NCBI GenBank assembly: GCA_003242085.1
Contig: QBML01000005.1
Span: forward strand, 62,001 to 126,000
From: Pseudanabaena frigida
Lineage (GTDB): Bacteria; Cyanobacteriota; Cyanobacteriia; Pseudanabaenales; Pseudanabaenaceae
Direction of reading: 5' to 3'
DNA length: 64,000 nucleotides
The notes below the pieces were generated by a model. It ran no database searches. It had not been told where the DNA came from and was given only the letters and a program-made list of their open reading frames with translations. Below are positions 1 through 64,000 of this stretch, one piece after another. The position numbers and the translations under genes are program-made. The stretch's first letter is position 1. Every line of letters begins with the position of its first letter.

Positions 1-291
1 GGAGAAGACCTAGCCGATCTCTTCGATCTATTTAGCGATCGCATTGAATGCGTTGTCCTCAATGCTTGCTATAGCAAAACCCAAGCCGAAGCTATCCGCC
101 AAAACATCAAATATGTAATTGGCATGAATCAAGCTATTGGTGATCGAGCAGCGATTGAGTTTGCTGTGGGTTTTTATGCAGCGATCGGTGCAGGAGAATC
201 CTACGAGTTTGCTTTTAAACTAGGTTGCAATGCTATTCGCTTAGCAGGAATCAAAGAATATGCTACTCCGAAACTTTTAAAGAAAAGTTAA
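1..291 (+). CDS. C-terminal end of a CHAT/caspase-like protein (5' end outside window)
   Basis: Open from the first base in frame 1 to TAA at 289-291, giving about 96 residues. The sequence VVLNACYS near residue 19 resembles the catalytic-cysteine strand of CHAT/caspase-like proteases (usual form VLSAC). It is followed by an IGMNQAIGD and a FAVGFY segment, which I associate with the C-terminal ends of cyanobacterial CHAT-like effector proteins. The His half of the dyad would lie upstream and is not visible. CHAT proteases are often the output domain of STAND or bacterial death-effector systems, but nothing in the window shows the sensor part. Family call moderately secure, function inferred. 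Confidence 0.6.
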   Translation, partial: GEDLADLFDLFSDRIECVVLNACYSKTQAEAIRQNIKYVIGMNQAIGDRAAIEFAVGFYAAIGAGESYEFAFKLGCNAIRLAGIKEYATPKLLKKS

Positions 292-416
292 GACTAGACT
301 TTAATAAACTAGGCATAGAACTAATCAAGCACTAGCAACTAGAAAACAATCAAGATCTGGTCGTAAGATTCTGCTCTATTTATCTGCTTGTAAACTCACA
401 ATGTAGATAGAACAGG

Positions 417-1283
417 TTAATCTACATAAAATAAGCGATCGCGGTGGGTATTAGCCAAAAAAGCTTCTATTTCTTCCCATTTCTCGTTCTCAATTAAATC
501 AATTACCGATTGCAAAGACTTCTGATAGGTGTGGAGCGATCGCAATAGTGCAGATTGATTATATTCCGCCATCAACCGACCGAGTTCGGGATTACCACCA
601 CCAACACGACTAGTATCTCGAAATCCCGAACTAGCTAAATTTTGGGCTAATTTGAGAATACTCGCATCTTCTTCCCGTTGACAAGCCGCAATCAAACTAG
701 AGCTAATCATCACAGGCAAGTGACTGATAGAAGCCACAGCGCGATCGTGTTCTTCAGGACTACATTCATAGACATTCATTCCCACCAACTGCCAAAGCGA
801 TCGCACCTTCTCAAATGCTGCAATATCGTCGCTAGGCGTAACTACACAGGGACGGTTTTGAAATAGATTCCGTTGGGCAGCCAAGATACCTTGAAGGGTA
901 TTCCCAGCCATTGGATGACTGCCGACAAATCTCTGACCAAATTGCTGACAAATTTTTGATGCAGGTTCGACGATCGCTGCTTTGACTGAACCAACATCCG
1001 TAAAAATAATATTCGATGGCAGCTTGGGAGCGAGATTAGTAATCGTTGGCAAGATCGCAGCGATCGGCGTGCAAATGATGACTATATCTGTCTGCCTAAG
1101 AATGCGATCGGGAATAGCTTCAATATCTGTACTCGCTACATTTGCTACAGCGATCGCCTCTGCCTGTTTACAGGTCTCAGGGTTACGGCTGATACCCCAT
1201 ACATAATTTTCTTCATTTTGCGCTAGAAGATCTAAACCCAGCGAACCACCGATCAATCCCAGTCCAACTATGCCAACATTCAT
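417..1283 (-). CDS. tyrA: prephenate/arogenate dehydrogenase
   Basis: 288 residues, a normal length for the single-domain TyrA of cyanobacteria, which oxidises arogenate (or prephenate) with NADP in tyrosine synthesis. The Rossmann glycine motif GLGLIGGSLG is at residues 7-16. A central VGSHPMAG segment (about residue 120) carries the catalytic His of the family, and a SHLPV motif follows near residue 188. No ACT or chorismate-mutase domain is attached. It lies downstream of rpmB on the same strand, and the 139-bp gap between them contains three copies of one 12-14 bp palindromic arm that can form alternative hairpins just before the start codon. Confidence 0.93.
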   Translation of the reverse strand: MNVGIVGLGLIGGSLGLDLLAQNEENYVWGISRNPETCKQAEAIAVANVASTDIEAIPDRILRQTDIVIICTPIAAILPTITNLAPKLPSNIIFTDVGSVKAAIVEPASKICQQFGQRFVGSHPMAGNTLQGILAAQRNLFQNRPCVVTPSDDIAAFEKVRSLWQLVGMNVYECSPEEHDRAVASISHLPVMISSSLIAACQREEDASILKLAQNLASSGFRDTSRVGGGNPELGRLMAEYNQSALLRSLHTYQKSLQSVIDLIENEKWEEIEAFLANTHRDRLFYVD

Positions 1284-1305
1284 AGAAATTTATCAAAGAT
1301 AGCGA

Positions 1306-1373
1306 CTCTAATAAAACCTAAAAAGCTCTAAGGTTTTATTAGAGGTAACGCATTGCGCTGCCTCTAATAAAAT
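1306..1373 (-). promoter_or_regulatory. three-arm alternative hairpin between rpmB and tyrA
   Basis: A 12-14 bp arm occurs three times: plus-strand CTCTAATAAAACCT at 1306-1319, its complement at 1331-1345, and CCTCTAATAAAAT at 1361-1373. The middle arm can pair with either neighbour but not both, so an RNA read towards tyrA has two exclusive hairpins. Neither is followed by a clear U-run. Terminator of rpmB or leader control of tyrA are both possible; no function is shown by sequence alone. Confidence 0.5.
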
Positions 1374-1422
1374 CTCCATCAATGAAATTTTAGTGGGAAT
1401 TGCACCCTCTTAAAAATTTGAT

Positions 1423-1659
1423 TTAAAACTTGCGGAGGTCAATACCTGCTTCCTTAGCAAATGCAGATAGACCTTTCTTTTGTAAAGTCTTAATTGCTTT
1501 GGTGGAAATTTGTAATTTTACAAAGCGCTTTCCTTCTTCCCACCAAATTCTCTTATCTTGTAAGTTTACGTGTTGTAAGTGCTTATGACGCTTGTGTGAG
1601 AAAGAAATCGATACAGAGTTATTGGCTTTTTTGCCTGTTAGTTGGCATACACGACTCAT
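1423..1659 (-). CDS. rpmB: 50S ribosomal protein L28
   Basis: 78 residues, the standard bacterial L28 length. It begins [10 protein letters not shown], with the LTGKK segment typical of L28, and continues through an SHKRHKH basic stretch and a [10 protein letters not shown] strand to a KTLQKKGL helix. L28 is a small protein of the large ribosomal subunit near the E site. The second Cys pair of the zinc-ribbon type is absent, so this is the Cys-minus form. The divergent neighbour is xisH; the region between contains a 12-bp inverted repeat at 1747-1783. Confidence 0.96.
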
Positions 1660-1746
1660 AGTACTAGTCTCCTATTTTTTCAGTCCAGCTAACCATAATA
1701 CAACCTCAAACTATTCTTAAGCAACTAATTTTTTCTTAAAAGTAGC

Positions 1747-1783
1747 AATTCACATTATGAAACCGATTTTTATAATGTGAATT
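1747..1783. repeat. 12-bp inverted repeat, solo copy of a dispersed palindromic element
   Basis: AATTCACATTAT at 1747-1758 is perfectly repeated in inverse at 1772-1783 around a 13-nt loop. The 17-nt block 1754-1770 (ATTATGAAACCGATTTT) occurs in reverse complement at 27895-27911, inside the nested hairpins upstream of trpB. It sits between the divergent rpmB and xisH genes, so a terminator role is unlikely. Confidence 0.6.
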
Positions 1784-1847
1784 AGTGCGAACATACGAAT
1801 GTGATGCAAGAAAAAAGAATCAGGTTATTTTCTGCGTGAGGTAAAAG

Positions 1848-2264
1848 ATGCCTGCAAAAGATATGTTTCATGACAGTGCAAAAACAGCCTTAGTGAAGGA
1901 TGGCTGGACAATTACACATGATCCTCTAAGTTTACGTATGGGAAAAAAGGATTTTTTCGTAGATTTAGGCGCGGAAAAACTCTTGGCAGCAGAGAAAGAC
2001 AATCAGAAAATTGCTGTGGAAATTAAAAGTTTCGTTAGTCAGTCTGAAATCCGAGATTTAGAAAATGCTTTGGGACAATATATTTTGTATCACAATATTC
2101 TCAGTGTTCTCGAACCTGATCGCGTTTTATATTTAGCTGTGCGTGAGTCAGTTTTTGTGGATTTATTTGAGGAAGCGATAGGTAAGCTTTTGCTAGACAG
2201 ACAAGTGCTGAAGTTACTAACGTTTGATCCAGAGTTGGAGGTGTTAAAACGATGGATAAATTAG
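1848..2264 (+). CDS. xisH: XisH-family protein (PD-(D/E)XK-like)
   Basis: 138 residues, starting MPAKDMFHD as is usual for XisH. XisH was named as an excision-controlling factor of the Anabaena fdxN element, but xisH/xisI pairs are scattered through cyanobacterial chromosomes with no element nearby, as here. The EIKSF segment (about residues 61-65) after a DLGAEKLLAAEK stretch resembles the nuclease-like core of the family. GAGG lies upstream of the ATG at a workable distance. The 3' end overlaps xisI by 13 bp, so the two are translated from one message. Actual role in this genome unknown. Confidence 0.9.
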   Translation: MPAKDMFHDSAKTALVKDGWTITHDPLSLRMGKKDFFVDLGAEKLLAAEKDNQKIAVEIKSFVSQSEIRDLENALGQYILYHNILSVLEPDRVLYLAVRESVFVDLFEEAIGKLLLDRQVLKLLTFDPELEVLKRWIN

Positions 2265-2587
2265 AAGATTATCGGCAAATTATCCGCACAGTGTTAACTC
2301 CCTACACAAAAATCACCTATGCAAATGTTCCTGTCAGAAATATGGCGGTTTTTGATGATGAGCATGGGCAATACTTAATTATGTCCGATGGCTGGGATGG
2401 GGTGCGACATTTGCACGGCTGTTTAATTCATGTTGAAATTATTGGCGATCGCCTGTGGGTACAACGCGATGGTACTGAGGATGGTGTGACGGATGAACTA
2501 GTGGCAGCAGGTGTGCTGAAGCAGGATATTGTGTTGGGTTTCCAAGAGCCATCAGTGCGGAAATACACTGGTTATGGGGTAGCTTAG
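2252..2587 (+). CDS. xisI: XisI-family protein
   Basis: 111 residues, family-typical in length, starting MDKLEDYRQII. The characteristic region VFDDEHGQYLIMSDGWDG is at residues 33-50, followed by HLHGCLIHVEI and a WVQRDGTEDG turn. The family has no known catalytic motif and is always found beside xisH. Start and stop codons overlap the partner by 13 bp, which suggests coupled translation and a two-protein complex. The TA-like size and pairing are notable, but I see no direct evidence of toxicity. The next gene, dapB, starts 51 bp downstream and may be cotranscribed. Confidence 0.9.
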   Translation: MDKLEDYRQIIRTVLTPYTKITYANVPVRNMAVFDDEHGQYLIMSDGWDGVRHLHGCLIHVEIIGDRLWVQRDGTEDGVTDELVAAGVLKQDIVLGFQEPSVRKYTGYGVA

Positions 2588-2638
2588 GCAAAAGTAAAGT
2601 GCTGTATATTGAGCCTGAGTAAAACTTGAAATTTAGCT

Positions 2639-3466
2639 ATGACAAACACTAGTGCATCGCCGATTCCTGTTGTTGTTTCTGGGGCGACGGGCAAAATGGG
2701 GCGTGAAATCATCAAAGCGATCGCCCAAGCGCCAGACATGACCCTCGTTGGTGCGATCGGCCGTAAACATATTGGCGAAGATATCGGCGAAGTTGTCGGT
2801 ATTGGTGAATTAGAAATACCCGTAACCGATAATCTCGAAGTTGTCCTCGCTCAAGCCTCCCAAGAGTCGCAACTGCCCGTAATGGTCGATGTCACCCATC
2901 CCAGCATCATCTATGACAATATTCGCTCCGCGATCGCCTATGGGGTGCGTCCAGTAGTCGGCACTACGGGCTTAAGTGAAAAACAAATTGAAGATCTCGC
3001 GATTTTTGCAGACAAGGCAAGTACTGGCTGCATCATTGCCCCAAATTTCTCTGTTGGCGTAATTTTGATGCAACAAGCAGCGATCGCCGCCGCCAAATAT
3101 TTCCAACATGTAGAAATCATCGAACTACATCACAATCAAAAAGCTGATGCCCCCAGCGGCACGGCAATCAAAACCGCGCAAATGCTCTCAGAGCTAGGTC
3201 AATCCTTCAACCCCGCCCTTGTTGATGAAAAAGAACATCTCACTGGTGCGCGCGGTGCAACCTACGGCGAGAATATTCGCATTCATAGTGTGCGTGTGCC
3301 TGGACTAGTAGCTCGTCAGGAAGTAATTTTTGGCGCAATGGGAGAAACTCTCAAAATCGAACATAATGCTAGCGATCGCACTTGCTATATGGCTGGCGTA
3401 TTGCTTTGCGTCCGCAAAGTACTTGCCCTCAAGTCACTAATCTACGGACTAGAGAAGCTTTTATAG
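2639..3466 (+). CDS. dapB: 4-hydroxy-tetrahydrodipicolinate reductase
   Basis: 275 residues. It catalyses the NAD(P)H-dependent second step of the DAP/lysine pathway, after DapA. Visible motifs are the dinucleotide-binding [13 protein letters not shown] near residue 12, GTTGLS (about residues 108-113), and the DapB signature [15 protein letters not shown] (about residues 161-175) with the catalytic His and the substrate-binding Lys. The other pathway genes asd and dapA are a separate operon at 52-54 kb. The gene ends before a 21-bp perfect hairpin at 3570-3614. Confidence 0.96.
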
Positions 3467-3569
3467 CAATTTACTTTTAGCAATTGGTAACTAAAGAGGG
3501 CTTCGGCTTCGCTCAGCCACCGTAGACCGAAGTCTGAACGAAGCCAAAGCCTAATTGCATCTGAAATAT

Positions 3570-3614
3570 AACTAACAAAAAAGCACTTGCTTCGCAAGTG
3601 CTTTTTTGTTAGTT
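3570..3614. terminator. 21-bp perfect hairpin between dapB and tRNA-Glu (bidirectional)
   Basis: Arms 3570-3590 and 3594-3614 are perfectly complementary, with a TTC loop and a central CACTTGC/GCAAGTG. An A-run on one side and a T-run on the other let it end transcripts from both the plus-strand dapB and the minus-strand tRNA gene. Confidence 0.75.
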
Positions 3615-3619
3615 AAGAA

Positions 3620-3692
3620 TACCCCCAGGGGAATTCGAATCCCCGTCGCATCCGTGAAAGGGATGTGTCCTAGGCCTCTAGACGATGGGGGC
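3620..3692 (-). tRNA. tRNA-Glu (anticodon TTC)
   Basis: The reverse complement gives a 73-nt cloverleaf: acceptor GCCCCCA with the G1-U72 pair usual in cyanobacterial tRNA-Glu, D-arm TCGTCTAGAGG, anticodon loop CTTTCAC, T-arm GGGGATTCGAATCCCC-like, discriminator A. CCA is not encoded. In cyanobacteria this tRNA also supplies glutamyl-tRNA for the C5 route to 5-aminolevulinate. Confidence 0.96.
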
Positions 3693-3797
3693 GTGTTCTT
3701 GACCTTTATCAAGATACATACTGAGTTGAAACTTTGTCAACACCTAAACCAAACTTTTTTTCGATCGGGTAAAAACTCGTCACTCCGTAATGAGCTT

Positions 3798-4229
3798 TTA
3801 CCTGATGCTGGGACGAATGCCATAGTTGCGATAGCGCCAATAATCTTGCAAAATTTGAGCATGATCGAAACATAGCGGCGTTGGTATTTCCCAAGACGCA
3901 AAAACTCCAACAGACTTAGCATCATCATCAGCCTTGGGTTCGCCAACTGCTTCAGCCATGTACACAGCACTAATCGTATGCTGACGACTATCGCGGTTAG
4001 GGTCAGAATAAATCCCCAGTAGATCGATCAATTCCACCTTTAAGCCCGTTTCTTCCGCAGCCTCACGTCTTGCCGCATCTTCTAGGCGTTCGCCATAATC
4101 TACAAATCCACCGACGATCGCCCAGCCATGAGGAGGATTCAGCCGCTCAATTAATACAATCGGTCGATCGGGGCGATCGCGAAGAGAAATGATGATATCA
4201 ACCGTAGGAGCAGGATTTCGGTAAGTCAC
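3798..4229 (-). CDS. Nudix hydrolase
   Basis: 143 residues. The complete Nudix box G-x5-E-x7-REAAEETGL is at residues 41-63, with all metal-binding glutamates present. The family hydrolyses nucleoside diphosphates linked to another group (ADP-ribose, NADH, oxidised nucleotides). The [14 protein letters not shown] context resembles ADP-ribose pyrophosphatase-like or NrtR-like stand-alone domains, but the exact substrate cannot be read. No HTH is attached, so it is not the fused NrtR regulator. It is divergent from the response regulator gene at 4292. Confidence 0.85.
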
Positions 4230-4291
4230 GTTGCTTATTTGTTGTTTGAGAGTAATTACAGCTACAAAATGCAGATTGGCACTACGTTATC

Positions 4292-5134
4292 ATGCAGACT
4301 CATAATCCGAGAGCTATAGGCATTACTCGGCAGGAGAGTATTTCTTTGATTCCGATCAGCATAGAAATTGTAGAAGGTAATCCGAATCTTGCCTCTCTCT
4401 TGGGTTGGCATTTGCAGCAGATTGGCTATTCGGTATTTCAGGCGGTCAGTTGTCAGCAAGCAAAGTTGGTATTTCAAAAGCAGCAACCTAGTTTGGTGAT
4501 TTTGAGTACCGATCTGCCTGATGGAGACGGCGTGGAGTTATGTCGTTGGTTGCATAAGCAAAGAAGCTCTTTGATATTTATAATTTCATCCCGCACAGGT
4601 GAATCTGACATTGTCGAGGGTTTAAAGGCGGGGTCAGATGATTATTTGACTAAGCCCTTCGGGATGCAGGAATTTTTAGCAAGGGTCGAGGCACTAACTC
4701 GTCGGTTACGCACATCAGCGCCGCCTGCTTGTTTGGACTATGGCACATTAAAAATCGATCTCGTCCAACGCCAAGTGAGGCTTAAGGGTAGCGCGATCGA
4801 TTTAACACCGCAGGAATTTAGCTTGCTCTATGTTTTGGCGCAGTCAGAAGGTTTGGCTTTAAGTCGGGCTGAGCTTTTACAAAGAGCTTGGCCAGATGAG
4901 ATTAATAATCCCCGAACTGTTGATACCCATGTTTTATCATTACGCAAAAAACTAGAGGTCGATCCACAACAGCCAAATTTAATTCAAACCGTACGAAATA
5001 TTGGCTACAGGTTTAATCCAGAAGCTTTAGCGCGATCGCCGTTACGACCAAACCCGCAAAGTTCTCAGAATTTGAATAGCGATCGCCCCCCACAATTTAC
5101 TGCCCCACCTAGTCGCTCTTTTGCAAAATACTAA
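4292..5134 (+). CDS. OmpR-type response regulator lacking the phosphoacceptor aspartate
   Basis: 280 residues: a receiver domain (about 22-140), an OmpR/PhoB winged helix (about 147-243) with the LTPQEFSLLYVL and TVDTHVLSLRKK segments, and a proline-rich C-terminal tail. In the receiver the expected LVILD strand reads LVILS, placing Ser72 where the phosphorylated Asp should be; the acidic pair of strand 1 reads EG (residues 28-29) instead of DD or ED. The conserved Lys121 (YLTKPF) and Ser99/Ser100 region are kept. The DNA-binding half looks intact. I infer a regulator that works without classical phosphorylation, as proposed for cyanobacterial atypical receivers. No kinase gene is adjacent. 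Confidence 0.88.
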   Translation: MQTHNPRAIGITRQESISLIPISIEIVEGNPNLASLLGWHLQQIGYSVFQAVSCQQAKLVFQKQQPSLVILSTDLPDGDGVELCRWLHKQRSSLIFIISSRTGESDIVEGLKAGSDDYLTKPFGMQEFLARVEALTRRLRTSAPPACLDYGTLKIDLVQRQVRLKGSAIDLTPQEFSLLYVLAQSEGLALSRAELLQRAWPDEINNPRTVDTHVLSLRKKLEVDPQQPNLIQTVRNIGYRFNPEALARSPLRPNPQSSQNLNSDRPPQFTAPPSRSFAKY

Positions 5135-5191
5135 ACAAACAAACCGCATAAAATGTGGTTAGCTTGCTTGATAATCCTTTCCCAGTCAAAG

Positions 5192-5237
5192 AAATAATTT
5201 AGAGGTGAGCGGCTTTGCCGCTCACCTCTAATTATTT
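5192..5237. terminator. bidirectional hairpin between response regulator and DHFR-like gene
   Basis: Perfect 13-bp stem 5201-5213/5217-5229 with a TTT loop, extended by AT pairs with one bulge on each outer side. It overlaps the minus-strand stop codon at 5232-5234, so it can end both convergent transcripts. Confidence 0.75.
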
Positions 5238-5750
5238 GCTGAGAAGGGTGTAAGTAATCTGTACTAATCCTGTGTCAAAAGTTTGACAACGCACAAGGTT
5301 CAAGCTCAAAGTTGGCAAAGGTGGCGGGAATAAAGAAATTCCTTCACCTAAAATGATGGGGTGAATCGACAGGATAAATTTATCAACCAGATTATTTTCT
5401 AGACAAGTTTTAGCGATCGCCGCTCCACCCACTAGCCAAATATCTTTGCCGTCCTGTGCCTTTAAGTCCTTAACAAAGCTGACTAGATCGGTAGACACAA
5501 AGGTCACATTCTCATCGCGATCGCGTTCAACTGTCCGCGAAAATACAAAACCCTGCTTCTCAGAATAGGGATAATCGCCCCAAGACTGAATCTGCTCGTA
5601 AGTATTGCGACCCATCAACAGGCGATCGCAGGTCGCATAAAAATCCTCATACCCATAATCCTGATCTGTAAATAGCCAGTCCACCGCCCCAGAACTACGC
5701 GCAACATAGCCATCTAAACTCAATGCAATGAATAAAACTAATTGGCTCAT
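5232..5750 (-). CDS. RibD C-terminal/dihydrofolate-reductase-fold protein
   Basis: 172 residues with the layout of the RibD_C (bacterial bifunctional deaminase-reductase C-terminal) family. The N-terminal LFIALSLDGYVARSSGAVDWL strand-loop, GRNTYE (about residues 47-52) and WLVGGAAI (about 100-107) bind the NADPH cofactor in family members. Stand-alone members are typically unassigned reductases, sometimes annotated YwjB/YyaP-like, and are not true dihydrofolate reductases. No riboflavin genes are nearby. Function beyond the fold is unknown. Confidence 0.85.
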   Translation of the reverse strand: MSQLVLFIALSLDGYVARSSGAVDWLFTDQDYGYEDFYATCDRLLMGRNTYEQIQSWGDYPYSEKQGFVFSRTVERDRDENVTFVSTDLVSFVKDLKAQDGKDIWLVGGAAIAKTCLENNLVDKFILSIHPIILGEGISLFPPPLPTLSLNLVRCQTFDTGLVQITYTLLSK

Positions 5751-5952
5751 AGGATAAAGTCCCCTCCTTTTCGATAAACCTGCGATCTTTCGATGCCCAT
5801 TAAATGATATTTTGAGAGGCGGTTAGCTTTATATGTGAGTGCAAAAAAAGTTAAACTTATTAAGTTTGATGTATTGCATTTTCATGCATATATACCTTTG
5901 CACGTCATTTCATTGCAAATTTTTTAGATTTTGAGTTAAGAGGCTGGAGTAA

Positions 5953-7394
<1,442 letters not shown>

Positions 7395-7395
<1 letters not shown>

Positions 7396-7472
7396 GCCTT
7401 TAGCTATTAGCCTTTAGCTGTTAGCCTTTAGCTCATAAAACAGCTAAAGCTAGCAGCTAACAGCTAATAGCC
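7395..7472. repeat. imperfect inverted repeat of TTAGC-type units between atpD and atpC
   Basis: The plus strand has three copies of CCTTTAGCT(A/G)TTAG in a row, then after CATAAAAC the complementary AGCTAAAGC, CAGCTAAC and AGCTAATAGCC. The same word set recurs at 42735-42838 and near 58628. It can fold into a long imperfect hairpin between the two cotranscribed genes. Confidence 0.6.
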
Positions 7473-7514
7473 AGATCAGCTAAGAGTTAAAACCTATTAC
7501 CAAATAATTTAAAA

Positions 7515-7919
7515 ATGACCCTAACTGTAAAAGTAATTTCCCCAGATCAAACAATTCTGGATACCGTCGCAGAGGAAGTGATTTTACCTAGTTCCACAGG
7601 GCAATTGGGTATTTTGACCGATCACGCACCTCTAATTTCGGCACTCGAAACAGGTGTATTACGTTTTCGTAAAGACAAGGCTTGGGCTTCGATCGCTCTT
7701 ACAGGTGGATTTGCCGAAGTTGAAGAAAATGAAGTAACCGTTTTGGTACGTAGTGGCGAACTCGGTAGTGCAATCAATCCAGAAGAGGCTCGCAAGCAGC
7801 TCGAACAAGCTGAGCAAGCTTTGGCTGGTATTAAGGCTGAAGACAAGCAAGGTAAAATTCAAGCTGAGCAAAACCTTCGTACTGCTCGTGCCAGAGTTCA
7901 AGCAACTACTGCTCTCTAA
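7515..7919 (+). CDS. atpC: ATP synthase F1 subunit epsilon
   Basis: 134 residues, the normal cyanobacterial length. The N-terminal beta-sandwich begins MTLTVKVISPDQ and includes STGQLGILTDHAPLI; the C-terminal helical hairpin (about residues 88-134) is rich in Ala, Glu and Gln. Epsilon sits on the central stalk and can inhibit ATP hydrolysis. Cotranscribed with atpD. The gene is closed by a 22-bp perfect hairpin at 7953-7999. Confidence 0.97.
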   Translation: MTLTVKVISPDQTILDTVAEEVILPSSTGQLGILTDHAPLISALETGVLRFRKDKAWASIALTGGFAEVEENEVTVLVRSGELGSAINPEEARKQLEQAEQALAGIKAEDKQGKIQAEQNLRTARARVQATTAL

Positions 7920-7952
7920 AAATCTATCGACAAGATTTTGCAATGCAAAACT

Positions 7953-7999
7953 TTGCAACAAAGAAGCGATCGCCTTGGGCGATCGCTTCTTTGTTGCAA
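7953..7999. terminator. 22-bp perfect hairpin with a HIP1 site in each arm
   Basis: Arms 7953-7974 and 7978-7999 match perfectly around a TTG loop; each arm contains GCGATCGC. It lies between the convergent atpC and sigma-factor genes, 15 bp short of the latter's stop. Confidence 0.7.
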
Positions 8000-8014
8000 C
8001 AAGGAGTTTAAGTA

Positions 8015-9220
8015 TTATTCAATGGGCGTAGCTAAAATCTTTTTGAGGGCGATTAATCCTTTTTTGAGTTGTCGAGAAACTGTTACAGCACTAATGCCAA
8101 GTGTCTCAGCAACTTCACGATGGGTAAATTCTTTTAAAAATACAAACTCTACAACTTCACGAGTGCGATCTTCGAGTAAGTCTAGAGCCTGCTGAAGTCG
8201 AATATTATCTTCTTGGGCTAGTTGAAAACTTTGATATTTTTGGTCGGTGACCAGATCGCCGATCGAGGTTGAGCTATCCTCGCTTTGATCGATCGGAGTA
8301 TCGAGGCTAATAGGCGATCGGTTTTGACAAGCTAGCTTAATGTCATACCATTCATTAACCGTAATACCTAGCTCATTAGCTACCTCTTGACTTGAGGGTT
8401 CGCGACCTGTCTCCGCGCGCCTATTCCGAATAATTTTGCAGCCGTGATTATAAATTGTCAGCCATGCGCGAGGCATCCTGACCGTCGGACTTTTATCTCG
8501 TAGATAATGTTGGATCTCCCCCTTGATATACGGCACAGCAAAGGAACTAAAAGCATTACCCTTACTGACATCAAAACGCTCGATCGCATTGATTAATCCG
8601 ATCGAACCAACCTGCATTAGGTCTTCAAAGCTTTCTTGACATTGATTTGTCCAATGATAGGCTTCACGGCGGACTAAGCCGATATTAAGGTTTACAAGTT
8701 GATTCCGCAGCTTGATGGTTGGAGATGTCCGATAGGCTTGTAAAATTTCGAGAGTTTCTTGTTTGCGTGTGGCGGTAGTTGTTGTGTCTCCTTCTTCAGC
8801 TTCTTGGGGTTGGTTACGATTATCAAGATGTTGTCTTTGCAAAAAACTTTCCAGATGTTGTTGAATAATCGATCGCGCAAATTCAGAAAAATTGGCATCT
8901 TGTTCGGGATTAAATTGGGTTAAGGCTTTCTTTAAGCCTTGTTTACCGATTTCGAGTAATTCGCGATCGCTCGATCTACGTTCCCCTGCTCTGCGATTGG
9001 ATACCCTCCGTTCTAGTGGTTCTTGGCGATCGCTAGCTCGGCGATCGCCGAGCTTTGTTTGATTAATTAATGAGATTGGCAAATTAGTGATTGTTTCACG
9101 AATCAATCCCATATATATTTCCACAATCTGTTGCTGTAAGTTTTCAGATGGCGAAACTCGATATGCTCTTACCAGAGTCAGTATATTTTCATTAGTTAAA
9201 TTGCTCGAATCTAATGGCAT
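8015..9220 (-). CDS. sigF: SigF-like group 3 sigma factor with an extra, degenerate region 2
   Basis: 401 residues from ATG 9220; an ORF to 9289 is open, but GAGG precedes 9220 and the protein proper begins MPLDSSN. The C-terminal 230 residues are a complete SigF/SigB-class sigma: region 2 (EDLMQVGSIGLINAIERF), region 3, and region 4 (FTHREVAETLGISAVTVSRQL). The N-terminal part repeats it in weakened form: LTLVRAYRVSPS aligns with LEILQAYRTSPT, and ELLEIGKQGLKKALTQF with DLMQVGSIGLINAIERF. An Arg-rich insert (RRASDRQEPLERRVSNRRAGER-like) lies between its two halves. Synechocystis SigF is about 258 residues, so this one is about 140 longer. Likely controls surface or motility genes by analogy. 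Confidence 0.88.
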   Translation of the reverse strand: MPLDSSNLTNENILTLVRAYRVSPSENLQQQIVEIYMGLIRETITNLPISLINQTKLGDRRASDRQEPLERRVSNRRAGERRSSDRELLEIGKQGLKKALTQFNPEQDANFSEFARSIIQQHLESFLQRQHLDNRNQPQEAEEGDTTTTATRKQETLEILQAYRTSPTIKLRNQLVNLNIGLVRREAYHWTNQCQESFEDLMQVGSIGLINAIERFDVSKGNAFSSFAVPYIKGEIQHYLRDKSPTVRMPRAWLTIYNHGCKIIRNRRAETGREPSSQEVANELGITVNEWYDIKLACQNRSPISLDTPIDQSEDSSTSIGDLVTDQKYQSFQLAQEDNIRLQQALDLLEDRTREVVEFVFLKEFTHREVAETLGISAVTVSRQLKKGLIALKKILATPIE

Positions 9221-9484
9221 ATGGCAAATATCCTCAACGATGCAAGCAGCTAAAAGATGTGCCCAACACATAAGATGAGAACTTTGCATACATGTGCTTG
9301 ATACCGATATTTGTCAATTGCACATAGATTCTTGGAAATAGTAATCTTGTTTCCCTAATTCTCTTGCAGTCTTAATTAGTTTAATGTAAGACAACTAAAT
9401 ATAGTTCATAACTTTAACATTGTATAAGCCTAAGGCTAAGCGAAGCAAGAGCAAAAAAGAGAGAGATTTTGCGGCAAATATTTT

Positions 9485-10738
9485 TTAGATGAGCATTACG
9501 ATTACTTCATCTCCAATAGGCACATAGGTTTGATTGATTCGCATTACAGCTAGAGCATTTGTACCAATCGCACTAATTAAATTACCAGAGCTATAATTTT
9601 GCACGGGCTGAAAAACTGGCTTTCCTTTTGGATAAGTTAGTTGTCCCCATAGATAGGTTTCGCGCCTACCTTGTGAATTGAGCTCTGCATTAGCAATTGC
9701 TTTAATAAATTGAGGATACCAATAACTTTCGTTACTTCCATTTAATTTAGCGATCGCACCACGAATAAAACGCCAGAAAATCATCATCGCTGAGACTGGA
9801 TTTCCGGGAACCCCAAAATAGAGAACCTTATCCTCACTTCCATTCACATTAAGAGCGCTTGTGAGGAAAGCAACGGTTAGAGGTTTTCCTGGTTTAATGG
9901 CAACCGATCGCACATAGATATCGGCTCCCATCTTTTCTAAAATTTCATCGATAAAATCATAATCACCGACAGAAACCCCACCCGTGGAAATGACGATATC
10001 GGCTTCCGCGATCGCTTGTTGCATGACTTTTTCGAGTTTAGCTTTATTGTCGTTTATCATTCCAAAAGGGATGGCGATCGCTCCCATTTGAGCAATCAAT
10101 GTTGATATTGCATATAGATTAGAGTCAATAATTTGCCCTAACTGAAGCGGTTGAGGGCTATTGAGACTAACCAGTTCATTGCCAGTAGAAATAATCGCTA
10201 TTTTGGGTTGACGATAAACTTTGACCATTTGGCATCTTGCTGAGGCTAAAGCACCGATTTCTGTCGCGCCTAACTTCGTTCCTGCCCTAAGTAAAGTTGT
10301 ACCAGCCTTAATAAATTCACCTTTACGTCTTACATATTCACCTTGAGTGGGTTTGATGTTAAGCTGCAAAAAATTATCAATGCGTTCTGTATCTTCCTGC
10401 ATGATTACGGTATCTGCTCCAACTGGCAGCATTCCCCCTGTAAAAATACGCATACATTCACCTTGAGCCAATCGCTGGGCGATCGCGATTCCTGCGGGAA
10501 TTTCATCGGTGGCGATCGCTAGTTTTAGTTCTTGCAGATTTTCTAAATCGGCGTAACACAGAGCATAACCGTCCATCGCCGAGTTGTCCCAATGAGGAAA
10601 GTCTAGTTCGCTTTGAATATCCTCTGCTAAAATTCGGGCGATCGCTTGCGGCAAAGGCAAAATTTCACTATCGAATTCAGGATCGAAAGGTTTGACCAAA
10701 TCTAAAATTATTTTTTCGACTTCAGAAACAGACAGCAT
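9485..10738 (-). CDS. moeA: molybdopterin molybdenumtransferase
   Basis: 417 residues from ATG 10738. A longer ORF to 10816 exists but would run into the divergent trmD start at 10797 and across a hairpin, and MLSVSEVEKII is the usual MoeA beginning. MoeA inserts molybdate into adenylated molybdopterin. Visible: the DNSAMDGYA motif with the catalytic Asp, RIFTGGMLPVGADTV, ISTGGVSVGDYDF (molybdopterin-binding domain) and GVPGNPVSA. The partner mobA is at 44.3 kb. The cofactor would serve nitrate reductase or similar enzymes. Confidence 0.94.
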   Translation of the reverse strand: MLSVSEVEKIILDLVKPFDPEFDSEILPLPQAIARILAEDIQSELDFPHWDNSAMDGYALCYADLENLQELKLAIATDEIPAGIAIAQRLAQGECMRIFTGGMLPVGADTVIMQEDTERIDNFLQLNIKPTQGEYVRRKGEFIKAGTTLLRAGTKLGATEIGALASARCQMVKVYRQPKIAIISTGNELVSLNSPQPLQLGQIIDSNLYAISTLIAQMGAIAIPFGMINDNKAKLEKVMQQAIAEADIVISTGGVSVGDYDFIDEILEKMGADIYVRSVAIKPGKPLTVAFLTSALNVNGSEDKVLYFGVPGNPVSAMMIFWRFIRGAIAKLNGSNESYWYPQFIKAIANAELNSQGRRETYLWGQLTYPKGKPVFQPVQNYSSGNLISAIGTNALAVMRINQTYVPIGDEVIVMLI

Positions 10739-10753
10739 AGCTACATTAAAGAT

Positions 10754-10780
10754 AGAGGGCAGCACTAAGCGCTGCCCTCT
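10754..10780. repeat. 10-bp hairpin between divergent moeA and trmD
   Basis: AGAGGGCAGC at 10754-10763 pairs with 10771-10780 around a 7-nt loop ACTAAGC. Both genes are transcribed away from it, so it is not a terminator for either. The CTAAGCGC centre matches other hairpins of the window. Confidence 0.6.
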
Positions 10781-10796
10781 ACTATAGAATTTATTT

Positions 10797-11465
10797 ATGC
10801 GTATAGATATTGTCACCCTCTTCCCCGAATTTTTTACTTCGCCATTGCAGACTAGTTTGCTGGGTAAGGCGATCGCTAATCAAATTGCCGATGTATATCT
10901 CACTAATCCCAGAGATTTCACCACCGATAAGCATCATCGAGTAGATGATGAACCCTACGGCGGCGGCGTGGGAATGTTGATGAAGCCCGATCCGATTTTT
11001 GCGGCGGTGGAGTCTCTACCAGTCTTGCCGAAGCGAGAAATTATTTACTTGACTCCTCAGGGTGCACCAATGAAGCAGGCTCTTTTTAAGGAGCTTGCCG
11101 ATTACGATCAGCTAGTTCTCATTTGTGGCAGCTATGAGGGAGTTGATGAGCGCGTATGCGAGCATTTAGTTACTCGCGAAGTTTCCCTCGGTGATTTTGT
11201 ATTGACCTGTGGCGAAATTCCTGCGCTCGCGTTAATTAATGGAGTAGTACGTTTACGTCCGGGGACAGTTGGGAAGGAAGATTCGCTCAAGTTTGAGAGT
11301 TTTGAAGATGGATTATTAGATTATCCACAATACACAAGACCACCTGTATTTCGAGATTGGGAAGTTCCCGAAGTTTTGCGATCGGGTAATCATAAATTGA
11401 TTGCGGAATGGAGAAAGGAACAACAAATTTTGAGAACTAAACAACGTCGTCCTGATTTGCTATAA
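10797..11465 (+). CDS. trmD: tRNA (guanine37-N1)-methyltransferase
   Basis: 222 residues, a SPOUT-class enzyme that methylates G37 next to the anticodon using SAM, preventing +1 frameshifts. It opens MRIDIVTLFPEFF. YGGGVGMLMKPDPIF (about residues 57-71), LICGSYEGVDERV (about 110-122) and SLGDFVLTCGEIPAL, which form the trefoil knot and SAM pocket, are all intact. Slightly shorter than the E. coli enzyme at the C-terminus, as in other cyanobacteria. Divergent from moeA. Confidence 0.97.
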   Translation: MRIDIVTLFPEFFTSPLQTSLLGKAIANQIADVYLTNPRDFTTDKHHRVDDEPYGGGVGMLMKPDPIFAAVESLPVLPKREIIYLTPQGAPMKQALFKELADYDQLVLICGSYEGVDERVCEHLVTREVSLGDFVLTCGEIPALALINGVVRLRPGTVGKEDSLKFESFEDGLLDYPQYTRPPVFRDWEVPEVLRSGNHKLIAEWRKEQQILRTKQRRPDLL

Positions 11466-11500
11466 CATTTTGGGAGTGCGTCAAATGCTGCCAAGGTGAG

Positions 11501-12302
11501 CTATCTCTGAAATAACCAACCTTGGCTCGGCAAGGAAACAGGCATCAGATAATGATCGCTGGCTCGCACATAACATTTTTGATTAGTTCTGAGCCAAGAG
11601 CTTCCATTGGGTAGTTCGACCAAATTCTTGCCATCCAGTATCTCTCTGCCTAGCTTACCAACGATTTGTCCTTTACGATAGGAATATTGAATTGCTCCAT
11701 CAGGCCGATCGCGACAGTTCAACATCCCATCATCCGACACAACTTGCCACTCAGTCCAAGTATAAAAAGCCCCCTCAGAGTAGAAAGTGTTACTAGTGGC
11801 ATTAGTAAATTCGCCGCCGCGATCGCTTTTTGGCAAAGCTTCTGGCAAATCTAGATAGAATTGCTGACCCACAGGAGCATCGCAGTAACGATCTTGGGGC
11901 TTGTTCAAGTAGTTGGGAGCAGCTTGCCCAGTCACCACCCATGTCACTTGAGCCACAACTGGTAGCCCTGATTGAAGGTTGGGACGACGAATACTAATTT
12001 TGCCAGTACAAACATCCTCAAAAGCACCTGACAGATCGGTGTAGTCTTTGGCATGATAGATTTGGTCAAAGCGGAACCGACCAAAGATAGTTTTCCCGTT
12101 AGTTACAGTCAGATAACTGTTGTAGTAATGCCCCCTCTTCTACATTTTCAAATACAGAAATTGTAGTTACCCCATTACTGTAGGTGGTGTGAATGGAGTC
12201 CGAAGCATTCTGTGCTAAGGCAGTTGTATTAGACCACCATAGCAGTGACTCGAGCAGAGATAAAAGGAAAGCAGCGATCGCGACACGATTTTTCTCGCAC
12301 AT
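11501..12302 (-). pseudogene. exported protein of unknown function, interrupted by a single-base frameshift
   Basis: Two frames make one protein. 12302 to about 12135 encodes a signal peptide (MCEKNRVAIAAFLL..., cleavage likely after ALAQ) and the first mature residues up to FENVEEG. The second frame resumes as GHYYNSYLTVTNGKT and continues without break to 11501. The switch falls on a G5 run (CCCCC at 12131-12135 on the plus strand); dropping one G gives a continuous 266-residue product. Mature part is Cys-containing and Gly/Trp rich with no family I recognise. Either a true pseudogene, a phase-variable homopolymer, or a sequencing error. Confidence 0.75.
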
Positions 12303-12337
12303 AGCCAGTTCTATCCTTAATGATGATTTAACTCTTT

Positions 12338-12835
12338 ATGATAACTACTAATTTTGTCGTACTTACTTTATCTATGGCTGCCTTGTCAATGCTATCGGCA
12401 ACCGAATTAGCAGCGTCTGATTCATGTCCAATTGCTAAAAGCATTTATCGCGATGGAGATGGAAAAGGGTTTCAATTGATTTTCAGTCCGCCGTCCTCAG
12501 GTGGTGTATTCCTTGCAACCGCCACGATCGATCATAACAAACAGGGACAATTATATCGATTTCAAGTGACTCAATCGAATGGGTACGGCTCCGTTTGGCT
12601 ATTAGATCGAGAAACAAAGTATTCAAAGCGGGATAGAGGATTATGGATTGCGTTTTTTGACCAGAATTTGAAATCAGCCACACCGCTTTTTCTGGAAAAA
12701 GAGACGGAGTCGCCAAAGTATGCGGTAATCGCTGAACTGGGTAGTTATGACTACTATAAACGGAGAGATAGAGTAATGGGAAATAGTTCAATGCTACTGT
12801 CAGATACAATCTGGATTTTCGATCGTTGTCAATAG
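12338..12835 (+). CDS. small exported protein of unknown function
   Basis: 165 residues. The first 26 residues (MITTNFVVLTLSMAALSMLSATELAAS) form a Sec-type signal peptide with a likely cut after LAA. The mature part has two Cys, at the start (SCPIAKS) and the last turn (FDRCQ), which could form one disulfide. The rest is beta-like with charged patches; no family recognised. It is divergent from the frameshifted exported gene, with only 35 bp between the two start codons, so the pair may share a promoter region. Confidence 0.75.
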   Translation: MITTNFVVLTLSMAALSMLSATELAASDSCPIAKSIYRDGDGKGFQLIFSPPSSGGVFLATATIDHNKQGQLYRFQVTQSNGYGSVWLLDRETKYSKRDRGLWIAFFDQNLKSATPLFLEKETESPKYAVIAELGSYDYYKRRDRVMGNSSMLLSDTIWIFDRCQ

Positions 12836-12877
12836 AAGATACATGAGTTTTACAGGTTCTATAGAGCCAAATTCTGA

Positions 12878-13114
12878 TGCTCTTGGGGAACAATTTCGTG
12901 CAATCGCAAATCATTTTTATCGAGCAAATCAAGTCAATTGGCTAAGTGGCTTGTGGAAGAATTCGATCTATCTCAGATTGACTATCAGCCGATTAGAGCA
13001 GACTCTCTTTTTATTGTTCGATTTGCGGTATTCGATCGTTTTGGCTATTTCCCTTTCGGCGATCGGATTTCTATGGATATGTTAGAAGCTCTTAAAACCC
13101 GTGATGCTCTCTAG
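12878..13114 (+). other. open frame without start codon, possible gene remnant
   Basis: Frame open for 78 codons between TGA 12875-12877 and TAG 13112-13114, without ATG before residue about 67. The second half reads like protein (segments LVEEFDLSQIDYQPIRADSL and FDRFGYFPFGDRISMDMLEALK). A competing frame 12843-13085 has an ATG but looks less protein-like. I cannot place it in a family; it may be the 3' remainder of a lost gene. Confidence 0.25.
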
Positions 13115-13195
13115 TTACAATTTTTTTAATTCAGGCATCTAGCTCCTAACGTATGTCATTCCATTAATATAAAAATTTTTTAGGAGGTCTTTTCT

Positions 13196-13972
13196 ATGCA
13201 ATTTAATCTGATTAATCCAATGTTTCAAAGTTTTTTTACACGTATACTCAGCCCCTATACCCTTCTCGGAATCCTGTTTATATTGCATGACTATGCAATA
13301 TGGAACCATGCTAGAGCAAATGCACAACCAACTAGTTCATCCCAACAGATCCTAAGTGGCAACTATGCGATCGGTGGTACTGGGATGGCACTGGTTGTTC
13401 GGGGAAACCAATATTACTATTCCGATGAGATCGGACAGACAGAATGGAAACCTACTTCCCAGTTAAATTATATTAACGAGGGCGTTGTATTTGGAGAAGG
13501 ATATTATTGGTGTCTGCGTACTTTACCTGGACCTCGTGGAGTATGTACGAGGCACGGATGGATGCGAGATATCTCTACCGAAGATATACAAAGATGCAGT
13601 GATGCTTTAACAGCAACTCAGGATAGAATCCGCCAAACCAAAAATGTTCTATCACTCAAAATGATCACCATTCAAGTGAGCGATCGCTATCCCGATCGTC
13701 CTAGCGATCGTCCAGATGGATATCAATTCTTAATGGTTGGGAAAGGAGGCTTTGATATCTTGGCATCAGAACAACTCATGGCATCAATCAGCACCCAGAT
13801 CATTACTAATTGCCCTAGCGTCAGCATGGTCGAATTTGCAACTTATCCAGAGGGGGCTGGCATCTACGGCTTAGTCAATAATAAAGTACAAGGATTTGAC
13901 TGCTATGAGGCATATAACACGCTTCAGTCGCCTAATCCAAAACCTCCTTGGGGATATGAAGGGTGTTTATAG
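13196..13972 (+). CDS. exported or membrane-anchored protein of unknown function
   Basis: 258 residues. AGGAGG lies 8-13 bp before the ATG, the strongest ribosome site in this stretch. Residues 20-35 (YTLLGILFILHDYAIW) are hydrophobic and followed by ANAQPTSSS, so a signal peptide or anchor ending near residue 44 is likely. The mature part has a Gly/Tyr-rich first half (GNYAIGGTG, YYYSDEIG), six Cys, and an ITNCPSVSMVEFATYPEG segment near the end. No family recognised. Together with its two upstream neighbours it forms a cluster of small exported unknowns. Confidence 0.75.
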   Translation: MQFNLINPMFQSFFTRILSPYTLLGILFILHDYAIWNHARANAQPTSSSQQILSGNYAIGGTGMALVVRGNQYYYSDEIGQTEWKPTSQLNYINEGVVFGEGYYWCLRTLPGPRGVCTRHGWMRDISTEDIQRCSDALTATQDRIRQTKNVLSLKMITIQVSDRYPDRPSDRPDGYQFLMVGKGGFDILASEQLMASISTQIITNCPSVSMVEFATYPEGAGIYGLVNNKVQGFDCYEAYNTLQSPNPKPPWGYEGCL

Positions 13973-14454
13973 AGTTTTCTCAACATCAGTTGCTTGAGAT
14001 CGAGCAAAGATGCAGAGTAATACAGGAAGCTATGACGATTAATATTCAAACAACTGTGATTTTTTACTGTCTAATCATTAGTCGCTACCTTAAATTTTTA
14101 TCGATGATTGGATAGAGAGTAATATTGCATGGGTGGATCTACATTAATCAAACAATTACATCTCTAGAAATTTTACTTTATGATTAACAAATCGCTGATG
14201 ATAGAGATCGAGATTGCAGAGCTATCGATTAGACATTGTGGCACTGGTCAGCCGCATAGTGTGAGTTAGCCGAGTATAACGCACAAGTAATTAGCATTAG
14301 AAAAGTGCATTACATTGCACTAGCACACCCTATAAGATCGGCTACTCGTAAAGGGCATAGAAATATCTTACCAATTGAATCTGTCGCAATGACTTCAATA
14401 ATTACAGTTATAGGTAATCCTCGATCTGCTTCACACTAATTCACAAAATGCTGG
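13973..14454. other. 482-bp gap with no recognised feature
   Basis: AT-rich, stops in all frames, no hairpin with long arms. It separates the plus-strand exported cluster from the convergent TPR gene. I see nothing in it that I can name. Confidence 0.5.
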
Positions 14455-15861
14455 CTAATCAGGTTTTACATTACATTGAGATGGAGTTTCAGCGCGATCG
14501 CAAACGATGATTTTTTGAATTAACTTACGCAGTTCCAACGCTTCTTGATATTTAGGCTGTTCTTGCAGTATTTTCTCAACCGCAACAAGAGACTCACTAT
14601 AACGCTTAGCACGGTATAGGGTTGCAGCTAAAGCATATTGGGTATCAATTTTGGCGATACCTCCCCATAATATGTTGGCTTTTAGAGAACGAGAATAGGC
14701 GTTGATAGCTTCTTCATCTTTATTTTGATTGTAGAAAATCACACCACGGTTGTGCCAAACTTCCGAAAATCCCCCCGATAATTCTATTGCCTTCTGATAT
14801 GCTTGTAGCGCTTCTTCATTACGGTTTACTTTCTTCAGCACATTGCCTTTTTTATACCAAGAAGCATAGTCATCAGGCTCAATAGCAATCACCCGTTCGT
14901 AGGCTAATATTGCCTCTGGATAAAGACCCAAAGTCGTTAGTGCATCGGCTTTTCCATACCAAGCGTTAGTATAGTTTGGCTTTTGAGCGATTAAGTTCTC
15001 AAAAATGATTAATGCATTTTGGTTTTCACCCCGATCGAGTAGTCGAATGCCATCAATATAAGTCTCATAGAAATTTTCACTGCTATTGTCGTCAAAAAAC
15101 TTAATCTGAGGATTCTCACGGCGAATTTTTTGACCTCGTTCAAAAGATAGAATCGTATCTTTATAACTTCCTAATCTTGATTTTGCATCAGCTTCGCCAT
15201 AATAAATTACATAGTCTTGGAGGCTCAGTAGGTCTTTAGATGCAATGTAAGGAGTATTGGGCGAAAGTAAAATAGCACGACGGTAGGCTGCTCGGGCTTC
15301 CTCGTAACGATCTAATCGGAACAATGCTAGTCCTCTAAAAAACCAGACAAAGCTATAGTTAGGCTTAATCTTGATAGATTGATCTAAAGAAGCGATCGCC
15401 TCTTCATAGCGATGGAGATCGACTAATGCGGTGCCGCGATTAAACCACCAAAGATAGTAGTCTTCTGCTTTTGACCGAGGCTCAACTCGATCGACAAAGA
15501 TCGCTCCTGGACTAATTTGCAATGCTTGGTCATAGGAAGCGATCGCTTGATTATATTTTTTGAGTCCAGCCAATGATAAACCGTGATTGTTCCATAGTTC
15601 GGGATCTTTGAGTCCGCGTTCATCTTTCAGAGCAATCTCAAAACAATTGAGAGCCTCTTGAAAGCGATTTTGCTTCAGAAAGATATTGCCAAGTAGTTTG
15701 TAATTACCAGGATGATTGGGCGTTGAGCCAATATTACAAGGCGGCTTTTGACTTTGACCATAAGCAGAGCGATCGGTAAATACCAAAAAAAAATCTATTG
15801 TAAAACCTGACAAAACCAAACAATAAATTAATAAACGAAGCAATAAAGAGTGAGAAGTCAT
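14455..15861 (-). CDS. exported tetratricopeptide-repeat protein
   Basis: 468 residues. Residues 1-35 (MTSHSLLLRLLIYCLVLSGFTIDFFLVF...) act as a signal peptide or anchor. The rest is a chain of about ten TPR units of 34 residues, with repeated A-x-A-x-x-x-Y-D/E-x-A and P-x-x-x-x-W-Y/F patterns (for example YNQAIASYDQALQI, YEEAIASLDQSIKI, YPEAILAYERVIAI). TPR arrays bind partner proteins. It begins 35 bp after the pseudokinase gene on the same strand and is probably cotranscribed with it, suggesting a scaffold pair at the membrane. Confidence 0.88.
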   Translation of the reverse strand: MTSHSLLLRLLIYCLVLSGFTIDFFLVFTDRSAYGQSQKPPCNIGSTPNHPGNYKLLGNIFLKQNRFQEALNCFEIALKDERGLKDPELWNNHGLSLAGLKKYNQAIASYDQALQISPGAIFVDRVEPRSKAEDYYLWWFNRGTALVDLHRYEEAIASLDQSIKIKPNYSFVWFFRGLALFRLDRYEEARAAYRRAILLSPNTPYIASKDLLSLQDYVIYYGEADAKSRLGSYKDTILSFERGQKIRRENPQIKFFDDNSSENFYETYIDGIRLLDRGENQNALIIFENLIAQKPNYTNAWYGKADALTTLGLYPEAILAYERVIAIEPDDYASWYKKGNVLKKVNRNEEALQAYQKAIELSGGFSEVWHNRGVIFYNQNKDEEAINAYSRSLKANILWGGIAKIDTQYALAATLYRAKRYSESLVAVEKILQEQPKYQEALELRKLIQKIIVCDRAETPSQCNVKPD

Positions 15862-15896
15862 AATTTTCGATGGAAAGGCTGAGTTTCGGAGAAATG

Positions 15897-17348
15897 CTAT
15901 CTAGCAACGCGCGGTGCTGGTGGCAATGGTGAAGTTGTATTTTCTGTTGGAGGACGATATGTTGGGTTATATATATCTTGGGGAAGGGTATATGTATCTG
16001 AGGGAGTATATGTATCTTGGGGAAGGGTATATGTGTCTGTAGTTGGATAGCGTGGAGGATCTACATTTGTTACGGGAACTGCGACAGGTTGAGACGATGG
16101 TACAGCAGGGGTAGTTAGCTTTTGCTTTGCTTCTTCTATAATTTCTTTGCCCCGTGACTGCCAATAGGAAGTCGGTGCAATTCCCTTAAAAGTATCGATC
16201 GCAGCTTGCCATTTTACATCGTTCGTTGGTTTATCAGCTTTTTGGGCTAGGTCGTTGTTTTTCTTGAAATCTTGCTCCGACGGAGTCAATATTTGCTCGG
16301 ATTTAGATCGCATCCGATTGTCAAATAGGATTGCTTGTAACATCATCTTTGATTCGATCGAATCACCTTTAGTTTGATGCTTATCTTTGGCTAAAGTGAT
16401 TGATTTATCTATGTCATCATCAGTCCTTTTTTTCTCATCAATACTCGCGATCGCTTGGTTCATCGATTGATTTACAGAATTGGCAAATTCTACATTCTTA
16501 CCGCCATTATTAGCAAATTTGGGCTGCATATAGAAATAAGCTCCAATCGCACCACTAACTGTAATTCCACCACCTAAAAGCATGGTAAGTAAGACTCGTG
16601 CTAAGTCTCTGATATTTGATTTAGATTGATGTTTAGCAGCCTTAACTTTTCTATAAATTTGGGAATTGGAGAAATTCACCTTCAGCTTTTTTACTTTATG
16701 ATTAGAATTTCCTCCTGAATTTAAGGCTCCTAGAGAATGCGGCTCAGTGGGTAATAGAGTAGGGGGTGAGGATGGTTTTGATGACAGATTTGTAAGTAGG
16801 GGAGATGGCAATATGAGGGTTCCAAGATGATCGCCCAGTGACGTGATCGTAGAGTCGGAAGGGTTAATAATTGGTTGTAGAGATTGCAGCATTTGTCCTG
16901 CATTATTGAAGCGAAACGCAGGCTCAGCCAAGAGAGCCGTATTGAGAATTTGCATAAACGGATCGCTAACTGTGCAAAGTTCTTGCCAATTCCATGTATT
17001 GTTTGGCGTTCTTAGCGCTTCAGGGGGAAAGCCTGTGAGCAACACGATAATTACTACACTGATCGCATAAATATCAGCTGTGGGGGTTGCTTGTTGCGTT
17101 TGTAAAATTTCTGGGGCTAGATAAATTGGATGATTTGTCCCGTTGCCATCTAGCAGGATAATCTCCATACGGTGGTAATCGTAGGCAATTGTATCTAGAG
17201 AGATTGCCCCATGTGCTTGCTTGCGATCGTGCAATGCGATCAAGTGAGGAAGTATTTGCCGCAACATATCCTGTACTTCCGCTTCAGAAAGTCCATACCC
17301 AGCAACAGGGGCAAGTAATGTGCGATAAGTTGAATATTGCGTTTGCAT
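15897..17348 (-). CDS. membrane-anchored pseudokinase (C-lobe only)
   Basis: 483 residues. Residues 1-165 match the C-lobe of Hanks-type kinases: LRQILPHLIALHD, then HGAISLDTI where HRDxxxxN is expected (Asp and Asn lost), LLDGNG in place of DFG, and an intact YLAPE followed by ADIYAISVVIIVLLTG. The N-lobe with the glycine loop and the ATP Lys is missing, so it should not phosphorylate. A transmembrane helix follows near residues 247-268, then a charged outer domain, then a Pro/Thr/Tyr-rich tail with 13-residue repeats (TYTLPQD). A role in binding or sensing with the downstream TPR protein is inferred. Confidence 0.8.
   Translation of the reverse strand: MQTQYSTYRTLLAPVAGYGLSEAEVQDMLRQILPHLIALHDRKQAHGAISLDTIAYDYHRMEIILLDGNGTNHPIYLAPEILQTQQATPTADIYAISVVIIVLLTGFPPEALRTPNNTWNWQELCTVSDPFMQILNTALLAEPAFRFNNAGQMLQSLQPIINPSDSTITSLGDHLGTLILPSPLLTNLSSKPSSPPTLLPTEPHSLGALNSGGNSNHKVKKLKVNFSNSQIYRKVKAAKHQSKSNIRDLARVLLTMLLGGGITVSGAIGAYFYMQPKFANNGGKNVEFANSVNQSMNQAIASIDEKKRTDDDIDKSITLAKDKHQTKGDSIESKMMLQAILFDNRMRSKSEQILTPSEQDFKKNNDLAQKADKPTNDVKWQAAIDTFKGIAPTSYWQSRGKEIIEEAKQKLTTPAVPSSQPVAVPVTNVDPPRYPTTDTYTLPQDTYTPSDTYTLPQDIYNPTYRPPTENTTSPLPPAPRVAR
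15976..16039. repeat. 39-bp tandem repeat in the pseudokinase tail
   Basis: ATCTTGGGGAAGGGTATATG at 15976 recurs at 16015, period 39 bp, coding a 13-residue TYTLPQD(T/I)Y repeat near the C-terminus. In-frame length suggests copy number may vary between strains. Confidence 0.75.
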
Positions 17349-17539
17349 AACTTCATCAACTCCAATATTTAGACCTGTTGGGATATAAGCTCAAAAAGTC
17401 TTGAAATCTTCTTGCTATACATGTTTCAGAAGTTTTGTGTCAAACAAACATTAAAATGTAGTCTAGGCAAGCTTTTTAGCAATTTTGCCCATTATATCGC
17501 AACGAGCATAGTAATCATATATAGCTGTCGTCAAATGTC

Positions 17540-17594
17540 AAACCTATTAAATTGGGTAGCAGCACTTTGTACTGCTACCCAATTTAATGGGTTT
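17540..17594. repeat. 23-bp hairpin
   Basis: Arms 17540-17562 and 17572-17594 match except one base, with a 9-nt loop. It lies in the 374-bp gap 17349-17722, which otherwise contains only another palindrome and the core GCGCTTTGCGC at 17644-17654. Confidence 0.7.
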
Positions 17595-17662
17595 GCAAAA
17601 ATTACTGACAAAAATATGGATGTTTATAATTGTTGGATTTACAGCGCTTTGCGCCCAAACTC

Positions 17663-17720
17663 AAATCATAAGAAAGTTTTTGAAAGCTTTGCAAAGCTTT
17701 CAAAAACTTTCTTATGATTT
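17663..17720. terminator. 58-bp perfect palindrome
   Basis: 29-bp arms with no spacer, centred on GCTTTGCAAAGC at 17691/17692, two bases short of the stop of the DUF1016 remnant. Position suits a terminator, but the arm length is far beyond that need. Confidence 0.75.
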
Positions 17721-17722
17721 GT

Positions 17723-18019
17723 TTAGTCAGTATTTGCTGTAACAAAAAGCCTAACGACACAGGTCGCCGTTCTGTCATCGAAGCACGGAAAGATTAAGAA
17801 AGCATTTAATAAATACATGACACATAAAATTTCGTTTAAAAATCTACCAATATAGCCCCCTAAATCCCACAATTCTGGGGGACTTAAATCAGGTTCCTCT
17901 AAGAATTGGCGGATATATAGTTTGATTGGTTCTTGGTTGGCGGTAGAGATGACCTTTTGCTGAGCAGTATTGATAAGGTTGAGAACTTCAATAAATTGAG
18001 GCTGCAAAGATTCGGTCAT
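17723..18019 (-). pseudogene. DUF1016 (YhcG-type) nuclease remnant
   Basis: 98 codons. The first 35 residues (EVLNLINTAQQKVIS and ANQEPIKLY) resemble the N-terminus of DUF1016 proteins, which normally continue with a WQIG.YIS motif and run to about 350 residues. Here homology stops and the frame continues through a common cyanobacterial repeat (17854-17886) into sequence of no known family. I read it as the 5' fragment of a gene truncated by repeat insertion. Whether it is expressed is unknown. Confidence 0.4.
17854..17886. repeat. short dispersed cyanobacterial repeat (CCCCCTAAATCCC type)
   Basis: AGCCCCCTAAATCCCACAAT followed by TCTGGGGGACTTA has the form of the AAGTCCCCCAGAATT...GGGATTTAGGGGGCT repeat that I know as frequent in cyanobacterial genomes. 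It interrupts the DUF1016-like frame. Confidence 0.55.
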
Positions 18020-18195
18020 TAGGCGATTTTACTGAAAGGTAATATCAAATTATTGAAGACCCGAGATCGCAGGGTGAACTTATTTTATTGCCCAAATCAC
18101 CTAATGGAGAGCAATTAGGAATTTAGCATTGAAAATACGTTACATAGCACCTTTACGCTCAGATTAAGTGTTCACCGACTTCAATATTCCTTTGT

Positions 18196-21100
18196 CTATG
18201 GATTAACACCGACGAACGGTGGTATCTTCTCTGGACTCCAATCATGCCAAGTACCATCAAAATAGTTGTAATGAACTTTGTTATCTATCCCGAGTAAATA
18301 GACTTGTAAGTTGTTGTTTTGAGGATTGACTATAGCGGAAATACTCTTGCCTGATGGTTGCTTGATAATGTCTGGACTCCACTCATGCCAAAGTTGATCC
18401 TCCTTACGGAGATAGTTGAGATAAACTCTGTCATCTGTCCCAATTAAAAAGACTTCTACATTTTGATTGTTAGGATTAGCTGCAACGAAAATATTCTTAC
18501 CCAATGTTTGTTGTTTGGAATTGTCTAGATTCGAGTTATTCTCACTGCCACTAGGAACAAAAACAAAATCACTTTTACTTAAATTTGTTTCATCTTTAAC
18601 AATGCCAATTAGTTCATCGGTGTTGCCTGGTCGTTTCATTAAAACTTTAGTGTCGTCACCGACAACCACCAAACGATAATTATTGGTTCCATTCAGTTGA
18701 ATCTTATCTTCTCCGATGCTGAAATCGATGATGTCAGCACGATCGCTAAAACCCTCAGTAGTAACATCGCCATCATCGTAGTAAGCTTTGGTTGCACTTC
18801 CTAGGACAAATATATCCTTCCCTGCTCCACCATAAAAGGTATCTATCTCAACTTTCCTAGGGGTGAGGGATTTCTCATCAACACCGATAAGAGTATTGTT
18901 GCCTTCATTCCCTCTAATGAAATTACTGGCAGAGTTACCTGTCCCGTCAATTGCAGTTGTTCCTGTCAAGGTCAAGTTTTCAAGATTAGGCAGATTGGCA
19001 AGACTAAAGGTGATACTAGATTGAATTGTATCTGTTCCTTCATACGATTTTTCGGTAATTGTGTCAGTGGTTGTATCCACAATATACAGATCGTTTCCTG
19101 TACCACCCACTAACGTATCAATACCCTCGCCCCCATCAAGCAAATCATTACCCGATTCTCCATAAAGCTTATCATTACCCGCATAGCCATAGAGAAAATC
19201 ATTACCGTCATCTTCGTAACAAGAGCCAATGGTATTTTTCAAATCACAGAAGGGAGGCAAATCACTGGGCATCTGATTGATCATACGTCCAGCAAGGTTA
19301 AAACCGCCATAAAGCTCGTCATTTCCACTACCTCCCTCAATCAGGTCATCACCAAATTCGCCTGTAAACCCTATTGCTCCTACAGAAGGTTTAAGTCGGT
19401 CACCAGCATAGGTTCCTACTCTGCTGCCGGAAGGAATATTAGTGTCATTACCTTGGATAGGGGTTTGTTTAAAAGCACTAAGTTTCCCCGCAAATTCCCC
19501 ATCCGCGAGAAGCCCAATATCATCTAATAGATTCGCAAACTCACCATTGGAAAGTTCAGATCCCCGAAAATTGTTATCAATAGAAACAATGGTCTCAGGC
19601 TGTTTGCGATCAATACTTAGATTGATATTTACGTAGCTACCGAGTTGATTCTCCAATGAATATTTATATTTATCTGGATCAGGTGTAGTCGGCAAAATCA
19701 GTGTATCAATTCCAGGCTGAAAATCTTTGATTATAATTTTATCTCTTGTTCCGTCTTTATCAATTTTACCCCAATTTTTTGTACCAGAATCTGAAACAGC
19801 TTTTTGAGCCTTTTCTCGTTGAGCGACAATTTGAGCTTTAATAGCCTTGTTGTTATTCCAAACCTCGGCAGCCTTTAGGTATTTTTCAATGCCATAATTT
19901 ATTAAAGCTCCCCCTGGTACAAAAGATTCAATGCCTGCGGAAATACTATCCAGAATTATATCGTGAGTAAGATTACTAACAACTTCACTTCCAGAATTTC
20001 CCGGCTCTTCAGGCAGCGTTATAGCATTAACAAAGTCTGATAACTTTTGGGTGTTGAAGTCAAAGGCTAGTTTTGTTTCACCTGTGAGGTTAATGATAAA
20101 TGTGTCTTTACCCTTTCCACCAGTAAGTGTTTTGGTTCGACCATTTATACCAGCAACAGCATAGATGGTGTCATTGCCATTACTTCCATCTACAGTGTAG
20201 TTTCCATTCGCATTAGAGTCCGCAGAGTCCTTAGAAGTCTTTTCCATGATATAAAAATCGTTAGACCCATTGAGCCGTTCTAGGCTCAAAATGTCATCTT
20301 CACTACTACCTTGATAGGTGAAGATTCCACCATATCTGACAAACACATTTTTGCCCAAGCTTTGACCAGAAGTTCCGCCGTCACCGCCTTGGACTGAGTT
20401 ATCACGAAAAGTGCTATTGTTTAGGGTTAACTTCGCATTTTCATTAACAAAAATCGCACCACCCAAGCCAGCGCCGCCACCTCCCTGTTTTTGACTTGCG
20501 TCATTACCAGATTGTTTGCCAGCCCCACCAAATAAACCTAAATCTTTACCAGGTCTACCACTCGAACCCGCATCAGCCCTTGTTGAAGAATTCCTACCAC
20601 CTGAACCACCTATACCACCTAAACCAGAAGCTCCGCCGCCACCGCCAAAATTGCTATTTCCCCCATTACCCCCATCACCACCATTCCCACCTCTACCTCT
20701 AACCGTTGATGATTTACCAGATTGCACCCCTCTGCTTCCCTGCCCTCCATTACCACCTGCGCCGCCGCCACCACCAAATCCACCATCAGTTCCATTAGTA
20801 CCTAATTGCCCTTTAACTGACCATTTTATAAGATAAGAACCGTTTTCACCAGCTTTACCTCCGCCCTCTAATCCGTTGAAGCCACCTCCATCTCCTAAGT
20901 TGCTACTTTGCAAATTCACAACCGCGTTCCCGCCGATCGCTCTATTATTGAGAAAAGTAACATTGTCAAGCGTTACACTACTTCCCGTATCAATAAATAA
21001 TGCTCCGCCAGCTCCCAAACCACCGCCGCCGCCATTAATTCCATCGCCACCCTTGGCATAACCATCAGCAAATGTTAGTCCAGAAATTTTGACTTTAGCC

Positions 21101-21462
21101 CCCTTAACAGTCATGATTTGTGTTTGGGAGTTATTATACTTACCACTAATGGTTGTATTACCACCATTCACAAAATCAATCTCGTTACCAGACTCTATGA
21201 TGAGTGAATTGTCAAGAAAAATCGTTCCACTCACATCCGTGAAATCGATGATATCTTTTCCCGGTCTATCTTTAGCCTCCCTGATGGCTTTACGTAAAGA
21301 ATAAGCATAACTGCCATCCTTGTTGTCAATTCTAATCGTATTGACAAGTGAACTTTGAGCAAGGCTTACAATCCCATTTAGAGCAATAGAACTAGTGAAA
21401 GAGAACACAAACAACAACACAAAACATAGGAATCTGAAAGCTGCTCTAGAAATACGATTCAT
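18196..21462 (-). CDS. large exported glycine-rich/RTX protein with C-terminal lectin-like repeats
   Basis: 1088 residues. Order: signal peptide (1-36, ...GIVSLAQ), right-handed beta-helix-like segment (about 60-185; repeats of xISGLTFADG, VTLDNVTFLNN), glycine-rich block (about 195-340), a first calcium-repeat patch (GNDTIYA, GGKGKDTFII, about 425-455), an unclassified middle, RTX nonapeptides (GGSGNDELYGG, GNDKLYGESGNDLLDGG, GGTGNDLYIVD, about 710-795), and a final 97 residues with two WHEWSP/WHDWSP repeats that resemble beta-propeller lectins. A secreted calcium-binding surface or matrix protein is inferred. Sec signal plus RTX is an unusual mix, since most RTX proteins leave by type I secretion without a cleaved signal. 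Confidence 0.8.
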   Translation of the reverse strand: MNRISRAAFRFLCFVLLFVFSFTSSIALNGIVSLAQSSLVNTIRIDNKDGSYAYSLRKAIREAKDRPGKDIIDFTDVSGTIFLDNSLIIESGNEIDFVNGGNTTISGKYNNSQTQIMTVKGAKVKISGLTFADGYAKGGDGINGGGGGLGAGGALFIDTGSSVTLDNVTFLNNRAIGGNAVVNLQSSNLGDGGGFNGLEGGGKAGENGSYLIKWSVKGQLGTNGTDGGFGGGGGAGGNGGQGSRGVQSGKSSTVRGRGGNGGDGGNGGNSNFGGGGGASGLGGIGGSGGRNSSTRADAGSSGRPGKDLGLFGGAGKQSGNDASQKQGGGGAGLGGAIFVNENAKLTLNNSTFRDNSVQGGDGGTSGQSLGKNVFVRYGGIFTYQGSSEDDILSLERLNGSNDFYIMEKTSKDSADSNANGNYTVDGSNGNDTIYAVAGINGRTKTLTGGKGKDTFIINLTGETKLAFDFNTQKLSDFVNAITLPEEPGNSGSEVVSNLTHDIILDSISAGIESFVPGGALINYGIEKYLKAAEVWNNNKAIKAQIVAQREKAQKAVSDSGTKNWGKIDKDGTRDKIIIKDFQPGIDTLILPTTPDPDKYKYSLENQLGSYVNINLSIDRKQPETIVSIDNNFRGSELSNGEFANLLDDIGLLADGEFAGKLSAFKQTPIQGNDTNIPSGSRVGTYAGDRLKPSVGAIGFTGEFGDDLIEGGSGNDELYGGFNLAGRMINQMPSDLPPFCDLKNTIGSCYEDDGNDFLYGYAGNDKLYGESGNDLLDGGEGIDTLVGGTGNDLYIVDTTTDTITEKSYEGTDTIQSSITFSLANLPNLENLTLTGTTAIDGTGNSASNFIRGNEGNNTLIGVDEKSLTPRKVEIDTFYGGAGKDIFVLGSATKAYYDDGDVTTEGFSDRADIIDFSIGEDKIQLNGTNNYRLVVVGDDTKVLMKRPGNTDELIGIVKDETNLSKSDFVFVPSGSENNSNLDNSKQQTLGKNIFVAANPNNQNVEVFLIGTDDRVYLNYLRKEDQLWHEWSPDIIKQPSGKSISAIVNPQNNNLQVYLLGIDNKVHYNYFDGTWHDWSPEKIPPFVGVNP

Positions 21463-21942
21463 AAGTTCAGGAAGGATGGAAACTGGTTAATATTTGCCGC
21501 AAAATACAATTGAGAATAATCTTAGAAATTATTTAAGAAGATAAAAGTCCTTCATGCGAAAATTGATATGTACCATATTCGCAATTAAGCCCAGCCTAGA
21601 TAAATTACTTTAGAATTCTGAACTTAAATTTTTTTAATTAAAATTTTAAATCGCTTAAATTAAACTGAGAATCACATGGATTATTTTATTTAGCTAGAAA
21701 ACTTAATAAATATTTATGATTTAATATGCGGATCGACTCACTGCTACGTAGATTCTAGATAATGTCCACAATCAAGTATTAATAAAAACATTACTCTGAT
21801 CATACTAAAAAGCCCTATATATATAAAATTTTATGATTTATTTAGTCTTAAATAATAAGCAACGCGATCGCCACAAAAAATACCATTTTGCAAATTTTCT
21901 ATAGCCAAAAAACTCCTTATAAATTTGTTGTATTTTTAAATA
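21463..21942. other. 480-bp AT-rich gap
   Basis: Very AT-rich with no long open frame and no strong hairpin. It holds the promoter region of the minus-strand RTX gene; I cannot pick out a convincing -35/-10 pair. Confidence 0.45.
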
Positions 21943-22147
21943 CTGGCAAAAGCAAAAAGTCGATATGTTTGTAATAGCAGCGGTGAAGACTTCCCGCAAA
22001 TGTATGAGAAATGTCCCGCTTGATCTAGTTGAGGAACCTTGCAAGAGGAACTAATTCCTGTCATCTCCACAAATACCAATGCGATCGCAATTCGTCCTAA
22101 TCTAATCCCATTCGCATCTTATGGAGAAGATAAAACTAGAGAATTCT
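21943..22147 (+). pseudogene. degenerate partial copy of the radA 5' end
   Basis: From 21943 the sequence follows the start of radA (22791 on) almost base for base: CTGGCAAAAGCAAAAAGTCG against ATGGCAAAAGCAAAAAGTCG, then the zinc-finger region, then AATGCGATCGC. Differences destroy it: start ATG became CTG, TGC became TGA, TGG became TGA, and the second Cys of the first CxxC is lost. After about 150 bp it becomes shorter than radA through deletions and fades out at AACTAGAGAATTCT. It is therefore a dead duplicate, separated from real radA by one lipoprotein gene. Confidence 0.88.
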
Positions 22148-22191
22148 AAAATTGCTATAATTGATAACCATATTAAAAACTTGACAAAAAT

Positions 22192-22749
22192 ATGATGAAG
22201 AATACCTCAATGCTACTTTTATTGTCTATGGTTCTTGGTTGTTCTTCATTTACCCCTCAAGTTGATACTGCCAACACTCTTCCATTAACTCAAGTTACTC
22301 CCACCGCAACGAAGAATAAATCCATTCCTGACAATCAGCCTGTCAAGAAACAGTTGGGCAACTCAACATTTACAGATATTAACACCTTCACTATTGATGA
22401 GTTGTTTGCCGCAAAGGGTGGTGGATGTGGCATGACCTTACAAGCAAAAGCCGCAAAGGGAACTAAGAATTTTTTATTTTTTAATGGAATTTCTCCTAAC
22501 TCGATGCTGATAAAAATCAATAATAAAATGACTCGATTTAGTCTTGTCGAAGCAGTAGGCAATGATTTTTATGGTCAAAAGAATTTCCAAATTTTTGTTA
22601 GTGAAGATAAAAAAATTGAGGTAAGAATAGCTGTAGTTCAGGGGCAAAGAGGCGAAATCGAATCTCTTGGTATTAGTACAGGTGTAATGTTAGTTAAAAC
22701 TGGAGATAGTTTCCAAGAGTTAGCGGTAATTGGTGATGCTGGCTGTTAA
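22192..22749 (+). CDS. lipoprotein of unknown function
   Basis: 185 residues. MMKNTSMLLLLSMVLGCSS is a lipoprotein signal with lipobox VLGC, so Cys17 would be lipid-modified and the protein membrane-anchored. A low-complexity linker with many Thr/Pro follows to about residue 55, then a compact domain with FTIDELFAAKGGGCGMTLQAK and ending in GDAGC (two Cys, possible disulfide). The GGGCGMTL segment recurs in small cyanobacterial exported proteins in my memory, but I cannot name a family. A TATAAT at 22156-22161 is a possible -10. It lies between the dead and the live copy of radA. Confidence 0.8.
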   Translation: MMKNTSMLLLLSMVLGCSSFTPQVDTANTLPLTQVTPTATKNKSIPDNQPVKKQLGNSTFTDINTFTIDELFAAKGGGCGMTLQAKAAKGTKNFLFFNGISPNSMLIKINNKMTRFSLVEAVGNDFYGQKNFQIFVSEDKKIEVRIAVVQGQRGEIESLGISTGVMLVKTGDSFQELAVIGDAGC

Positions 22750-22790
22750 ATCTAGAGATTACATCAGTTCGTAAAAAAAAGAATTAAACA

Positions 22791-24236
22791 ATGGCAAAAG
22801 CAAAAAGTCGATATGTATGTAATAACTGTGGTGAAGACTTCCCACAAATGTATGGGAAATGTCCCGCTTGCTCTAGTTGGGGAACCTTGCAAGAGGAACT
22901 AATTCCTGTCATATCCACAAATACTAATGCGATCGCTACATTCTCGCATCTCGGTACAGCCAAATCCACGGGCAAAGCCAAACCTAGAGAATCCTTAACC
23001 CTCTCGCAAATTACCGATAACGACCAAGCGCGATCGCCTTCTGGCTATGAAGAACTCGATCGCGTCTTAGGTGGAGGTATTGTCGCTGGTTCCCTTGTTC
23101 TGATTGGAGGTGAACCAGGGATTGGGAAAAGTACGCTGTTATTGGGCATGGCGCAAAAATTGATGAGTCGCTATCCTACGCTCTATGTCTGTGCCGAGGA
23201 GTCAGCGCAACAGGTAAAACTGCGATCGCAGCGATTGGGAATCTTAGAAGAGAACTCTGACGATCTCTATTTGTTAGCGGAAACAGATTTAGAAACAGTT
23301 CTGAGAGAATTACAATCTCTTCGTCCCAAGGTTGCCGTCATCGATAGTATTCAAGCCCTCTACTTCTCAAACTTAAATGCTGCCCCTGGTTCCGTTTCGC
23401 AAGTGCGGGAATGTACGGCGGCGCTGATGCGGGTAGCGAAGCGAGAGAATATCTCTTTATTTATCGTCGGTCATGTCACCAAGGAAGGCTCGATCGCGGG
23501 GCCCAAAGTCTTAGAGCATATGGTGGATACGGTTCTCTATTTTGAAGGCGATCGCTTTGCAACTCACAGATTATTGCGATCGGTCAAAAATCGTTTTGGT
23601 GCAACGCAGGAAATCGGCGTATTTGAGATGATTGATCGCGGCTTGCGCGAAGTTTCCAATCCTTCCGAATTGTTTCTCGGCAATCGCGATGAATCTGTCC
23701 CCGGAACCGCCACAATTGTCGCCTGTGAGGGAACGCGCCCGATTGTGGTAGAGTTACAAGCCCTCGTCAGTCCCACCAGTTATTCTTCGCCACGCCGCAC
23801 GACTACAGGTATTGAGACTAATCGCTTTCTGCAAATTCTTGCTGTTCTCGAAAAGCGGATTGGGATTCCTTTATCAAAACTTGATGCCTATGTTGCGGCG
23901 GCGGGTGGCTTGAATGTGGCGGAACCTGCGGTGGATTTGGGAGTAGCGATCGCTGTGGCGGCAAGTTTTCGCGATCGCACCGTCGATCCGCGCACCGTGA
24001 TGATCGGTGAAGTAGGTTTAGGTGGACAGGTGCGCCCAGTTTCGCAATTGGATTTGCGTTTAAAGGAAGCGGCGAAGTTGGGATTTAAACGGGCGATTAT
24101 CCCCAGTATGCAGGTGATGCAAAATTACGGCATGGAAATCGTGCCTGTAACCAAGGTTTTAGATGCGATCGTCGCAGCTTTGCCTCGCACAAAGTTTGAA
24201 GTTGCCAAGTCAAGTGATGAGTCAGAAATTAATTAA
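22791..24236 (+). CDS. radA: DNA repair protein RadA
   Basis: 481 residues, complete. N-terminal zinc finger C-x2-C (YVCNNCGEDFP) and C-x2-C (GKCPACSSWGT), then a RecA-like core with Walker A GEPGIGKST (about residues 106-114), the RadA-specific KNRFG motif (about 265-269), and a C-terminal Lon-like domain (VAAAGGLNVAEPAVDLGVA). RadA is a branch-migration helicase aiding RecA recombination. The start is fixed by the zinc finger. A damaged copy of its first 150 bp lies 850 bp upstream. Confidence 0.97.
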   Translation: MAKAKSRYVCNNCGEDFPQMYGKCPACSSWGTLQEELIPVISTNTNAIATFSHLGTAKSTGKAKPRESLTLSQITDNDQARSPSGYEELDRVLGGGIVAGSLVLIGGEPGIGKSTLLLGMAQKLMSRYPTLYVCAEESAQQVKLRSQRLGILEENSDDLYLLAETDLETVLRELQSLRPKVAVIDSIQALYFSNLNAAPGSVSQVRECTAALMRVAKRENISLFIVGHVTKEGSIAGPKVLEHMVDTVLYFEGDRFATHRLLRSVKNRFGATQEIGVFEMIDRGLREVSNPSELFLGNRDESVPGTATIVACEGTRPIVVELQALVSPTSYSSPRRTTTGIETNRFLQILAVLEKRIGIPLSKLDAYVAAAGGLNVAEPAVDLGVAIAVAASFRDRTVDPRTVMIGEVGLGGQVRPVSQLDLRLKEAAKLGFKRAIIPSMQVMQNYGMEIVPVTKVLDAIVAALPRTKFEVAKSSDESEIN

Positions 24237-24289
24237 ATTTTTATGTTTGGCAAATCTTAAAAAAATTTTTACCAAACCCACCCAAAAGC

Positions 24290-24336
24290 CCAAATTAGTG
24301 TGTTAGTATATTTAGGCAGCCAAATTAGTGTGTTAG
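24290..24336. promoter_or_regulatory. 17-bp direct repeat, candidate operator
   Basis: CCAAATTAGTGTGTTAG occurs at 24290-24306 and again at 24320-24336, a 30-bp period (about three helical turns), ending 5 bp before ATG 24342. Identical sites on one face of the helix suggest a repressor site; alternatively a small duplication. Confidence 0.45.
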
Positions 24337-24341
24337 GTTAT

Positions 24342-25109
24342 ATGAGGATCGTGAACAGGCAACCCCTAAATGTTGAGCTACTGACGCTTGATGATGGTAC
24401 TCAAAAGATCGCTTGGGATGTCAAGCAACTCCAGTTTTTATTGGGTATCAGTGATTTGCTCCATCAGGAAGAGTTATCTTCAGCAGCAATTACAGGAGTT
24501 AATTCTTCTGGTATACCGACTATTGAGACGGTAATTGCGATATTAGATGAACTTGGTTTAAAGGATTTATACGAAGTTCGCTATCGTAAACAGTACGCAA
24601 CAATCATTCCTAAAACTGAATCAAAGCGACCTAAAGTTGCTATGTATGTTGTACAGCAGCAATCAGAACTTGCTTTATCCATTCATGAAAAGATATGGAT
24701 TGGGCAAATAGCTACGTTTCGAGTCTGGCATGTAAATGCACGAGATTATGATGAGAGCGACATTGTACGTGATGAAAGACTATATATCCCTCTATCAGAA
24801 AGAGATGATTTTTTTGGAAGGATTTCTGAAATCCCTCAAATTAGGAATACTGATTTAGAGTATAAAGCCTTTTATGAATATGTCAGTTTAACTAGATCTG
24901 ACACAAATGACATGATGTTTTTGGACATGAAAGAACAAAATATTTGCTACGCAATTAGTTCAGATCAAAGATTTCCATCTACATCAAGAGTCTCATTTTC
25001 TCATTGTTCAGAATTAGAAAACCTCCTATTGAGTTTGCAGACAAATTTAAAGTCTTTTTTACAATCTAATGGAGACAAACCTGAGATTTCGGCCTCTAGT
25101 AATTCCTAG
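24342..25109 (+). CDS. protein of unknown function downstream of direct repeats
   Basis: 255 residues from ATG 24342; a GTG at 24300 in the same frame would add 14 residues coded by the direct repeats, which I think are regulatory. No signal peptide or membrane segment. N-terminal region (QPLNVELLTLDDGTQKIAWD, then LGISDLLHQEEL) could hold a small helical domain; the rest mixes charged helices and strands. I do not recognise a family. Its stop is 28 bp from the DUF2726-like gene, and a HigB-type toxin gene overlaps that one, so the three may be one transcription unit. Confidence 0.65.
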   Translation: MRIVNRQPLNVELLTLDDGTQKIAWDVKQLQFLLGISDLLHQEELSSAAITGVNSSGIPTIETVIAILDELGLKDLYEVRYRKQYATIIPKTESKRPKVAMYVVQQQSELALSIHEKIWIGQIATFRVWHVNARDYDESDIVRDERLYIPLSERDDFFGRISEIPQIRNTDLEYKAFYEYVSLTRSDTNDMMFLDMKEQNICYAISSDQRFPSTSRVSFSHCSELENLLLSLQTNLKSFLQSNGDKPEISASSNS

Positions 25110-25137
25110 ATAATTTATTATAGAAAACCCAGAATAT

Positions 25138-25653
25138 ATGTATACAAGCCAAGTTCAAGAAGGAAAATCTTTTCTTCATCAGGGACAAATTTGCTTGATG
25201 GAATTGATTGAGGGAGTTTTGCAAGATAAAACTCAATATCGCCTATTTCCTGAAGTTTCCCTTGCGCGGATAGTTCAAAAAAACGGGCTAGAAGCAAGTC
25301 TTCACGCTGAATTGCAAAGATTTATTAGGAGTTGTAGCTCTCTCGATATTCTGATTTGTCGCCATGAAGCTATGTCTTCTCTGCCTATCATTGCGATTGA
25401 GCGTCAAAGTCCATATCATGACTTCCCTGATCGCCAAGAAGCAGATCGCAAAAAGGCAGCAATTCTCAGAAAAGCAGAACTTCCATTAATCTATGCTGAT
25501 GAACCATCCAAAGGAATTGTTCGCTTTGCCAAAGCCGAGCAACCTCAAAATATTTGCTGTGAAGTGAATGTTTATCGAGGCTTAGGACGTGATAAATTAC
25601 GCGATTTCTTGCTGTCAGTGATGGAAGAAAATCATGAGAGTCAAAGGGTATGA
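25138..25653 (+). CDS. DUF2726-like protein (restriction-endonuclease fold)
   Basis: 171 residues. The central part, LDILICRHEAMSSLPIIAIE followed by DRQEADRKKAAILRKAELPLIY, follows the DUF2726 pattern: an Asp strand, a second acidic strand and an alternating basic helix, which belongs to the PD-(D/E)XK fold group. The usual IELDD is IERQS here, so one metal ligand may be missing and catalysis is uncertain. The last 4 bp overlap the ATG of the following toxin gene. Function unknown; nucleic-acid binding is a reasonable inference. Confidence 0.6.
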   Translation: MYTSQVQEGKSFLHQGQICLMELIEGVLQDKTQYRLFPEVSLARIVQKNGLEASLHAELQRFIRSCSSLDILICRHEAMSSLPIIAIERQSPYHDFPDRQEADRKKAAILRKAELPLIYADEPSKGIVRFAKAEQPQNICCEVNVYRGLGRDKLRDFLLSVMEENHESQRV

Positions 25654-25991
25654 CTGATAAACCAATTCGCTGGATCGGCTCATCCCTAAATAACCTAACA
25701 AATTTTCCTGATACAGTTCGTAAAAAAGCAGGTTTCCAACTAAGAGCAATTCAGGGTGGTGATACACCTTCAGATTTTAAACCCATGCTGACCGTTGGTT
25801 TAGGTGTTGAAGAAATTCGTATTCGGACTGAAGATGCTTATCGAATCTTTTATGTTGCCAGATTTGCAGAAGCCGTTTACGTTCTCCATGCCTTTCACAA
25901 GAAAACGCAAAAGACTTCAAAATTAGATATAGAAATTGGACAAAAGCGCTATCAGCAAATGTTGCAGTATCGACAATCTGACCAAGAATGA
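25650..25991 (+). CDS. RelE/HigB-type (phage Gp49-like) toxin
   Basis: 113 residues. RKKAGFQLRAIQGGDTPSDFKPM (helix 1 with linker), VEEIRIRTEDAYRIFYVARF and VYVLHAFHKKTQKT are the standard segments of the Gp49-like branch of ribosome-dependent mRNA endonuclease toxins. The C-terminal Phe-His-Lys-Lys-T motif is intact. Normally the HTH antitoxin follows on the same strand. Here the matching antitoxin is on the opposite strand, 19 bp away and tail to tail, which is unusual and leaves the two under separate promoters. Confidence 0.85.
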   Translation: MTDKPIRWIGSSLNNLTNFPDTVRKKAGFQLRAIQGGDTPSDFKPMLTVGLGVEEIRIRTEDAYRIFYVARFAEAVYVLHAFHKKTQKTSKLDIEIGQKRYQQMLQYRQSDQE

Positions 25992-26010
25992 AGCTAGAAA
26001 TCAGCAACTC

Positions 26011-26316
26011 TTAAGCAGCCTTCACATTTACCTCAATCCTCACATCCATACCCGCACGCACCAACATCATCACTAACTTATCAATACTAAACCGCTCAAT
26101 ATCGCCATTGATCAAATCACTAATTCGAGGTTGAGTTTCACCAAAAAATAAAGCCGCTTGCTTTTGCGTCCATCCTTGAGACTGAATGAAGCGCTTAATA
26201 TTCAACATCAAGTCTGCCCGAATTTTGAGATTAAGAGCATCTTCTGACGCAAAGCCCAAGTCCTCAAACACATTGTCGCTACCTTGAATAACTTCAGGGA
26301 TTTGATTCTGGGTCAT
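26011..26316 (-). CDS. XRE/HigA-type antitoxin, convergent with its toxin
   Basis: 101 residues. It opens with the short acidic segment (GSDNVFEDLGFASEDALN) typical of antitoxins that pair with Gp49-like toxins, then an HTH (WTQKQAALFFGETQPRISDLIN, about residues 49-70) and a C-terminal strand (GMDVRIEVNVKAA). In canonical loci it lies directly downstream of the toxin in the same operon. Here it is inverted relative to the toxin at 25650. TATA-like and ATTATA elements lie just upstream (26340-26360) and give it its own promoter. Confidence 0.85.
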   Translation of the reverse strand: MTQNQIPEVIQGSDNVFEDLGFASEDALNLKIRADLMLNIKRFIQSQGWTQKQAALFFGETQPRISDLINGDIERFSIDKLVMMLVRAGMDVRIEVNVKAA

Positions 26317-26388
26317 TTATTTGTTTTTTGATTTGTTGCATTATATCTAATATACCTTATTTGGCATATTCATGGCTAATCCCCTTCA

Positions 26389-26421
26389 CAAAAAAGGGAG
26401 CGCTTAGCGCTCCCTTTTTTG
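26389..26421. terminator. 15-bp hairpin at the end of ahcY
   Basis: Perfect arms 26389-26403 and 26407-26421, TTA loop, GCGC core, U-run on the minus-strand side; one base away from the ahcY stop. Confidence 0.85.
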
Positions 26422-26422
26422 A

Positions 26423-27766
<1,344 letters not shown>

Positions 27767-27808
27767 TTATTTATCTTATGCAGTTACTTGCCAGTAATTC
27801 TCATTACA

Positions 27809-27905
27809 AAAATCGGTTTTTTGAAAGCCACCCGTAGGCTGGCTTTCAAAAAACCGATTTTGTTGTTTTCAGCGCAGTAGGCGCTGAAAACAACAAAATC
27901 GGTTT
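27809..27905. repeat. nested double hairpin with a shared arm
   Basis: Hairpin 1: arms 27809-27830 and 27840-27861, 22 bp perfect. Hairpin 2: arms 27851-27875 and 27881-27905, 25 bp perfect, loop AGTAG. They share AAACCGATTTT at 27851-27861, so only one can form at a time. The rest of the 388-bp gap before trpB holds no gene; a HIP1 site and a TTAGCA...TATCCT pair near 28014-28032 are possible promoter parts. Confidence 0.7.
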
Positions 27906-28100
27906 CATAATCAGAATTTCTGGTTACTTCCAATAACAATTCGAGGTTATGGGTAATTCAATGAGTGAATATTTTGCGCGATCGCTGTGTTGAGGATTAG
28001 GCGATCGCTAAACTTAGCATTTTGTTATCCTAACTACAGTGCAACATATGCACCAACCAAGTTTTAATAGTAGCTAACTCATCAGTCAAGACTCACTGCA

Positions 28101-29345
28101 ATGACCACAACGCCGATCGCTCCCAAAGTAACTGCACAGACAACTTCGCAACCCACACTTGCAAATCGTCCCGATGTACTCGGTCGGTTTGGCATTTTTG
28201 GCGGTAAATATGTCCCCGAAACTCTCATGAGCGCTCTTACCGAGCTAGAGAACGCTTTTTATCATTACAAAAATGATGCAGATTTTAATCGCGAATTAGA
28301 CGGCTACTTGCGTGACTATGTGGGCAGACCCAGTCCTCTATATTTTGCAGAAAGATTGACTCAGCATTATGGGACAGCCCAGATTTATCTGAAGCGTGAA
28401 GACCTCAATCACACTGGCGCGCACAAAATCAATAATGCATTGGCTCAAGTTTTGCTTGCGATTCGGATGGGCAAAAAACGCGTGATTGCTGAAACAGGTG
28501 CAGGACAGCACGGTGTGGCTACAGCTACAGTTTGTGCCCGCTTTGGCTTGCAATGCGTGATTTATATGGGCGTGCAAGACATGGAGCGACAGTCTCTTAA
28601 CGTGTTTCGGATGAAGTTGATGGGGGCAGAAGTTCGCCCTGTTGAGGCGGGAACTGGCACCCTCAAGGATGCTACCTCTGAGGCAATTCGTGACTGGGTA
28701 ACTAACGTGGTTGATACGCACTACATCCTTGGTTCCGTTGCTGGTCCACATCCCTATCCGATGATCGTGCGTGATTTCCATGCTGTGATTGGCAAAGAAA
28801 GCCGCAGACAAAGTCAAGAAAAATGGGGCGGTCTACCAGACATTCTCCTTGCATGTGTCGGTGGTGGCTCGAATGCGATGGGCTTGTTCCATGAGTTTGT
28901 CGATGAGCCAACCGTCCGCTTGATTGGAGTAGAAGCCGCAGGCAAAGGCACGAATACAGAATTTCATGCAGCAACCCTGACTCTCGGTCGTGTGGGCGTA
29001 TTACATGGCGCGATGAGCTATCTATTACAAGATGAGCAAGGACAAGTTCAAGAAGCCCATTCCATTAGTGCTGGTTTGGATTATCCAGGAGTAGGGCCTG
29101 AGCACAGCTATCTCAAGGATTTGGGTCGTGCTGAATATTACAGCGTTACCGATCGGGAGGCTCTAGACGCATTCCAACGTCTCTCTCGTTTGGAAGGGAT
29201 CATTCCTGCATTAGAGACATCCCATGCGATCGCCTACTTAGAAACCTTATGTCCGCAACTAACCGCCGATCAACGCATTATTATTAATTGTTCTGGTCGC
29301 GGTGATAAGGATGTTAATACGGTGATTCAGCATTTAAGCTTGTAG
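28101..29345 (+). CDS. trpB: tryptophan synthase beta chain
   Basis: 414 residues, full length TrpB1. The PLP lysine is in [13 protein letters not shown] (Lys about residue 112), the phosphate-binding loop in GGGSNAMG (about 254-261), and [13 protein letters not shown] confirms the indole channel and catalytic Glu. It condenses indole with serine and works in an alpha2-beta2 complex; trpA is not nearby, as usual in cyanobacteria. Stands alone on the plus strand with a 388-bp upstream gap that carries the nested hairpins. Confidence 0.98.
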
Positions 29346-29497
29346 GATTCGATCCTAGCTTGGGGCACGTTTAGGGCGTAGCAAATGCTATACATGACAA
29401 AATATGTCGTAGCTAATTGATTTTTGTAGGATAATGCAATAATACTTGCAAAAATGAAGCTACATCACCTCTAAATCGATTTTAGGTCGATAAAATT

Positions 29498-29758
29498 ATG
29501 GATATCAAGCTCATCAACATTGGCTTTGGCAATATTGTCTCAGCAAACAGAGTTGTAGCGATCGTAAGCCCTGAATCTGCTCCCATTAAGCGTATCATTA
29601 GCGATGCTCGCGAACACGGTAAATTGGTTGATGCTACCTATGGTAGAAGGACTAGAGCCGTAATTGTCACTGATTCTAGTCATGTTGTTTTATCCGCAAT
29701 TCAGCCTGAAACTGTCGCCAACCGTTTTGTGATCAGTAAAGAAGGCGCTACTGATTAA
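29498..29758 (+). CDS. remA: RemA-like DUF370 regulator
   Basis: 86 residues, starting [14 protein letters not shown] with the family motif [18 protein letters not shown] and [12 protein letters not shown]. In Bacillus RemA is a DNA-binding activator of matrix and osmoprotection genes. In cyanobacteria the homologue is conserved but less studied. Upstream of gmk as in many phyla (remA-gmk order), but here a 24-bp perfect hairpin separates the two, so cotranscription may be reduced. Family secure, role in this organism inferred. Confidence 0.9.
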
Positions 29759-29773
29759 CCCAATTAGCAAATC

Positions 29774-29824
29774 CAAATAATTTTTAAAAAGACTTGATAA
29801 TCAAGTCTTTTTAAAAATTATTTG
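29774..29824. terminator. 24-bp perfect hairpin between remA and gmk
   Basis: Arms 29774-29797 and 29801-29824, loop TAA, all AT-rich except GACTTGA/TCAAGTC. Followed 10 bp later by the core GCGCAAAGCGCTATAAA. It interrupts a gene order conserved across bacteria. Confidence 0.7.
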
Positions 29825-29873
29825 TTTGTCTAAAGCGCAAAGCGCTATAAACCTTACAGGAATTTAAGAAACG

Positions 29874-30431
29874 TTGAGTGAAGGTAAACTAATCGTCGTA
29901 ACGGGACCGAGTGGTGTTGGTAAAGGGACTCTACTCCAAAAACTGCTTGACCGCTATCCCGATCGCATTCTTTTTTCGATCTCGGCAACGACCCGATCAC
30001 CTCGTGCAGGTGAAGAGCATGGCAGAGAGTATTTTTTTTGGAGTCGTGCTGAATTCGAGCAAAAGCGCGATGCAGGTGCATTCCTCGAATGGGCGGAATA
30101 TGCAGGAAATCTCTACGGTACGCCACGACAAGCGATTGTTGAGGCGATCGCCTTAGGGCAAATTGTATTATTAGAAATCGAACTGGAAGGGGCACGACAA
30201 GTGGCACAGTCCTTTCCTAGTGCAAAGCGGATTTTTATAGCTCCACCTTCAATGGAGGTCTTAGAGAGTCGATTACGTCAACGCAGTACCGATAGCGACG
30301 AACAAATCATCAAACGTCTACATCATGCTGAATTAGAAGTTGCTGCTGCCAATGAGTTTGATGTCACGATTGTTAATGACAACTTAGAAATTGCCATGCA
30401 ACAACTAGAAAAAGCGATGTTTCATGATTAG
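29874..30431 (+). CDS. gmk: guanylate kinase
   Basis: 185 residues from a TTG start at 29874 (TTGAGTGAAGGTAAA); no upstream ATG fits and the P-loop GPSGVGKGT begins at residue 12. It phosphorylates GMP to GDP. Other motifs: SISATTRSPRAGE (GMP binding, about residues 35-47), GREYFF and ALGQIVLLEIELEGA. Length is normal though the C-terminal tail is short. An AGGAA lies about 12 bp before the TTG. Ends before a 16-bp hairpin at 30429-30467. Confidence 0.95.
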   Translation: MSEGKLIVVTGPSGVGKGTLLQKLLDRYPDRILFSISATTRSPRAGEEHGREYFFWSRAEFEQKRDAGAFLEWAEYAGNLYGTPRQAIVEAIALGQIVLLEIELEGARQVAQSFPSAKRIFIAPPSMEVLESRLRQRSTDSDEQIIKRLHHAELEVAAANEFDVTIVNDNLEIAMQQLEKAMFHD

Positions 30432-30467
30432 AATATGTGTGCTGACTTTGCCAGCATACATATTCTA
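30429..30467. terminator. 16-bp hairpin after gmk
   Basis: Arms 30429-30444 and 30452-30467 with one G-U pair and a 7-nt loop. It begins at the gmk stop and lies before the dacB start chosen at 30483; the longer dacB frame from 30435 would start inside it. Confidence 0.65.
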
Positions 30468-30482
30468 GTTTTGGTTTCCCCA

Positions 30483-31799
30483 ATGACAATGTGGAGTTTA
30501 GTCGGCGCTTTGCTATTATCGGTCTCGACCCAAGCTCTCGACGGTCGCGAGGTCGCCACAGTGCCCCGATCGCTAATGAGCTATGCTACTCGCCCAGTAT
30601 TAGCCTCAGAAGCTCTAGCTAATACCATGCCTGACCCTGTGGCAAAACAGGCGATCGCTGCAATGCTCAATGAGCTGAAGCAGGCAGGGCTGACCAATCC
30701 CGAACAAGGTGCATGGATTCAGTCCTACGATGGCGCGATCGCTTCAGGAAATTTATCGAGTCGCCCACTGCCATCAGCATCCCTTACCAAAATTGCCACG
30801 ACCCTTGCCTCGTTGCAAACTTGGGGATCGAATTATCGTTTCATTACAAATATCAGTACAACAGGAAGCCTATCAGGCGATACGCTCAAGGGCGATTTGA
30901 TTATTGAAGGAAGTGGCGATCCATTTTTTGTATGGGAAGAGGCGATCGCCCTTGGCAATAAACTCAATCAACTCGGTATTAAACGAATTCAAGGCAATCT
31001 GATCGTCACAGGTAGATTCTCCATGAACTTTGAGGCTGGTTTACAGGAATCAGCCAATTTATTACGCTTAGCTTTTGATAGCAGTCGATGGGAAGGCGAA
31101 GTTGCTCAGCAGTATGCAACGATGCCCGTGGGAACGCTAAAACCACAGCTTGTGATTCTGGGCAACGTAAGGATTGTGCCAAATCTGGCAGCAGCTAACA
31201 TTTCCAATAGTAAATTAGCAATCCGTCATGCATCCTTACCACTCTGGCAAATCCTGAAGCGCATGAACACCTTCAGCAATAACGAGATGGCAGAGATGTT
31301 AGCCTCGCAATTAGGAGGAGGAAAACAGGTCGCGGCGATCGCGGCAAATGCTACGGATATTCCACTTTCAGAGATCAGGTTAATCAATGGTTCGGGTTTG
31401 GGGCAAGCCAATCAAATATCCCCGCGTGCGATTGTTGCGATTCTGATGGCAGTGCATAACCGCGCTCAAGTGGAAGGACTGACTCTTGCCGATCTTTTCC
31501 CAATTAGCGATTGTAACTGCGGCACGATCGAGGGACGCAAAATGCCGAGGGGCGCGATCGTCAAGACAGGAACTCTATCTGATGTTAGTGCTTTAGCAGG
31601 AGTTGTTCAAACTCAGCAGCATGGTGCGATCTGGTTTGCGCTCGTCAATCGAGGAGAAGGAAATATCGATGACTTTCACCGATCGCAAGATCGCGTATTG
31701 CAAACTTTAGTCGCTAAATGGGGATTACCCAAACTACCTACACCAATTTTTGCCGAAACTCCTTGGCGAGATAGCGATCGCAATGAAATTGTGAAATAA
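30483..31799 (+). CDS. dacB: D-alanyl-D-alanine carboxypeptidase/endopeptidase (PBP4, S13 family)
   Basis: 438 residues from ATG 30483 (MTMWSLVGALLLSVS, signal peptide). The three penicillin-binding motifs are in place: SLTK (nucleophile Ser and Lys), SNN (within TFSNNEMAEML) and KTGT (IVKTGTLSDVS). The enzyme trims or cuts peptidoglycan cross-links in the periplasm. The long insert between SxxK and SxN that marks S13 peptidases is present but short, so the protein is somewhat smaller than E. coli PBP4. Ends before a weak hairpin at 31806-31836. Confidence 0.92.
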   Translation: MTMWSLVGALLLSVSTQALDGREVATVPRSLMSYATRPVLASEALANTMPDPVAKQAIAAMLNELKQAGLTNPEQGAWIQSYDGAIASGNLSSRPLPSASLTKIATTLASLQTWGSNYRFITNISTTGSLSGDTLKGDLIIEGSGDPFFVWEEAIALGNKLNQLGIKRIQGNLIVTGRFSMNFEAGLQESANLLRLAFDSSRWEGEVAQQYATMPVGTLKPQLVILGNVRIVPNLAAANISNSKLAIRHASLPLWQILKRMNTFSNNEMAEMLASQLGGGKQVAAIAANATDIPLSEIRLINGSGLGQANQISPRAIVAILMAVHNRAQVEGLTLADLFPISDCNCGTIEGRKMPRGAIVKTGTLSDVSALAGVVQTQQHGAIWFALVNRGEGNIDDFHRSQDRVLQTLVAKWGLPKLPTPIFAETPWRDSDRNEIVK

Positions 31800-31805
31800 C
31801 TCAAC

Positions 31806-31836
31806 AAAGAAAAGGGCGCAAAGCACCCTTTTCTTT
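31806..31836. terminator. 14-bp hairpin with one mismatch after dacB
   Basis: AAAGAAAAGGGCGC pairs with GCACCCTTTTCTTT around AAA; one C-A mismatch in the GCGC core. Followed by a T-rich end. Confidence 0.7.
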
Positions 31837-31930
31837 ACCTGAAGAAATTTTGATTGAAGCTCAAACTTTTTTTAGGTTAGACTATGAAATGATTATGAAA
31901 CCCGTTGCATAACATTAGTAACTGTAAATA

Positions 31931-32293
31931 ATGTCCGTAGAGTCTGATTTAAAACCGCAAGAGTTATCTAAAAACCCATCAAAACCGATGTTTCAGTCAA
32001 AATCCCAATTAAAATCTGAGCATTGGCAAATTGTCAGCACTACATTTATCACTGTGTTTCTTGCAGAGCTTGGCGACAAAACTCAGCTGACGACACTAAT
32101 GATTTCTGCCCAATCACACCAGCCTTGGATTGTGTTTGCAGGTGCTGCGATCGCTTTAGTTTCAACCAGTTTATTAGGTGTACTTACTGGTAAGTGGTTA
32201 GCCAAAACATTTTCACAAAGCTCGTTAAATACCTTAGCGGGTTTAAGTTTTCTGATTCTTTCGATTAGCCTATTGTGGGAAGCGATCGCCTAA
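31931..32293 (+). CDS. half-size GDT1/UPF0016 cation exchanger, subunit 1
   Basis: 120 residues: a 35-residue polar N-terminus, then three membrane segments. The family motif E-x-G-D-K-T appears once (AELGDKTQLTT, about residues 53-63). Full GDT1/TMEM165 proteins carry the motif twice in a six-helix unit; here the second half is the next gene, so two halves must pair. Family members export Mn2+ or Ca2+ (Synechocystis Mnx). The two-gene form is known in cyanobacteria as hemi-exchangers. Likely protects from Mn overload. Confidence 0.85.
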   Translation: MSVESDLKPQELSKNPSKPMFQSKSQLKSEHWQIVSTTFITVFLAELGDKTQLTTLMISAQSHQPWIVFAGAAIALVSTSLLGVLTGKWLAKTFSQSSLNTLAGLSFLILSISLLWEAIA

Positions 32294-32346
32294 TTAAAAA
32301 GTAAAGCTTTGCAATGCTTTTTAGAACTACCAAGTGAGTAACAACT

Positions 32347-32628
32347 ATGGACTGGCAATTATTATTTCTGAGTTTTGGTACGATTTTTTTATCGGAGTTG
32401 GGAGACAAAAGCCAATTAGCAACTCTAAGTTTAAGTGGAAGTTCAACCGCTCCTAGATTTGTGTTTATTGGCTCTGCTGCGGCTTTACTATTAGCAAGCT
32501 CAATTGGCGTATTTCTCGGTGATAGTATCTCAGTACTTTTGCCAACAAGATTACTCAAGGCGATCGCCGCCGCATTATTCGCAATTATGGCAATGCGCTT
32601 ATTTATGGAAGATACCAATGCGGAATAA
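32347..32628 (+). CDS. half-size GDT1/UPF0016 cation exchanger, subunit 2
   Basis: 93 residues, three membrane helices with no extra N-terminus. The conserved motif SELGDKSQLAT is at residues 15-25, the Glu and Asp being the ion-binding acids. It starts 53 bp after subunit 1 on the same strand and is surely cotranscribed. The two halves align with each other around E-L-G-D-K-(T/S)-Q-L, so they come from one duplication. Which cation is moved cannot be told from sequence. Confidence 0.87.
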   Translation: MDWQLLFLSFGTIFLSELGDKSQLATLSLSGSSTAPRFVFIGSAAALLLASSIGVFLGDSISVLLPTRLLKAIAAALFAIMAMRLFMEDTNAE

Positions 32629-32698
32629 TTAGTAAAAATCTCTCCATTGGATCGACAACTAGTTCCATTTCTTGAAGTAATTAGCGAACGAATAATCC

Positions 32699-32774
32699 GC
32701 GATCGCCTCAACTACACACCATCAACAAGCGATCGCCCCAACCCAATCTCAACAACCCGCGATCGCCTCAACTA
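32699..32774. repeat. HIP1-anchored 30-bp repeat modules, cluster 1
   Basis: Three consecutive units each begin (C)GCGATCGCC and run about 30 bp: CTCAACTACACACCATC, CCAACCCAATCTCAACAA, CTCAACTATGAG. Unit two recurs at 33454-33484, in the gap on the other side of the two-gene DUF6883/DUF4926 module. Confidence 0.6.
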
Positions 32775-32796
32775 TGAGAGAACATTTGAATTCAGA

Positions 32797-33045
32797 TTAT
32801 GCTGTGACCAACTGAGCTTTTGGATGAGGTAATATTGGCTCGAAACGTAGGATCATAAATTCTTCTGGAGTTAATCCTAGAGATTCGTATGTGCGACCAT
32901 TGCGATCGCTAAATTCGATTTCAAAGGCTTGACCATTGGCAAGTATCTCAACAACTGTACCAACCTGTCCACGCCATAAATTATCTTGGGGAAGATCGAC
33001 AGTTAAAGCTACGACATCTAGAAGTTTTACTGAACTTGTTAACAT
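32797..33045 (-). CDS. DUF4926 small protein
   Basis: 82 residues from ATG 33045, which has GGAG nine bases upstream; a TTG at 33060 would add five. The core LLDVVALTVDLPQDNLWRGQ-VGTVVEIL with FEIEFSDRNGRTYES is the DUF4926 pattern, a small beta-barrel-like fold found beside DUF6883 genes and in other two-gene modules. It starts 18 bp after the upstream gene stop, so it is translated from the same message. By analogy to paired modules it could be the antitoxin or immunity partner; unproven. Confidence 0.75.
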   Translation of the reverse strand: MLTSSVKLLDVVALTVDLPQDNLWRGQVGTVVEILANGQAFEIEFSDRNGRTYESLGLTPEEFMILRFEPILPHPKAQLVTA

Positions 33046-33063
33046 ACTTATCATCTCCAATGA

Positions 33064-33396
33064 CTATAGAGGGTAGCAAGTCGTTAGTTTTGGAATATCT
33101 GAACTATGTTCAATAATCCATCCACTCCGCAGGGTTGCATTTCTATTTTGCCACGTAATCTCAAAATCCACAGTGTATCGTTGCCCAAATCTATCAGATC
33201 TGCCTAATTTAGCTTCATGAGTTTTGATAATCTCTAGCAGAATTAGCCTTAATTCTTCACCGTTTTCTGCTTTCATTCCAAGCATTGAGGAGAATAGTCT
33301 AGCTTTATGTTTGCCGTCATCATGTTCTAGATTAAGACAGTAATCCCGCAATTTACGAATATCGACAATGGCGTTGTTTGCATTGGGAATTAGCAT
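33064..33396 (-). CDS. DUF6883 small protein
   Basis: 110 residues. It opens MLIPNANNAIVDIRKLRDYCLN, continues with DDGKHKARLFSSMLGM (His-Lys-Ala core, about residues 27-42) and ends WQNRNATLRSGWIIEHSS, which fits the DUF6883 family. Members occur free-standing beside DUF4926 and as C-terminal domains of larger, toxin-like proteins, so a nuclease or other toxic activity has been suspected. Order here is DUF6883 first, DUF4926 second. Flanked on both sides by HIP1-anchored repeats, consistent with a mobile cassette. Confidence 0.75.
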   Translation of the reverse strand: MLIPNANNAIVDIRKLRDYCLNLEHDDGKHKARLFSSMLGMKAENGEELRLILLEIIKTHEAKLGRSDRFGQRYTVDFEITWQNRNATLRSGWIIEHSSDIPKLTTCYPL

Positions 33397-33453
33397 ATCT
33401 AGCTATGACTGTAATACTCGTCTTTATTTTGTCATGCTTGATTGTTTTGTAAA

Positions 33454-33505
33454 AGCGATCGCCCCCAATCCAATCTCAATAACTGCGATCGCCTAATACA
33501 TAGCC
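33454..33505. repeat. HIP1-anchored repeat modules, cluster 2
   Basis: GCGATCGCCCCCAATCCAAT and GCGATCGCCTAATACATAGC correspond to units 2 and 1 of the cluster at 32699-32774 with a few changes. The two clusters bracket the DUF6883/DUF4926 pair. Confidence 0.55.
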
Positions 33506-33546
33506 CATCAAGAGGAACCCGACTAAAAATATGTGAAAGGCAATAT

Positions 33547-33792
33547 TTACGAATTGCTGGATGTTGTTAAAGACTGTTCATTTGGTTGAGATGGAGATTG
33601 TTTGATCAGTCTCATTAATAAGCGTAAACCTTCATTAACGGCTCCTGAATCTGGGAAAAGTTTTGCAACATCAGGATCTAGTTGCACAGTAATTGGCGAT
33701 CACTTCCTACCTTGTCCACGAGCAACAACAGTGAGTTGAGTAAAGTCGTATTCTGGGCGCAAATCATCTTCCATTTCAAAGTTCTGATTCAT
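33547..33792 (-). pseudogene. BrnA-like antitoxin broken by an in-frame TGA
   Basis: From ATG 33792 the frame reads MNQNFEMEDDLRPEYDFTQL...GQGRK and hits TGA at 33702-33700 (codon 31). The same frame goes on with SPITVQLDPDVAKLFPDSGAVNE and a helix to TAA at 33549-33547, which is a ribbon-helix-helix-type antitoxin C-terminus. One base change (for example TGG to TGA) would restore an 81-residue protein. It overlaps the remnant toxin tail upstream as brnT/brnA genes normally do. Confidence 0.7.
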
Positions 33793-33874
33793 ATGCTTTA
33801 CGTTTTTTGGGAGTAGCTGGAGGGGCGCTAATTAATCGTGTGATATCTTTCGTTACAAATGTCTGGATGAATAG
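33776..33874 (-). pseudogene. BrnT-like toxin, C-terminal tail only
   Basis: 32 codons after TAA 33877-33875, ending TGA 33778-33776. The tail TRLISAPPATPKKRKAYES matches the end of BrnT toxins, whose signature is (R)IISAR(x)AT(x)(x)ERK(x)YE. The preceding two thirds of the toxin, with the catalytic core, is gone and replaced by the end of the KAP gene 9 bp away. So the toxin is dead and the module is in decay. Confidence 0.6.
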
Positions 33875-33882
33875 TTATTCGA

Positions 33883-35835
33883 TTAGTTTGGCTTAGCATA
33901 TTTTATTTCCTCTGCTTCTAGCTTTTCAATTATTGAATCCAAATAGTCCTCATTTAATTTTTTTAAATGATATCCACTAGGCTTACCTTGTTTTGATTCA
34001 GACTCCTTCGTAATATATTCTTGCAATTTATTTAGCCATACAATTTCACTAAGCAAATCTTTATTGTTCTCATTTATAATTTTATAACGTTCTTTTAATA
34101 TCACAAAAATAGATGCCTGATCTTCAGGAATCATGGAGAATAATTTACTTGTGAAGTCTTCAATATTTATTTGATTGAATATTGGTACTGCATAATATTC
34201 CGAAATAATTTTATCGTTTTGACAGACCATTTGATAAAACTTAGAAGCATCGCTAATCATAATATCTAGCAATTTTTTTGCATCATCTGCTAATTGTTTA
34301 ATTCTTATTGATTCTTGAATAGAGTCAATATAAGAAGAGAATTCTACAAATTCAGGCAAGTTAGAACCTTCAAAACCTCGATCATTAAATTTTTCAATTG
34401 CCATTTCACGCACTGATAATGCTTTAGTGGGAGGGATCTTACCAATATTATTAAGGTAATTGACATAGTCTATTGCGCTAGATAAAACTTCTTTCTTATT
34501 CTTTTTAATTAATTTTTTATCCGAAAGACTCAAGTAAATACTAATTACTTGCTTTATTTCTTGAATATCATCGAATTTTTTGTTGGCATATTCTAATTCA
34601 ACTTTGCCTAACAAATCTTCAAATTTTTCGTCAGAAAGTTTTCTCCAGTAGTAAAGCTTTTCCAAGTTCGATGTATCCCGATCATCTGGGAAATATTTAC
34701 TTAATATATGCTTAGTTAATCCTTCCGAATCAATCAAACTTTTATCGAAAAATTTCTCCCACCATTCTTTAGTTGGGAAAACCATATCTAAATCAAATTT
34801 AAAGTATAAATCATAGTTCTCTTTAACAATGTCTTTGAGAGTTTTTACATTGTCATCTTTATGCGTTTCATCTGATTTATTTGAAGACAAAGAATTATCT
34901 ATTGCTTTTAATGATAATTTTGCACGTAGATGTCTATACTCATTGACCAACCTAACAATATCACCAGATTTTATTTTTGCACTGCTAATTTCAGTAGAAA
35001 ATAGTATCAGGAATTTTAATATATCTTTTAATACTTCTGGATTGTCTTTAGCTTTTGGAGGGAAACAGGCAAAAATTCTCTTTAAATCTAAAACCATATT
35101 TCTTAAAGTTCTTAGATTCTCTCGGTTAGCTTTATTAATATATAGATCTTTTATAAAATCTACATGATCCGACAAAAACTTTTCAATGATTGGTTCTTTT
35201 ACTTCGGATGCAAAGCTTTTCAGGGCATTCTCAAAATCAGGAGCTATATTAAAAGTCTTCCCTACTAGTTTCTCTTTATTCGATTTGTAATCATGATTTT
35301 TACTCTCTAGTTTACTTTCATCTGCAATAATAACTATCTTTAGACCTTGATGTTCTAAAAACTGATTAATATATCCAAATATATCTACTAAATCTATCTT
35401 ACAGCGTTCCAAGTCATCAAAAATCAAAATCCTTTCACCAACATTCTTTAGATAGTCAGGAATATCTGGAACTTGCAAGTTTACTGATCCATCGTCTCTT
35501 CCATCGTTATCTAAATCAAACTTTATTGACGCTTTTAAGAGACCTTTAAAAAGTTTTCCAGCTATTTCCATCCCTTTGGATGACATTACAGGATGGAGTT
35601 GTTGAAAAAAAGTATCTTCAATATCGGAAAACTTAGTCATTCCAAATAGGCTGACATATAGATGCTTATGCTTTGTAGATTTCTCAAGCTTTTCAAGGTA
35701 TTGTTCAATAAACCATGTTTTACCTGAACCCCATGTACCTTTCAGCATTACAGCAAATTTAGGAGATGATAAACCACAGTAATAATCTAAATATTTCTCT
35801 ATATTGCTATTAATTGGCTCTTGTGGTTGGTTCAT
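33883..35835 (-). CDS. KAP-family P-loop NTPase
   Basis: 650 residues. Walker A GTWGSGKT at 33-40 and Walker B ILIFDDLE at 136-143 fit KAP NTPases; the usual membrane insertion between them is not evident, so this is a soluble member. The C-terminal 400 residues are Lys/Asp/Ile-rich and helical, of no known family. Base composition is clearly more AT-rich than neighbours and HIP1 sites are absent, which suggests recent transfer. KAP proteins include F-plasmid PifA, which blocks phage T7, and often sit in defence islands. The surroundings (TA remnants, Uma2) fit that. Partner genes are not evident. Confidence 0.8.
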   Translation of the reverse strand: MNQPQEPINSNIEKYLDYYCGLSSPKFAVMLKGTWGSGKTWFIEQYLEKLEKSTKHKHLYVSLFGMTKFSDIEDTFFQQLHPVMSSKGMEIAGKLFKGLLKASIKFDLDNDGRDDGSVNLQVPDIPDYLKNVGERILIFDDLERCKIDLVDIFGYINQFLEHQGLKIVIIADESKLESKNHDYKSNKEKLVGKTFNIAPDFENALKSFASEVKEPIIEKFLSDHVDFIKDLYINKANRENLRTLRNMVLDLKRIFACFPPKAKDNPEVLKDILKFLILFSTEISSAKIKSGDIVRLVNEYRHLRAKLSLKAIDNSLSSNKSDETHKDDNVKTLKDIVKENYDLYFKFDLDMVFPTKEWWEKFFDKSLIDSEGLTKHILSKYFPDDRDTSNLEKLYYWRKLSDEKFEDLLGKVELEYANKKFDDIQEIKQVISIYLSLSDKKLIKKNKKEVLSSAIDYVNYLNNIGKIPPTKALSVREMAIEKFNDRGFEGSNLPEFVEFSSYIDSIQESIRIKQLADDAKKLLDIMISDASKFYQMVCQNDKIISEYYAVPIFNQINIEDFTSKLFSMIPEDQASIFVILKERYKIINENNKDLLSEIVWLNKLQEYITKESESKQGKPSGYHLKKLNEDYLDSIIEKLEAEEIKYAKPN

Positions 35836-35861
35836 TTTCTTGGATTACTGAATTTTACTAA

Positions 35862-36449
35862 TTATCTATATATGTTCTCAAAAGCCAACATTGCTTCTAA
35901 CTGAGAATCCATCAACAGACATTGCTCCAAATGCTCAATATCCAAATCAGGCAAACATAAACTATGGGAACTCTGCACATAATCCCCATCCTGAAAGCAA
36001 AAAATACTAATCTTCCCCTCTTCCCAAAACCAAACTTCAGGAACCTCTAGCAATTGATATTTTCTGAGCTTCGCGACATTACCACTCGTCACCACCACCT
36101 CAATACATAAATCCGAAATCTCTTTCTCCGTATCAAAGTTATAGGACAAATCCGCTTGAAATTTGGTACGGCCTTGCAAGGACTGAGTATAAGTGCCAGT
36201 AGAAACAAACCGAATACGCTTGAGCATGAAATATTGCCCTAACAATGCACCAAGTAAAGTACGAATCATTTCATGGACTCGTCTGATGCCTACAATTTCT
36301 AAAACTCCCTCACAATAATTCAGCCGCACACCATTAATATCAGCAAAAGCAGACTCTAAGGCTTGGAACTGCTCCCACGTTACAAACTGTCTAACAAAAT
36401 GTTCGCGATCGGACTTAGCTAAAGCTTGGATCATGGCTTGGAGACTCAC
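35862..36449 (-). CDS. Uma2-family (DUF820) putative endonuclease
   Basis: 195 residues, typical length. The core FQADLSYNF, CIEVVVTSG, KYQLLEVPEVWFWEEG follows the PD-(D/E)XK-like pattern of Uma2 proteins (Asp, Glu-x-x, and a Glu in the WFWEEG strand). The family is strongly expanded in cyanobacteria and its role is unknown; nuclease activity is inferred from fold. It is 26 bp upstream of the KAP gene on the same strand, so the two could be cotranscribed. Confidence 0.85.
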   Translation of the reverse strand: MSLQAMIQALAKSDREHFVRQFVTWEQFQALESAFADINGVRLNYCEGVLEIVGIRRVHEMIRTLLGALLGQYFMLKRIRFVSTGTYTQSLQGRTKFQADLSYNFDTEKEISDLCIEVVVTSGNVAKLRKYQLLEVPEVWFWEEGKISIFCFQDGDYVQSSHSLCLPDLDIEHLEQCLLMDSQLEAMLAFENIYR

Positions 36450-36590
36450 AGCTTGACATCACGATTTTAGCTTGAATTTTTAGATGCTGTAAGGCGATCG
36501 CAGCCATAATTTTCTCAGATCAGGATCAATGTAACGGTGGTAACGGTAAATTAGTAGTTAGAACCAAAAACAGCAAAAGAAAAACTAGAT

Positions 36591-38024
36591 ATGTTTGATG
36601 AAATCGCCGATAAATTTGAGGCGGCTTGGAAAAAGTTACGCGGACAGGACAAAATCTCGGACTCTAATATCCAAGGCGCGATTCGCGAAGTACGCAGGGC
36701 GCTCTTAGAGGCAGATGTCAACTTACAGGTTGTCAAAGAATTTGTCGAAGAAATCTCCAAACAGGCGCAAGGCGCTGATGTCATCGCAGGTGTGCGTCCA
36801 GATCAGCAATTTATCAAGATCGTCTATGACGAATTGGTAAAGACGATGGGCGAGGCAAATGTGCCACTTGCCGAAGCTGATAATGCACCAACTGTAATTT
36901 TGATGGCAGGTTTGCAGGGAACGGGTAAAACGACTGCTACCGCCAAATTAGCTTTACATTTACGCAAACTAGAGCGCACCACTTTACTCGTCGCCACTGA
37001 CGTATATCGTCCTGCGGCGATCGACCAGTTGATCACCCTTGGTAAGCAAATTAATGTGCCAGTCTTTGAAATGGGGGCAGATGCTGACCCTGTAGAAATT
37101 GCCCGTCAAGGCTTGGCAAAGGCGAAGGAATTAGGCGTTAATACCGTTATCGTCGATACGGCGGGACGCTTGCAGATCGATCGCGACATGATGGATGAGC
37201 TAAGTCGCGTTAAGGATGCGATTAAGCCCGATGAAGTGCTGCTGGTTGTCGATGCGATGACAGGACAAGAGGCGGCAACGCTGACACGTACCTTCCATGA
37301 TGAGATTGGGATTACAGGCGCAATCTTGACCAAAATGGATGGCGATACTCGCGGTGGTGCGGCGCTATCAGTAAGACAGATTTCGGGACAGCCGATTAAG
37401 TTTATCGGTGTCGGTGAAAAGGTCGAGGCACTGCAACCCTTCTATCCCGAACGGATGGCTTCGCGGATTTTGGGCATGGGCGATGTGCTGACGCTAGTTG
37501 AGAAAGCTCAAGAAGAAATCGATCTCACCGATGCCGCACAACTTCAAGAGAAAATCCTTAAGGCTCAGTTTGACTTTGACGACTTCCTGAAGAACACCCG
37601 CATGATGAAAAACATGGGTTCCTTCGGTGGAATGTTGAAGATGCTTCCAGGCATGAAAATCAATGACGCGCAAATTCAAGAAGCAGAAAAGCAACTCAAG
37701 CGTTGTGAGTCGATGATCTCTTCGATGACCAAACAGGAACGCAAAGATCCCGACCTCATCGCCAAAAGTCCTAGCCGCAAACAACGGATTGCTAGCGGTG
37801 CAGGTTACAAGCTACAAGATGTGACTAAGCTCGTTGCTGATTTCCAGAAAATGCGATCACTAATGCAGCAAATGGGACAGGGCAAGATGCCTGGTGGTTT
37901 CCCTGGCATGGGTGGTATGGGCAGTGGTTTCCCTGGTATGGGTGGTATGGGCAACCAAACACCATCAGGTAATCCCGTTTATGGCAAGAAAAAGAAAAAG
38001 AAAAAGGGATTTGGAGAATTGTAG
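36591..38024 (+). CDS. ffh: signal recognition particle protein Ffh
   Basis: 477 residues. N-domain, then GTPase G-domain with G1 GLQGTGKTT (about residues 106-114), DVYRPAA, DTAGRLQ (about 188-194) and TKMDGD; then the Met-rich M-domain that binds signal peptides and the 4.5S RNA. The tail has two near-identical GGFPGMGGMG blocks and a Lys-run ending KKGFGEL. SRP brings membrane and thylakoid proteins to FtsY. The RNA partner gene is not in the window. Confidence 0.98.
   Translation: MFDEIADKFEAAWKKLRGQDKISDSNIQGAIREVRRALLEADVNLQVVKEFVEEISKQAQGADVIAGVRPDQQFIKIVYDELVKTMGEANVPLAEADNAPTVILMAGLQGTGKTTATAKLALHLRKLERTTLLVATDVYRPAAIDQLITLGKQINVPVFEMGADADPVEIARQGLAKAKELGVNTVIVDTAGRLQIDRDMMDELSRVKDAIKPDEVLLVVDAMTGQEAATLTRTFHDEIGITGAILTKMDGDTRGGAALSVRQISGQPIKFIGVGEKVEALQPFYPERMASRILGMGDVLTLVEKAQEEIDLTDAAQLQEKILKAQFDFDDFLKNTRMMKNMGSFGGMLKMLPGMKINDAQIQEAEKQLKRCESMISSMTKQERKDPDLIAKSPSRKQRIASGAGYKLQDVTKLVADFQKMRSLMQQMGQGKMPGGFPGMGGMGSGFPGMGGMGNQTPSGNPVYGKKKKKKKGFGEL
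37895..37953 (+). repeat. 30-bp tandem repeat in the ffh M-domain tail
   Basis: TGGTTTCCCTGGCATGGGTG starting 37895 recurs from 37925 with one base difference; codes two Met-Gly repeats. In-frame, so length variants would be tolerated. Confidence 0.8.
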
Positions 38025-38134
38025 GGGTTCAGCATTTGCGCCACTATCTTCAAACTCTCCACCAAAGCCTCAATTCGCAAATGCTAAACCCTCTTGGCTT
38101 TAACCGATCGATTTTCCCTGCGTTTTGAGATTAA

Positions 38135-38199
38135 GGGCAAAGCATTCCCAATTTCAAAGGCTCTGGGAATTTACAAATTTCTGTGGGAATGCTTTGCCC
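38135..38199. repeat. 16-bp inverted repeat after ffh
   Basis: GGGCAAAGCATTCCCA at 38135-38150 pairs with 38184-38199; a second GGGAAT copy lies inside. GGGGCAAAGCATTCCC-type words are frequent intergenic sequences in cyanobacteria. It could end ffh transcripts. Confidence 0.6.
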
Positions 38200-38241
38200 C
38201 TACATAAATGTCTTAATTAATCACCAATTATCAAAAATCAA

Positions 38242-39114
38242 ATGCAACCAAAAATCATTATTCATGGCGGCGCAGGTAGCACAGTTGAAAGTAAAGGTGG
38301 CTATGAACCTGTCCGCAAGTCTCTATTTGCAGTTCTCGAAGCCGTTTATCCGATGCTGCTCGATGGTGCTAAGGCGATTGATGCTGTCGTTAAGGCCTGT
38401 CAAATGCTCGAAGACGATCCTCGATTTAATGCAGGGACTGGCTCCGTATTGCAGTCCGATGGACAAGTGCGGATGAGTGCATCAATCATGGATGGCGATC
38501 GCCAAAGTTTTAGTGGTGTGATTAATACATCACGGGTGAAGAACCCCATCGATCTAGCTAAGCATTTACAAACTAGCGACGATCGCGTTCTTTCTGACTA
38601 CGGCTCAGCGGAACTTACTCGCGAATTAGCTATCCCCATTTACAATCCCCTCACCGATGAACGCCTCGCTGAATGGGTAGAGGAACGCAAAACTAACTTC
38701 ACTCGCAAAATGGCAGATGTGGCGATGGGAACGATCGGCGCGGTAGTGCTTGATCGATATGGCAGTATTTGCGCGGGTACATCAACAGGCGGTCGCGGTT
38801 TCGAGCGCATCGGCAGAGTTAGTGACTCAGCAACACCTGCGGGTAACTACGCTACCAAGTTTGCAGGCGTAAGCTGCACGGGTGTTGGCGAAGATATTCT
38901 CGACGAAGGCTTTGCAACTAGAGTCGTGGTGCGTGTCACCGATGGCATGACGCTTCAGCAAGCCGTTGAAAAATCGATTAATGAAGCGAAAAGTCGCGAT
39001 CGCGATTTTGGTGCAATTTGTCTCGATGCTACAGGGGCGATCGCATGGGGCAAAACTTGCCCAGTATTGTTCGCTGCGTATCATGACGGAGAGAAAATGC
39101 AAGATACTCTATAA
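38242..39114 (+). CDS. iaaA: isoaspartyl peptidase/plant-type L-asparaginase
   Basis: 290 residues, an Ntn-hydrolase that cuts itself before a Thr to become active. The cleavage site is MGTIGAVV with nucleophile Thr164; the stretches IHGGAG at the start and AGTSTGG (about 180-186) complete the active site. It degrades isoaspartyl dipeptides and asparagine, and in cyanobacteria also the beta-aspartyl-arginine released from cyanophycin. Alone on the plus strand, followed by a 14-bp hairpin at 39122-39152. Confidence 0.93.
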   Translation: MQPKIIIHGGAGSTVESKGGYEPVRKSLFAVLEAVYPMLLDGAKAIDAVVKACQMLEDDPRFNAGTGSVLQSDGQVRMSASIMDGDRQSFSGVINTSRVKNPIDLAKHLQTSDDRVLSDYGSAELTRELAIPIYNPLTDERLAEWVEERKTNFTRKMADVAMGTIGAVVLDRYGSICAGTSTGGRGFERIGRVSDSATPAGNYATKFAGVSCTGVGEDILDEGFATRVVVRVTDGMTLQQAVEKSINEAKSRDRDFGAICLDATGAIAWGKTCPVLFAAYHDGEKMQDTL

Positions 39115-39121
39115 GATTGAA

Positions 39122-39152
39122 AGTTTTTCAACGCCTATGGCGTTGAAAAACT
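39122..39152. terminator. 14-bp perfect hairpin after the asparaginase gene
   Basis: Arms 39122-39135 and 39139-39152, loop TAT, followed by GTTTTTG. Close to the stop at 39114. Confidence 0.8.
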
Positions 39153-39217
39153 GTTTTTGATTGTTGCGATTAATTAAAGATGAGCTAAGCTCTTCAAGAG
39201 GCATAAACTGAAACTTT

Positions 39218-40234
39218 ATGAAAGATGTAATCGTGATCGGCGCAGGGATGGCAGGCTTAACCTGTGCTCAACAACTAAAGCAAGCTGGGATAGATGTCAC
39301 CATTGTCGAAAAATCGGCAGGGGTGGGGGGAAGGATGGCAACCAGACGTTTGCAAGGTACTTGGGTAGATCATGGGGCACAACTACTATCTGTGAAGAGC
39401 GATGGTTTTGGTAGGTTTATCCGCAAACTTCAAGAAAAAGGCATAGTTCATGAATGGACTCGCAACGTCTATCAGCTTTCGGCATCAGGGTTGCTTCCAC
39501 CAGAGGCTGATGCTCGTCATCCTCGATATTGTTGTTCATTAGGGATGACAGCGATCGCCAAATATCTTGCCAACGAAATTCCAATTATTAACAATACGCG
39601 CATCATTGGGGTCAGCCACAACGATACAAAATGGCAATTGGTTAACGATCGCCAAGAAGTTTTGGAAACTAGCGCAATAATTTCAACCATACCCGCGCCA
39701 CAATTTCTGCCTTTATTTGAAGAAGTACTTACCCTAGCACCCAGTTTTTTACAAGCCGTGCAATCTGTTAAGTTTGCCCCCAGCGTTACGATTATGGCAG
39801 GCTACAATACCAGTCACTCCGTGCCATTAGAATGGCAAGCCATTAAATGTGTTAACGATCCAATTCTCGACTGGATCAGCTACGACAGCAGCAAACATCC
39901 TGACAAAGCTACGCAACCAGTTTTTGTCTATCAAAGCTCCGCCGAATTTGCCAAACAATCCATGGAAGAACCAGATCTCGAAATCGCTGGTAAACCATTG
40001 CTCAATCAAGTGGGTAGATTATTAGCAAAATGGCTATCTAGTCCCGAATGGTGGCAAGTACATCGTTGGCGCTACGCCCTAGCCGAAGAGTCTTTAGGCG
40101 TTTCTTGTCTATCAACCGCAATACCATTAGCCCTTGTTTGTGCGGGAGATTGGTGTGCTGGCAAAAACATTGAGGCGGCTTACCATTCAGGTGTTGCGGC
40201 GGCTGAATCGGCGATCGAGTTACTCAAAGCTTAA
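39218..40234 (+). CDS. renalase-like FAD-dependent NAD(P)H oxidoreductase
   Basis: 338 residues. The FAD-binding dinucleotide motif GAGMAGLTCAQQL is at residues 7-19, followed by KSAGVGGRMATRR, a pattern of amine-oxidase/renalase-type flavoproteins. The C-terminal ALVCAGDWCAGKNIEAAYHSG (about 305-325) closes the FAD site. Bacterial renalases re-oxidise faulty dihydro-NAD(P) isomers, but other family members act on unknown substrates, so the substrate here is open. It is followed after 18 bp by the broken nuclease gene. Confidence 0.85.
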   Translation: MKDVIVIGAGMAGLTCAQQLKQAGIDVTIVEKSAGVGGRMATRRLQGTWVDHGAQLLSVKSDGFGRFIRKLQEKGIVHEWTRNVYQLSASGLLPPEADARHPRYCCSLGMTAIAKYLANEIPIINNTRIIGVSHNDTKWQLVNDRQEVLETSAIISTIPAPQFLPLFEEVLTLAPSFLQAVQSVKFAPSVTIMAGYNTSHSVPLEWQAIKCVNDPILDWISYDSSKHPDKATQPVFVYQSSAEFAKQSMEEPDLEIAGKPLLNQVGRLLAKWLSSPEWWQVHRWRYALAEESLGVSCLSTAIPLALVCAGDWCAGKNIEAAYHSGVAAAESAIELLKA

Positions 40235-40252
40235 AAAGCAATGAAATAATGT

Positions 40253-41311
40253 ATGTTGCACCCAGAATCTTTGATTAAAAAGTCTGAAGGTTGGCAATTT
40301 TCCAGCGAAGCAGATCTAGAAGATTTTGTTTGGAATAATCTCAAAACATTATTTGGGCTGATCCCACTTAAACGGCAATACATTGTTCAGAATGATTGTT
40401 GCGATATTCTTGCTCTATCGGATTCAGGACAACTGACAATTATTGAGCTAAAAAATGTAGAAGACCGCTATGTTGTTTAGCAATTGACTCGCTACAACCA
40501 CAGCCTTTCCACCGAAAAGCCAATGGCTGAGATTATTAAATACGATCAGCCTATTCGCCTAATTGCCATCAAACCTGACTTTCATCGACATAACTACATT
40601 GATCAGACTTATAACAAGCTAAAGATTGAGTTTTGGCAATTTGAAATCACTCAGACTGATAAACAACTAACATTTCACATCAAAAATCAAGAAGAAAATA
40701 CTATTTCCTCAACAATAGTTCCTTATCCACAGGAATACATACTAGATGAAATAAACGTTCAGACTACATTACACATATTGCCGCGCATCCCTAAAGCATT
40801 CGAGAAGTTGCTCGATGAGCGTCATCCATCTGACAAAGATCTTGTTTTAAGAATCAGGGAGAAAATACTTAGTTTTGATGAAAGAATGGCAGAAGTAAGT
40901 ACAAAAGTTATTACTAGATATGGCTATCCACAAAAAAATGGCAGTATACCCACAACTAAAATGTTTGCCGAATTCTATAGCCGCCCTATCAATGAATTTT
41001 ATCAACTTGAATTTTCTCTTTGGTTACCCATACCAAATAAAAGGTATATTTCGCAAAATATTTATCTAAAAAAAACTGAAAAAATACTTACTAGCACATC
41101 CATAAAAGAAAATTCAAAGCCTTCACTTTTTGTATTAAGAAACCCTGATCCTAAATCCTACAGACATAGTGAAAGTTATTCTTTAAATCAATACTCAAAA
41201 ATTTATATGTTAATGACTGGCAGGGAACTTACTGACCAATCTCTAGATGGTTTGATAGAAATAGCTTTAGCGGATTGGCAAGAAAGATTAGACAGTAAAA
41301 CAACAACTTAG
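40253..41311 (+). pseudogene. NucS/DUF91-type endonuclease with one in-frame stop
   Basis: One reading frame of 352 sense codons with a single TAG at 40478-40480 (codon 76). Before it: LEDFVWNNLKTLFGL, CDILALSD and TIIELKN, the Asp and Glu-x-Lys of a RecB/NucS-type nuclease core. After it: QLTRYNHSL, continuing the conserved VV(Q)QLTRY helix, so the stop stands where Gln (CAG) is expected. Downstream residues include an RLIAIKPDFHRHNYIDQ strand and a long unclassified C-terminal region. A second product could start at Met505-type internal codons but would lack the nuclease. Recent nonsense mutation, read-through or sequencing error. Confidence 0.8.
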
Positions 41312-41358
41312 TTTTTAGTCAGCTAAATGCTCTAAAAAAGACAATTGCTCACAAGTGA

Positions 41359-41388
41359 TTGACAAATGCCCAAGTCTTTTGTGATAAT
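41359..41388 (+). promoter_or_regulatory. sigma-70-type promoter of purA
   Basis: TTGACA at 41359-41364 and GATAAT at 41383-41388, spacer 18 bp; predicted start near 41395, about 30 bp before the TTG start codon of purA. Confidence 0.6.
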
Positions 41389-41411
41389 TGACGATTGTGA
41401 GATTTTATTGA

Positions 41412-42734
<1,323 letters not shown>

Positions 42735-42737
<3 letters not shown>

Positions 42738-42838
42738 ATTTAGCTTTTAGCTTTTAGCTTCTATGTTAAATCTAGGTACTGACAACTACAAATAAATTAA
42801 AAGCCAATAGCTAATCACTAACGGCTAAAAGCAATTAA
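42735..42838. repeat. TTAGC-type repeat spacer between purA and rplY
   Basis: AGATTTAGCTTTTAGCTTTTAGC is followed after 45 bp by GCCAATAGCTAATCACTAACGGCTAAAAGC, the same word family as at 7395-7472. The halves can pair imperfectly. Confidence 0.5.
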
Positions 42839-42858
42839 GCAATCACTAAATTACTAAA

Positions 42859-43410
42859 ATGCAACTACAAATTAACGCCACTACTCGTCCTCCTGCTAAT
42901 AATCGCGCTCTACGTCGCGGTGGTCAAATTCCTGCAACCGTATATGGACACAAGGGCGCAGAATCTATTTCGATTACTTTAGATGCTAAAGAGGCAACTA
43001 CATTGCTTCGTGAAGCAACGATTAATAACACATTGATCGAAGTAAATGTTACTGATGGTGACTTTAAAGGCAAAACATTATTGCGCGAAGTCCAAAATCA
43101 TCCTTACAAAAATTCTATTTATCACCTTAGCTTTTTTGCGATCGAATCACAGTCGAAGATCGAAGTAGATATTCCTCTGCACTTCGTTGGTGTTCCTGTT
43201 GGCGTAAAAGTTGGTGGTGGTTCAGTTGATACCATCAAGAACTATGTGCGTGTATCTTGCGCTCCTACAAATGTACCTGAAAGCTTTGAAATCGATATTA
43301 CTCCTCTCGAAATCGGTAAGGGTGTCCACGTTAGTGAAATCAATTATCCTGAAGGTGTTAAGCCTGTAACGGAAAGCACTGCACTAGTTGTGACCATTCT
43401 GAAGAAATAA
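42859..43410 (+). CDS. rplY: 50S ribosomal protein L25/Ctc
   Basis: 183 residues, the long Ctc form: an N-terminal L25 domain (about 1-90; RALRRGGQIPATVYGH, then SIYHLSFFAI) that binds 5S rRNA and a C-terminal TL5 beta-domain (about 95-180; VDIPLHFVGVPVGVK-V, DITPLEIGKGVHVSEI). E. coli has only the first domain; the Ctc form is linked to stress in Bacillus. It lies 121 bp after purA and is closed by a strong GCGC hairpin. Confidence 0.95.
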   Translation: MQLQINATTRPPANNRALRRGGQIPATVYGHKGAESISITLDAKEATTLLREATINNTLIEVNVTDGDFKGKTLLREVQNHPYKNSIYHLSFFAIESQSKIEVDIPLHFVGVPVGVKVGGGSVDTIKNYVRVSCAPTNVPESFEIDITPLEIGKGVHVSEINYPEGVKPVTESTALVVTILKK

Positions 43411-43439
43411 AAAAAGGGGCGCTAAGCGCCCCTTTTTTT
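43409..43439. terminator. 14-bp hairpin between rplY and the Crp/Fnr gene
   Basis: Arms 43409-43422 and 43426-43439, loop TAA, flanked by A-run and T-run; serves both convergent genes and touches both stop codons. Confidence 0.88.
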
Positions 43440-44067
43440 ATACAAGAACTATATGCCGATCGCGGTCTACTTTTAGCCACCCTTCATCTTGTAATAGCTT
43501 CATTGCTCTGGTGACAGTGACGCGGGTACTGCTAATGGCGCTAGCAAGATGTTGATGGGTGAGACGGACTGTTAAACGTGTTCCACCTTCGACGGGAATA
43601 CCAACCTCTTGCTTGAGCAAAAGCAAGATTTGGCGAAGGCGCTCTTCAACTCGCTTGTTGCTTACCAATGCTAGGAGAGATTCAGTTTGCTGTAGGCGGC
43701 GATTGAGATGTTGCAAAATCCCTTGATAAAGCATTGGAGATTGCTCCAGCTCGATCAATGTAAAGCGCATTAGATCGACATCTGATAGGGCGATCGCTTG
43801 ATATGGTTCCAGATTAGTCAGTGGTAAGCCAAAGGGCATTGCTTGGACTGCAAAACCAACCAAAACCTCATCGCCTGAAGGATGCAGGGTATTTAGTTGG
43901 ACAACACCACGGCAAACAACCCACACTTCATGGGGATACATGGGGATAATTTGCCCACTTTTGTAAGTATGCATGGTACGACCGCGATAAATTTCTTCGA
44001 GCGATCGCCGCCAATCAATTACAGAAGTTGTGGAATTAAGATTAAAGTTAGGAAACGTGTATGTCAT
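43438..44067 (-). CDS. Crp/Fnr-family transcriptional regulator
   Basis: 209 residues. Residues 20-130 form a cNMP-type beta-barrel (VWVVCRGVVQLNTLHPSGDEVLVG), a linker helix, then an HTH at about 165-195: THQHLASAISSTRVTVTRAM. The recognition segment GSTRVTVTR of NtcA is nearly kept (SSTRVTVTR), so the DNA site may resemble GTA-N8-TAC. The phosphate-binding cassette of true cAMP receptors (RxxSA) is absent, so it probably does not bind cAMP in the classical way. A membrane or nutrient-signal role cannot be deduced. No operon partners. Confidence 0.88.
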   Translation of the reverse strand: MTYTFPNFNLNSTTSVIDWRRSLEEIYRGRTMHTYKSGQIIPMYPHEVWVVCRGVVQLNTLHPSGDEVLVGFAVQAMPFGLPLTNLEPYQAIALSDVDLMRFTLIELEQSPMLYQGILQHLNRRLQQTESLLALVSNKRVEERLRQILLLLKQEVGIPVEGGTRLTVRLTHQHLASAISSTRVTVTRAMKLLQDEGWLKVDRDRHIVLV

Positions 44068-44209
44068 ATCAGCAGCAGGTAGACATTAACAATCCTATGT
44101 GTTTATCGATACTATCAGGTTAAGCTCAGTTTATTAAATCGATAAATTCTTCTTAAATTTATGTTTTGGAAATTTTAACCATCCAAAATTCAGTAATTGG
44201 TATAGCAAC

Positions 44210-44242
44210 AAATAGAGGCGGCGCGAAGCGCCGCCTCTATTT
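44210..44242. terminator. 15-bp perfect hairpin after mobA, with the TATAGCAA flank
   Basis: Arms 44210-44224 and 44228-44242, GAA loop. Right flank TTTGGGTTTTAAACTTGCATTGCTATA (44245-44271) is the reverse complement of the left flank of the hairpin at 58383 (TATAGCAATGTAAGTTTTGC, then ACCCAAAA), so the two elements share outer sequence. Confidence 0.7.
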
Positions 44243-44275
44243 ATTTGGGTTTTAAACTTGCATTGCTATAAAGCT

Positions 44276-44872
44276 TTAAATAAAGTGAAAATCCTCTGGA
44301 GTATTGCAATTAAATAGCATTGATAAAGGCAGGTTTGATATTTCAATAACTTCTTGTCCACCTAGCCATTTTTGAAACGATCGCCCTCCCTTTTCGATAA
44401 ATTCTGCTAGCGAATCTTGGCATCCCCATCGATAGAAACCGCAGAGAGGTTCCCATTGTTTTCTATCATCACCATCTAGGTATCGGGGTAAATAGGCGAT
44501 CGCATTTTCAGGTAAATCCACTAACTTGCTAGCCAAAGTTTGTAATATATCACCTCGAATATTTGGCAGATCGCAAGCAAGTAATAAAATCCAATCGGGA
44601 GAATCGGCGATCGCCTTAAGTCCTTGCCAAAATCCCACTAACGCACCTTCAAATTTTCGATCTAGCACCAAATGAATTTGATTTAGAGAGTCAGCGATCG
44701 CCTGTTGATATTGTTCTTGACTTCGCGCCACTACATATACTGAATCAGCTATTTGTAACGCAGTTCGACAAGTTTTAAATAACAAAGTCTCACCATTAAT
44801 TTCTAGCAAAGCTTTATCACGTCCCATTCGTGAACTCTTTCCCCCTGACAGTGCGATCGCAGTAATTTTCAT
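44276..44872 (-). CDS. mobA: molybdenum cofactor guanylyltransferase
   Basis: 198 residues. Nucleotidyltransferase signature LSGGKSSRMGRDKALL at about residues 8-23, with LLACDLPNI (about 97-105) holding the metal Asp. It links GMP to molybdopterin to make the dinucleotide cofactor. The related moeA is at 9.5-10.7 kb. Starts 12 bp after the stop of the upstream kinase gene on the same strand, so the two are probably cotranscribed, though no functional link is evident. Confidence 0.92.
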   Translation of the reverse strand: MKITAIALSGGKSSRMGRDKALLEINGETLLFKTCRTALQIADSVYVVARSQEQYQQAIADSLNQIHLVLDRKFEGALVGFWQGLKAIADSPDWILLLACDLPNIRGDILQTLASKLVDLPENAIAYLPRYLDGDDRKQWEPLCGFYRWGCQDSLAEFIEKGGRSFQKWLGGQEVIEISNLPLSMLFNCNTPEDFHFI

Positions 44873-44884
44873 AGTCCATAAACT

Positions 44885-46684
44885 TTATTGTTGATTAGTT
44901 TCGTTAATTTGCCATTGTCCTAAATCTGCATTCCATATTAAAGAAATACGAAGGGTCTCAGGCAAAATCGCGTTATCTTTTTCTCTTTGATAAGCCAAAT
45001 CGACATCAAGAATCGCTACATTTTCTTTGATTTCAACAGGACGTACTTCTATAATGGAAACATTTTTAATCGTGAACCAAAATTTCGTAAATTCCCTATA
45101 TTCTTTAGGGCGACTATTTTGAAATATTGGTGTGAGATTTTTCCAAGCCTCTTGAAATTGGCGATTATTAATCAAAGCATAATAATCTCGGATTGCTTTT
45201 ACTGGAGAGGGTTTTACTGGAGATGGAGTTGCAGTTTTTGACGGTGTTACAGTTGGTGAAGGCGAAGGTATGGGAGGTAAATCACTTCCAGCAAATCTTT
45301 GCACGGGATCTTTTTTGTTAGGACTAGCAAGGGCGCAATAGGCATCTTCAGCAAATTTGAGATGTTCCTTGAGCTTAGATTTGCAACCGTCTAAATTTGT
45401 GAACTTCTCTGCATATACTTGCTGCCATTTACTCTCTCCCAAATTGGGATAGTCAGATATTAAAAACATTCCTGCGTCTTTGTATCCTTGCTCTTTTAAT
45501 TTCTCAACTTTACGAGTGGCAGATTCAATATCCTCAAAAGCCGAATCTGCTAGGAAATAAAATGGAAATTTGGCAGCAGGTTTATTGAAAGGAGAAAACT
45601 TATTCCAGATAGCAACGATACCGCCATTTTGAGCAATTACGACACCTAAGGCGATCGCTGCTCCAATTGCTCCACCAACAATCATTATTGCCAATAGCTG
45701 ACCGAGTACCTTCTTCTTAGGATCTTGCTGAGATTGATATACATAAACCGATTGATTTTGAACCGCAGGTGGAGTATACCCCTTTGGCGTTACTGCTACA
45801 GTCTGCATGTTCGACATCGCTGGCGGAATGGGGACTGATTTAGCTGGCTTAGATTGGTTTAATGGATTTGGTTGCAAGGCTTCGAGCATTTCTCTCGCAG
45901 AACTGTAGCGATCGCGTGGATCGAATTGCATAACCTTCGTAAATATTGCTTTTAAATTTGCGCTAATTCCCATAACATGGGGCTGCCAGATAACCTCTCC
46001 TGTTTGCGGATCGGTACCTAGTTGTTGAGGATATTGTCCTGTGAGAGCAAAGATAGCAGTAAGGGCAAGACTATAGAGATCGCTAGCGAAGAATGGTCTA
46101 CCCGCAGCCTGTTCCGATGCCATAAATCCTGGAGTACCAATCACAATCGAATGTGCCTGTTGAGAAGAACTGCGGATCGTACTGACGTTGAGAGTTTCTT
46201 TGACTGCACCAAAATCAATTAATACAGGCTCACCAGCACGTAAAATAATATTATCGGGTTTAATGTCCCGATGTATAATGCCGCGATCGTGCACGTAGAT
46301 TAAGGTCTGAAGAATGCTGATCAATAATTTTCTGACAGCATCTTCGTTCCATTTACCATTACGTTCTATTTCTTCTGTTAGGGTTAGTCCATCAACCCAT
46401 TCTTGGACTAAATAGAACAATCCATTTTCCGCAAAGTTAGCATAGAGTTTGGGAATATAGCGACTTTCTTCTCCCAAAGTTTCGAGAACTGCTGCCTCAC
46501 GGTGAAATCGTTGTTGCAGTAATTCATACATTTGTGGATTGTCGGCAACAGGTTTGAGTTGCTTGATCACACAACGACGCTTAGAGGGCATTTTGGTGTC
46601 TTCAGCCAAATAGGTTTCACCAAAGCCACCACTGCCTAGGACGCTAGTGACGCGATAGCGGTTATCTAAAAGGTTTGACATCAT
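44885..46684 (-). CDS. membrane-anchored Hanks-type serine/threonine kinase
   Basis: 599 residues. A full kinase domain (about 8-270): glycine loop GSGGFGE (17-23), ATP Lys41, HRD 138-140, DFG 157-159, GTPGFMASEQ. This one should be active, unlike the pseudokinase at 15.9 kb. A single transmembrane helix (329-351) follows, then an outside region with a SPOR-like segment (FPFYFLADSAFEDIESATRKVEKLKEQGY), a Pro/Ser-rich linker, and a C-terminal NTF2-like domain (AIRDYYALINNRQFQEAWKN) common in cyanobacterial kinases. The external domain may bind a wall or small-molecule signal. Confidence 0.93.
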   Translation of the reverse strand: MMSNLLDNRYRVTSVLGSGGFGETYLAEDTKMPSKRRCVIKQLKPVADNPQMYELLQQRFHREAAVLETLGEESRYIPKLYANFAENGLFYLVQEWVDGLTLTEEIERNGKWNEDAVRKLLISILQTLIYVHDRGIIHRDIKPDNIILRAGEPVLIDFGAVKETLNVSTIRSSSQQAHSIVIGTPGFMASEQAAGRPFFASDLYSLALTAIFALTGQYPQQLGTDPQTGEVIWQPHVMGISANLKAIFTKVMQFDPRDRYSSAREMLEALQPNPLNQSKPAKSVPIPPAMSNMQTVAVTPKGYTPPAVQNQSVYVYQSQQDPKKKVLGQLLAIMIVGGAIGAAIALGVVIAQNGGIVAIWNKFSPFNKPAAKFPFYFLADSAFEDIESATRKVEKLKEQGYKDAGMFLISDYPNLGESKWQQVYAEKFTNLDGCKSKLKEHLKFAEDAYCALASPNKKDPVQRFAGSDLPPIPSPSPTVTPSKTATPSPVKPSPVKAIRDYYALINNRQFQEAWKNLTPIFQNSRPKEYREFTKFWFTIKNVSIIEVRPVEIKENVAILDVDLAYQREKDNAILPETLRISLIWNADLGQWQINETNQQ

Positions 46685-46770
46685 GAAGTTATTGTAATCG
46701 CCTATTAATCGCTATCTGCGATCGTACAGCATATCGAGACTGTACTGGTATAAATAGCGCGAGGAGTTGT

Positions 46771-47847
46771 TTATACTAATTCTGGGGTTTGACTGCTAAT
46801 TAACTCTAGATGTTGCCTAATTTCTTGTTTGAGTTTCTGAAAATCTGACTTTTGGAAGGTTAAAAGATCGTCAATTGAATAAACTTCAACAATCTCTTCT
46901 CTACCTTTTGCATGAAAATCTCCAAGTCTGACAGATCGCCAGCGATCGCTTAATCCCAATCTCACAGAATCAGAAAATACCAAGAATCGATTTAACTGTC
47001 TTGTGAGAGCTTCAATCCTTGAAGCCACATTCACTGCATCACCAATGACTGTATATTCTTTCTTGGTTTGAGAACCAATATTTCCTTCTAAAACTGTTCC
47101 TTTAGATAGACCAATACCAACATAGAGAACTCGCAATGGACTATTAGCTGGGGCTTGATTGCGTAACATTTCCAGATCAGAGAGAATATCTAAACTGGCT
47201 TGCAGAGCATTGTCAGCCTGATCGCCATCAAAATATGCCATCACACAGTCGCCGATAAACTTAGTAACTTCTCCTCCTCTCGCCGCGATCGCCTTAGTAC
47301 AAATCGTAAAAAATTGATTGAGAAAATCAACAACTTCCGTCACCTGAACTTTTTCAGTTATGCTGGTAAAGCTAATAATATCAGCAAAAAAAATAATTTT
47401 TTCGGTATAGCGAGGAACGAGTGTGAGCGGATTAATACCTCTACCGATCGCTTCGAGAACTCCTGATTGAGTATAGGTTGCCAAAATTGCTTGCGATTCT
47501 CCCAAAGTTTGTAACAGAATCTTGATTGGTTGCAGCAAAATATCATTGTTTTCATCTAAGACAATTACTTCCATCGACCAATCTGGAAAGCGGCGCGCAG
47601 AAATATTTAGTTCGGACTTTAAGCATAAAATTCTATTGTGGCGATCATCCTTCAGAATCTTTTCGTAAAGGCTATCAATACTTTCTTCTTCCCCTTCTAA
47701 AATCTGAAAAAAAATGCCACTACAACTAAGTAAAACCCCTGTGATACCTTGCCTACAGTTATTAGTTTGAGAGATTTTCCCAATACTTTCAATGTCTTTT
47801 TTTGTAAGCGATCGCGAGAAATTACTAATGTAGGTTAACCTTTTCAT
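46771..47847 (-). CDS. BLUF-domain photoactivated adenylyl cyclase
   Basis: 358 residues in two parts: BLUF flavin domain (1-95) and class III cyclase (about 145-330), joined by a long helix (QPIKILLQTL). All BLUF residues needed for the light switch are in place: Tyr6, Asn30, Gln48, Trp90, Met92. Cyclase metal Asps are 156 (FFADII) and 200 (IGDCVMAYFD), purine-selecting Lys196 and Thr266, transition-state Asn273 and Arg277. The order and spacing match bPAC (Beggiatoa) and OaPAC (Oscillatoria), which make cAMP under blue light. Neighbour on the same strand is a Ser/Thr kinase. Weak ribosome site before the ATG. Light control is inferred from the residues, not shown. Confidence 0.93.
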   Translation of the reverse strand: MKRLTYISNFSRSLTKKDIESIGKISQTNNCRQGITGVLLSCSGIFFQILEGEEESIDSLYEKILKDDRHNRILCLKSELNISARRFPDWSMEVIVLDENNDILLQPIKILLQTLGESQAILATYTQSGVLEAIGRGINPLTLVPRYTEKIIFFADIISFTSITEKVQVTEVVDFLNQFFTICTKAIAARGGEVTKFIGDCVMAYFDGDQADNALQASLDILSDLEMLRNQAPANSPLRVLYVGIGLSKGTVLEGNIGSQTKKEYTVIGDAVNVASRIEALTRQLNRFLVFSDSVRLGLSDRWRSVRLGDFHAKGREEIVEVYSIDDLLTFQKSDFQKLKQEIRQHLELISSQTPELV

Positions 47848-47988
47848 AGAATTGCGATGTTTTAATTAACGAAAGAATTTAATCTCTAAAAATTATAAAT
47901 ATCTGTCTCGACAACAAAATTTACCCCCATCCTTACTATTTGTAGCTCAAATAACAACAGATGCGTAATCAGCAATACGGCGTAACTT

Positions 47989-48033
47989 CCCAGAAGAGAA
48001 TGGCGGCGCTTTGCGCCGCCATTCTCTTCTGGG
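47989..48033. repeat. 21-bp perfect hairpin in the divergent PAC-rpiA gap
   Basis: Arms 47989-48009 and 48013-48033, TTT loop, GGCGGCGC core. It lies 142 bp upstream of the cyclase start and 182 bp upstream of rpiA, which are transcribed away from each other, so it ends neither gene. The rest of the 367-bp gap shows no gene. Confidence 0.75.
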
Positions 48034-48214
48034 ACTTACTTGGCTACTGCTATTTTTTTGAGCTTCATTTGATCTGTCTGTATCATACAACACATTTCGC
48101 CTAGAGCATAACAAGCGTGACGTAAGAAACAATGAAAAGTAACGCTTCTACCTTTGATTTATCAGTGTCTCGCATGGTGCGATAGGATTAAAAGTGCTGC
48201 TTTAAAGTTTATAA

Positions 48215-48928
48215 ATGAGTATTTCTGCTGAAGATATTAAAAAGTTAAAAAAAGAAGTCGGAATTGCGGCGGCGCAACGAGTGCAATCTGGCATGGTGGT
48301 TGGTTTAGGCACTGGCTCAACTACTGCTTTTGCGATCGAGGAGTTAGGCAGACGCATTTCTACGGGCGAGCTAACTGACATCGTGGGCATCCCAACTTCA
48401 TTTCAAGCATCGGTATTGGGCAAAAAATATGGTATTCCCATCCGCAGTTTAGATGATGTCGACCGCGTTGATGTAGCGATCGATGGCGCTGATGAGGTTG
48501 ACCCAAACAAAACCTTAATCAAGGGCGGTGGCGCTGCCCATACTCGCGAAAAAGTTGTCGATTCATTGGCAGCTTTATTTATCGTCGTGGTTGATGAGTC
48601 GAAATTAGTAGATAAGCTAGGCTCTACCTTTGCCGTACCTATTGAAGTTTTGCCGATGGCAGTTTCTCCTGTAACCAGAGCCGTCGAAAAACTAGGCGGT
48701 AAACCCGAACTACGGATGGGAGTCAAAAAAGATGGTCCCGTAATTACCGATCAGGGCAACATGGTTTTGGATGTTACTTTTGATGCGATCGCTGATGCTG
48801 CCGAATTAGAAAAAACCTTGAATAATATTCCTGGTGTAGTCGAAAACGGCATATTTTTCGGTGTTACCGATGTAATTCTGGTCGGTGAATTTAAGGATGG
48901 AAAGCCTCAAATTCGCGAAATTTCTTAA
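48215..48928 (+). CDS. rpiA: ribose-5-phosphate isomerase A
   Basis: 237 residues. It interconverts ribose-5-P and ribulose-5-P, needed in the Calvin cycle and oxidative pentose pathway. Motifs: [16 protein letters not shown] (about residues 30-45), DGADEVDPN (about 91-99, catalytic Asp), [11 protein letters not shown] (about 104-114). Cyanobacterial length. The 3' end runs into a 14-bp hairpin that also ends the convergent cbiT. Confidence 0.97.
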
Positions 48929-48959
48929 TTAAAAAAGGGCGCTTCGCGCCCTTTTTTAA
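48929..48959. terminator. 14-bp hairpin between rpiA and cbiT
   Basis: Arms 48929-48942 and 48946-48959 around TTC, GCGC core, A-run and T-run outside; overlaps the cbiT stop codon. Confidence 0.88.
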
Positions 48960-49555
48960 ATCTTTTCGCCACTAATTATAAACATCGGACTAACTGCGGC
49001 AAAGACTTGTCGATTGCCACGAGTTTCTAATCGGTTTACGGAAGACTGCACGACCTCAACATTTCGCGCCTGTAGTTTGGCAAAACTTTCAGAAATTGCA
49101 TACAAACCTTCAAGACTATTAGTCGTAGCGATCGCTCTACCATCAACCTGCAAGCGTTCCCAACCATATTCGAGAATTTCCGATACCGATCGCCCACCTT
49201 CGATACAAATGCGATCGGGTTCTGCTGTCAGGCTAGTCAAACATTCTGGCGCACTACCAATGTTGATTTGGACATTAGTCACGCCAAATTTTTTGCAATT
49301 TGTAGCAATCAGACCAGCAACATCCTCATCACGCTCGATCGCCACAATTTTCCCCTTGGGGCATAGTAACCCTGTTTCGACAGGAATTGTCCCAGTACCC
49401 GCACCAATATCCCACAGTACCGAGTTAGCTTTTAAGCGTAACTGACCGATGATTAATAGGCGCGTCTCGCATTTACTCATGGGAATACCTGGCAAGCGAT
49501 CGAACAACTCGTCAGGAATACCAGGGGTAACATATGACCAGATAGATTCAGGCAT
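48956..49555 (-). CDS. cbiT: precorrin-6Y C15-methyltransferase (decarboxylating)
   Basis: 199 residues from ATG 49555 (MPESIWSYVTPGIPDELF); a GTG at 49570 would add five. A class I methyltransferase with SAM motif VLWDIGAGTGTIPVE (about 46-60) and the acidic loop AIERDE. The GIPM..CE/KTE.R entry motif is GIPMSKCETR. In cyanobacteria CbiT is separate from CbiE and acts in the cobalamin/pseudocobalamin pathway. No other corrin gene is in the window. Confidence 0.9.
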   Translation of the reverse strand: MPESIWSYVTPGIPDELFDRLPGIPMSKCETRLLIIGQLRLKANSVLWDIGAGTGTIPVETGLLCPKGKIVAIERDEDVAGLIATNCKKFGVTNVQINIGSAPECLTSLTAEPDRICIEGGRSVSEILEYGWERLQVDGRAIATTNSLEGLYAISESFAKLQARNVEVVQSSVNRLETRGNRQVFAAVSPMFIISGEKI

Positions 49556-49650
49556 GAGCTTCGCGCACAATAGTTTTAAGTATGCTAAATATAGCGCTTT
49601 TCTAACCCAGAGTTCTAATCCAGAAAGTCAAGCCAGCACAAAGTAAAACT

Positions 49651-49878
49651 TTACTCTCTGGGGCTTATGTCTACTACTTTATTCCGACCAGATAAACCAG
49701 ATTGAATTGTAATATTGGATTTTGGTACGTCAAACTTTTTTGCTAAAAGTTCTATTAACTCTTTATTAGCTTTACCATAGACAGGTGGTGATTTTAAGTA
49801 CACTACCAGACTTCCATCTACTTCTTCGAGAATAGATTGCTTCTTAGAGTTAGGCTTTACCTTAACTGATTTCTTCAT
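49651..49878 (-). CDS. DUF167 (YggU) small protein
   Basis: 75 residues. [44 protein letters not shown] is the complete DUF167 core, with [10 protein letters not shown] and the final [10 protein letters not shown] conserved small alpha/beta protein of unknown function, present in bacteria and eukaryotes. It begins 50 bp after the rnj stop, beyond a hairpin at 49887-49923, and may be a separate unit. Confidence 0.9.
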
Positions 49879-49886
49879 TCGTTTTT

Positions 49887-49923
49887 AAATGGTTCACCCC
49901 ATGCACAATGAGGTGAACCATTT
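49887..49923. terminator. 12-bp hairpin after rnj
   Basis: AAATGGTTCACC at 49887-49898 pairs with 49912-49923, 13-nt loop; T-run on the minus-strand side. Between the rnj stop and the DUF167 start. Confidence 0.75.
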
Positions 49924-49927
49924 TCAG

Positions 49928-51829
49928 TTAGACAGTTGCTGCACTACGTTTACGTCTGCCTACGCTAGTAGTAGCCGCACCTGTTGTTGTATTGGCAGCC
50001 GTAGCGCCATTGCCATTAGCACTTCCATTATTGTCAGTTTCAGGTTTAGCAATTACTTTCACACTGCCTGATTTTAAGGTAACGCCCAAAGCATTTGGTT
50101 TAGCGGCTGGTGCAGGCGCAGATTGAGTAGAATTTGGAGGTGTTTGTAATAAGAACACAATCATTGGTTTGCTTTGCATTTGTTGACGCAAAACACGAGT
50201 GAGATCGCGTTCGAGTTGACCGCGTAAACCGACCCAATCCACTTCTAGGGAACCGACATTACGGGCAAAGTTACCCCATGAGTTCGCTAAAGAGTTGTCG
50301 ATCGCTTTCGCAACTAAAGCAATAATCTGCGAATGTTCCATCGGCAAGACCACACCGCTTAGTTGAATATCAGGATTGGTAGAGAGCTTGCCATCTAGCC
50401 CAACAGATACAGCGATCGTAAAGATACCTTCGCCAGAGATTTGTTGGCGATCGCGTAGCACATCGCCCTTCACCATGCCATCGCGAGAAGAATCCACTAG
50501 TTCGACACCAGAAGGAACCTTATCAACAATCTTCATGTAGTTTTGGCAAACTTCAACCACATCGCCATTTTCGGCAATCACAATATTTTCGCTAGGAACG
50601 CCCATTGCTTCCGCCATCTTGGCATGTTGCTTCAGCATTCTCAATTCACCGTGAGCAGGGAAGAAGAACTTGGGACGCACCAGCGCTAACATCATTTTAT
50701 GTTCTTCTTGAGAACCATGTCCCGAAACGTGGATACCTTTGTCTTTACCATAAATAACGTTTGCGCCAAGAGCCATCAAGCGATCGATGGTACGCACTAC
50801 AGGAATCGTATTTCCGGGAATCGGGTTAGCCGAGAAAATAACTGTATCGCCTTGTCGAATTTCGATTTGTCTATGGCTGGAGTTGGATATGCGAGTCAGA
50901 GCCGACATTGGTTCACCTTGAGAACCTGTGGTCAAAATCAGAATTTGATCGTCGCGGTAATGACGCAGATTTTGCAAAGGTTGGAATAGATCGTCGCGGC
51001 ATTTGATGTAACCGAGGTTACGGGCATGGGCTATTACATTAAGCATTGAGCGTCCAACGATGCCAACCACACGACCTTGTTTATCAGCAATGTCCAAAAT
51101 CATGTTGACGCGATGCACTGAAGACGCGAAGGTGGTGATGATCACGCGACCTTTTGAAGCACCTATATAACGCTCTAGATTTGGATATACGGCTCGTTCT
51201 GAAGGTGTAACTCCTGGTATTTCAGCGTTAGTAGAGTCACTAATCAAAGCCAATACACCTTTTTCGCCATGCTCAGCCAGACGAGCAAGGTCAAAAAATT
51301 CGCCATCAACTGGTGTATGGTCGATTTTGAAGTCTCCAGAGTGAATCACCATCCCCGCAGGTGTATTAATGGCGATTGAGAAACTATCAGCAATCGAGTG
51401 AGTATTACGAATGAATTCAACAAAGAAGTTAGCACCGACGCGGACAATATCACGGGGTAAAACGCGACGGAGTTCGGTGCGATTTAGTACACCTGCTTCA
51501 CGAAGTTTGTCCTCGAGCAAAGCCATCGCTAAGCGAGGGCCATAAATAACAGGAATTTCAAACTGCTTCAAATGGAATGAAATTGCGCCAATATGATCTT
51601 CGTGACCGTGGGTGACAATCATGCCTTTGATCTTATGCTTGTTTTCGCGTAAGTAAGTCATATCGGGCAATACAACATTTACTCCAGGCATCATGCTGTC
51701 GGGAAATGACAGACCACCATCGAGCAACATAATTTCATCATTGTATTCAAATACCCATGTATTTTTACCGATTTCATGAAGTCCACCAAGAGCAATAATT
51801 TTGAGAGCGGGAACGTTAGATGTAGTCAT
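49928..51829 (-). CDS. rnj: ribonuclease J
   Basis: 633 residues, longer than Bacillus RNase J1 by a 75-residue Ala/Asn/Thr-rich tail ending in KRSAATV, as in other cyanobacteria. Metallo-beta-lactamase motif VTHGHEDHIGA (about 72-82), IHSGDFKID (about 160-168) and SGHGSQEEH (beta-CASP, about 368-376) are intact. It is a 5'-to-3' exo- and endonuclease that together with RNase E governs mRNA decay. Third gene of the asd-dapA-rnj order kept across cyanobacteria. Confidence 0.97.
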   Translation of the reverse strand: MTTSNVPALKIIALGGLHEIGKNTWVFEYNDEIMLLDGGLSFPDSMMPGVNVVLPDMTYLRENKHKIKGMIVTHGHEDHIGAISFHLKQFEIPVIYGPRLAMALLEDKLREAGVLNRTELRRVLPRDIVRVGANFFVEFIRNTHSIADSFSIAINTPAGMVIHSGDFKIDHTPVDGEFFDLARLAEHGEKGVLALISDSTNAEIPGVTPSERAVYPNLERYIGASKGRVIITTFASSVHRVNMILDIADKQGRVVGIVGRSMLNVIAHARNLGYIKCRDDLFQPLQNLRHYRDDQILILTTGSQGEPMSALTRISNSSHRQIEIRQGDTVIFSANPIPGNTIPVVRTIDRLMALGANVIYGKDKGIHVSGHGSQEEHKMMLALVRPKFFFPAHGELRMLKQHAKMAEAMGVPSENIVIAENGDVVEVCQNYMKIVDKVPSGVELVDSSRDGMVKGDVLRDRQQISGEGIFTIAVSVGLDGKLSTNPDIQLSGVVLPMEHSQIIALVAKAIDNSLANSWGNFARNVGSLEVDWVGLRGQLERDLTRVLRQQMQSKPMIVFLLQTPPNSTQSAPAPAAKPNALGVTLKSGSVKVIAKPETDNNGSANGNGATAANTTTGAATTSVGRRKRSAATV

Positions 51830-52071
51830 AAGTTATCTCTTGTGAATTGAATAAATTTGAATAGATGTGAATTGGGGAATGTGAAATTGAAAGGAATACT
51901 TGAATCGTCAAAATGATTCAGATTAATGGGTTCGCGAAAAACTTGGTGGTTGTAGATTTCTAGATAGAACGCCTAAAAAGGTATAATCCCCCCACAAGTT
52001 CATGATTGTCAGAAGCGCTAGGACTCTAGTAAGTCAGTCAATGGGCTTAAGCTCACTGTTGCTAAATTTTT

Positions 52072-52965
52072 CTAGGTCAAAATTCCAACTTCTTTTAGCA
52101 CGATTTTAAGCTTTGCTTCTAGCTCGGCATTAGCAGCAACTAGAGGCGATCGCACTACACCTGTATCCAACCCTAATAAGCGCAAAGCTGACTTTAAAGG
52201 AATAGGATTACTGGTTAAGAACAAAGCTTTAAACAAAGGGAAAAGCTTAATGTGAATTTGCAAAGCTTCCTGAACTTTACCTGCGGCAAATGATTTCATC
52301 ATTGTTTGCAGTTGATTCCCAACTAGGTGTGAAGCCACGCTCACAACTCCCTTTGCACCCACTGCCATCAATGGCAACGTGAGAGAGTCATCCCCTGAGT
52401 AGATTGCAAAATCAGCAGGTGTAAGAGCGCGAATTTGACTAGCCTGATCGAGATCGCCTGTAGCTTCTTTAATTCCGATAATGCTAGGAATTTCAGCTAG
52501 CTTAGCAACAGTTTCAGGTTCTAGTTTGCAACCCGTTCTGCCAGGAACGTTGTAAAGAAGAATCGGAAGCTCAGGCGCAGCTTCAGCGATCGCTCGAAAA
52601 TGGTCGTATAGTCCCTCTTGCGGAGGCTTGTTGTAATACGGTGTTACTTGTAGTGTACCATCTAATCCCAAATGTGCCGCTTTTGTAGTAGCAGCGATCG
52701 CCTCAGAAGTAGAATTCGATCCCGTGCCTGCCATGATTTTGGCTCTGCCAGAGATCGCCTTTTGTAGCACTGAAAACAACTGATATTCTTCATCCCAACT
52801 TAGAGTCGGTGATTCGCCTGTTGTACCGCACACAACTATTGTATCGGTTCCAGTCTCGACAAGATGAATAGCCAGCTTCTCAGCTTTTGCGTAATCGACA
52901 TTCCCTTGTATATCAAAGGGCGTAATCATTGCTGTTAGTAAACGTCCGAAATCGATTTCACTCAT
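52072..52965 (-). CDS. dapA: 4-hydroxy-tetrahydrodipicolinate synthase
   Basis: 297 residues, TIM barrel of the class I aldolase type. Schiff-base Lys in [13 protein letters not shown] (about 162-174), Tyr of the catalytic triad in [10 protein letters not shown] (about 135-144), and [11 protein letters not shown] (about 45-55). Condenses pyruvate with aspartate semialdehyde, the product of the upstream asd gene 42 bp away on the same strand. Together with dapB (2.6 kb) it starts lysine/DAP synthesis for peptidoglycan. Confidence 0.97.
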
Positions 52966-53007
52966 AGATACTCATAAATAGAAGCTTGCTAAAAGCTGAT
53001 GAACTTT

Positions 53008-54024
53008 TTAGATAAGAGACTTAGCAATCACTAGTTCAGCGATCTGGACAGCGTTCAGCGCCGCACCTTTACGGATTTGATCTCCGCATAGCCATAATTC
53101 CAAACCATTGGGGTGAGAAATATCTTGACGGATTCTTCCAACTAGCACATCATCTTTGCCACTAGCATCTATTGGCATAGCGAAGTAGTTTTTCTGAAAA
53201 TCTTCAACTAGCTTGACCCCAGGAGCATTAGCAAGAATTTCTCTAGCCTTATCAACACTAAAGGGGCGATCGAACTCCAGATTAATCGCTTCAGAATGAG
53301 CTCTCAAAACGGGAACCCGTACACATGTTGCCGTGATCCGAATATCTGAATCTCCAAAAATCTTGCGAGTTTCATTTACCATTTTCATCTCTTCCTCACA
53401 ATAGTTATTGTCAGTCATCGGTGAGTTGTGAGGGAAAAGATTAAAAGCTAAGGGATATGGCAATATTTCAGGTATAGCAGGTTCACCATTAAGAATTGCC
53501 TGCGCCTGAATCTTTACTTCTTCCATAGCTCTCGCACCAGCTCCACTTGCCGATTGGTAAGTAGCGGCGACAATACGCTTGATCGGCAAAACTCGATGCA
53601 ATGGGTAAACTGCCACAGTCATCAAAATTGTCGTGCAGTTGGGATTAGCGATAATGCCTTTGTGGTCTGCGGCAGCTTCAGGATTAACTTCTGGCACAAT
53701 TAGGGGTACATCAGGATGCATCCGAAAAGCACTGGAGTTGTCAATCGATACTGCTCCTGCCTTGGCAGCGATCGGCAGCCACTGTTTAGAAATGCTTCCA
53801 CCTGCTGAAGCAAGTACGATATCCACGTCATCAAAAGCAGATTCAGTAACCGCTTCGATGATTAAATCTTCACCTGCAAATTTAATCGACTTACCAGCCG
53901 ATCTCTCTGAGGCAAGGACTTTTAGTTTACTCAATGGAAATTTTCTCTCATCTAGTAAAGCTAAAAGCTCCGTACCGACTGCACCTGTTGCTCCGAGAAT
54001 GGCAACGTTATATTTCCTACTCAA
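53008..54024 (-). CDS. asd: aspartate-semialdehyde dehydrogenase
   Basis: 338 residues. NADP-binding GATGAVGTELL at about 11-21, active-site Cys in IANPNCTTI (Cys about 130), catalytic His in TCVRVPVLRAHSE. It reduces aspartyl phosphate to the semialdehyde for lysine, threonine and methionine. First gene of the asd-dapA-rnj cluster. Confidence 0.97.
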   Translation of the reverse strand: MSRKYNVAILGATGAVGTELLALLDERKFPLSKLKVLASERSAGKSIKFAGEDLIIEAVTESAFDDVDIVLASAGGSISKQWLPIAAKAGAVSIDNSSAFRMHPDVPLIVPEVNPEAAADHKGIIANPNCTTILMTVAVYPLHRVLPIKRIVAATYQSASGAGARAMEEVKIQAQAILNGEPAIPEILPYPLAFNLFPHNSPMTDNNYCEEEMKMVNETRKIFGDSDIRITATCVRVPVLRAHSEAINLEFDRPFSVDKAREILANAPGVKLVEDFQKNYFAMPIDASGKDDVLVGRIRQDISHPNGLELWLCGDQIRKGAALNAVQIAELVIAKSLI

Positions 54025-54203
54025 TGAACCTCCGCAATAAAAACATCAAATTAGGTGGGAAAACTTTGCTTGAGCCTATGTGAATGACTTATGTGTAGAT
54101 TTGTCATTAATGGCTAGAAAAAATGATTATAAGCTAAGAACTATAAATCTGTGAGTCTTAACCACATATTAACAAACTTTCTGAATATTGCTAATTTTTT
54201 TGG

Positions 54204-54476
54204 CTATGGGCCTGTAAAAATTGCATCTTCAACATCTTGGCGACTGAGGGAATATGGAAATGCACGTTGGATTTCTTTACCGCCGAATGCGTCCTGAATA
54301 TAACGAACACGAATATCTTCAGTATCCATAATAATTTCAGCTTGCCAAGACGATCTAGTAACGCGCCAAATATTCGGATTAGAACGATCTTGATAGCATC
54401 CTTGCTCGTCTAACCATGCTTCAAGTGCAGGCAAGGGATGGTTGTAAAGCGGAGTTGTGGGTGATGGGAGCACCAT
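54204..54476 (-). CDS. DUF3143 small cyanobacterial protein
   Basis: 90 residues. The pattern LYNHPLPALEAWLDEQGC, SNPNIWRVTRSSWQAEI and YSLSRQDVEDAIFTGP matches DUF3143, a family found in cyanobacteria and plastid-bearing plants. Function unknown. It starts 12 bp after the stop of a J-domain gene on the same strand, so the two are cotranscribed; a J-domain/DUF3143 pairing hints at a chaperone-linked role. Confidence 0.88.
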   Translation of the reverse strand: MVLPSPTTPLYNHPLPALEAWLDEQGCYQDRSNPNIWRVTRSSWQAEIIMDTEDIRVRYIQDAFGGKEIQRAFPYSLSRQDVEDAIFTGP

Positions 54477-54488
54477 AGGTGGCGATTT

Positions 54489-55064
54489 TTACGAAAAAGT
54501 TATTGAATCGATAGGAAAAATTGATAAAGGTGTGATCGCTTCTGGTAGAAGACTATCGCCACGTATCCATGCAATTAAGATTACTAGAACCAGACAGAAA
54601 ACTAGAGTAGCACCTATTAACAAGAGTGCAAATAGTTCACCACCAGATAAAGGTCGCTCACTTGGCAAACCATCATCATCGATGCTTTGCAGATTGCTTG
54701 GTGTTTGATTCTGCGATTTTACACCATTGATGCTTGTGGTTGTGTACTGAAATCGCGAAAACTGAATACGACGGTCGTATTCGCTTCGGCGATCGGCATT
54801 ACTGAGAGTAGCGTAAGCTTCGTTAATTTGGCGAAAATTTTCAACAGCTATATCTTTAGGTAACTGTGTAGTATCGGGATGATATAGCTTACTGAGATCT
54901 CGATAGGCTCGACGGATGTCAATTTCGCTAGCCCAAGGGGTAACTCCTAGCAAGGCATAGTAGGTTTTTGATTGGCTATCAGCAGGAGAAATACGATTAG
55001 AACCGTTTGGCAGACTATTTGTGCTATTTGCGTTTTTGTTGGATGGTGGCTTAGAGTTAGACAT
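54489..55064 (-). CDS. membrane-anchored J-domain protein
   Basis: 191 residues. J-domain at about 28-95 with the HPD motif in KLYHPDTTQ, preceded by a polar Asn/Ser-rich start. A transmembrane helix (LFALLLIGATLVFCLVLVILI) follows at about 145-167 and a short tail. No Gly/Phe or zinc-finger region, so a type III J-protein that would recruit DnaK (at 56.2 kb) to a membrane. Upstream of DUF3143 in the same transcript. Confidence 0.9.
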   Translation of the reverse strand: MSNSKPPSNKNANSTNSLPNGSNRISPADSQSKTYYALLGVTPWASEIDIRRAYRDLSKLYHPDTTQLPKDIAVENFRQINEAYATLSNADRRSEYDRRIQFSRFQYTTTSINGVKSQNQTPSNLQSIDDDGLPSERPLSGGELFALLLIGATLVFCLVLVILIAWIRGDSLLPEAITPLSIFPIDSITFS

Positions 55065-55182
55065 AGACTTCCCAAATTTCCATAATGATTTTGTTGCTTG
55101 AACATTTGATGGGAGTATGCTGAACAGTGATTAGTTTTTAATTTTAATTGTCCCTGTCCATTTTTTGAGTTGTGCTATTTCC

Positions 55183-56085
55183 ATGCCTTGGACTCGCATT
55201 ATTAGTGCTTTGTTTGTCATTCCGCTCGTATTAGCGGCGATCGCGCTAGGTGGCTGGGCGTTCACCGCAGCCTTTGCGTTGCTGGTAGTTTTTGGTCAGA
55301 TGGAATATTTCGCACTTGTTCGAGCCAAGGACATCGTTCCTGCAAGCAAGATTACGATTTCAGTTAGTTTAGCATTGCTAATTGTTTCTCAATTAGAGGT
55401 CAGTCTTGCTGATGCAGTGATCCCCATTGCTGGTACTTTCATTTGCTTCTATTTACTGTTTCAATCTCGAATTGCCACTATTTCAGATATTTCTGCATCT
55501 ATTCTAGGTTTGTTTTATGGCGGCTATTTACCAAGTTTTTGGATTCGCATCCGTGGAATTGCTGACGATACGATTTTTCAGGTGAGCGATCGCCTTCATC
55601 AGTTTGATTTTTTTAACCAGTTACGTAATCTCGAGCAACTTTCTTTTTTGCGAATTACTTTTCCCGTATCCTATGGCTGTATTTATGTACTAATGGCATT
55701 TTGCTGCATTTGGGCTTCAGATGTTGGAGCCTATGTATTTGGCAAAGTGTTTGGTCGCACCCGACTTTCCGATATTAGTCCAAAGAAGACTGTGGAAGGA
55801 GCGATCGCGGGTTTACTTTGTTGCTGCGCGACCGCAATTATTTGGTCGTTTAGTTTGGGATGGCACCAATGGTGGTTGTCTGGCGCAATTTTAGGTCTAC
55901 TAATTGGAATTGCGGGTTTGTTGGGCGACCTAACCGAATCGATGATGAAGCGCGATGCAGGTGTAAAAGATTCGGGACAAATTATGCCAGGACATGGCGG
56001 TATCCTCGATCGCGCCGATAGCTATGTCTTCACTGCACCATTAGTTTATTACTTCATCACTTTAGTTTTACCACTCGTCCATTGA
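55183..56085 (+). CDS. cdsA: phosphatidate cytidylyltransferase
   Basis: 300 residues from ATG 55183 (MPWTRIISALFVI); a TTG at 55165 is also possible. Eight or so membrane helices. The CDS signature SDVGAYVFGKVFGRTRLSDIS-PKKT-EGAIAG near residues 190-225 holds the metal Asp and Lys residues. It makes CDP-diacylglycerol, precursor of phosphatidylglycerol, the only phospholipid of thylakoids. Divergent from the J-domain gene. Confidence 0.95.
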   Translation: MPWTRIISALFVIPLVLAAIALGGWAFTAAFALLVVFGQMEYFALVRAKDIVPASKITISVSLALLIVSQLEVSLADAVIPIAGTFICFYLLFQSRIATISDISASILGLFYGGYLPSFWIRIRGIADDTIFQVSDRLHQFDFFNQLRNLEQLSFLRITFPVSYGCIYVLMAFCCIWASDVGAYVFGKVFGRTRLSDISPKKTVEGAIAGLLCCCATAIIWSFSLGWHQWWLSGAILGLLIGIAGLLGDLTESMMKRDAGVKDSGQIMPGHGGILDRADSYVFTAPLVYYFITLVLPLVH

Positions 56086-56160
56086 AATTTTGTATGTGAC
56101 AAGATTCTAACTACTGGTTTAACAGTGGACGAGTTTAGAGAATTACTATAATTCTCACAA

Positions 56161-56201
56161 TAAAAAAGAGAGTGAGCGCAAAGCGCTCACTCTCTTTTTT
56201 A
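56161..56201. terminator. 19-bp perfect hairpin between cdsA and dnaK
   Basis: Arms 56161-56179 and 56183-56201, AAA loop, GAGCGC core with outside A- and T-runs; convergent genes on both sides. Confidence 0.88.
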
Positions 56202-56207
56202 AGTTAG

Positions 56208-58109
56208 CTATTTCGACTCTGTGAAATCAGCATCGATGACATCGTCATCGCCACTAGCAGCATCCTTGGTATTATCTTGAGGTGCAGCACCTTCAGCAGA
56301 CTCACTGCCACCTTGTTGATAGACAGAAGAGCTAAGGGCATACAACGCTTGCTTCAACACTTCAGTTTGACTTGCGATCGCTTCATGATCGTCTTTAGCG
56401 ATTGCTTCGCGCAAATCCTTAACAAGTCCTTCGATCTTTGTCTTGTCAGCTTCAGGAACCTTGTCGCCAAGATCCTTGATTTGCTTCTCAGCTTGGTAAG
56501 CGAGAGAGTCAGCTTGATTCTTCGCTTCGATGCGATCGCGCTTTTCTTTATCAGCCGCAGAATTACGCTCGGCTTCATTAACCATGCGCTCAACTTCATC
56601 CTTAGGCAAGGTGGACGCACCAGAGATGGAGATGGTTTGAACTTTGCCAGTTCCCTTGTCCTTAGCGGTTACGGATAGTAAGCCGTTAGCATCGATGTCA
56701 AAGATAACTTCGATTTGAGGCACGCCACGAGGAGCGGGTGGAATTCCATCTAGACGGAAGGTTCCCAAACTCTTGTTGTCATTGGACATTTCACGTTCGC
56801 CTTGGAGAACGTGAATTTCCACATTACTTTGTCCATCAACTGCCGTAGAGAATACTTCCGACTTCTTGGTAGGAACAGTGGTGTTACGTGGAATGATTTT
56901 GGTCATGACTCCACCCAAGGTTTCCACACCAAGAGATAGAGGAGTTACGTCAAGCAAGAGAATATCTTTGACTTCTCCAGCCAATACACCAGCTTGAACG
57001 GCTGCACCGATCGCGACAACTTCATCAGGATTGACGCTTTGGTTGGGCTCTTTGCCAAGAATCTTCTTCACAACTTCCTGTACGGCAGGAATACGGGTGG
57101 AACCACCAACCAGTACAACTTCGTCAATCTTCGATTTGTCGATTTTGGCATCGCGAACTGCTTGTTCGACGGGAATGCGACAGCGATCGATCAAGTCAGA
57201 GCAGAGCTCTTCAAACTTAGCGCGGGTCAAGGTAGTGTCTAAGTGCTTAGGCCCATCTTGAGTTGCGGTGATAAAGGGAAGATTGATTTCAGTTTGAGTA
57301 ACGCTAGAAAGTTCGATCTTCGCCTTTTCAGCAGCTTCGGTCAAGCGCTGTAAAGCTTGCTTATCTTTGCGAAGATCGATGCCTTCAGCAGATTGGAACT
57401 GATTAGCAAGGAAATCTACGATCTTTTTATCGAAGTCGTCACCGCCGAGGTGGGTGTCGCCACTGGTGGACATTACTTCAAACACACCATCGCCAACTTC
57501 GAGGATTGATACGTCGAATGTACCACCACCAAGGTCAAATACAAGAATGGTTTCATTAGTTTTGCTATCCAGACCGTAAGCCAAGGCAGCAGCAGTAGGT
57601 TCGTTAATGATCCGAAGAACTTCTACACCTGCAATTTTCCCAGCATCTTTGGTAGCTTGGCGTTGGGAGTCATTGAAATATGCAGGAACGGTAATAACAG
57701 CTTGAGTAACAGTTTCGCCTAAATATTTGCTAGCGTCGTCTACTAACTTACGTAATACTTGTGCGGAAATTTCTTCAGGGGCAAATTGCTTACCAGTTGC
57801 AGGCGCATCGATTTTAACGTTTTCGCCAACTTTGGTAACTTTGTAGGCAACTTGTTTGGATTCGCCGCTAACTTCGTCGTAACGTCTGCCGATAAAGCGC
57901 TTGACTGAATAAAAAGTGTTGTCGGTGTTCATGACAGCTTGGCGCTTAGCAATTTGTCCAACTAAGCGATCGCCATTTTTAGCATAAGCAACAACTGAGG
58001 GTGTCGTACGGAAGCCTTCGGCGTTTGCAATCACCGTTGGCTTGCCCCCTTCCATGACGGCTACGACTGAGTTTGTCGTACCTAAGTCGATTCCAACTAC
58101 TTTAGCCAT
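56208..58109 (-). CDS. dnaK: molecular chaperone DnaK (Hsp70)
   Basis: 633 residues. ATPase domain with GIDLGTTNS (6-14), [11 protein letters not shown] (about 193-203) and [10 protein letters not shown]; substrate domain with the conserved SLGVETLGG linker; acidic tail [13 protein letters not shown]. This is the DnaK2-type major form judging by length and tail. Cyanobacteria have several DnaKs and a mixed set of J proteins, two of them in this window. No CIRCE element (TTAGCACTC-N9-GAGTGCTAA) is present upstream. Confidence 0.98.
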
Positions 58110-58363
58110 AAGGCTTCTAACTCCTAAGTTTTGTTAATCTTTTATCTCATACAAGATTAACCACTTTTCTCGATTAGCACATCAGGGGGACTCTACCTAA
58201 TCTGGTAGGGTTTCCCGTACAAAAGGAGTTCATCTACTTGATGCACCAAATATCTAGACCCCTCGAACTCGCCCTAGGAAGGACAAAAGCTTAAACTTCC
58301 CCTCTGTGTAGAGGGGACTGAGGGGGGTAAAAATTTGAACAGTGTGTCAAGAATATGGACTAT

Positions 58364-58570
58364 AGCAATGTAAGTTTTGCTTACCCAAAAGATGAGTGGC
58401 GGTGCGAAGCGCCACCACTCATCTTTTGGGTTTTGATTTGTCCTAGCTATCTCTTGCGTTTCTAATAGCAAACCAAAGTTAGCTGAGGGTATAAAAACCA
58501 GATAAAGAAAGGCGGCGCTTCGCGCCGCCTTTCTTTATCTGGTTTGTCCTAGCTCTCTTGGATTGCTATA
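58364..58570. repeat. two tandem long-hairpin elements upstream of dnaK
   Basis: Element 1: arms 58383-58405 and 58409-58431 (23 bp, one mismatch, one G-T) around GAA. Element 2: arms 58495-58518 and 58522-58545 (24 bp, perfect) around TTC. After each comes TTTGTCCTAGCT(AT)CTCTTG (58437 and 58543), so the right flank is repeated. TATAGCAATG and GATTGCTATA bound the pair. Together they fill the 541-bp gap 58110-58650. Confidence 0.75.
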
Positions 58571-58650
58571 AATATGGAGAATATATTAATTGGAGATTAG
58601 CAAAGCAGAGACAGTAAGTACAAACGCTAATGGCTAAAAGCTAATAGACT

Positions 58651-59358
58651 CTAATTACTCTGTAAGTTCTGCATTCCCATTTGAGCGCAATAACGCATTT
58701 CATCAGCCCTGCGCCACAGCTCCTGTCCTGTGTGTAAATGGCGATCGTCGAAATTGAGCGTAAAGTAGTTTAACTCTTCTATCCCATCACTAATCGCATT
58801 AAGACAGTGGTAAAGATAGCTAGCAATCCCTGCGGCGGAGGCAGGATTGGGAAATGCACGAAAGAAAATCTGTGCCTTAGCATAGGAGCCTCGACATTCA
58901 TCAATATAATCTTCAAAATCCTCCATGAGTCCATCATCGTAGGGATCGGCAGCTAGATCGTCGATCTGCTCATCTAGACTATCGAGAATAACTTCGAGCA
59001 TCTCTATAATTGGTTCGTAAACTTGCTTAAACCAGCGATCGAGCTTTTGATCTTCATTAAGGTGATGCTCGCGTTTGGGGCTTGCCGATCGCTTTGATTG
59101 CTGAGAACCTCTAGGCGAATTTTTGATCCCCAAACTGCGATCGTAATGGGCACGTGATTGTGGATTGCTAAGCACTTCGTAAGCGAGATTGATTGAGGCA
59201 ATATCATCGTGATTATCGAGATGATGGTTGCAGTCGGGGTGAAATTCTTTGACCAGTCCGCGATAGGCACTTTTGACCTCAGCAGGATCGGCACTATAGC
59301 CGATTCGCAAGATTTTGTAGTGATTAGTTTGTTGTGTGCGATCGCTTGTCCTAGCCAT
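58651..59358 (-). CDS. J-domain protein
   Basis: 235 residues. J-domain at about 12-78 with HPD in VKEFHPDCNHH. A basic Ser/Lys linker and an acidic, helical C-terminal domain (FKQVYEPIIEMLEVILDSLDEQIDDLA) follow, without Gly/Phe or zinc region. It would stimulate DnaK; substrate unknown. The C-terminal part looks cyanobacteria-specific. It lies 541 bp from dnaK, same strand, upstream of it, with the two tandem hairpins in between. Confidence 0.88.
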   Translation of the reverse strand: MARTSDRTQQTNHYKILRIGYSADPAEVKSAYRGLVKEFHPDCNHHLDNHDDIASINLAYEVLSNPQSRAHYDRSLGIKNSPRGSQQSKRSASPKREHHLNEDQKLDRWFKQVYEPIIEMLEVILDSLDEQIDDLAADPYDDGLMEDFEDYIDECRGSYAKAQIFFRAFPNPASAAGIASYLYHCLNAISDGIEELNYFTLNFDDRHLHTGQELWRRADEMRYCAQMGMQNLQSN

Positions 59359-59635
59359 GTCCTTGTAATGAATCTATGTTTGCGCTAATTGTTTTATGAT
59401 TTTTATGCCAAATTTTAAAAATATCGATTCTTTCGAAATGTTATTTTTGAGCAACCCAAAACTCTTTTAATAAGCATTTTGAAGGGATATTCTATTAGCG
59501 TCAACTACTTGACAGATTTTAAAAACAACTTCTATCGAGAGTCACACCCATAAATCACACATTCTCTCGATAGATTTATCGAGAAATGTTGCTACAGCGA
59601 TCTCACTTCTGTTATAGTTGTTAGGCTTAAAAAAT

Positions 59636-59708
59636 GCTGGTGTAGCTCAGTTGGTAGAGCAACTGATTTGTAATCAGTAGGTCACGAGTTCGAGTCTCGT
59701 CCCCAGCT
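59636..59708 (+). tRNA. tRNA-Thr (anticodon TGT)
   Basis: 73-nt cloverleaf: acceptor GCTGGTG/CCCCAGC with a U6-C67 mismatch, D-arm GCTCAGTTGGTAGAGC, anticodon stem CTGAT/ATCAG with loop TTTGTAA, T-arm ACGAGTTCGAGTCTCGT, discriminator T. CCA not encoded. Followed by a hairpin at 59717-59751. Confidence 0.96.
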
Positions 59709-59716
59709 TATAGTTT

Positions 59717-59751
59717 CATAAAAAAGCACTGCGACGCAGTGCTTTTTTATG
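59717..59751. terminator. 16-bp hairpin between tRNA-Thr and the GH19-like gene
   Basis: CATAAAAAAGCACTGC at 59717-59732 pairs with 59736-59751 around GAC. A- and T-runs outside, convergent genes on both sides. Confidence 0.85.
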
Positions 59752-59768
59752 CTTAATTTAGACAAAAA

Positions 59769-60515
59769 TTAGGCAAAGATGCCACAAGCTTTTTGGTAGT
59801 AATATTGACGATCTTCTAGACCGTTATAGCCACCATTTACTCTTAAAGTTACTTGCTCAACGGTTGCACCGCTATCACACAATGCATTCATCTCATTGTT
59901 ATCCCACCAAAAACCCGCACTGGTAAATGGATATTTAGCCGCAACATAGGCAACCCCATCCATCACTTTAGGATCGGCGATCGCATTGCTAAAAGCTTGA
60001 TAATTAGCTCTTCCTGTAAGCTGGATCACTCCAGCCCCTTTATATTTTGGTCCATCCCCTGGATTTACATTACCCAGATCGTCCCGCCCTTCATAATCCG
60101 AACCATCAGCCAGTTCTTGAGTATATTGCAAGCCTCCTGACTCATGGGCGATTTGACTGAGAAAATGCCTAAGTCTTGGGGTAGTAGTAATTTTGTAACG
60201 AGTCAGACAGGAATTTAAATCTTGCAGTTGGTCATCGGTAATGGTATTGCAAAAAAAAGCTTCAGCTTGTTTTTTACTGACAATTTGGGCAATCGCAGGA
60301 ACTAGTCCGTCCCAATGTGGTGGAAAAACGAAGTAAGTCCCACTATTAGCTACCAGTATGACTTTGAAATGTCCATTGTCGGCAGGCTCAAATTTATCAA
60401 ATCCGTAGGTCTTACCTAAGGGGACATCAATAGTCTCATTAGGTTTTGTAAGTTGTGCCGAATCTACTGGACGTACTTTAAGTTTTGTCGCAACCTTAGC
60501 CTTCATTATTCCCAT
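59769..60515 (-). CDS. GH19-like chitinase/endolysin domain protein
   Basis: 248 residues from ATG 60515 ([12 protein letters not shown]), which has GAGAAT upstream. N-terminal SH3-like or beta segment (about 1-80), then a lysozyme-superfamily GH19 domain: [15 protein letters not shown] with the catalytic Glu (about 135-149), [16 protein letters not shown] and [15 protein letters not shown] at the end. Such enzymes cut peptidoglycan or chitin and are often phage lysins. No signal peptide is visible. Being right beside a tRNA gene suggests a phage remnant, but no integrase or other phage gene is seen. Confidence 0.82.
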
Positions 60516-60677
60516 ATCATTCTCGATCAATGATTAATTTAATAATTATCAGCTTCTAGCGTTATTTTTGTAAATGGAAGCTCTTGCTTGTGTAGAAAGG
60601 GTTTTGACTGCACTTAGCCATTGATTACGCTGGTAGATCGCAGCTAAAGTCTCTCCTTTCTTATTTCTTAGAAAAAA

Positions 60678-60704
60678 TTGCCAAGGTAATAGTAAAGCTA
60701 TAAT
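60678..60704 (+). promoter_or_regulatory. possible purK promoter
   Basis: TTGCCA at 60678-60683 and TATAAT at 60699-60704, spacer 15 bp (short), about 50 bp before the purK start. The perfect -10 is the main support. Confidence 0.4.
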
Positions 60705-60752
60705 AAAAAACTGTTTGTCAACTTATAGAAATATTGATTCAGGGATTTTGTA

Positions 60753-61913
60753 GTGGTTACTCGACAACAAATCGGGGTGATTGGCGGTGGTCAATTAGCA
60801 TGGATGATGGCGATCGCTGCCAAACGTCTTGGTATTGAACTAACCGTGCAAGCCGCAAGTCCTGAAGACTCAGCCGTAACCGTTAGCGATCGCGTGATTT
60901 ATGGCAAAGTTGCTGATGCTAATGCCACCGCTCAGCTTGCCGAGTATTGTCAAGCGATTACCTTTGAGAATGAATTTGTCGATCTAGTTGCTCTACAAAA
61001 ACTGATCGATCGTGCAGGCGATCGCGGCTTATTGTTTTTACCAAAATTAGAAACCTTGGCGATCTCCGTCGATAAGCTGAACCAACGCCAACATTTTCGC
61101 GATCATCATATTCCCACACCCAAATTTTATAGTGTCGATACAGAAAAGAATCTGTTAGCGGCGGCTGAAAAATTGGGTTATCCCCTAGTACTTAAGGCAA
61201 GAAGGCATGGCTATGACGGCAAGGGAACTTGGGTAATTGCCAATGAAAAAGAATTGCGATCGGCTTGGGAAAGTATGCATCAAGCCCCTGCGATCGCGGA
61301 ATCTTTCATTCCCTTTGAACGCGAACTTGCGGTGATTGTGGCGCGATCGGAATCAGGAGAAATCGTTATTTATCCTGTTGTCGAAACTGTGCAAACCAAT
61401 CAAGTTTGCCGCCGCACGATTGCCCCCGCTCGTATTAATCTCAGCATTAGCGAAAAAGTGGAAGCCATCACTAAGCAGATTGTTACGACCCTTGATGCGA
61501 TCGGTGTATTTGGCATCGAATTCTTTTTGACGGCTGAAGCGGAAATTAGTGTTAACGAAATTGCGCCGCGCACCCATAATTCAGGACATTACACGATCGA
61601 AGGCTGTCAAACTTCACAATTCGAGCAGTTGCTCCGCATTGTCAGTGGTAAGCCTTTAGGTAACGTTTCGATGGTCGCTCCTGTGGCGGTGATGGTCAAT
61701 TTACTAGGTTTTGAGAATGCCTCTGGTACAGATGCTGATTATTTAGACAAACGCATGGCGATCGCCAGTTTCCCGAACACACATATTCATTGGTATAACA
61801 AAAAACTATCATCCGTTGGGCGCAAACTCGGTCATGTGACAATTTTGGCGGAAACCCACGATATTGCCATAGATATTAGCGATCGCATCGAAAGTATTTG
61901 GTACAAAAAATAG
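60753..61913 (+). CDS. purK: 5-(carboxyamino)imidazole ribonucleotide synthase
   Basis: 386 residues from GTG 60753. ATP-grasp enzyme that carboxylates AIR with bicarbonate, partner of PurE. N-terminal GVIGGGQLAWMMAIAA (about 7-22), ATP-grasp KARRHGYDGKGTWV (about 148-161) and NEIAPRTHNSGHYTIEG (about 268-284). The stop codon lies inside a 16-bp hairpin. In several cyanobacteria the 6S RNA gene lies before purK; I could not confirm one here. Confidence 0.96.
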   Translation: MVTRQQIGVIGGGQLAWMMAIAAKRLGIELTVQAASPEDSAVTVSDRVIYGKVADANATAQLAEYCQAITFENEFVDLVALQKLIDRAGDRGLLFLPKLETLAISVDKLNQRQHFRDHHIPTPKFYSVDTEKNLLAAAEKLGYPLVLKARRHGYDGKGTWVIANEKELRSAWESMHQAPAIAESFIPFERELAVIVARSESGEIVIYPVVETVQTNQVCRRTIAPARINLSISEKVEAITKQIVTTLDAIGVFGIEFFLTAEAEISVNEIAPRTHNSGHYTIEGCQTSQFEQLLRIVSGKPLGNVSMVAPVAVMVNLLGFENASGTDADYLDKRMAIASFPNTHIHWYNKKLSSVGRKLGHVTILAETHDIAIDISDRIESIWYKK

Positions 61914-61941
61914 AAATGACGCTTTGCGTCATTTCTATTTT
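61907..61941. terminator. 16-bp hairpin overlapping the purK stop
   Basis: Arms 61907-61922 and 61926-61941, loop TTT, core GACGC. Its left arm contains the last codons of purK. Confidence 0.8.
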
Positions 61942-62177
61942 GAAGAATTATAAATATTAAGAGGCATTCTCACTGGGAATACCTTTTAAACTGAATCAAG
62001 CCAAAATGCTGATATAGAAAGCATTTCAAATAAGCGCTTTAGCTGATGAAAACCCTTTTCGCTTCGTGGGAAGTTATACATGCGTCTCAATTGTTTCATT
62101 GAACAAGAGTTAGCGGGAAATGGATTTACTGACGTTGCCATTACCCGCTATTTTTTTCGCGCAAAGCGCTATAAAAT

Positions 62178-62222
62178 CCAAAAATAAAGTAGGGGCGCGA
62201 AACGCCCCTACTTTATTTTTGG
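62178..62222. terminator. 20-bp hairpin at the end of lipA
   Basis: Arms 62178-62197 and 62203-62222, loop CGAAA. Preceded by the solo core GCGCAAAGCGCTATAAA (62160-62176). Includes the lipA stop. Confidence 0.8.
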
Positions 62223-63079
62223 GAAAGATTACTAGCATGGTAGGAACTGCGTACCAAAGCACCCGATCGCACATGGGCAAACCCAATTTGCTTAGCGATC
62301 GCTCCTAATCGATCGAATTCTTCAGGCGTCCAATATTTCTGAACGGGCAAATGCTCAAGCGATGGACGCAAATATTGTCCAATTGTGAGTGAGCTACAAC
62401 CGATCGCGTACAAATCATGCATTGTTTCCGTTAGCTCTTCCAAGGTTTCGCCATGCCCTACCATTAGCCCTGATTTGGTAGTAATGCGCGGATCGATCTC
62501 CTTCACCATCGCTAAAACCGACAGCGATCGCTCGTACTTCGCACCACGGCGAACTTTTCCCTGCAACCGTTTCACTGTCTCAATATTGTGGTTATAGCAC
62601 ACGGGTTCAGCCAAAGCTACCGTCTCAATACAATGGCGATCGCCGCGAAAGTCTGGAGTCAGCACCTCAATTTTTACATTTGGACGCGATCGGCGAATCG
62701 CCTCCATTGCCTTCACAAAACAGCTAGCCCCCTGATCCGTCAAATCATCCCGCGCAACCGAAGTCAGCACTACATAATCTAGCCCTAGCAAATTTACAGC
62801 TTCAGCCACTTTTACCGCCTCATCAGGATCGAGGGGCATCGGTTGATGTCCCTTATCGACTTGGCAAAATCCACAAGCACGGGTACAGGTTGGCCCCATC
62901 AACAAAAAAGTAGCTGTCTTTTGGGCATAGCATTCTGCCCGATTGGGACAGCGACCCTCTTCACAAATTGTATGAATCCCCCTCTGCTTAATAATTTGCT
63001 GAACCTCTGAAATTTCACTAGCTTTGCCGATTTGGGGGCGCAACCAACTTGGTAAACGTAACTCGTCTTTGGCAGGCAT
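62213..63079 (-). CDS. lipA: lipoyl synthase
   Basis: 288 residues. Radical-SAM enzyme adding two sulfurs to octanoyl chains on dehydrogenase complexes and GcvH. Both iron-sulfur motifs are complete: auxiliary [12 protein letters not shown] (about 38-49) and radical-SAM CTRACGFC (about 64-71); the C-terminal RSSYHA keeps the Ser that ligates the auxiliary cluster. Cyanobacteria often have two lipA copies; this is a full one. Upstream region holds a 30-bp hairpin. Confidence 0.97.
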
Positions 63080-63163
63080 ATAGTTTGAGACTTAATTGGA
63101 GACTGATAATCAGGCGATCGCTACCAAATAGTTATAGCCCAAATAGTTATGGTTCAGCGATTT

Positions 63164-63226
63164 AATAAAGAGCCGATTTTTTTGTAGCGCGGCTAAGCCG
63201 CGCTACAAAAAAATCGGCTCTTTATT
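63164..63226. repeat. 30-bp perfect hairpin in a divergent intergenic region
   Basis: Arms 63164-63193 and 63197-63226 match over all 30 bases around TAA, core GCGCGGC. The longest perfect stem with a loop in the window. It sits between lipA and the YdcF-like gene, which are transcribed away from each other, so it ends neither. Nothing else recognised in the 353-bp gap. Confidence 0.8.
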
Positions 63227-63432
63227 TTACTGCACGTCCTTTAAGGCAATTTAATGACTTTGCAAAATCCGAATAATGCTTCTTTATGCATCAACTTTTC
63301 AAGATTGTAAGTAAAAGTCAGATAAAAGCGGTTAAAACTCTTTACAGATGTGACTCTATTGACTAGCATATTGCACTGACACGTTTTACCGTATGTCCAG
63401 ACTATGGACTAGTAGAGAATTTTGGAGGGATC

Positions 63433-64000
63433 GTGTTCGATCTATTAACCAATATTCTGATTTGGATTATTGCAATCCCAATTTTTGTCATTTTATTTAG
63501 GGCGATTCCAAAAGATTGGTTTCGCCTTTTTGGGTTAGTCATATTTACAGCTCTAGTTGCCATAATTTTTGCCAACTTCAGATTTGTTGAAGAGCCGATC
63601 CCCAAAATTGTTATTGAGTTTTTGTCTTTTCCATTTACATTAGTTGGGATTTTGCTGCTGTTGTTGTTTTTCAATTATGTGTTAAGGCTCAAAGATCTCA
63701 AAATCAAAAGCGGGGAAAAGGTTGATAACAAAGGAGCAGAGGGTAAAATCAAAATTGTCACAAAGGAAATATTAATAGTCTTAATTCTCTTTGCGATCGC
63801 CACTAATAACGCCACATCAGAACTATTTAATTGTTACTTAGAACAACAAGCAGCTAATGCAGTAGAGCAATCTTATCGTCGTCCTGTACTGAATTTGTCA
63901 GAGCGAGAACTCCAAGATTTTCGACAAGGAGTATTTGATATCATTGTCGTCCTAGCAGAAAATCCTCCCTATGAACCGCGTCTCCAAGAAGCAATTAAGT
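63433..64000 (+). CDS. YdcF/DUF218-type membrane protein, N-terminal part (cut by window end)
   Basis: 189 residues visible from GTG 63433, which has a perfect GGAGG five bases upstream. Three hydrophobic segments (about 7-22, 32-48, 60-78), a basic loop, a fourth (about 105-122), then FDIIVVLAENPP-YEPRL at about 170, the first strand of the DUF218 (SanA/ElyC/YdcF) fold, which normally reads DxIVVLGGG. Family members act in cell envelope maintenance. The rest lies outside the window, so the call is tentative. Confidence 0.6.
   Translation, partial: MFDLLTNILIWIIAIPIFVILFRAIPKDWFRLFGLVIFTALVAIIFANFRFVEEPIPKIVIEFLSFPFTLVGILLLLLFFNYVLRLKDLKIKSGEKVDNKGAEGKIKIVTKEILIVLILFAIATNNATSELFNCYLEQQAANAVEQSYRRPVLNLSERELQDFRQGVFDIIVVLAENPPYEPRLQEAIK

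Follow-up and report, generated by a model that had tools for sequence, protein, structure and literature searches.

Sequence analysis predicts an OaPAC/bPAC-type, blue-light-activated adenylyl cyclase in Pseudanabaena frigida

Does a single gene of Pseudanabaena frigida encode an enzyme that makes cAMP in response to blue light, and how closely does it follow the photoactivated adenylyl cyclases (PACs) already known? The gene lies in a stretch of 64,000 nucleotides (contig QBML01000005.1, positions 62,001 to 126,000; hereafter the window), whose genome of 5.39 Mb in 67 contigs groups with Pseudanabaena genomes. A previous sequence-only reading had proposed a PAC of the type represented by bPAC and OaPAC. 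The features of the locus are as follows, in window coordinates.

46771–47847, minus strand: PAC gene, 358 amino acids, encoding a BLUF domain followed by a connector helix, a class III adenylyl cyclase domain and a short C-terminal tail (open reading frame, PDB matches, Pfam, dN/dS)
47569–47847, minus strand: BLUF photosensor domain, residues 1–93, with Tyr6, Asn30, Gln48, Asp67, Trp90 and Met92 (Pfam, residue check)
47419–47568, minus strand: connector, consisting of the alpha3 helix and handle region, residues 94–143 (boundaries by homology to OaPAC and bPAC)
46888–47409, minus strand: class III cyclase catalytic domain, residues 147–320 (Pfam Guanylate_cyc)
46774–46803, minus strand: C-terminal tail, residues 349–358 (tail alignment)
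44885–46684, minus strand: Ser/Thr protein kinase gene, 599 amino acids (Pfam Pkinase, E = 1e-33)
48215–48928, strand opposite to the PAC gene: rpiA, named from its sequence

The minus strand carries an intact reading frame of 358 codons that opens with ATG and closes with TAA, whereas a plus-strand translation of the same interval contains many stops. Pfam placed a BLUF domain at residues 1–93 (PF04940, E = 3.3e-28, 98 bits versus a cut-off of 25) and a Guanylate_cyc domain at residues 147–320 (PF00211, E = 1e-19, 71 bits versus 21.9). Both lie far above the curated cut-offs, and the proposed combination of BLUF and class III cyclase domains in one 358-residue chain was thereby confirmed. No specific model matched when the NCBIfam models were searched with the protein. 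Comparison with congeners gave dN/dS ratios of 0.06–0.09, which are rough because dS exceeded 1, but which indicate that the protein is under purifying selection. Together with the match to OaPAC (E ~1e-131), these ratios rule out a chance reading frame or a pseudogene. A plasmid-borne origin was also considered and rejected, as the gene had no PLSDB match at 1e-40.

The PDB match to OaPAC of Oscillatoria acuminata (structures 4yus, 5x4u, 8qfg and 9f1w) was gapless, connecting residues 1–356 of the one protein with residues 1–356 of the other (E = 1.7e-131); bPAC was matched with E = 4.7e-114. The sequence-only reading had suggested an alignment with bPAC and OaPAC as a check. Over the whole length, this alignment yielded identities of 52.3% to bPAC, for which the reference sequence agrees with PDB 5m27 from end to end, and 56.5% to OaPAC, the two known enzymes being 57.5% identical to each other. 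All 11 residues named beforehand were found by script at their OaPAC numbers (Tyr6, Asn30, Gln48, Trp90, Met92, Asp156, Lys196, Asp200, Thr266, Asn273 and Arg277), and each aligns with the identical residue in OaPAC and bPAC. The key residues are mostly invariant or nearly so across 26 relatives, in an alignment that leaves out one row bearing a stop codon. The cyclase domain retains the metal-binding Asp156 and Asp200, the base-recognizing Lys196 and Thr266, and the transition-state residues Asn273 and Arg277. Asp67 is invariant in the alignment of the relatives; in OaPAC, its exchange for Asn raises the activity about 1.5-fold and slows recovery (PMC10448171). The flavin contacts 29 and 63, which were defined in OaPAC along with the flavin-switch roles (PMC11533990), are Asn and Lys in the window protein. 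The sequence-only reading had described the 11 residues as known to be needed. They are indeed alike in OaPAC and bPAC, but this wording is slightly too strong, since Lys197 and Arg278 of bPAC can each be replaced with light activity left: the K197A and R278A variants keep photoactivation at lower activity, and activity is abolished in the K197A/D201A double mutant (PMC8522238).

An enzyme of the OaPAC/bPAC type is the best reading of the gene, given its homology over the full length, the order of its domains, its key residues, its phylogenetic position and the purifying selection on it; the same evidence supports the class assigned to it beforehand. By analogy with these two enzymes, the protein is very probably a soluble, homodimeric, flavin-based and blue-light-activated adenylyl cyclase, and it almost certainly makes cAMP. 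In OaPAC and bPAC, the flavin accepts an electron and a proton from Tyr6, Gln48 rotates and the region of Trp90 and Met92 is displaced, and the alpha3 helices carry the signal to the cyclase dimer (PMC11533990, PMC10837130, PMC6937261). On this model, blue light would excite the flavin in the BLUF domain, and the hydrogen-bond network of the flavin would be reorganized by Tyr6 and Gln48. This would be relayed via the Met92/Trp90 strand and then the alpha3 connector helices of the dimer, leading to a shift of the two cyclase domains. The active sites formed where these domains meet, with Asp156 and Asp200 as ligands of the metal ions, would then convert ATP to cAMP.

An AlphaFold model of the monomer, built from 26 sequences (mean pLDDT 76, pTM 0.59), had chains of OaPAC and bPAC as its best structural matches. 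Model residues 145–347 superposed on the bPAC cyclase domain (5mbg) with a Z score of 25.7 and an rmsd of 2.0 Å over 189 residues. Superposition of the whole chain on the crystal structures failed (rmsd ~19 Å) because the linker is poorly predicted, with a connector pLDDT of ~51–74. As the placement of the domains differs from that in the crystals, the model speaks for the two domains as such but not for how they are arranged, and is silent on coupling.

The connector is 54% identical to that of OaPAC and 46% identical to that of bPAC. Nearly all Pseudanabaena proteins differ at seventeen positions where OaPAC, bPAC and the Oscillatoria-type proteins agree, and five of these positions (105, 116, 123, 124 and 136) sit in the connector. 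The window protein has Ala in place of both Glu123 and the Arg120 of OaPAC; throughout the genus, Glu123 is replaced by Ala and Lys124 by Ser or Asn, and Arg120 mostly by Ala or Thr. Such lineage-specific changes could alter dark activity or coupling. The replacement of connector residues common to OaPAC and bPAC also lends some weight to a different explanation, according to which light control is weak or lost and the gene encodes a dark-active or little-active cyclase kept for another reason, as does the fact that the activity of a related enzyme, LiPAC, was not measurable in oocytes (PMC8522238). However, every flavin-switch residue and Asp67 are conserved, and the low dN/dS and a BLUF identity of 59–62% argue that the sensor still matters. 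We consider a cyclase with weak or lost light control improbable and keep to the light-activated enzyme.

The second region of divergence from OaPAC is the C-terminus. OaPAC ends in an 18-residue tail, the last nine residues of which suppress activity, and the same tail attached to bPAC causes no inhibition (PMC6937261). The tail alignment revealed just ten residues beyond the tail start point in the window protein, with a sequence unlike that of OaPAC. The natural absence of the inhibitory tail might mean a higher activity than that of OaPAC; this is a guess, because tail suppression depends on the host protein.

At the base site, Thr266 is replaced by Ala in six copies among the relatives (L059, the first copy in L084, L068, and the second copies in L081–L083), which requires at least four changes on the tree and may have altered the nucleotide specificity of these relatives. 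One tandem copy carries Lys in place of Arg277. Some four independent exchanges of Thr266 mean that this base-site position is loose in Pseudanabaena, and they are the argument for a product other than mainly cAMP, that is, cGMP, another cyclic nucleotide or a mixture. The window protein nevertheless keeps the adenylyl-type pair Lys196/Thr266, as OaPAC and bPAC do. We give the assumption of a different product next to no credence, and cAMP remains the expected product.

The nearest relatives of the protein come nearly all from Pseudanabaena genomes, the closest (87%) from a genome titled Phormidium tenue. At least one PAC copy is present in 23 of 26 Pseudanabaena genomes, that of G005 being a truncated frame, and of the three genomes without PAC, two have a completeness of 95% and 99%. 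The gene was absent from all 12 genomes sampled from seven further Pseudanabaenaceae genera. In an even sample of the cyanobacterial phylum, PAC occurred in 5 of 386 genomes and 2 of 142 genera. Further carriers are Laspinema, Oscillatoria, Phormidium pseudopriestleyi and Planktothricoides and, more remotely, an Omnitrophota bin. In the phylogenetic tree, the Pseudanabaena PACs form a single clade (100/100) apart from the OaPAC group. The protein from the Candidatus Omnitrophota bin (L052) is a BLUF-cyclase with 49% identity and Ser at the position of Arg277; its presence there could be due to a binning error or to transfer.

Seven relatives (G011, G014, G016, G021, G022, G023 and G025) possess a second PAC, whole or incomplete, adjoining the first (L057 in G011, L065 in G014, L064 in G025, L066 in G022, L062 in G021, L069 in G016 and L061 in G023). 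The second copy is incomplete in G016 and interrupted by the contig end in G023. The complete second copies consist of 370 amino acids and bear a conserved tail, KQRKTLFMLYDR or similar. The second copies and the single PACs of G005 and G006 together make up one clade (100/99); thus, the duplication looks old, and one or the other copy seems to have been lost afterwards. The window genome has a single PAC with no trace of a second, and no remnant was found beside the intact gene in the window. An obligate heterodimer of tandem PACs with split catalytic residues is not supported, since the metal, Lys, Asn and Arg residues are present in each of the two copies, with the one Arg277-to-Lys exception.

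The Ser/Thr kinase gene starts 86 bp past the PAC gene on the same strand, which makes it a possible partner in one transcript. This order and orientation recur in 19 of 21 assessable Pseudanabaena genomes (G021 and G023 fall outside this set owing to contig ends), and the link is kept in L037, L040, L042 and L043, where rpiA and cbiT were not found. The kinase is located elsewhere in G008 and G012. The linkage invites an extension of the preferred explanation, in which PAC and the downstream kinase form one module and light, cAMP and kinase output are tied together in a single transcript. Persistence of the same-strand order even where the upstream rpiA and cbiT are gone speaks for such a module. 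On the other hand, the pair is split in two genomes, the Pfam scan of the kinase revealed no cyclic-nucleotide-binding domain, and order conserved inside one genus is weak evidence. Moreover, G020 has the kinase but no PAC, and other genera have a diverged version of it, so that the link is suggestive only. We regard the module as doubtful. A broader proposal is likewise tentative and rather unlikely: a conserved light-signalling locus of Pseudanabaena, in which PAC is joined in some species by a tandem second PAC bearing the KQRKTLFMLYDR-like tail, the base site is altered in some, and the Ser/Thr kinase gene comes next. The two PACs might heterodimerise or be tuned to different light levels, and the kinase might be co-transcribed.

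The gap between PAC and rpiA contains a near-perfect hairpin with a 22-bp stem (window positions 47988–48034; also listed at 58506–58529). Its core is present at roughly 40 places in the genome and, thus, represents a dispersed REP-like element that is not specific to PAC.

A search of the genome for class III cyclase domains gave 29 matches, and one for cyclic-nucleotide-binding domains gave 18. In a cell with ~29 class III cyclase domains, PAC would let blue light feed into the cAMP pool. The genome also encodes a second BLUF protein (L001, G000:C22:2197-2472), an open frame of 145 amino acids and about the size of PixD. The sequence-only reading had noted that the nearby Crp/Fnr-type gene (43438–44067) lacks the usual cAMP cassette and that the receptor is probably encoded elsewhere. 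Direct reading of the sequence verified the first point, as the phosphate-binding region is devoid of the Gly-Glu...Arg-Ser/Thr pattern. In addition, the gene product had no PF00027 match in Pfam, its best NCBIfam match was PtrA (NF053664, E = 1.5e-60, under the cut-off of that model), and its PDB matches were to NtcA. We therefore rejected this gene as the cAMP receptor on sequence grounds. The second point also gained in plausibility: L014 and L015, two Crp-type proteins encoded outside the locus, contain the Gly-Glu...Pro-Arg-Ser pattern and are better receptor candidates. Most of the L015 chain can be aligned with Crp, and L015 presumably resembles SYCRP1. In Synechocystis, Cya1 mediates a rise in cAMP and motility under blue light, and motility requires SYCRP1 (PMC4284465). 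By analogy, the output of PAC would probably proceed via a Crp-type receptor encoded elsewhere and act on motility or pili; this is the least certain step of the scheme.

The OaPAC/bPAC enzyme type is already known, well studied and used in optogenetics, and the Pseudanabaena PAC is a further member. A full-text literature search for a Pseudanabaena BLUF-cyclase returned a sole match, which concerns the orange carotenoid protein. Optogenetics can profit from natural relatives of OaPAC and bPAC as tools, and such relatives also help to understand how light control is set. In the Pseudanabaena group, some 28 sequences are available that vary naturally in tail, connector and base site, and the tail variants make the tail-suppression claim for OaPAC (PMC6937261) testable with native proteins. 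Pseudanabaena would, moreover, be a genus with a nearly universal blue-light input into cAMP, in which study in the living cell is possible.

Compared with OaPAC, the Pseudanabaena PAC falls into the same length class, has its domains in the same order, follows the same residue numbering and shares all flavin-switch, metal, base and transition-state residues. It comes from another cyanobacterial lineage, carries Asn29 and Lys63 where OaPAC has Lys29 and Arg63, is changed at connector residues 120, 123 and 124, and differs in the tail past the Glu348 equivalent, where the nine inhibitory residues of OaPAC are missing. With bPAC of Beggiatoa (PDB 5m27), it shares 52.3% identity over 346 residues, the key residues with a numbering offset of one, Asn and Lys at the flavin contacts 29 and 63, and the absence of a long tail. 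However, bPAC has three residues past the Glu348 equivalent instead of ten and His at the position of Tyr265, and the connector changes are specific to the Pseudanabaena lineage. Euglena PAC (PACalpha/PACbeta) likewise combines BLUF and class III cyclase domains (PMC6937261), but contains two of each per chain and forms a heterotetramer, whereas the short Pseudanabaena chain has one of each. The mPAC of Microcoleus is also a cyanobacterial blue-light adenylyl cyclase (PMC4284465), but it senses light with a LOV instead of a BLUF domain.
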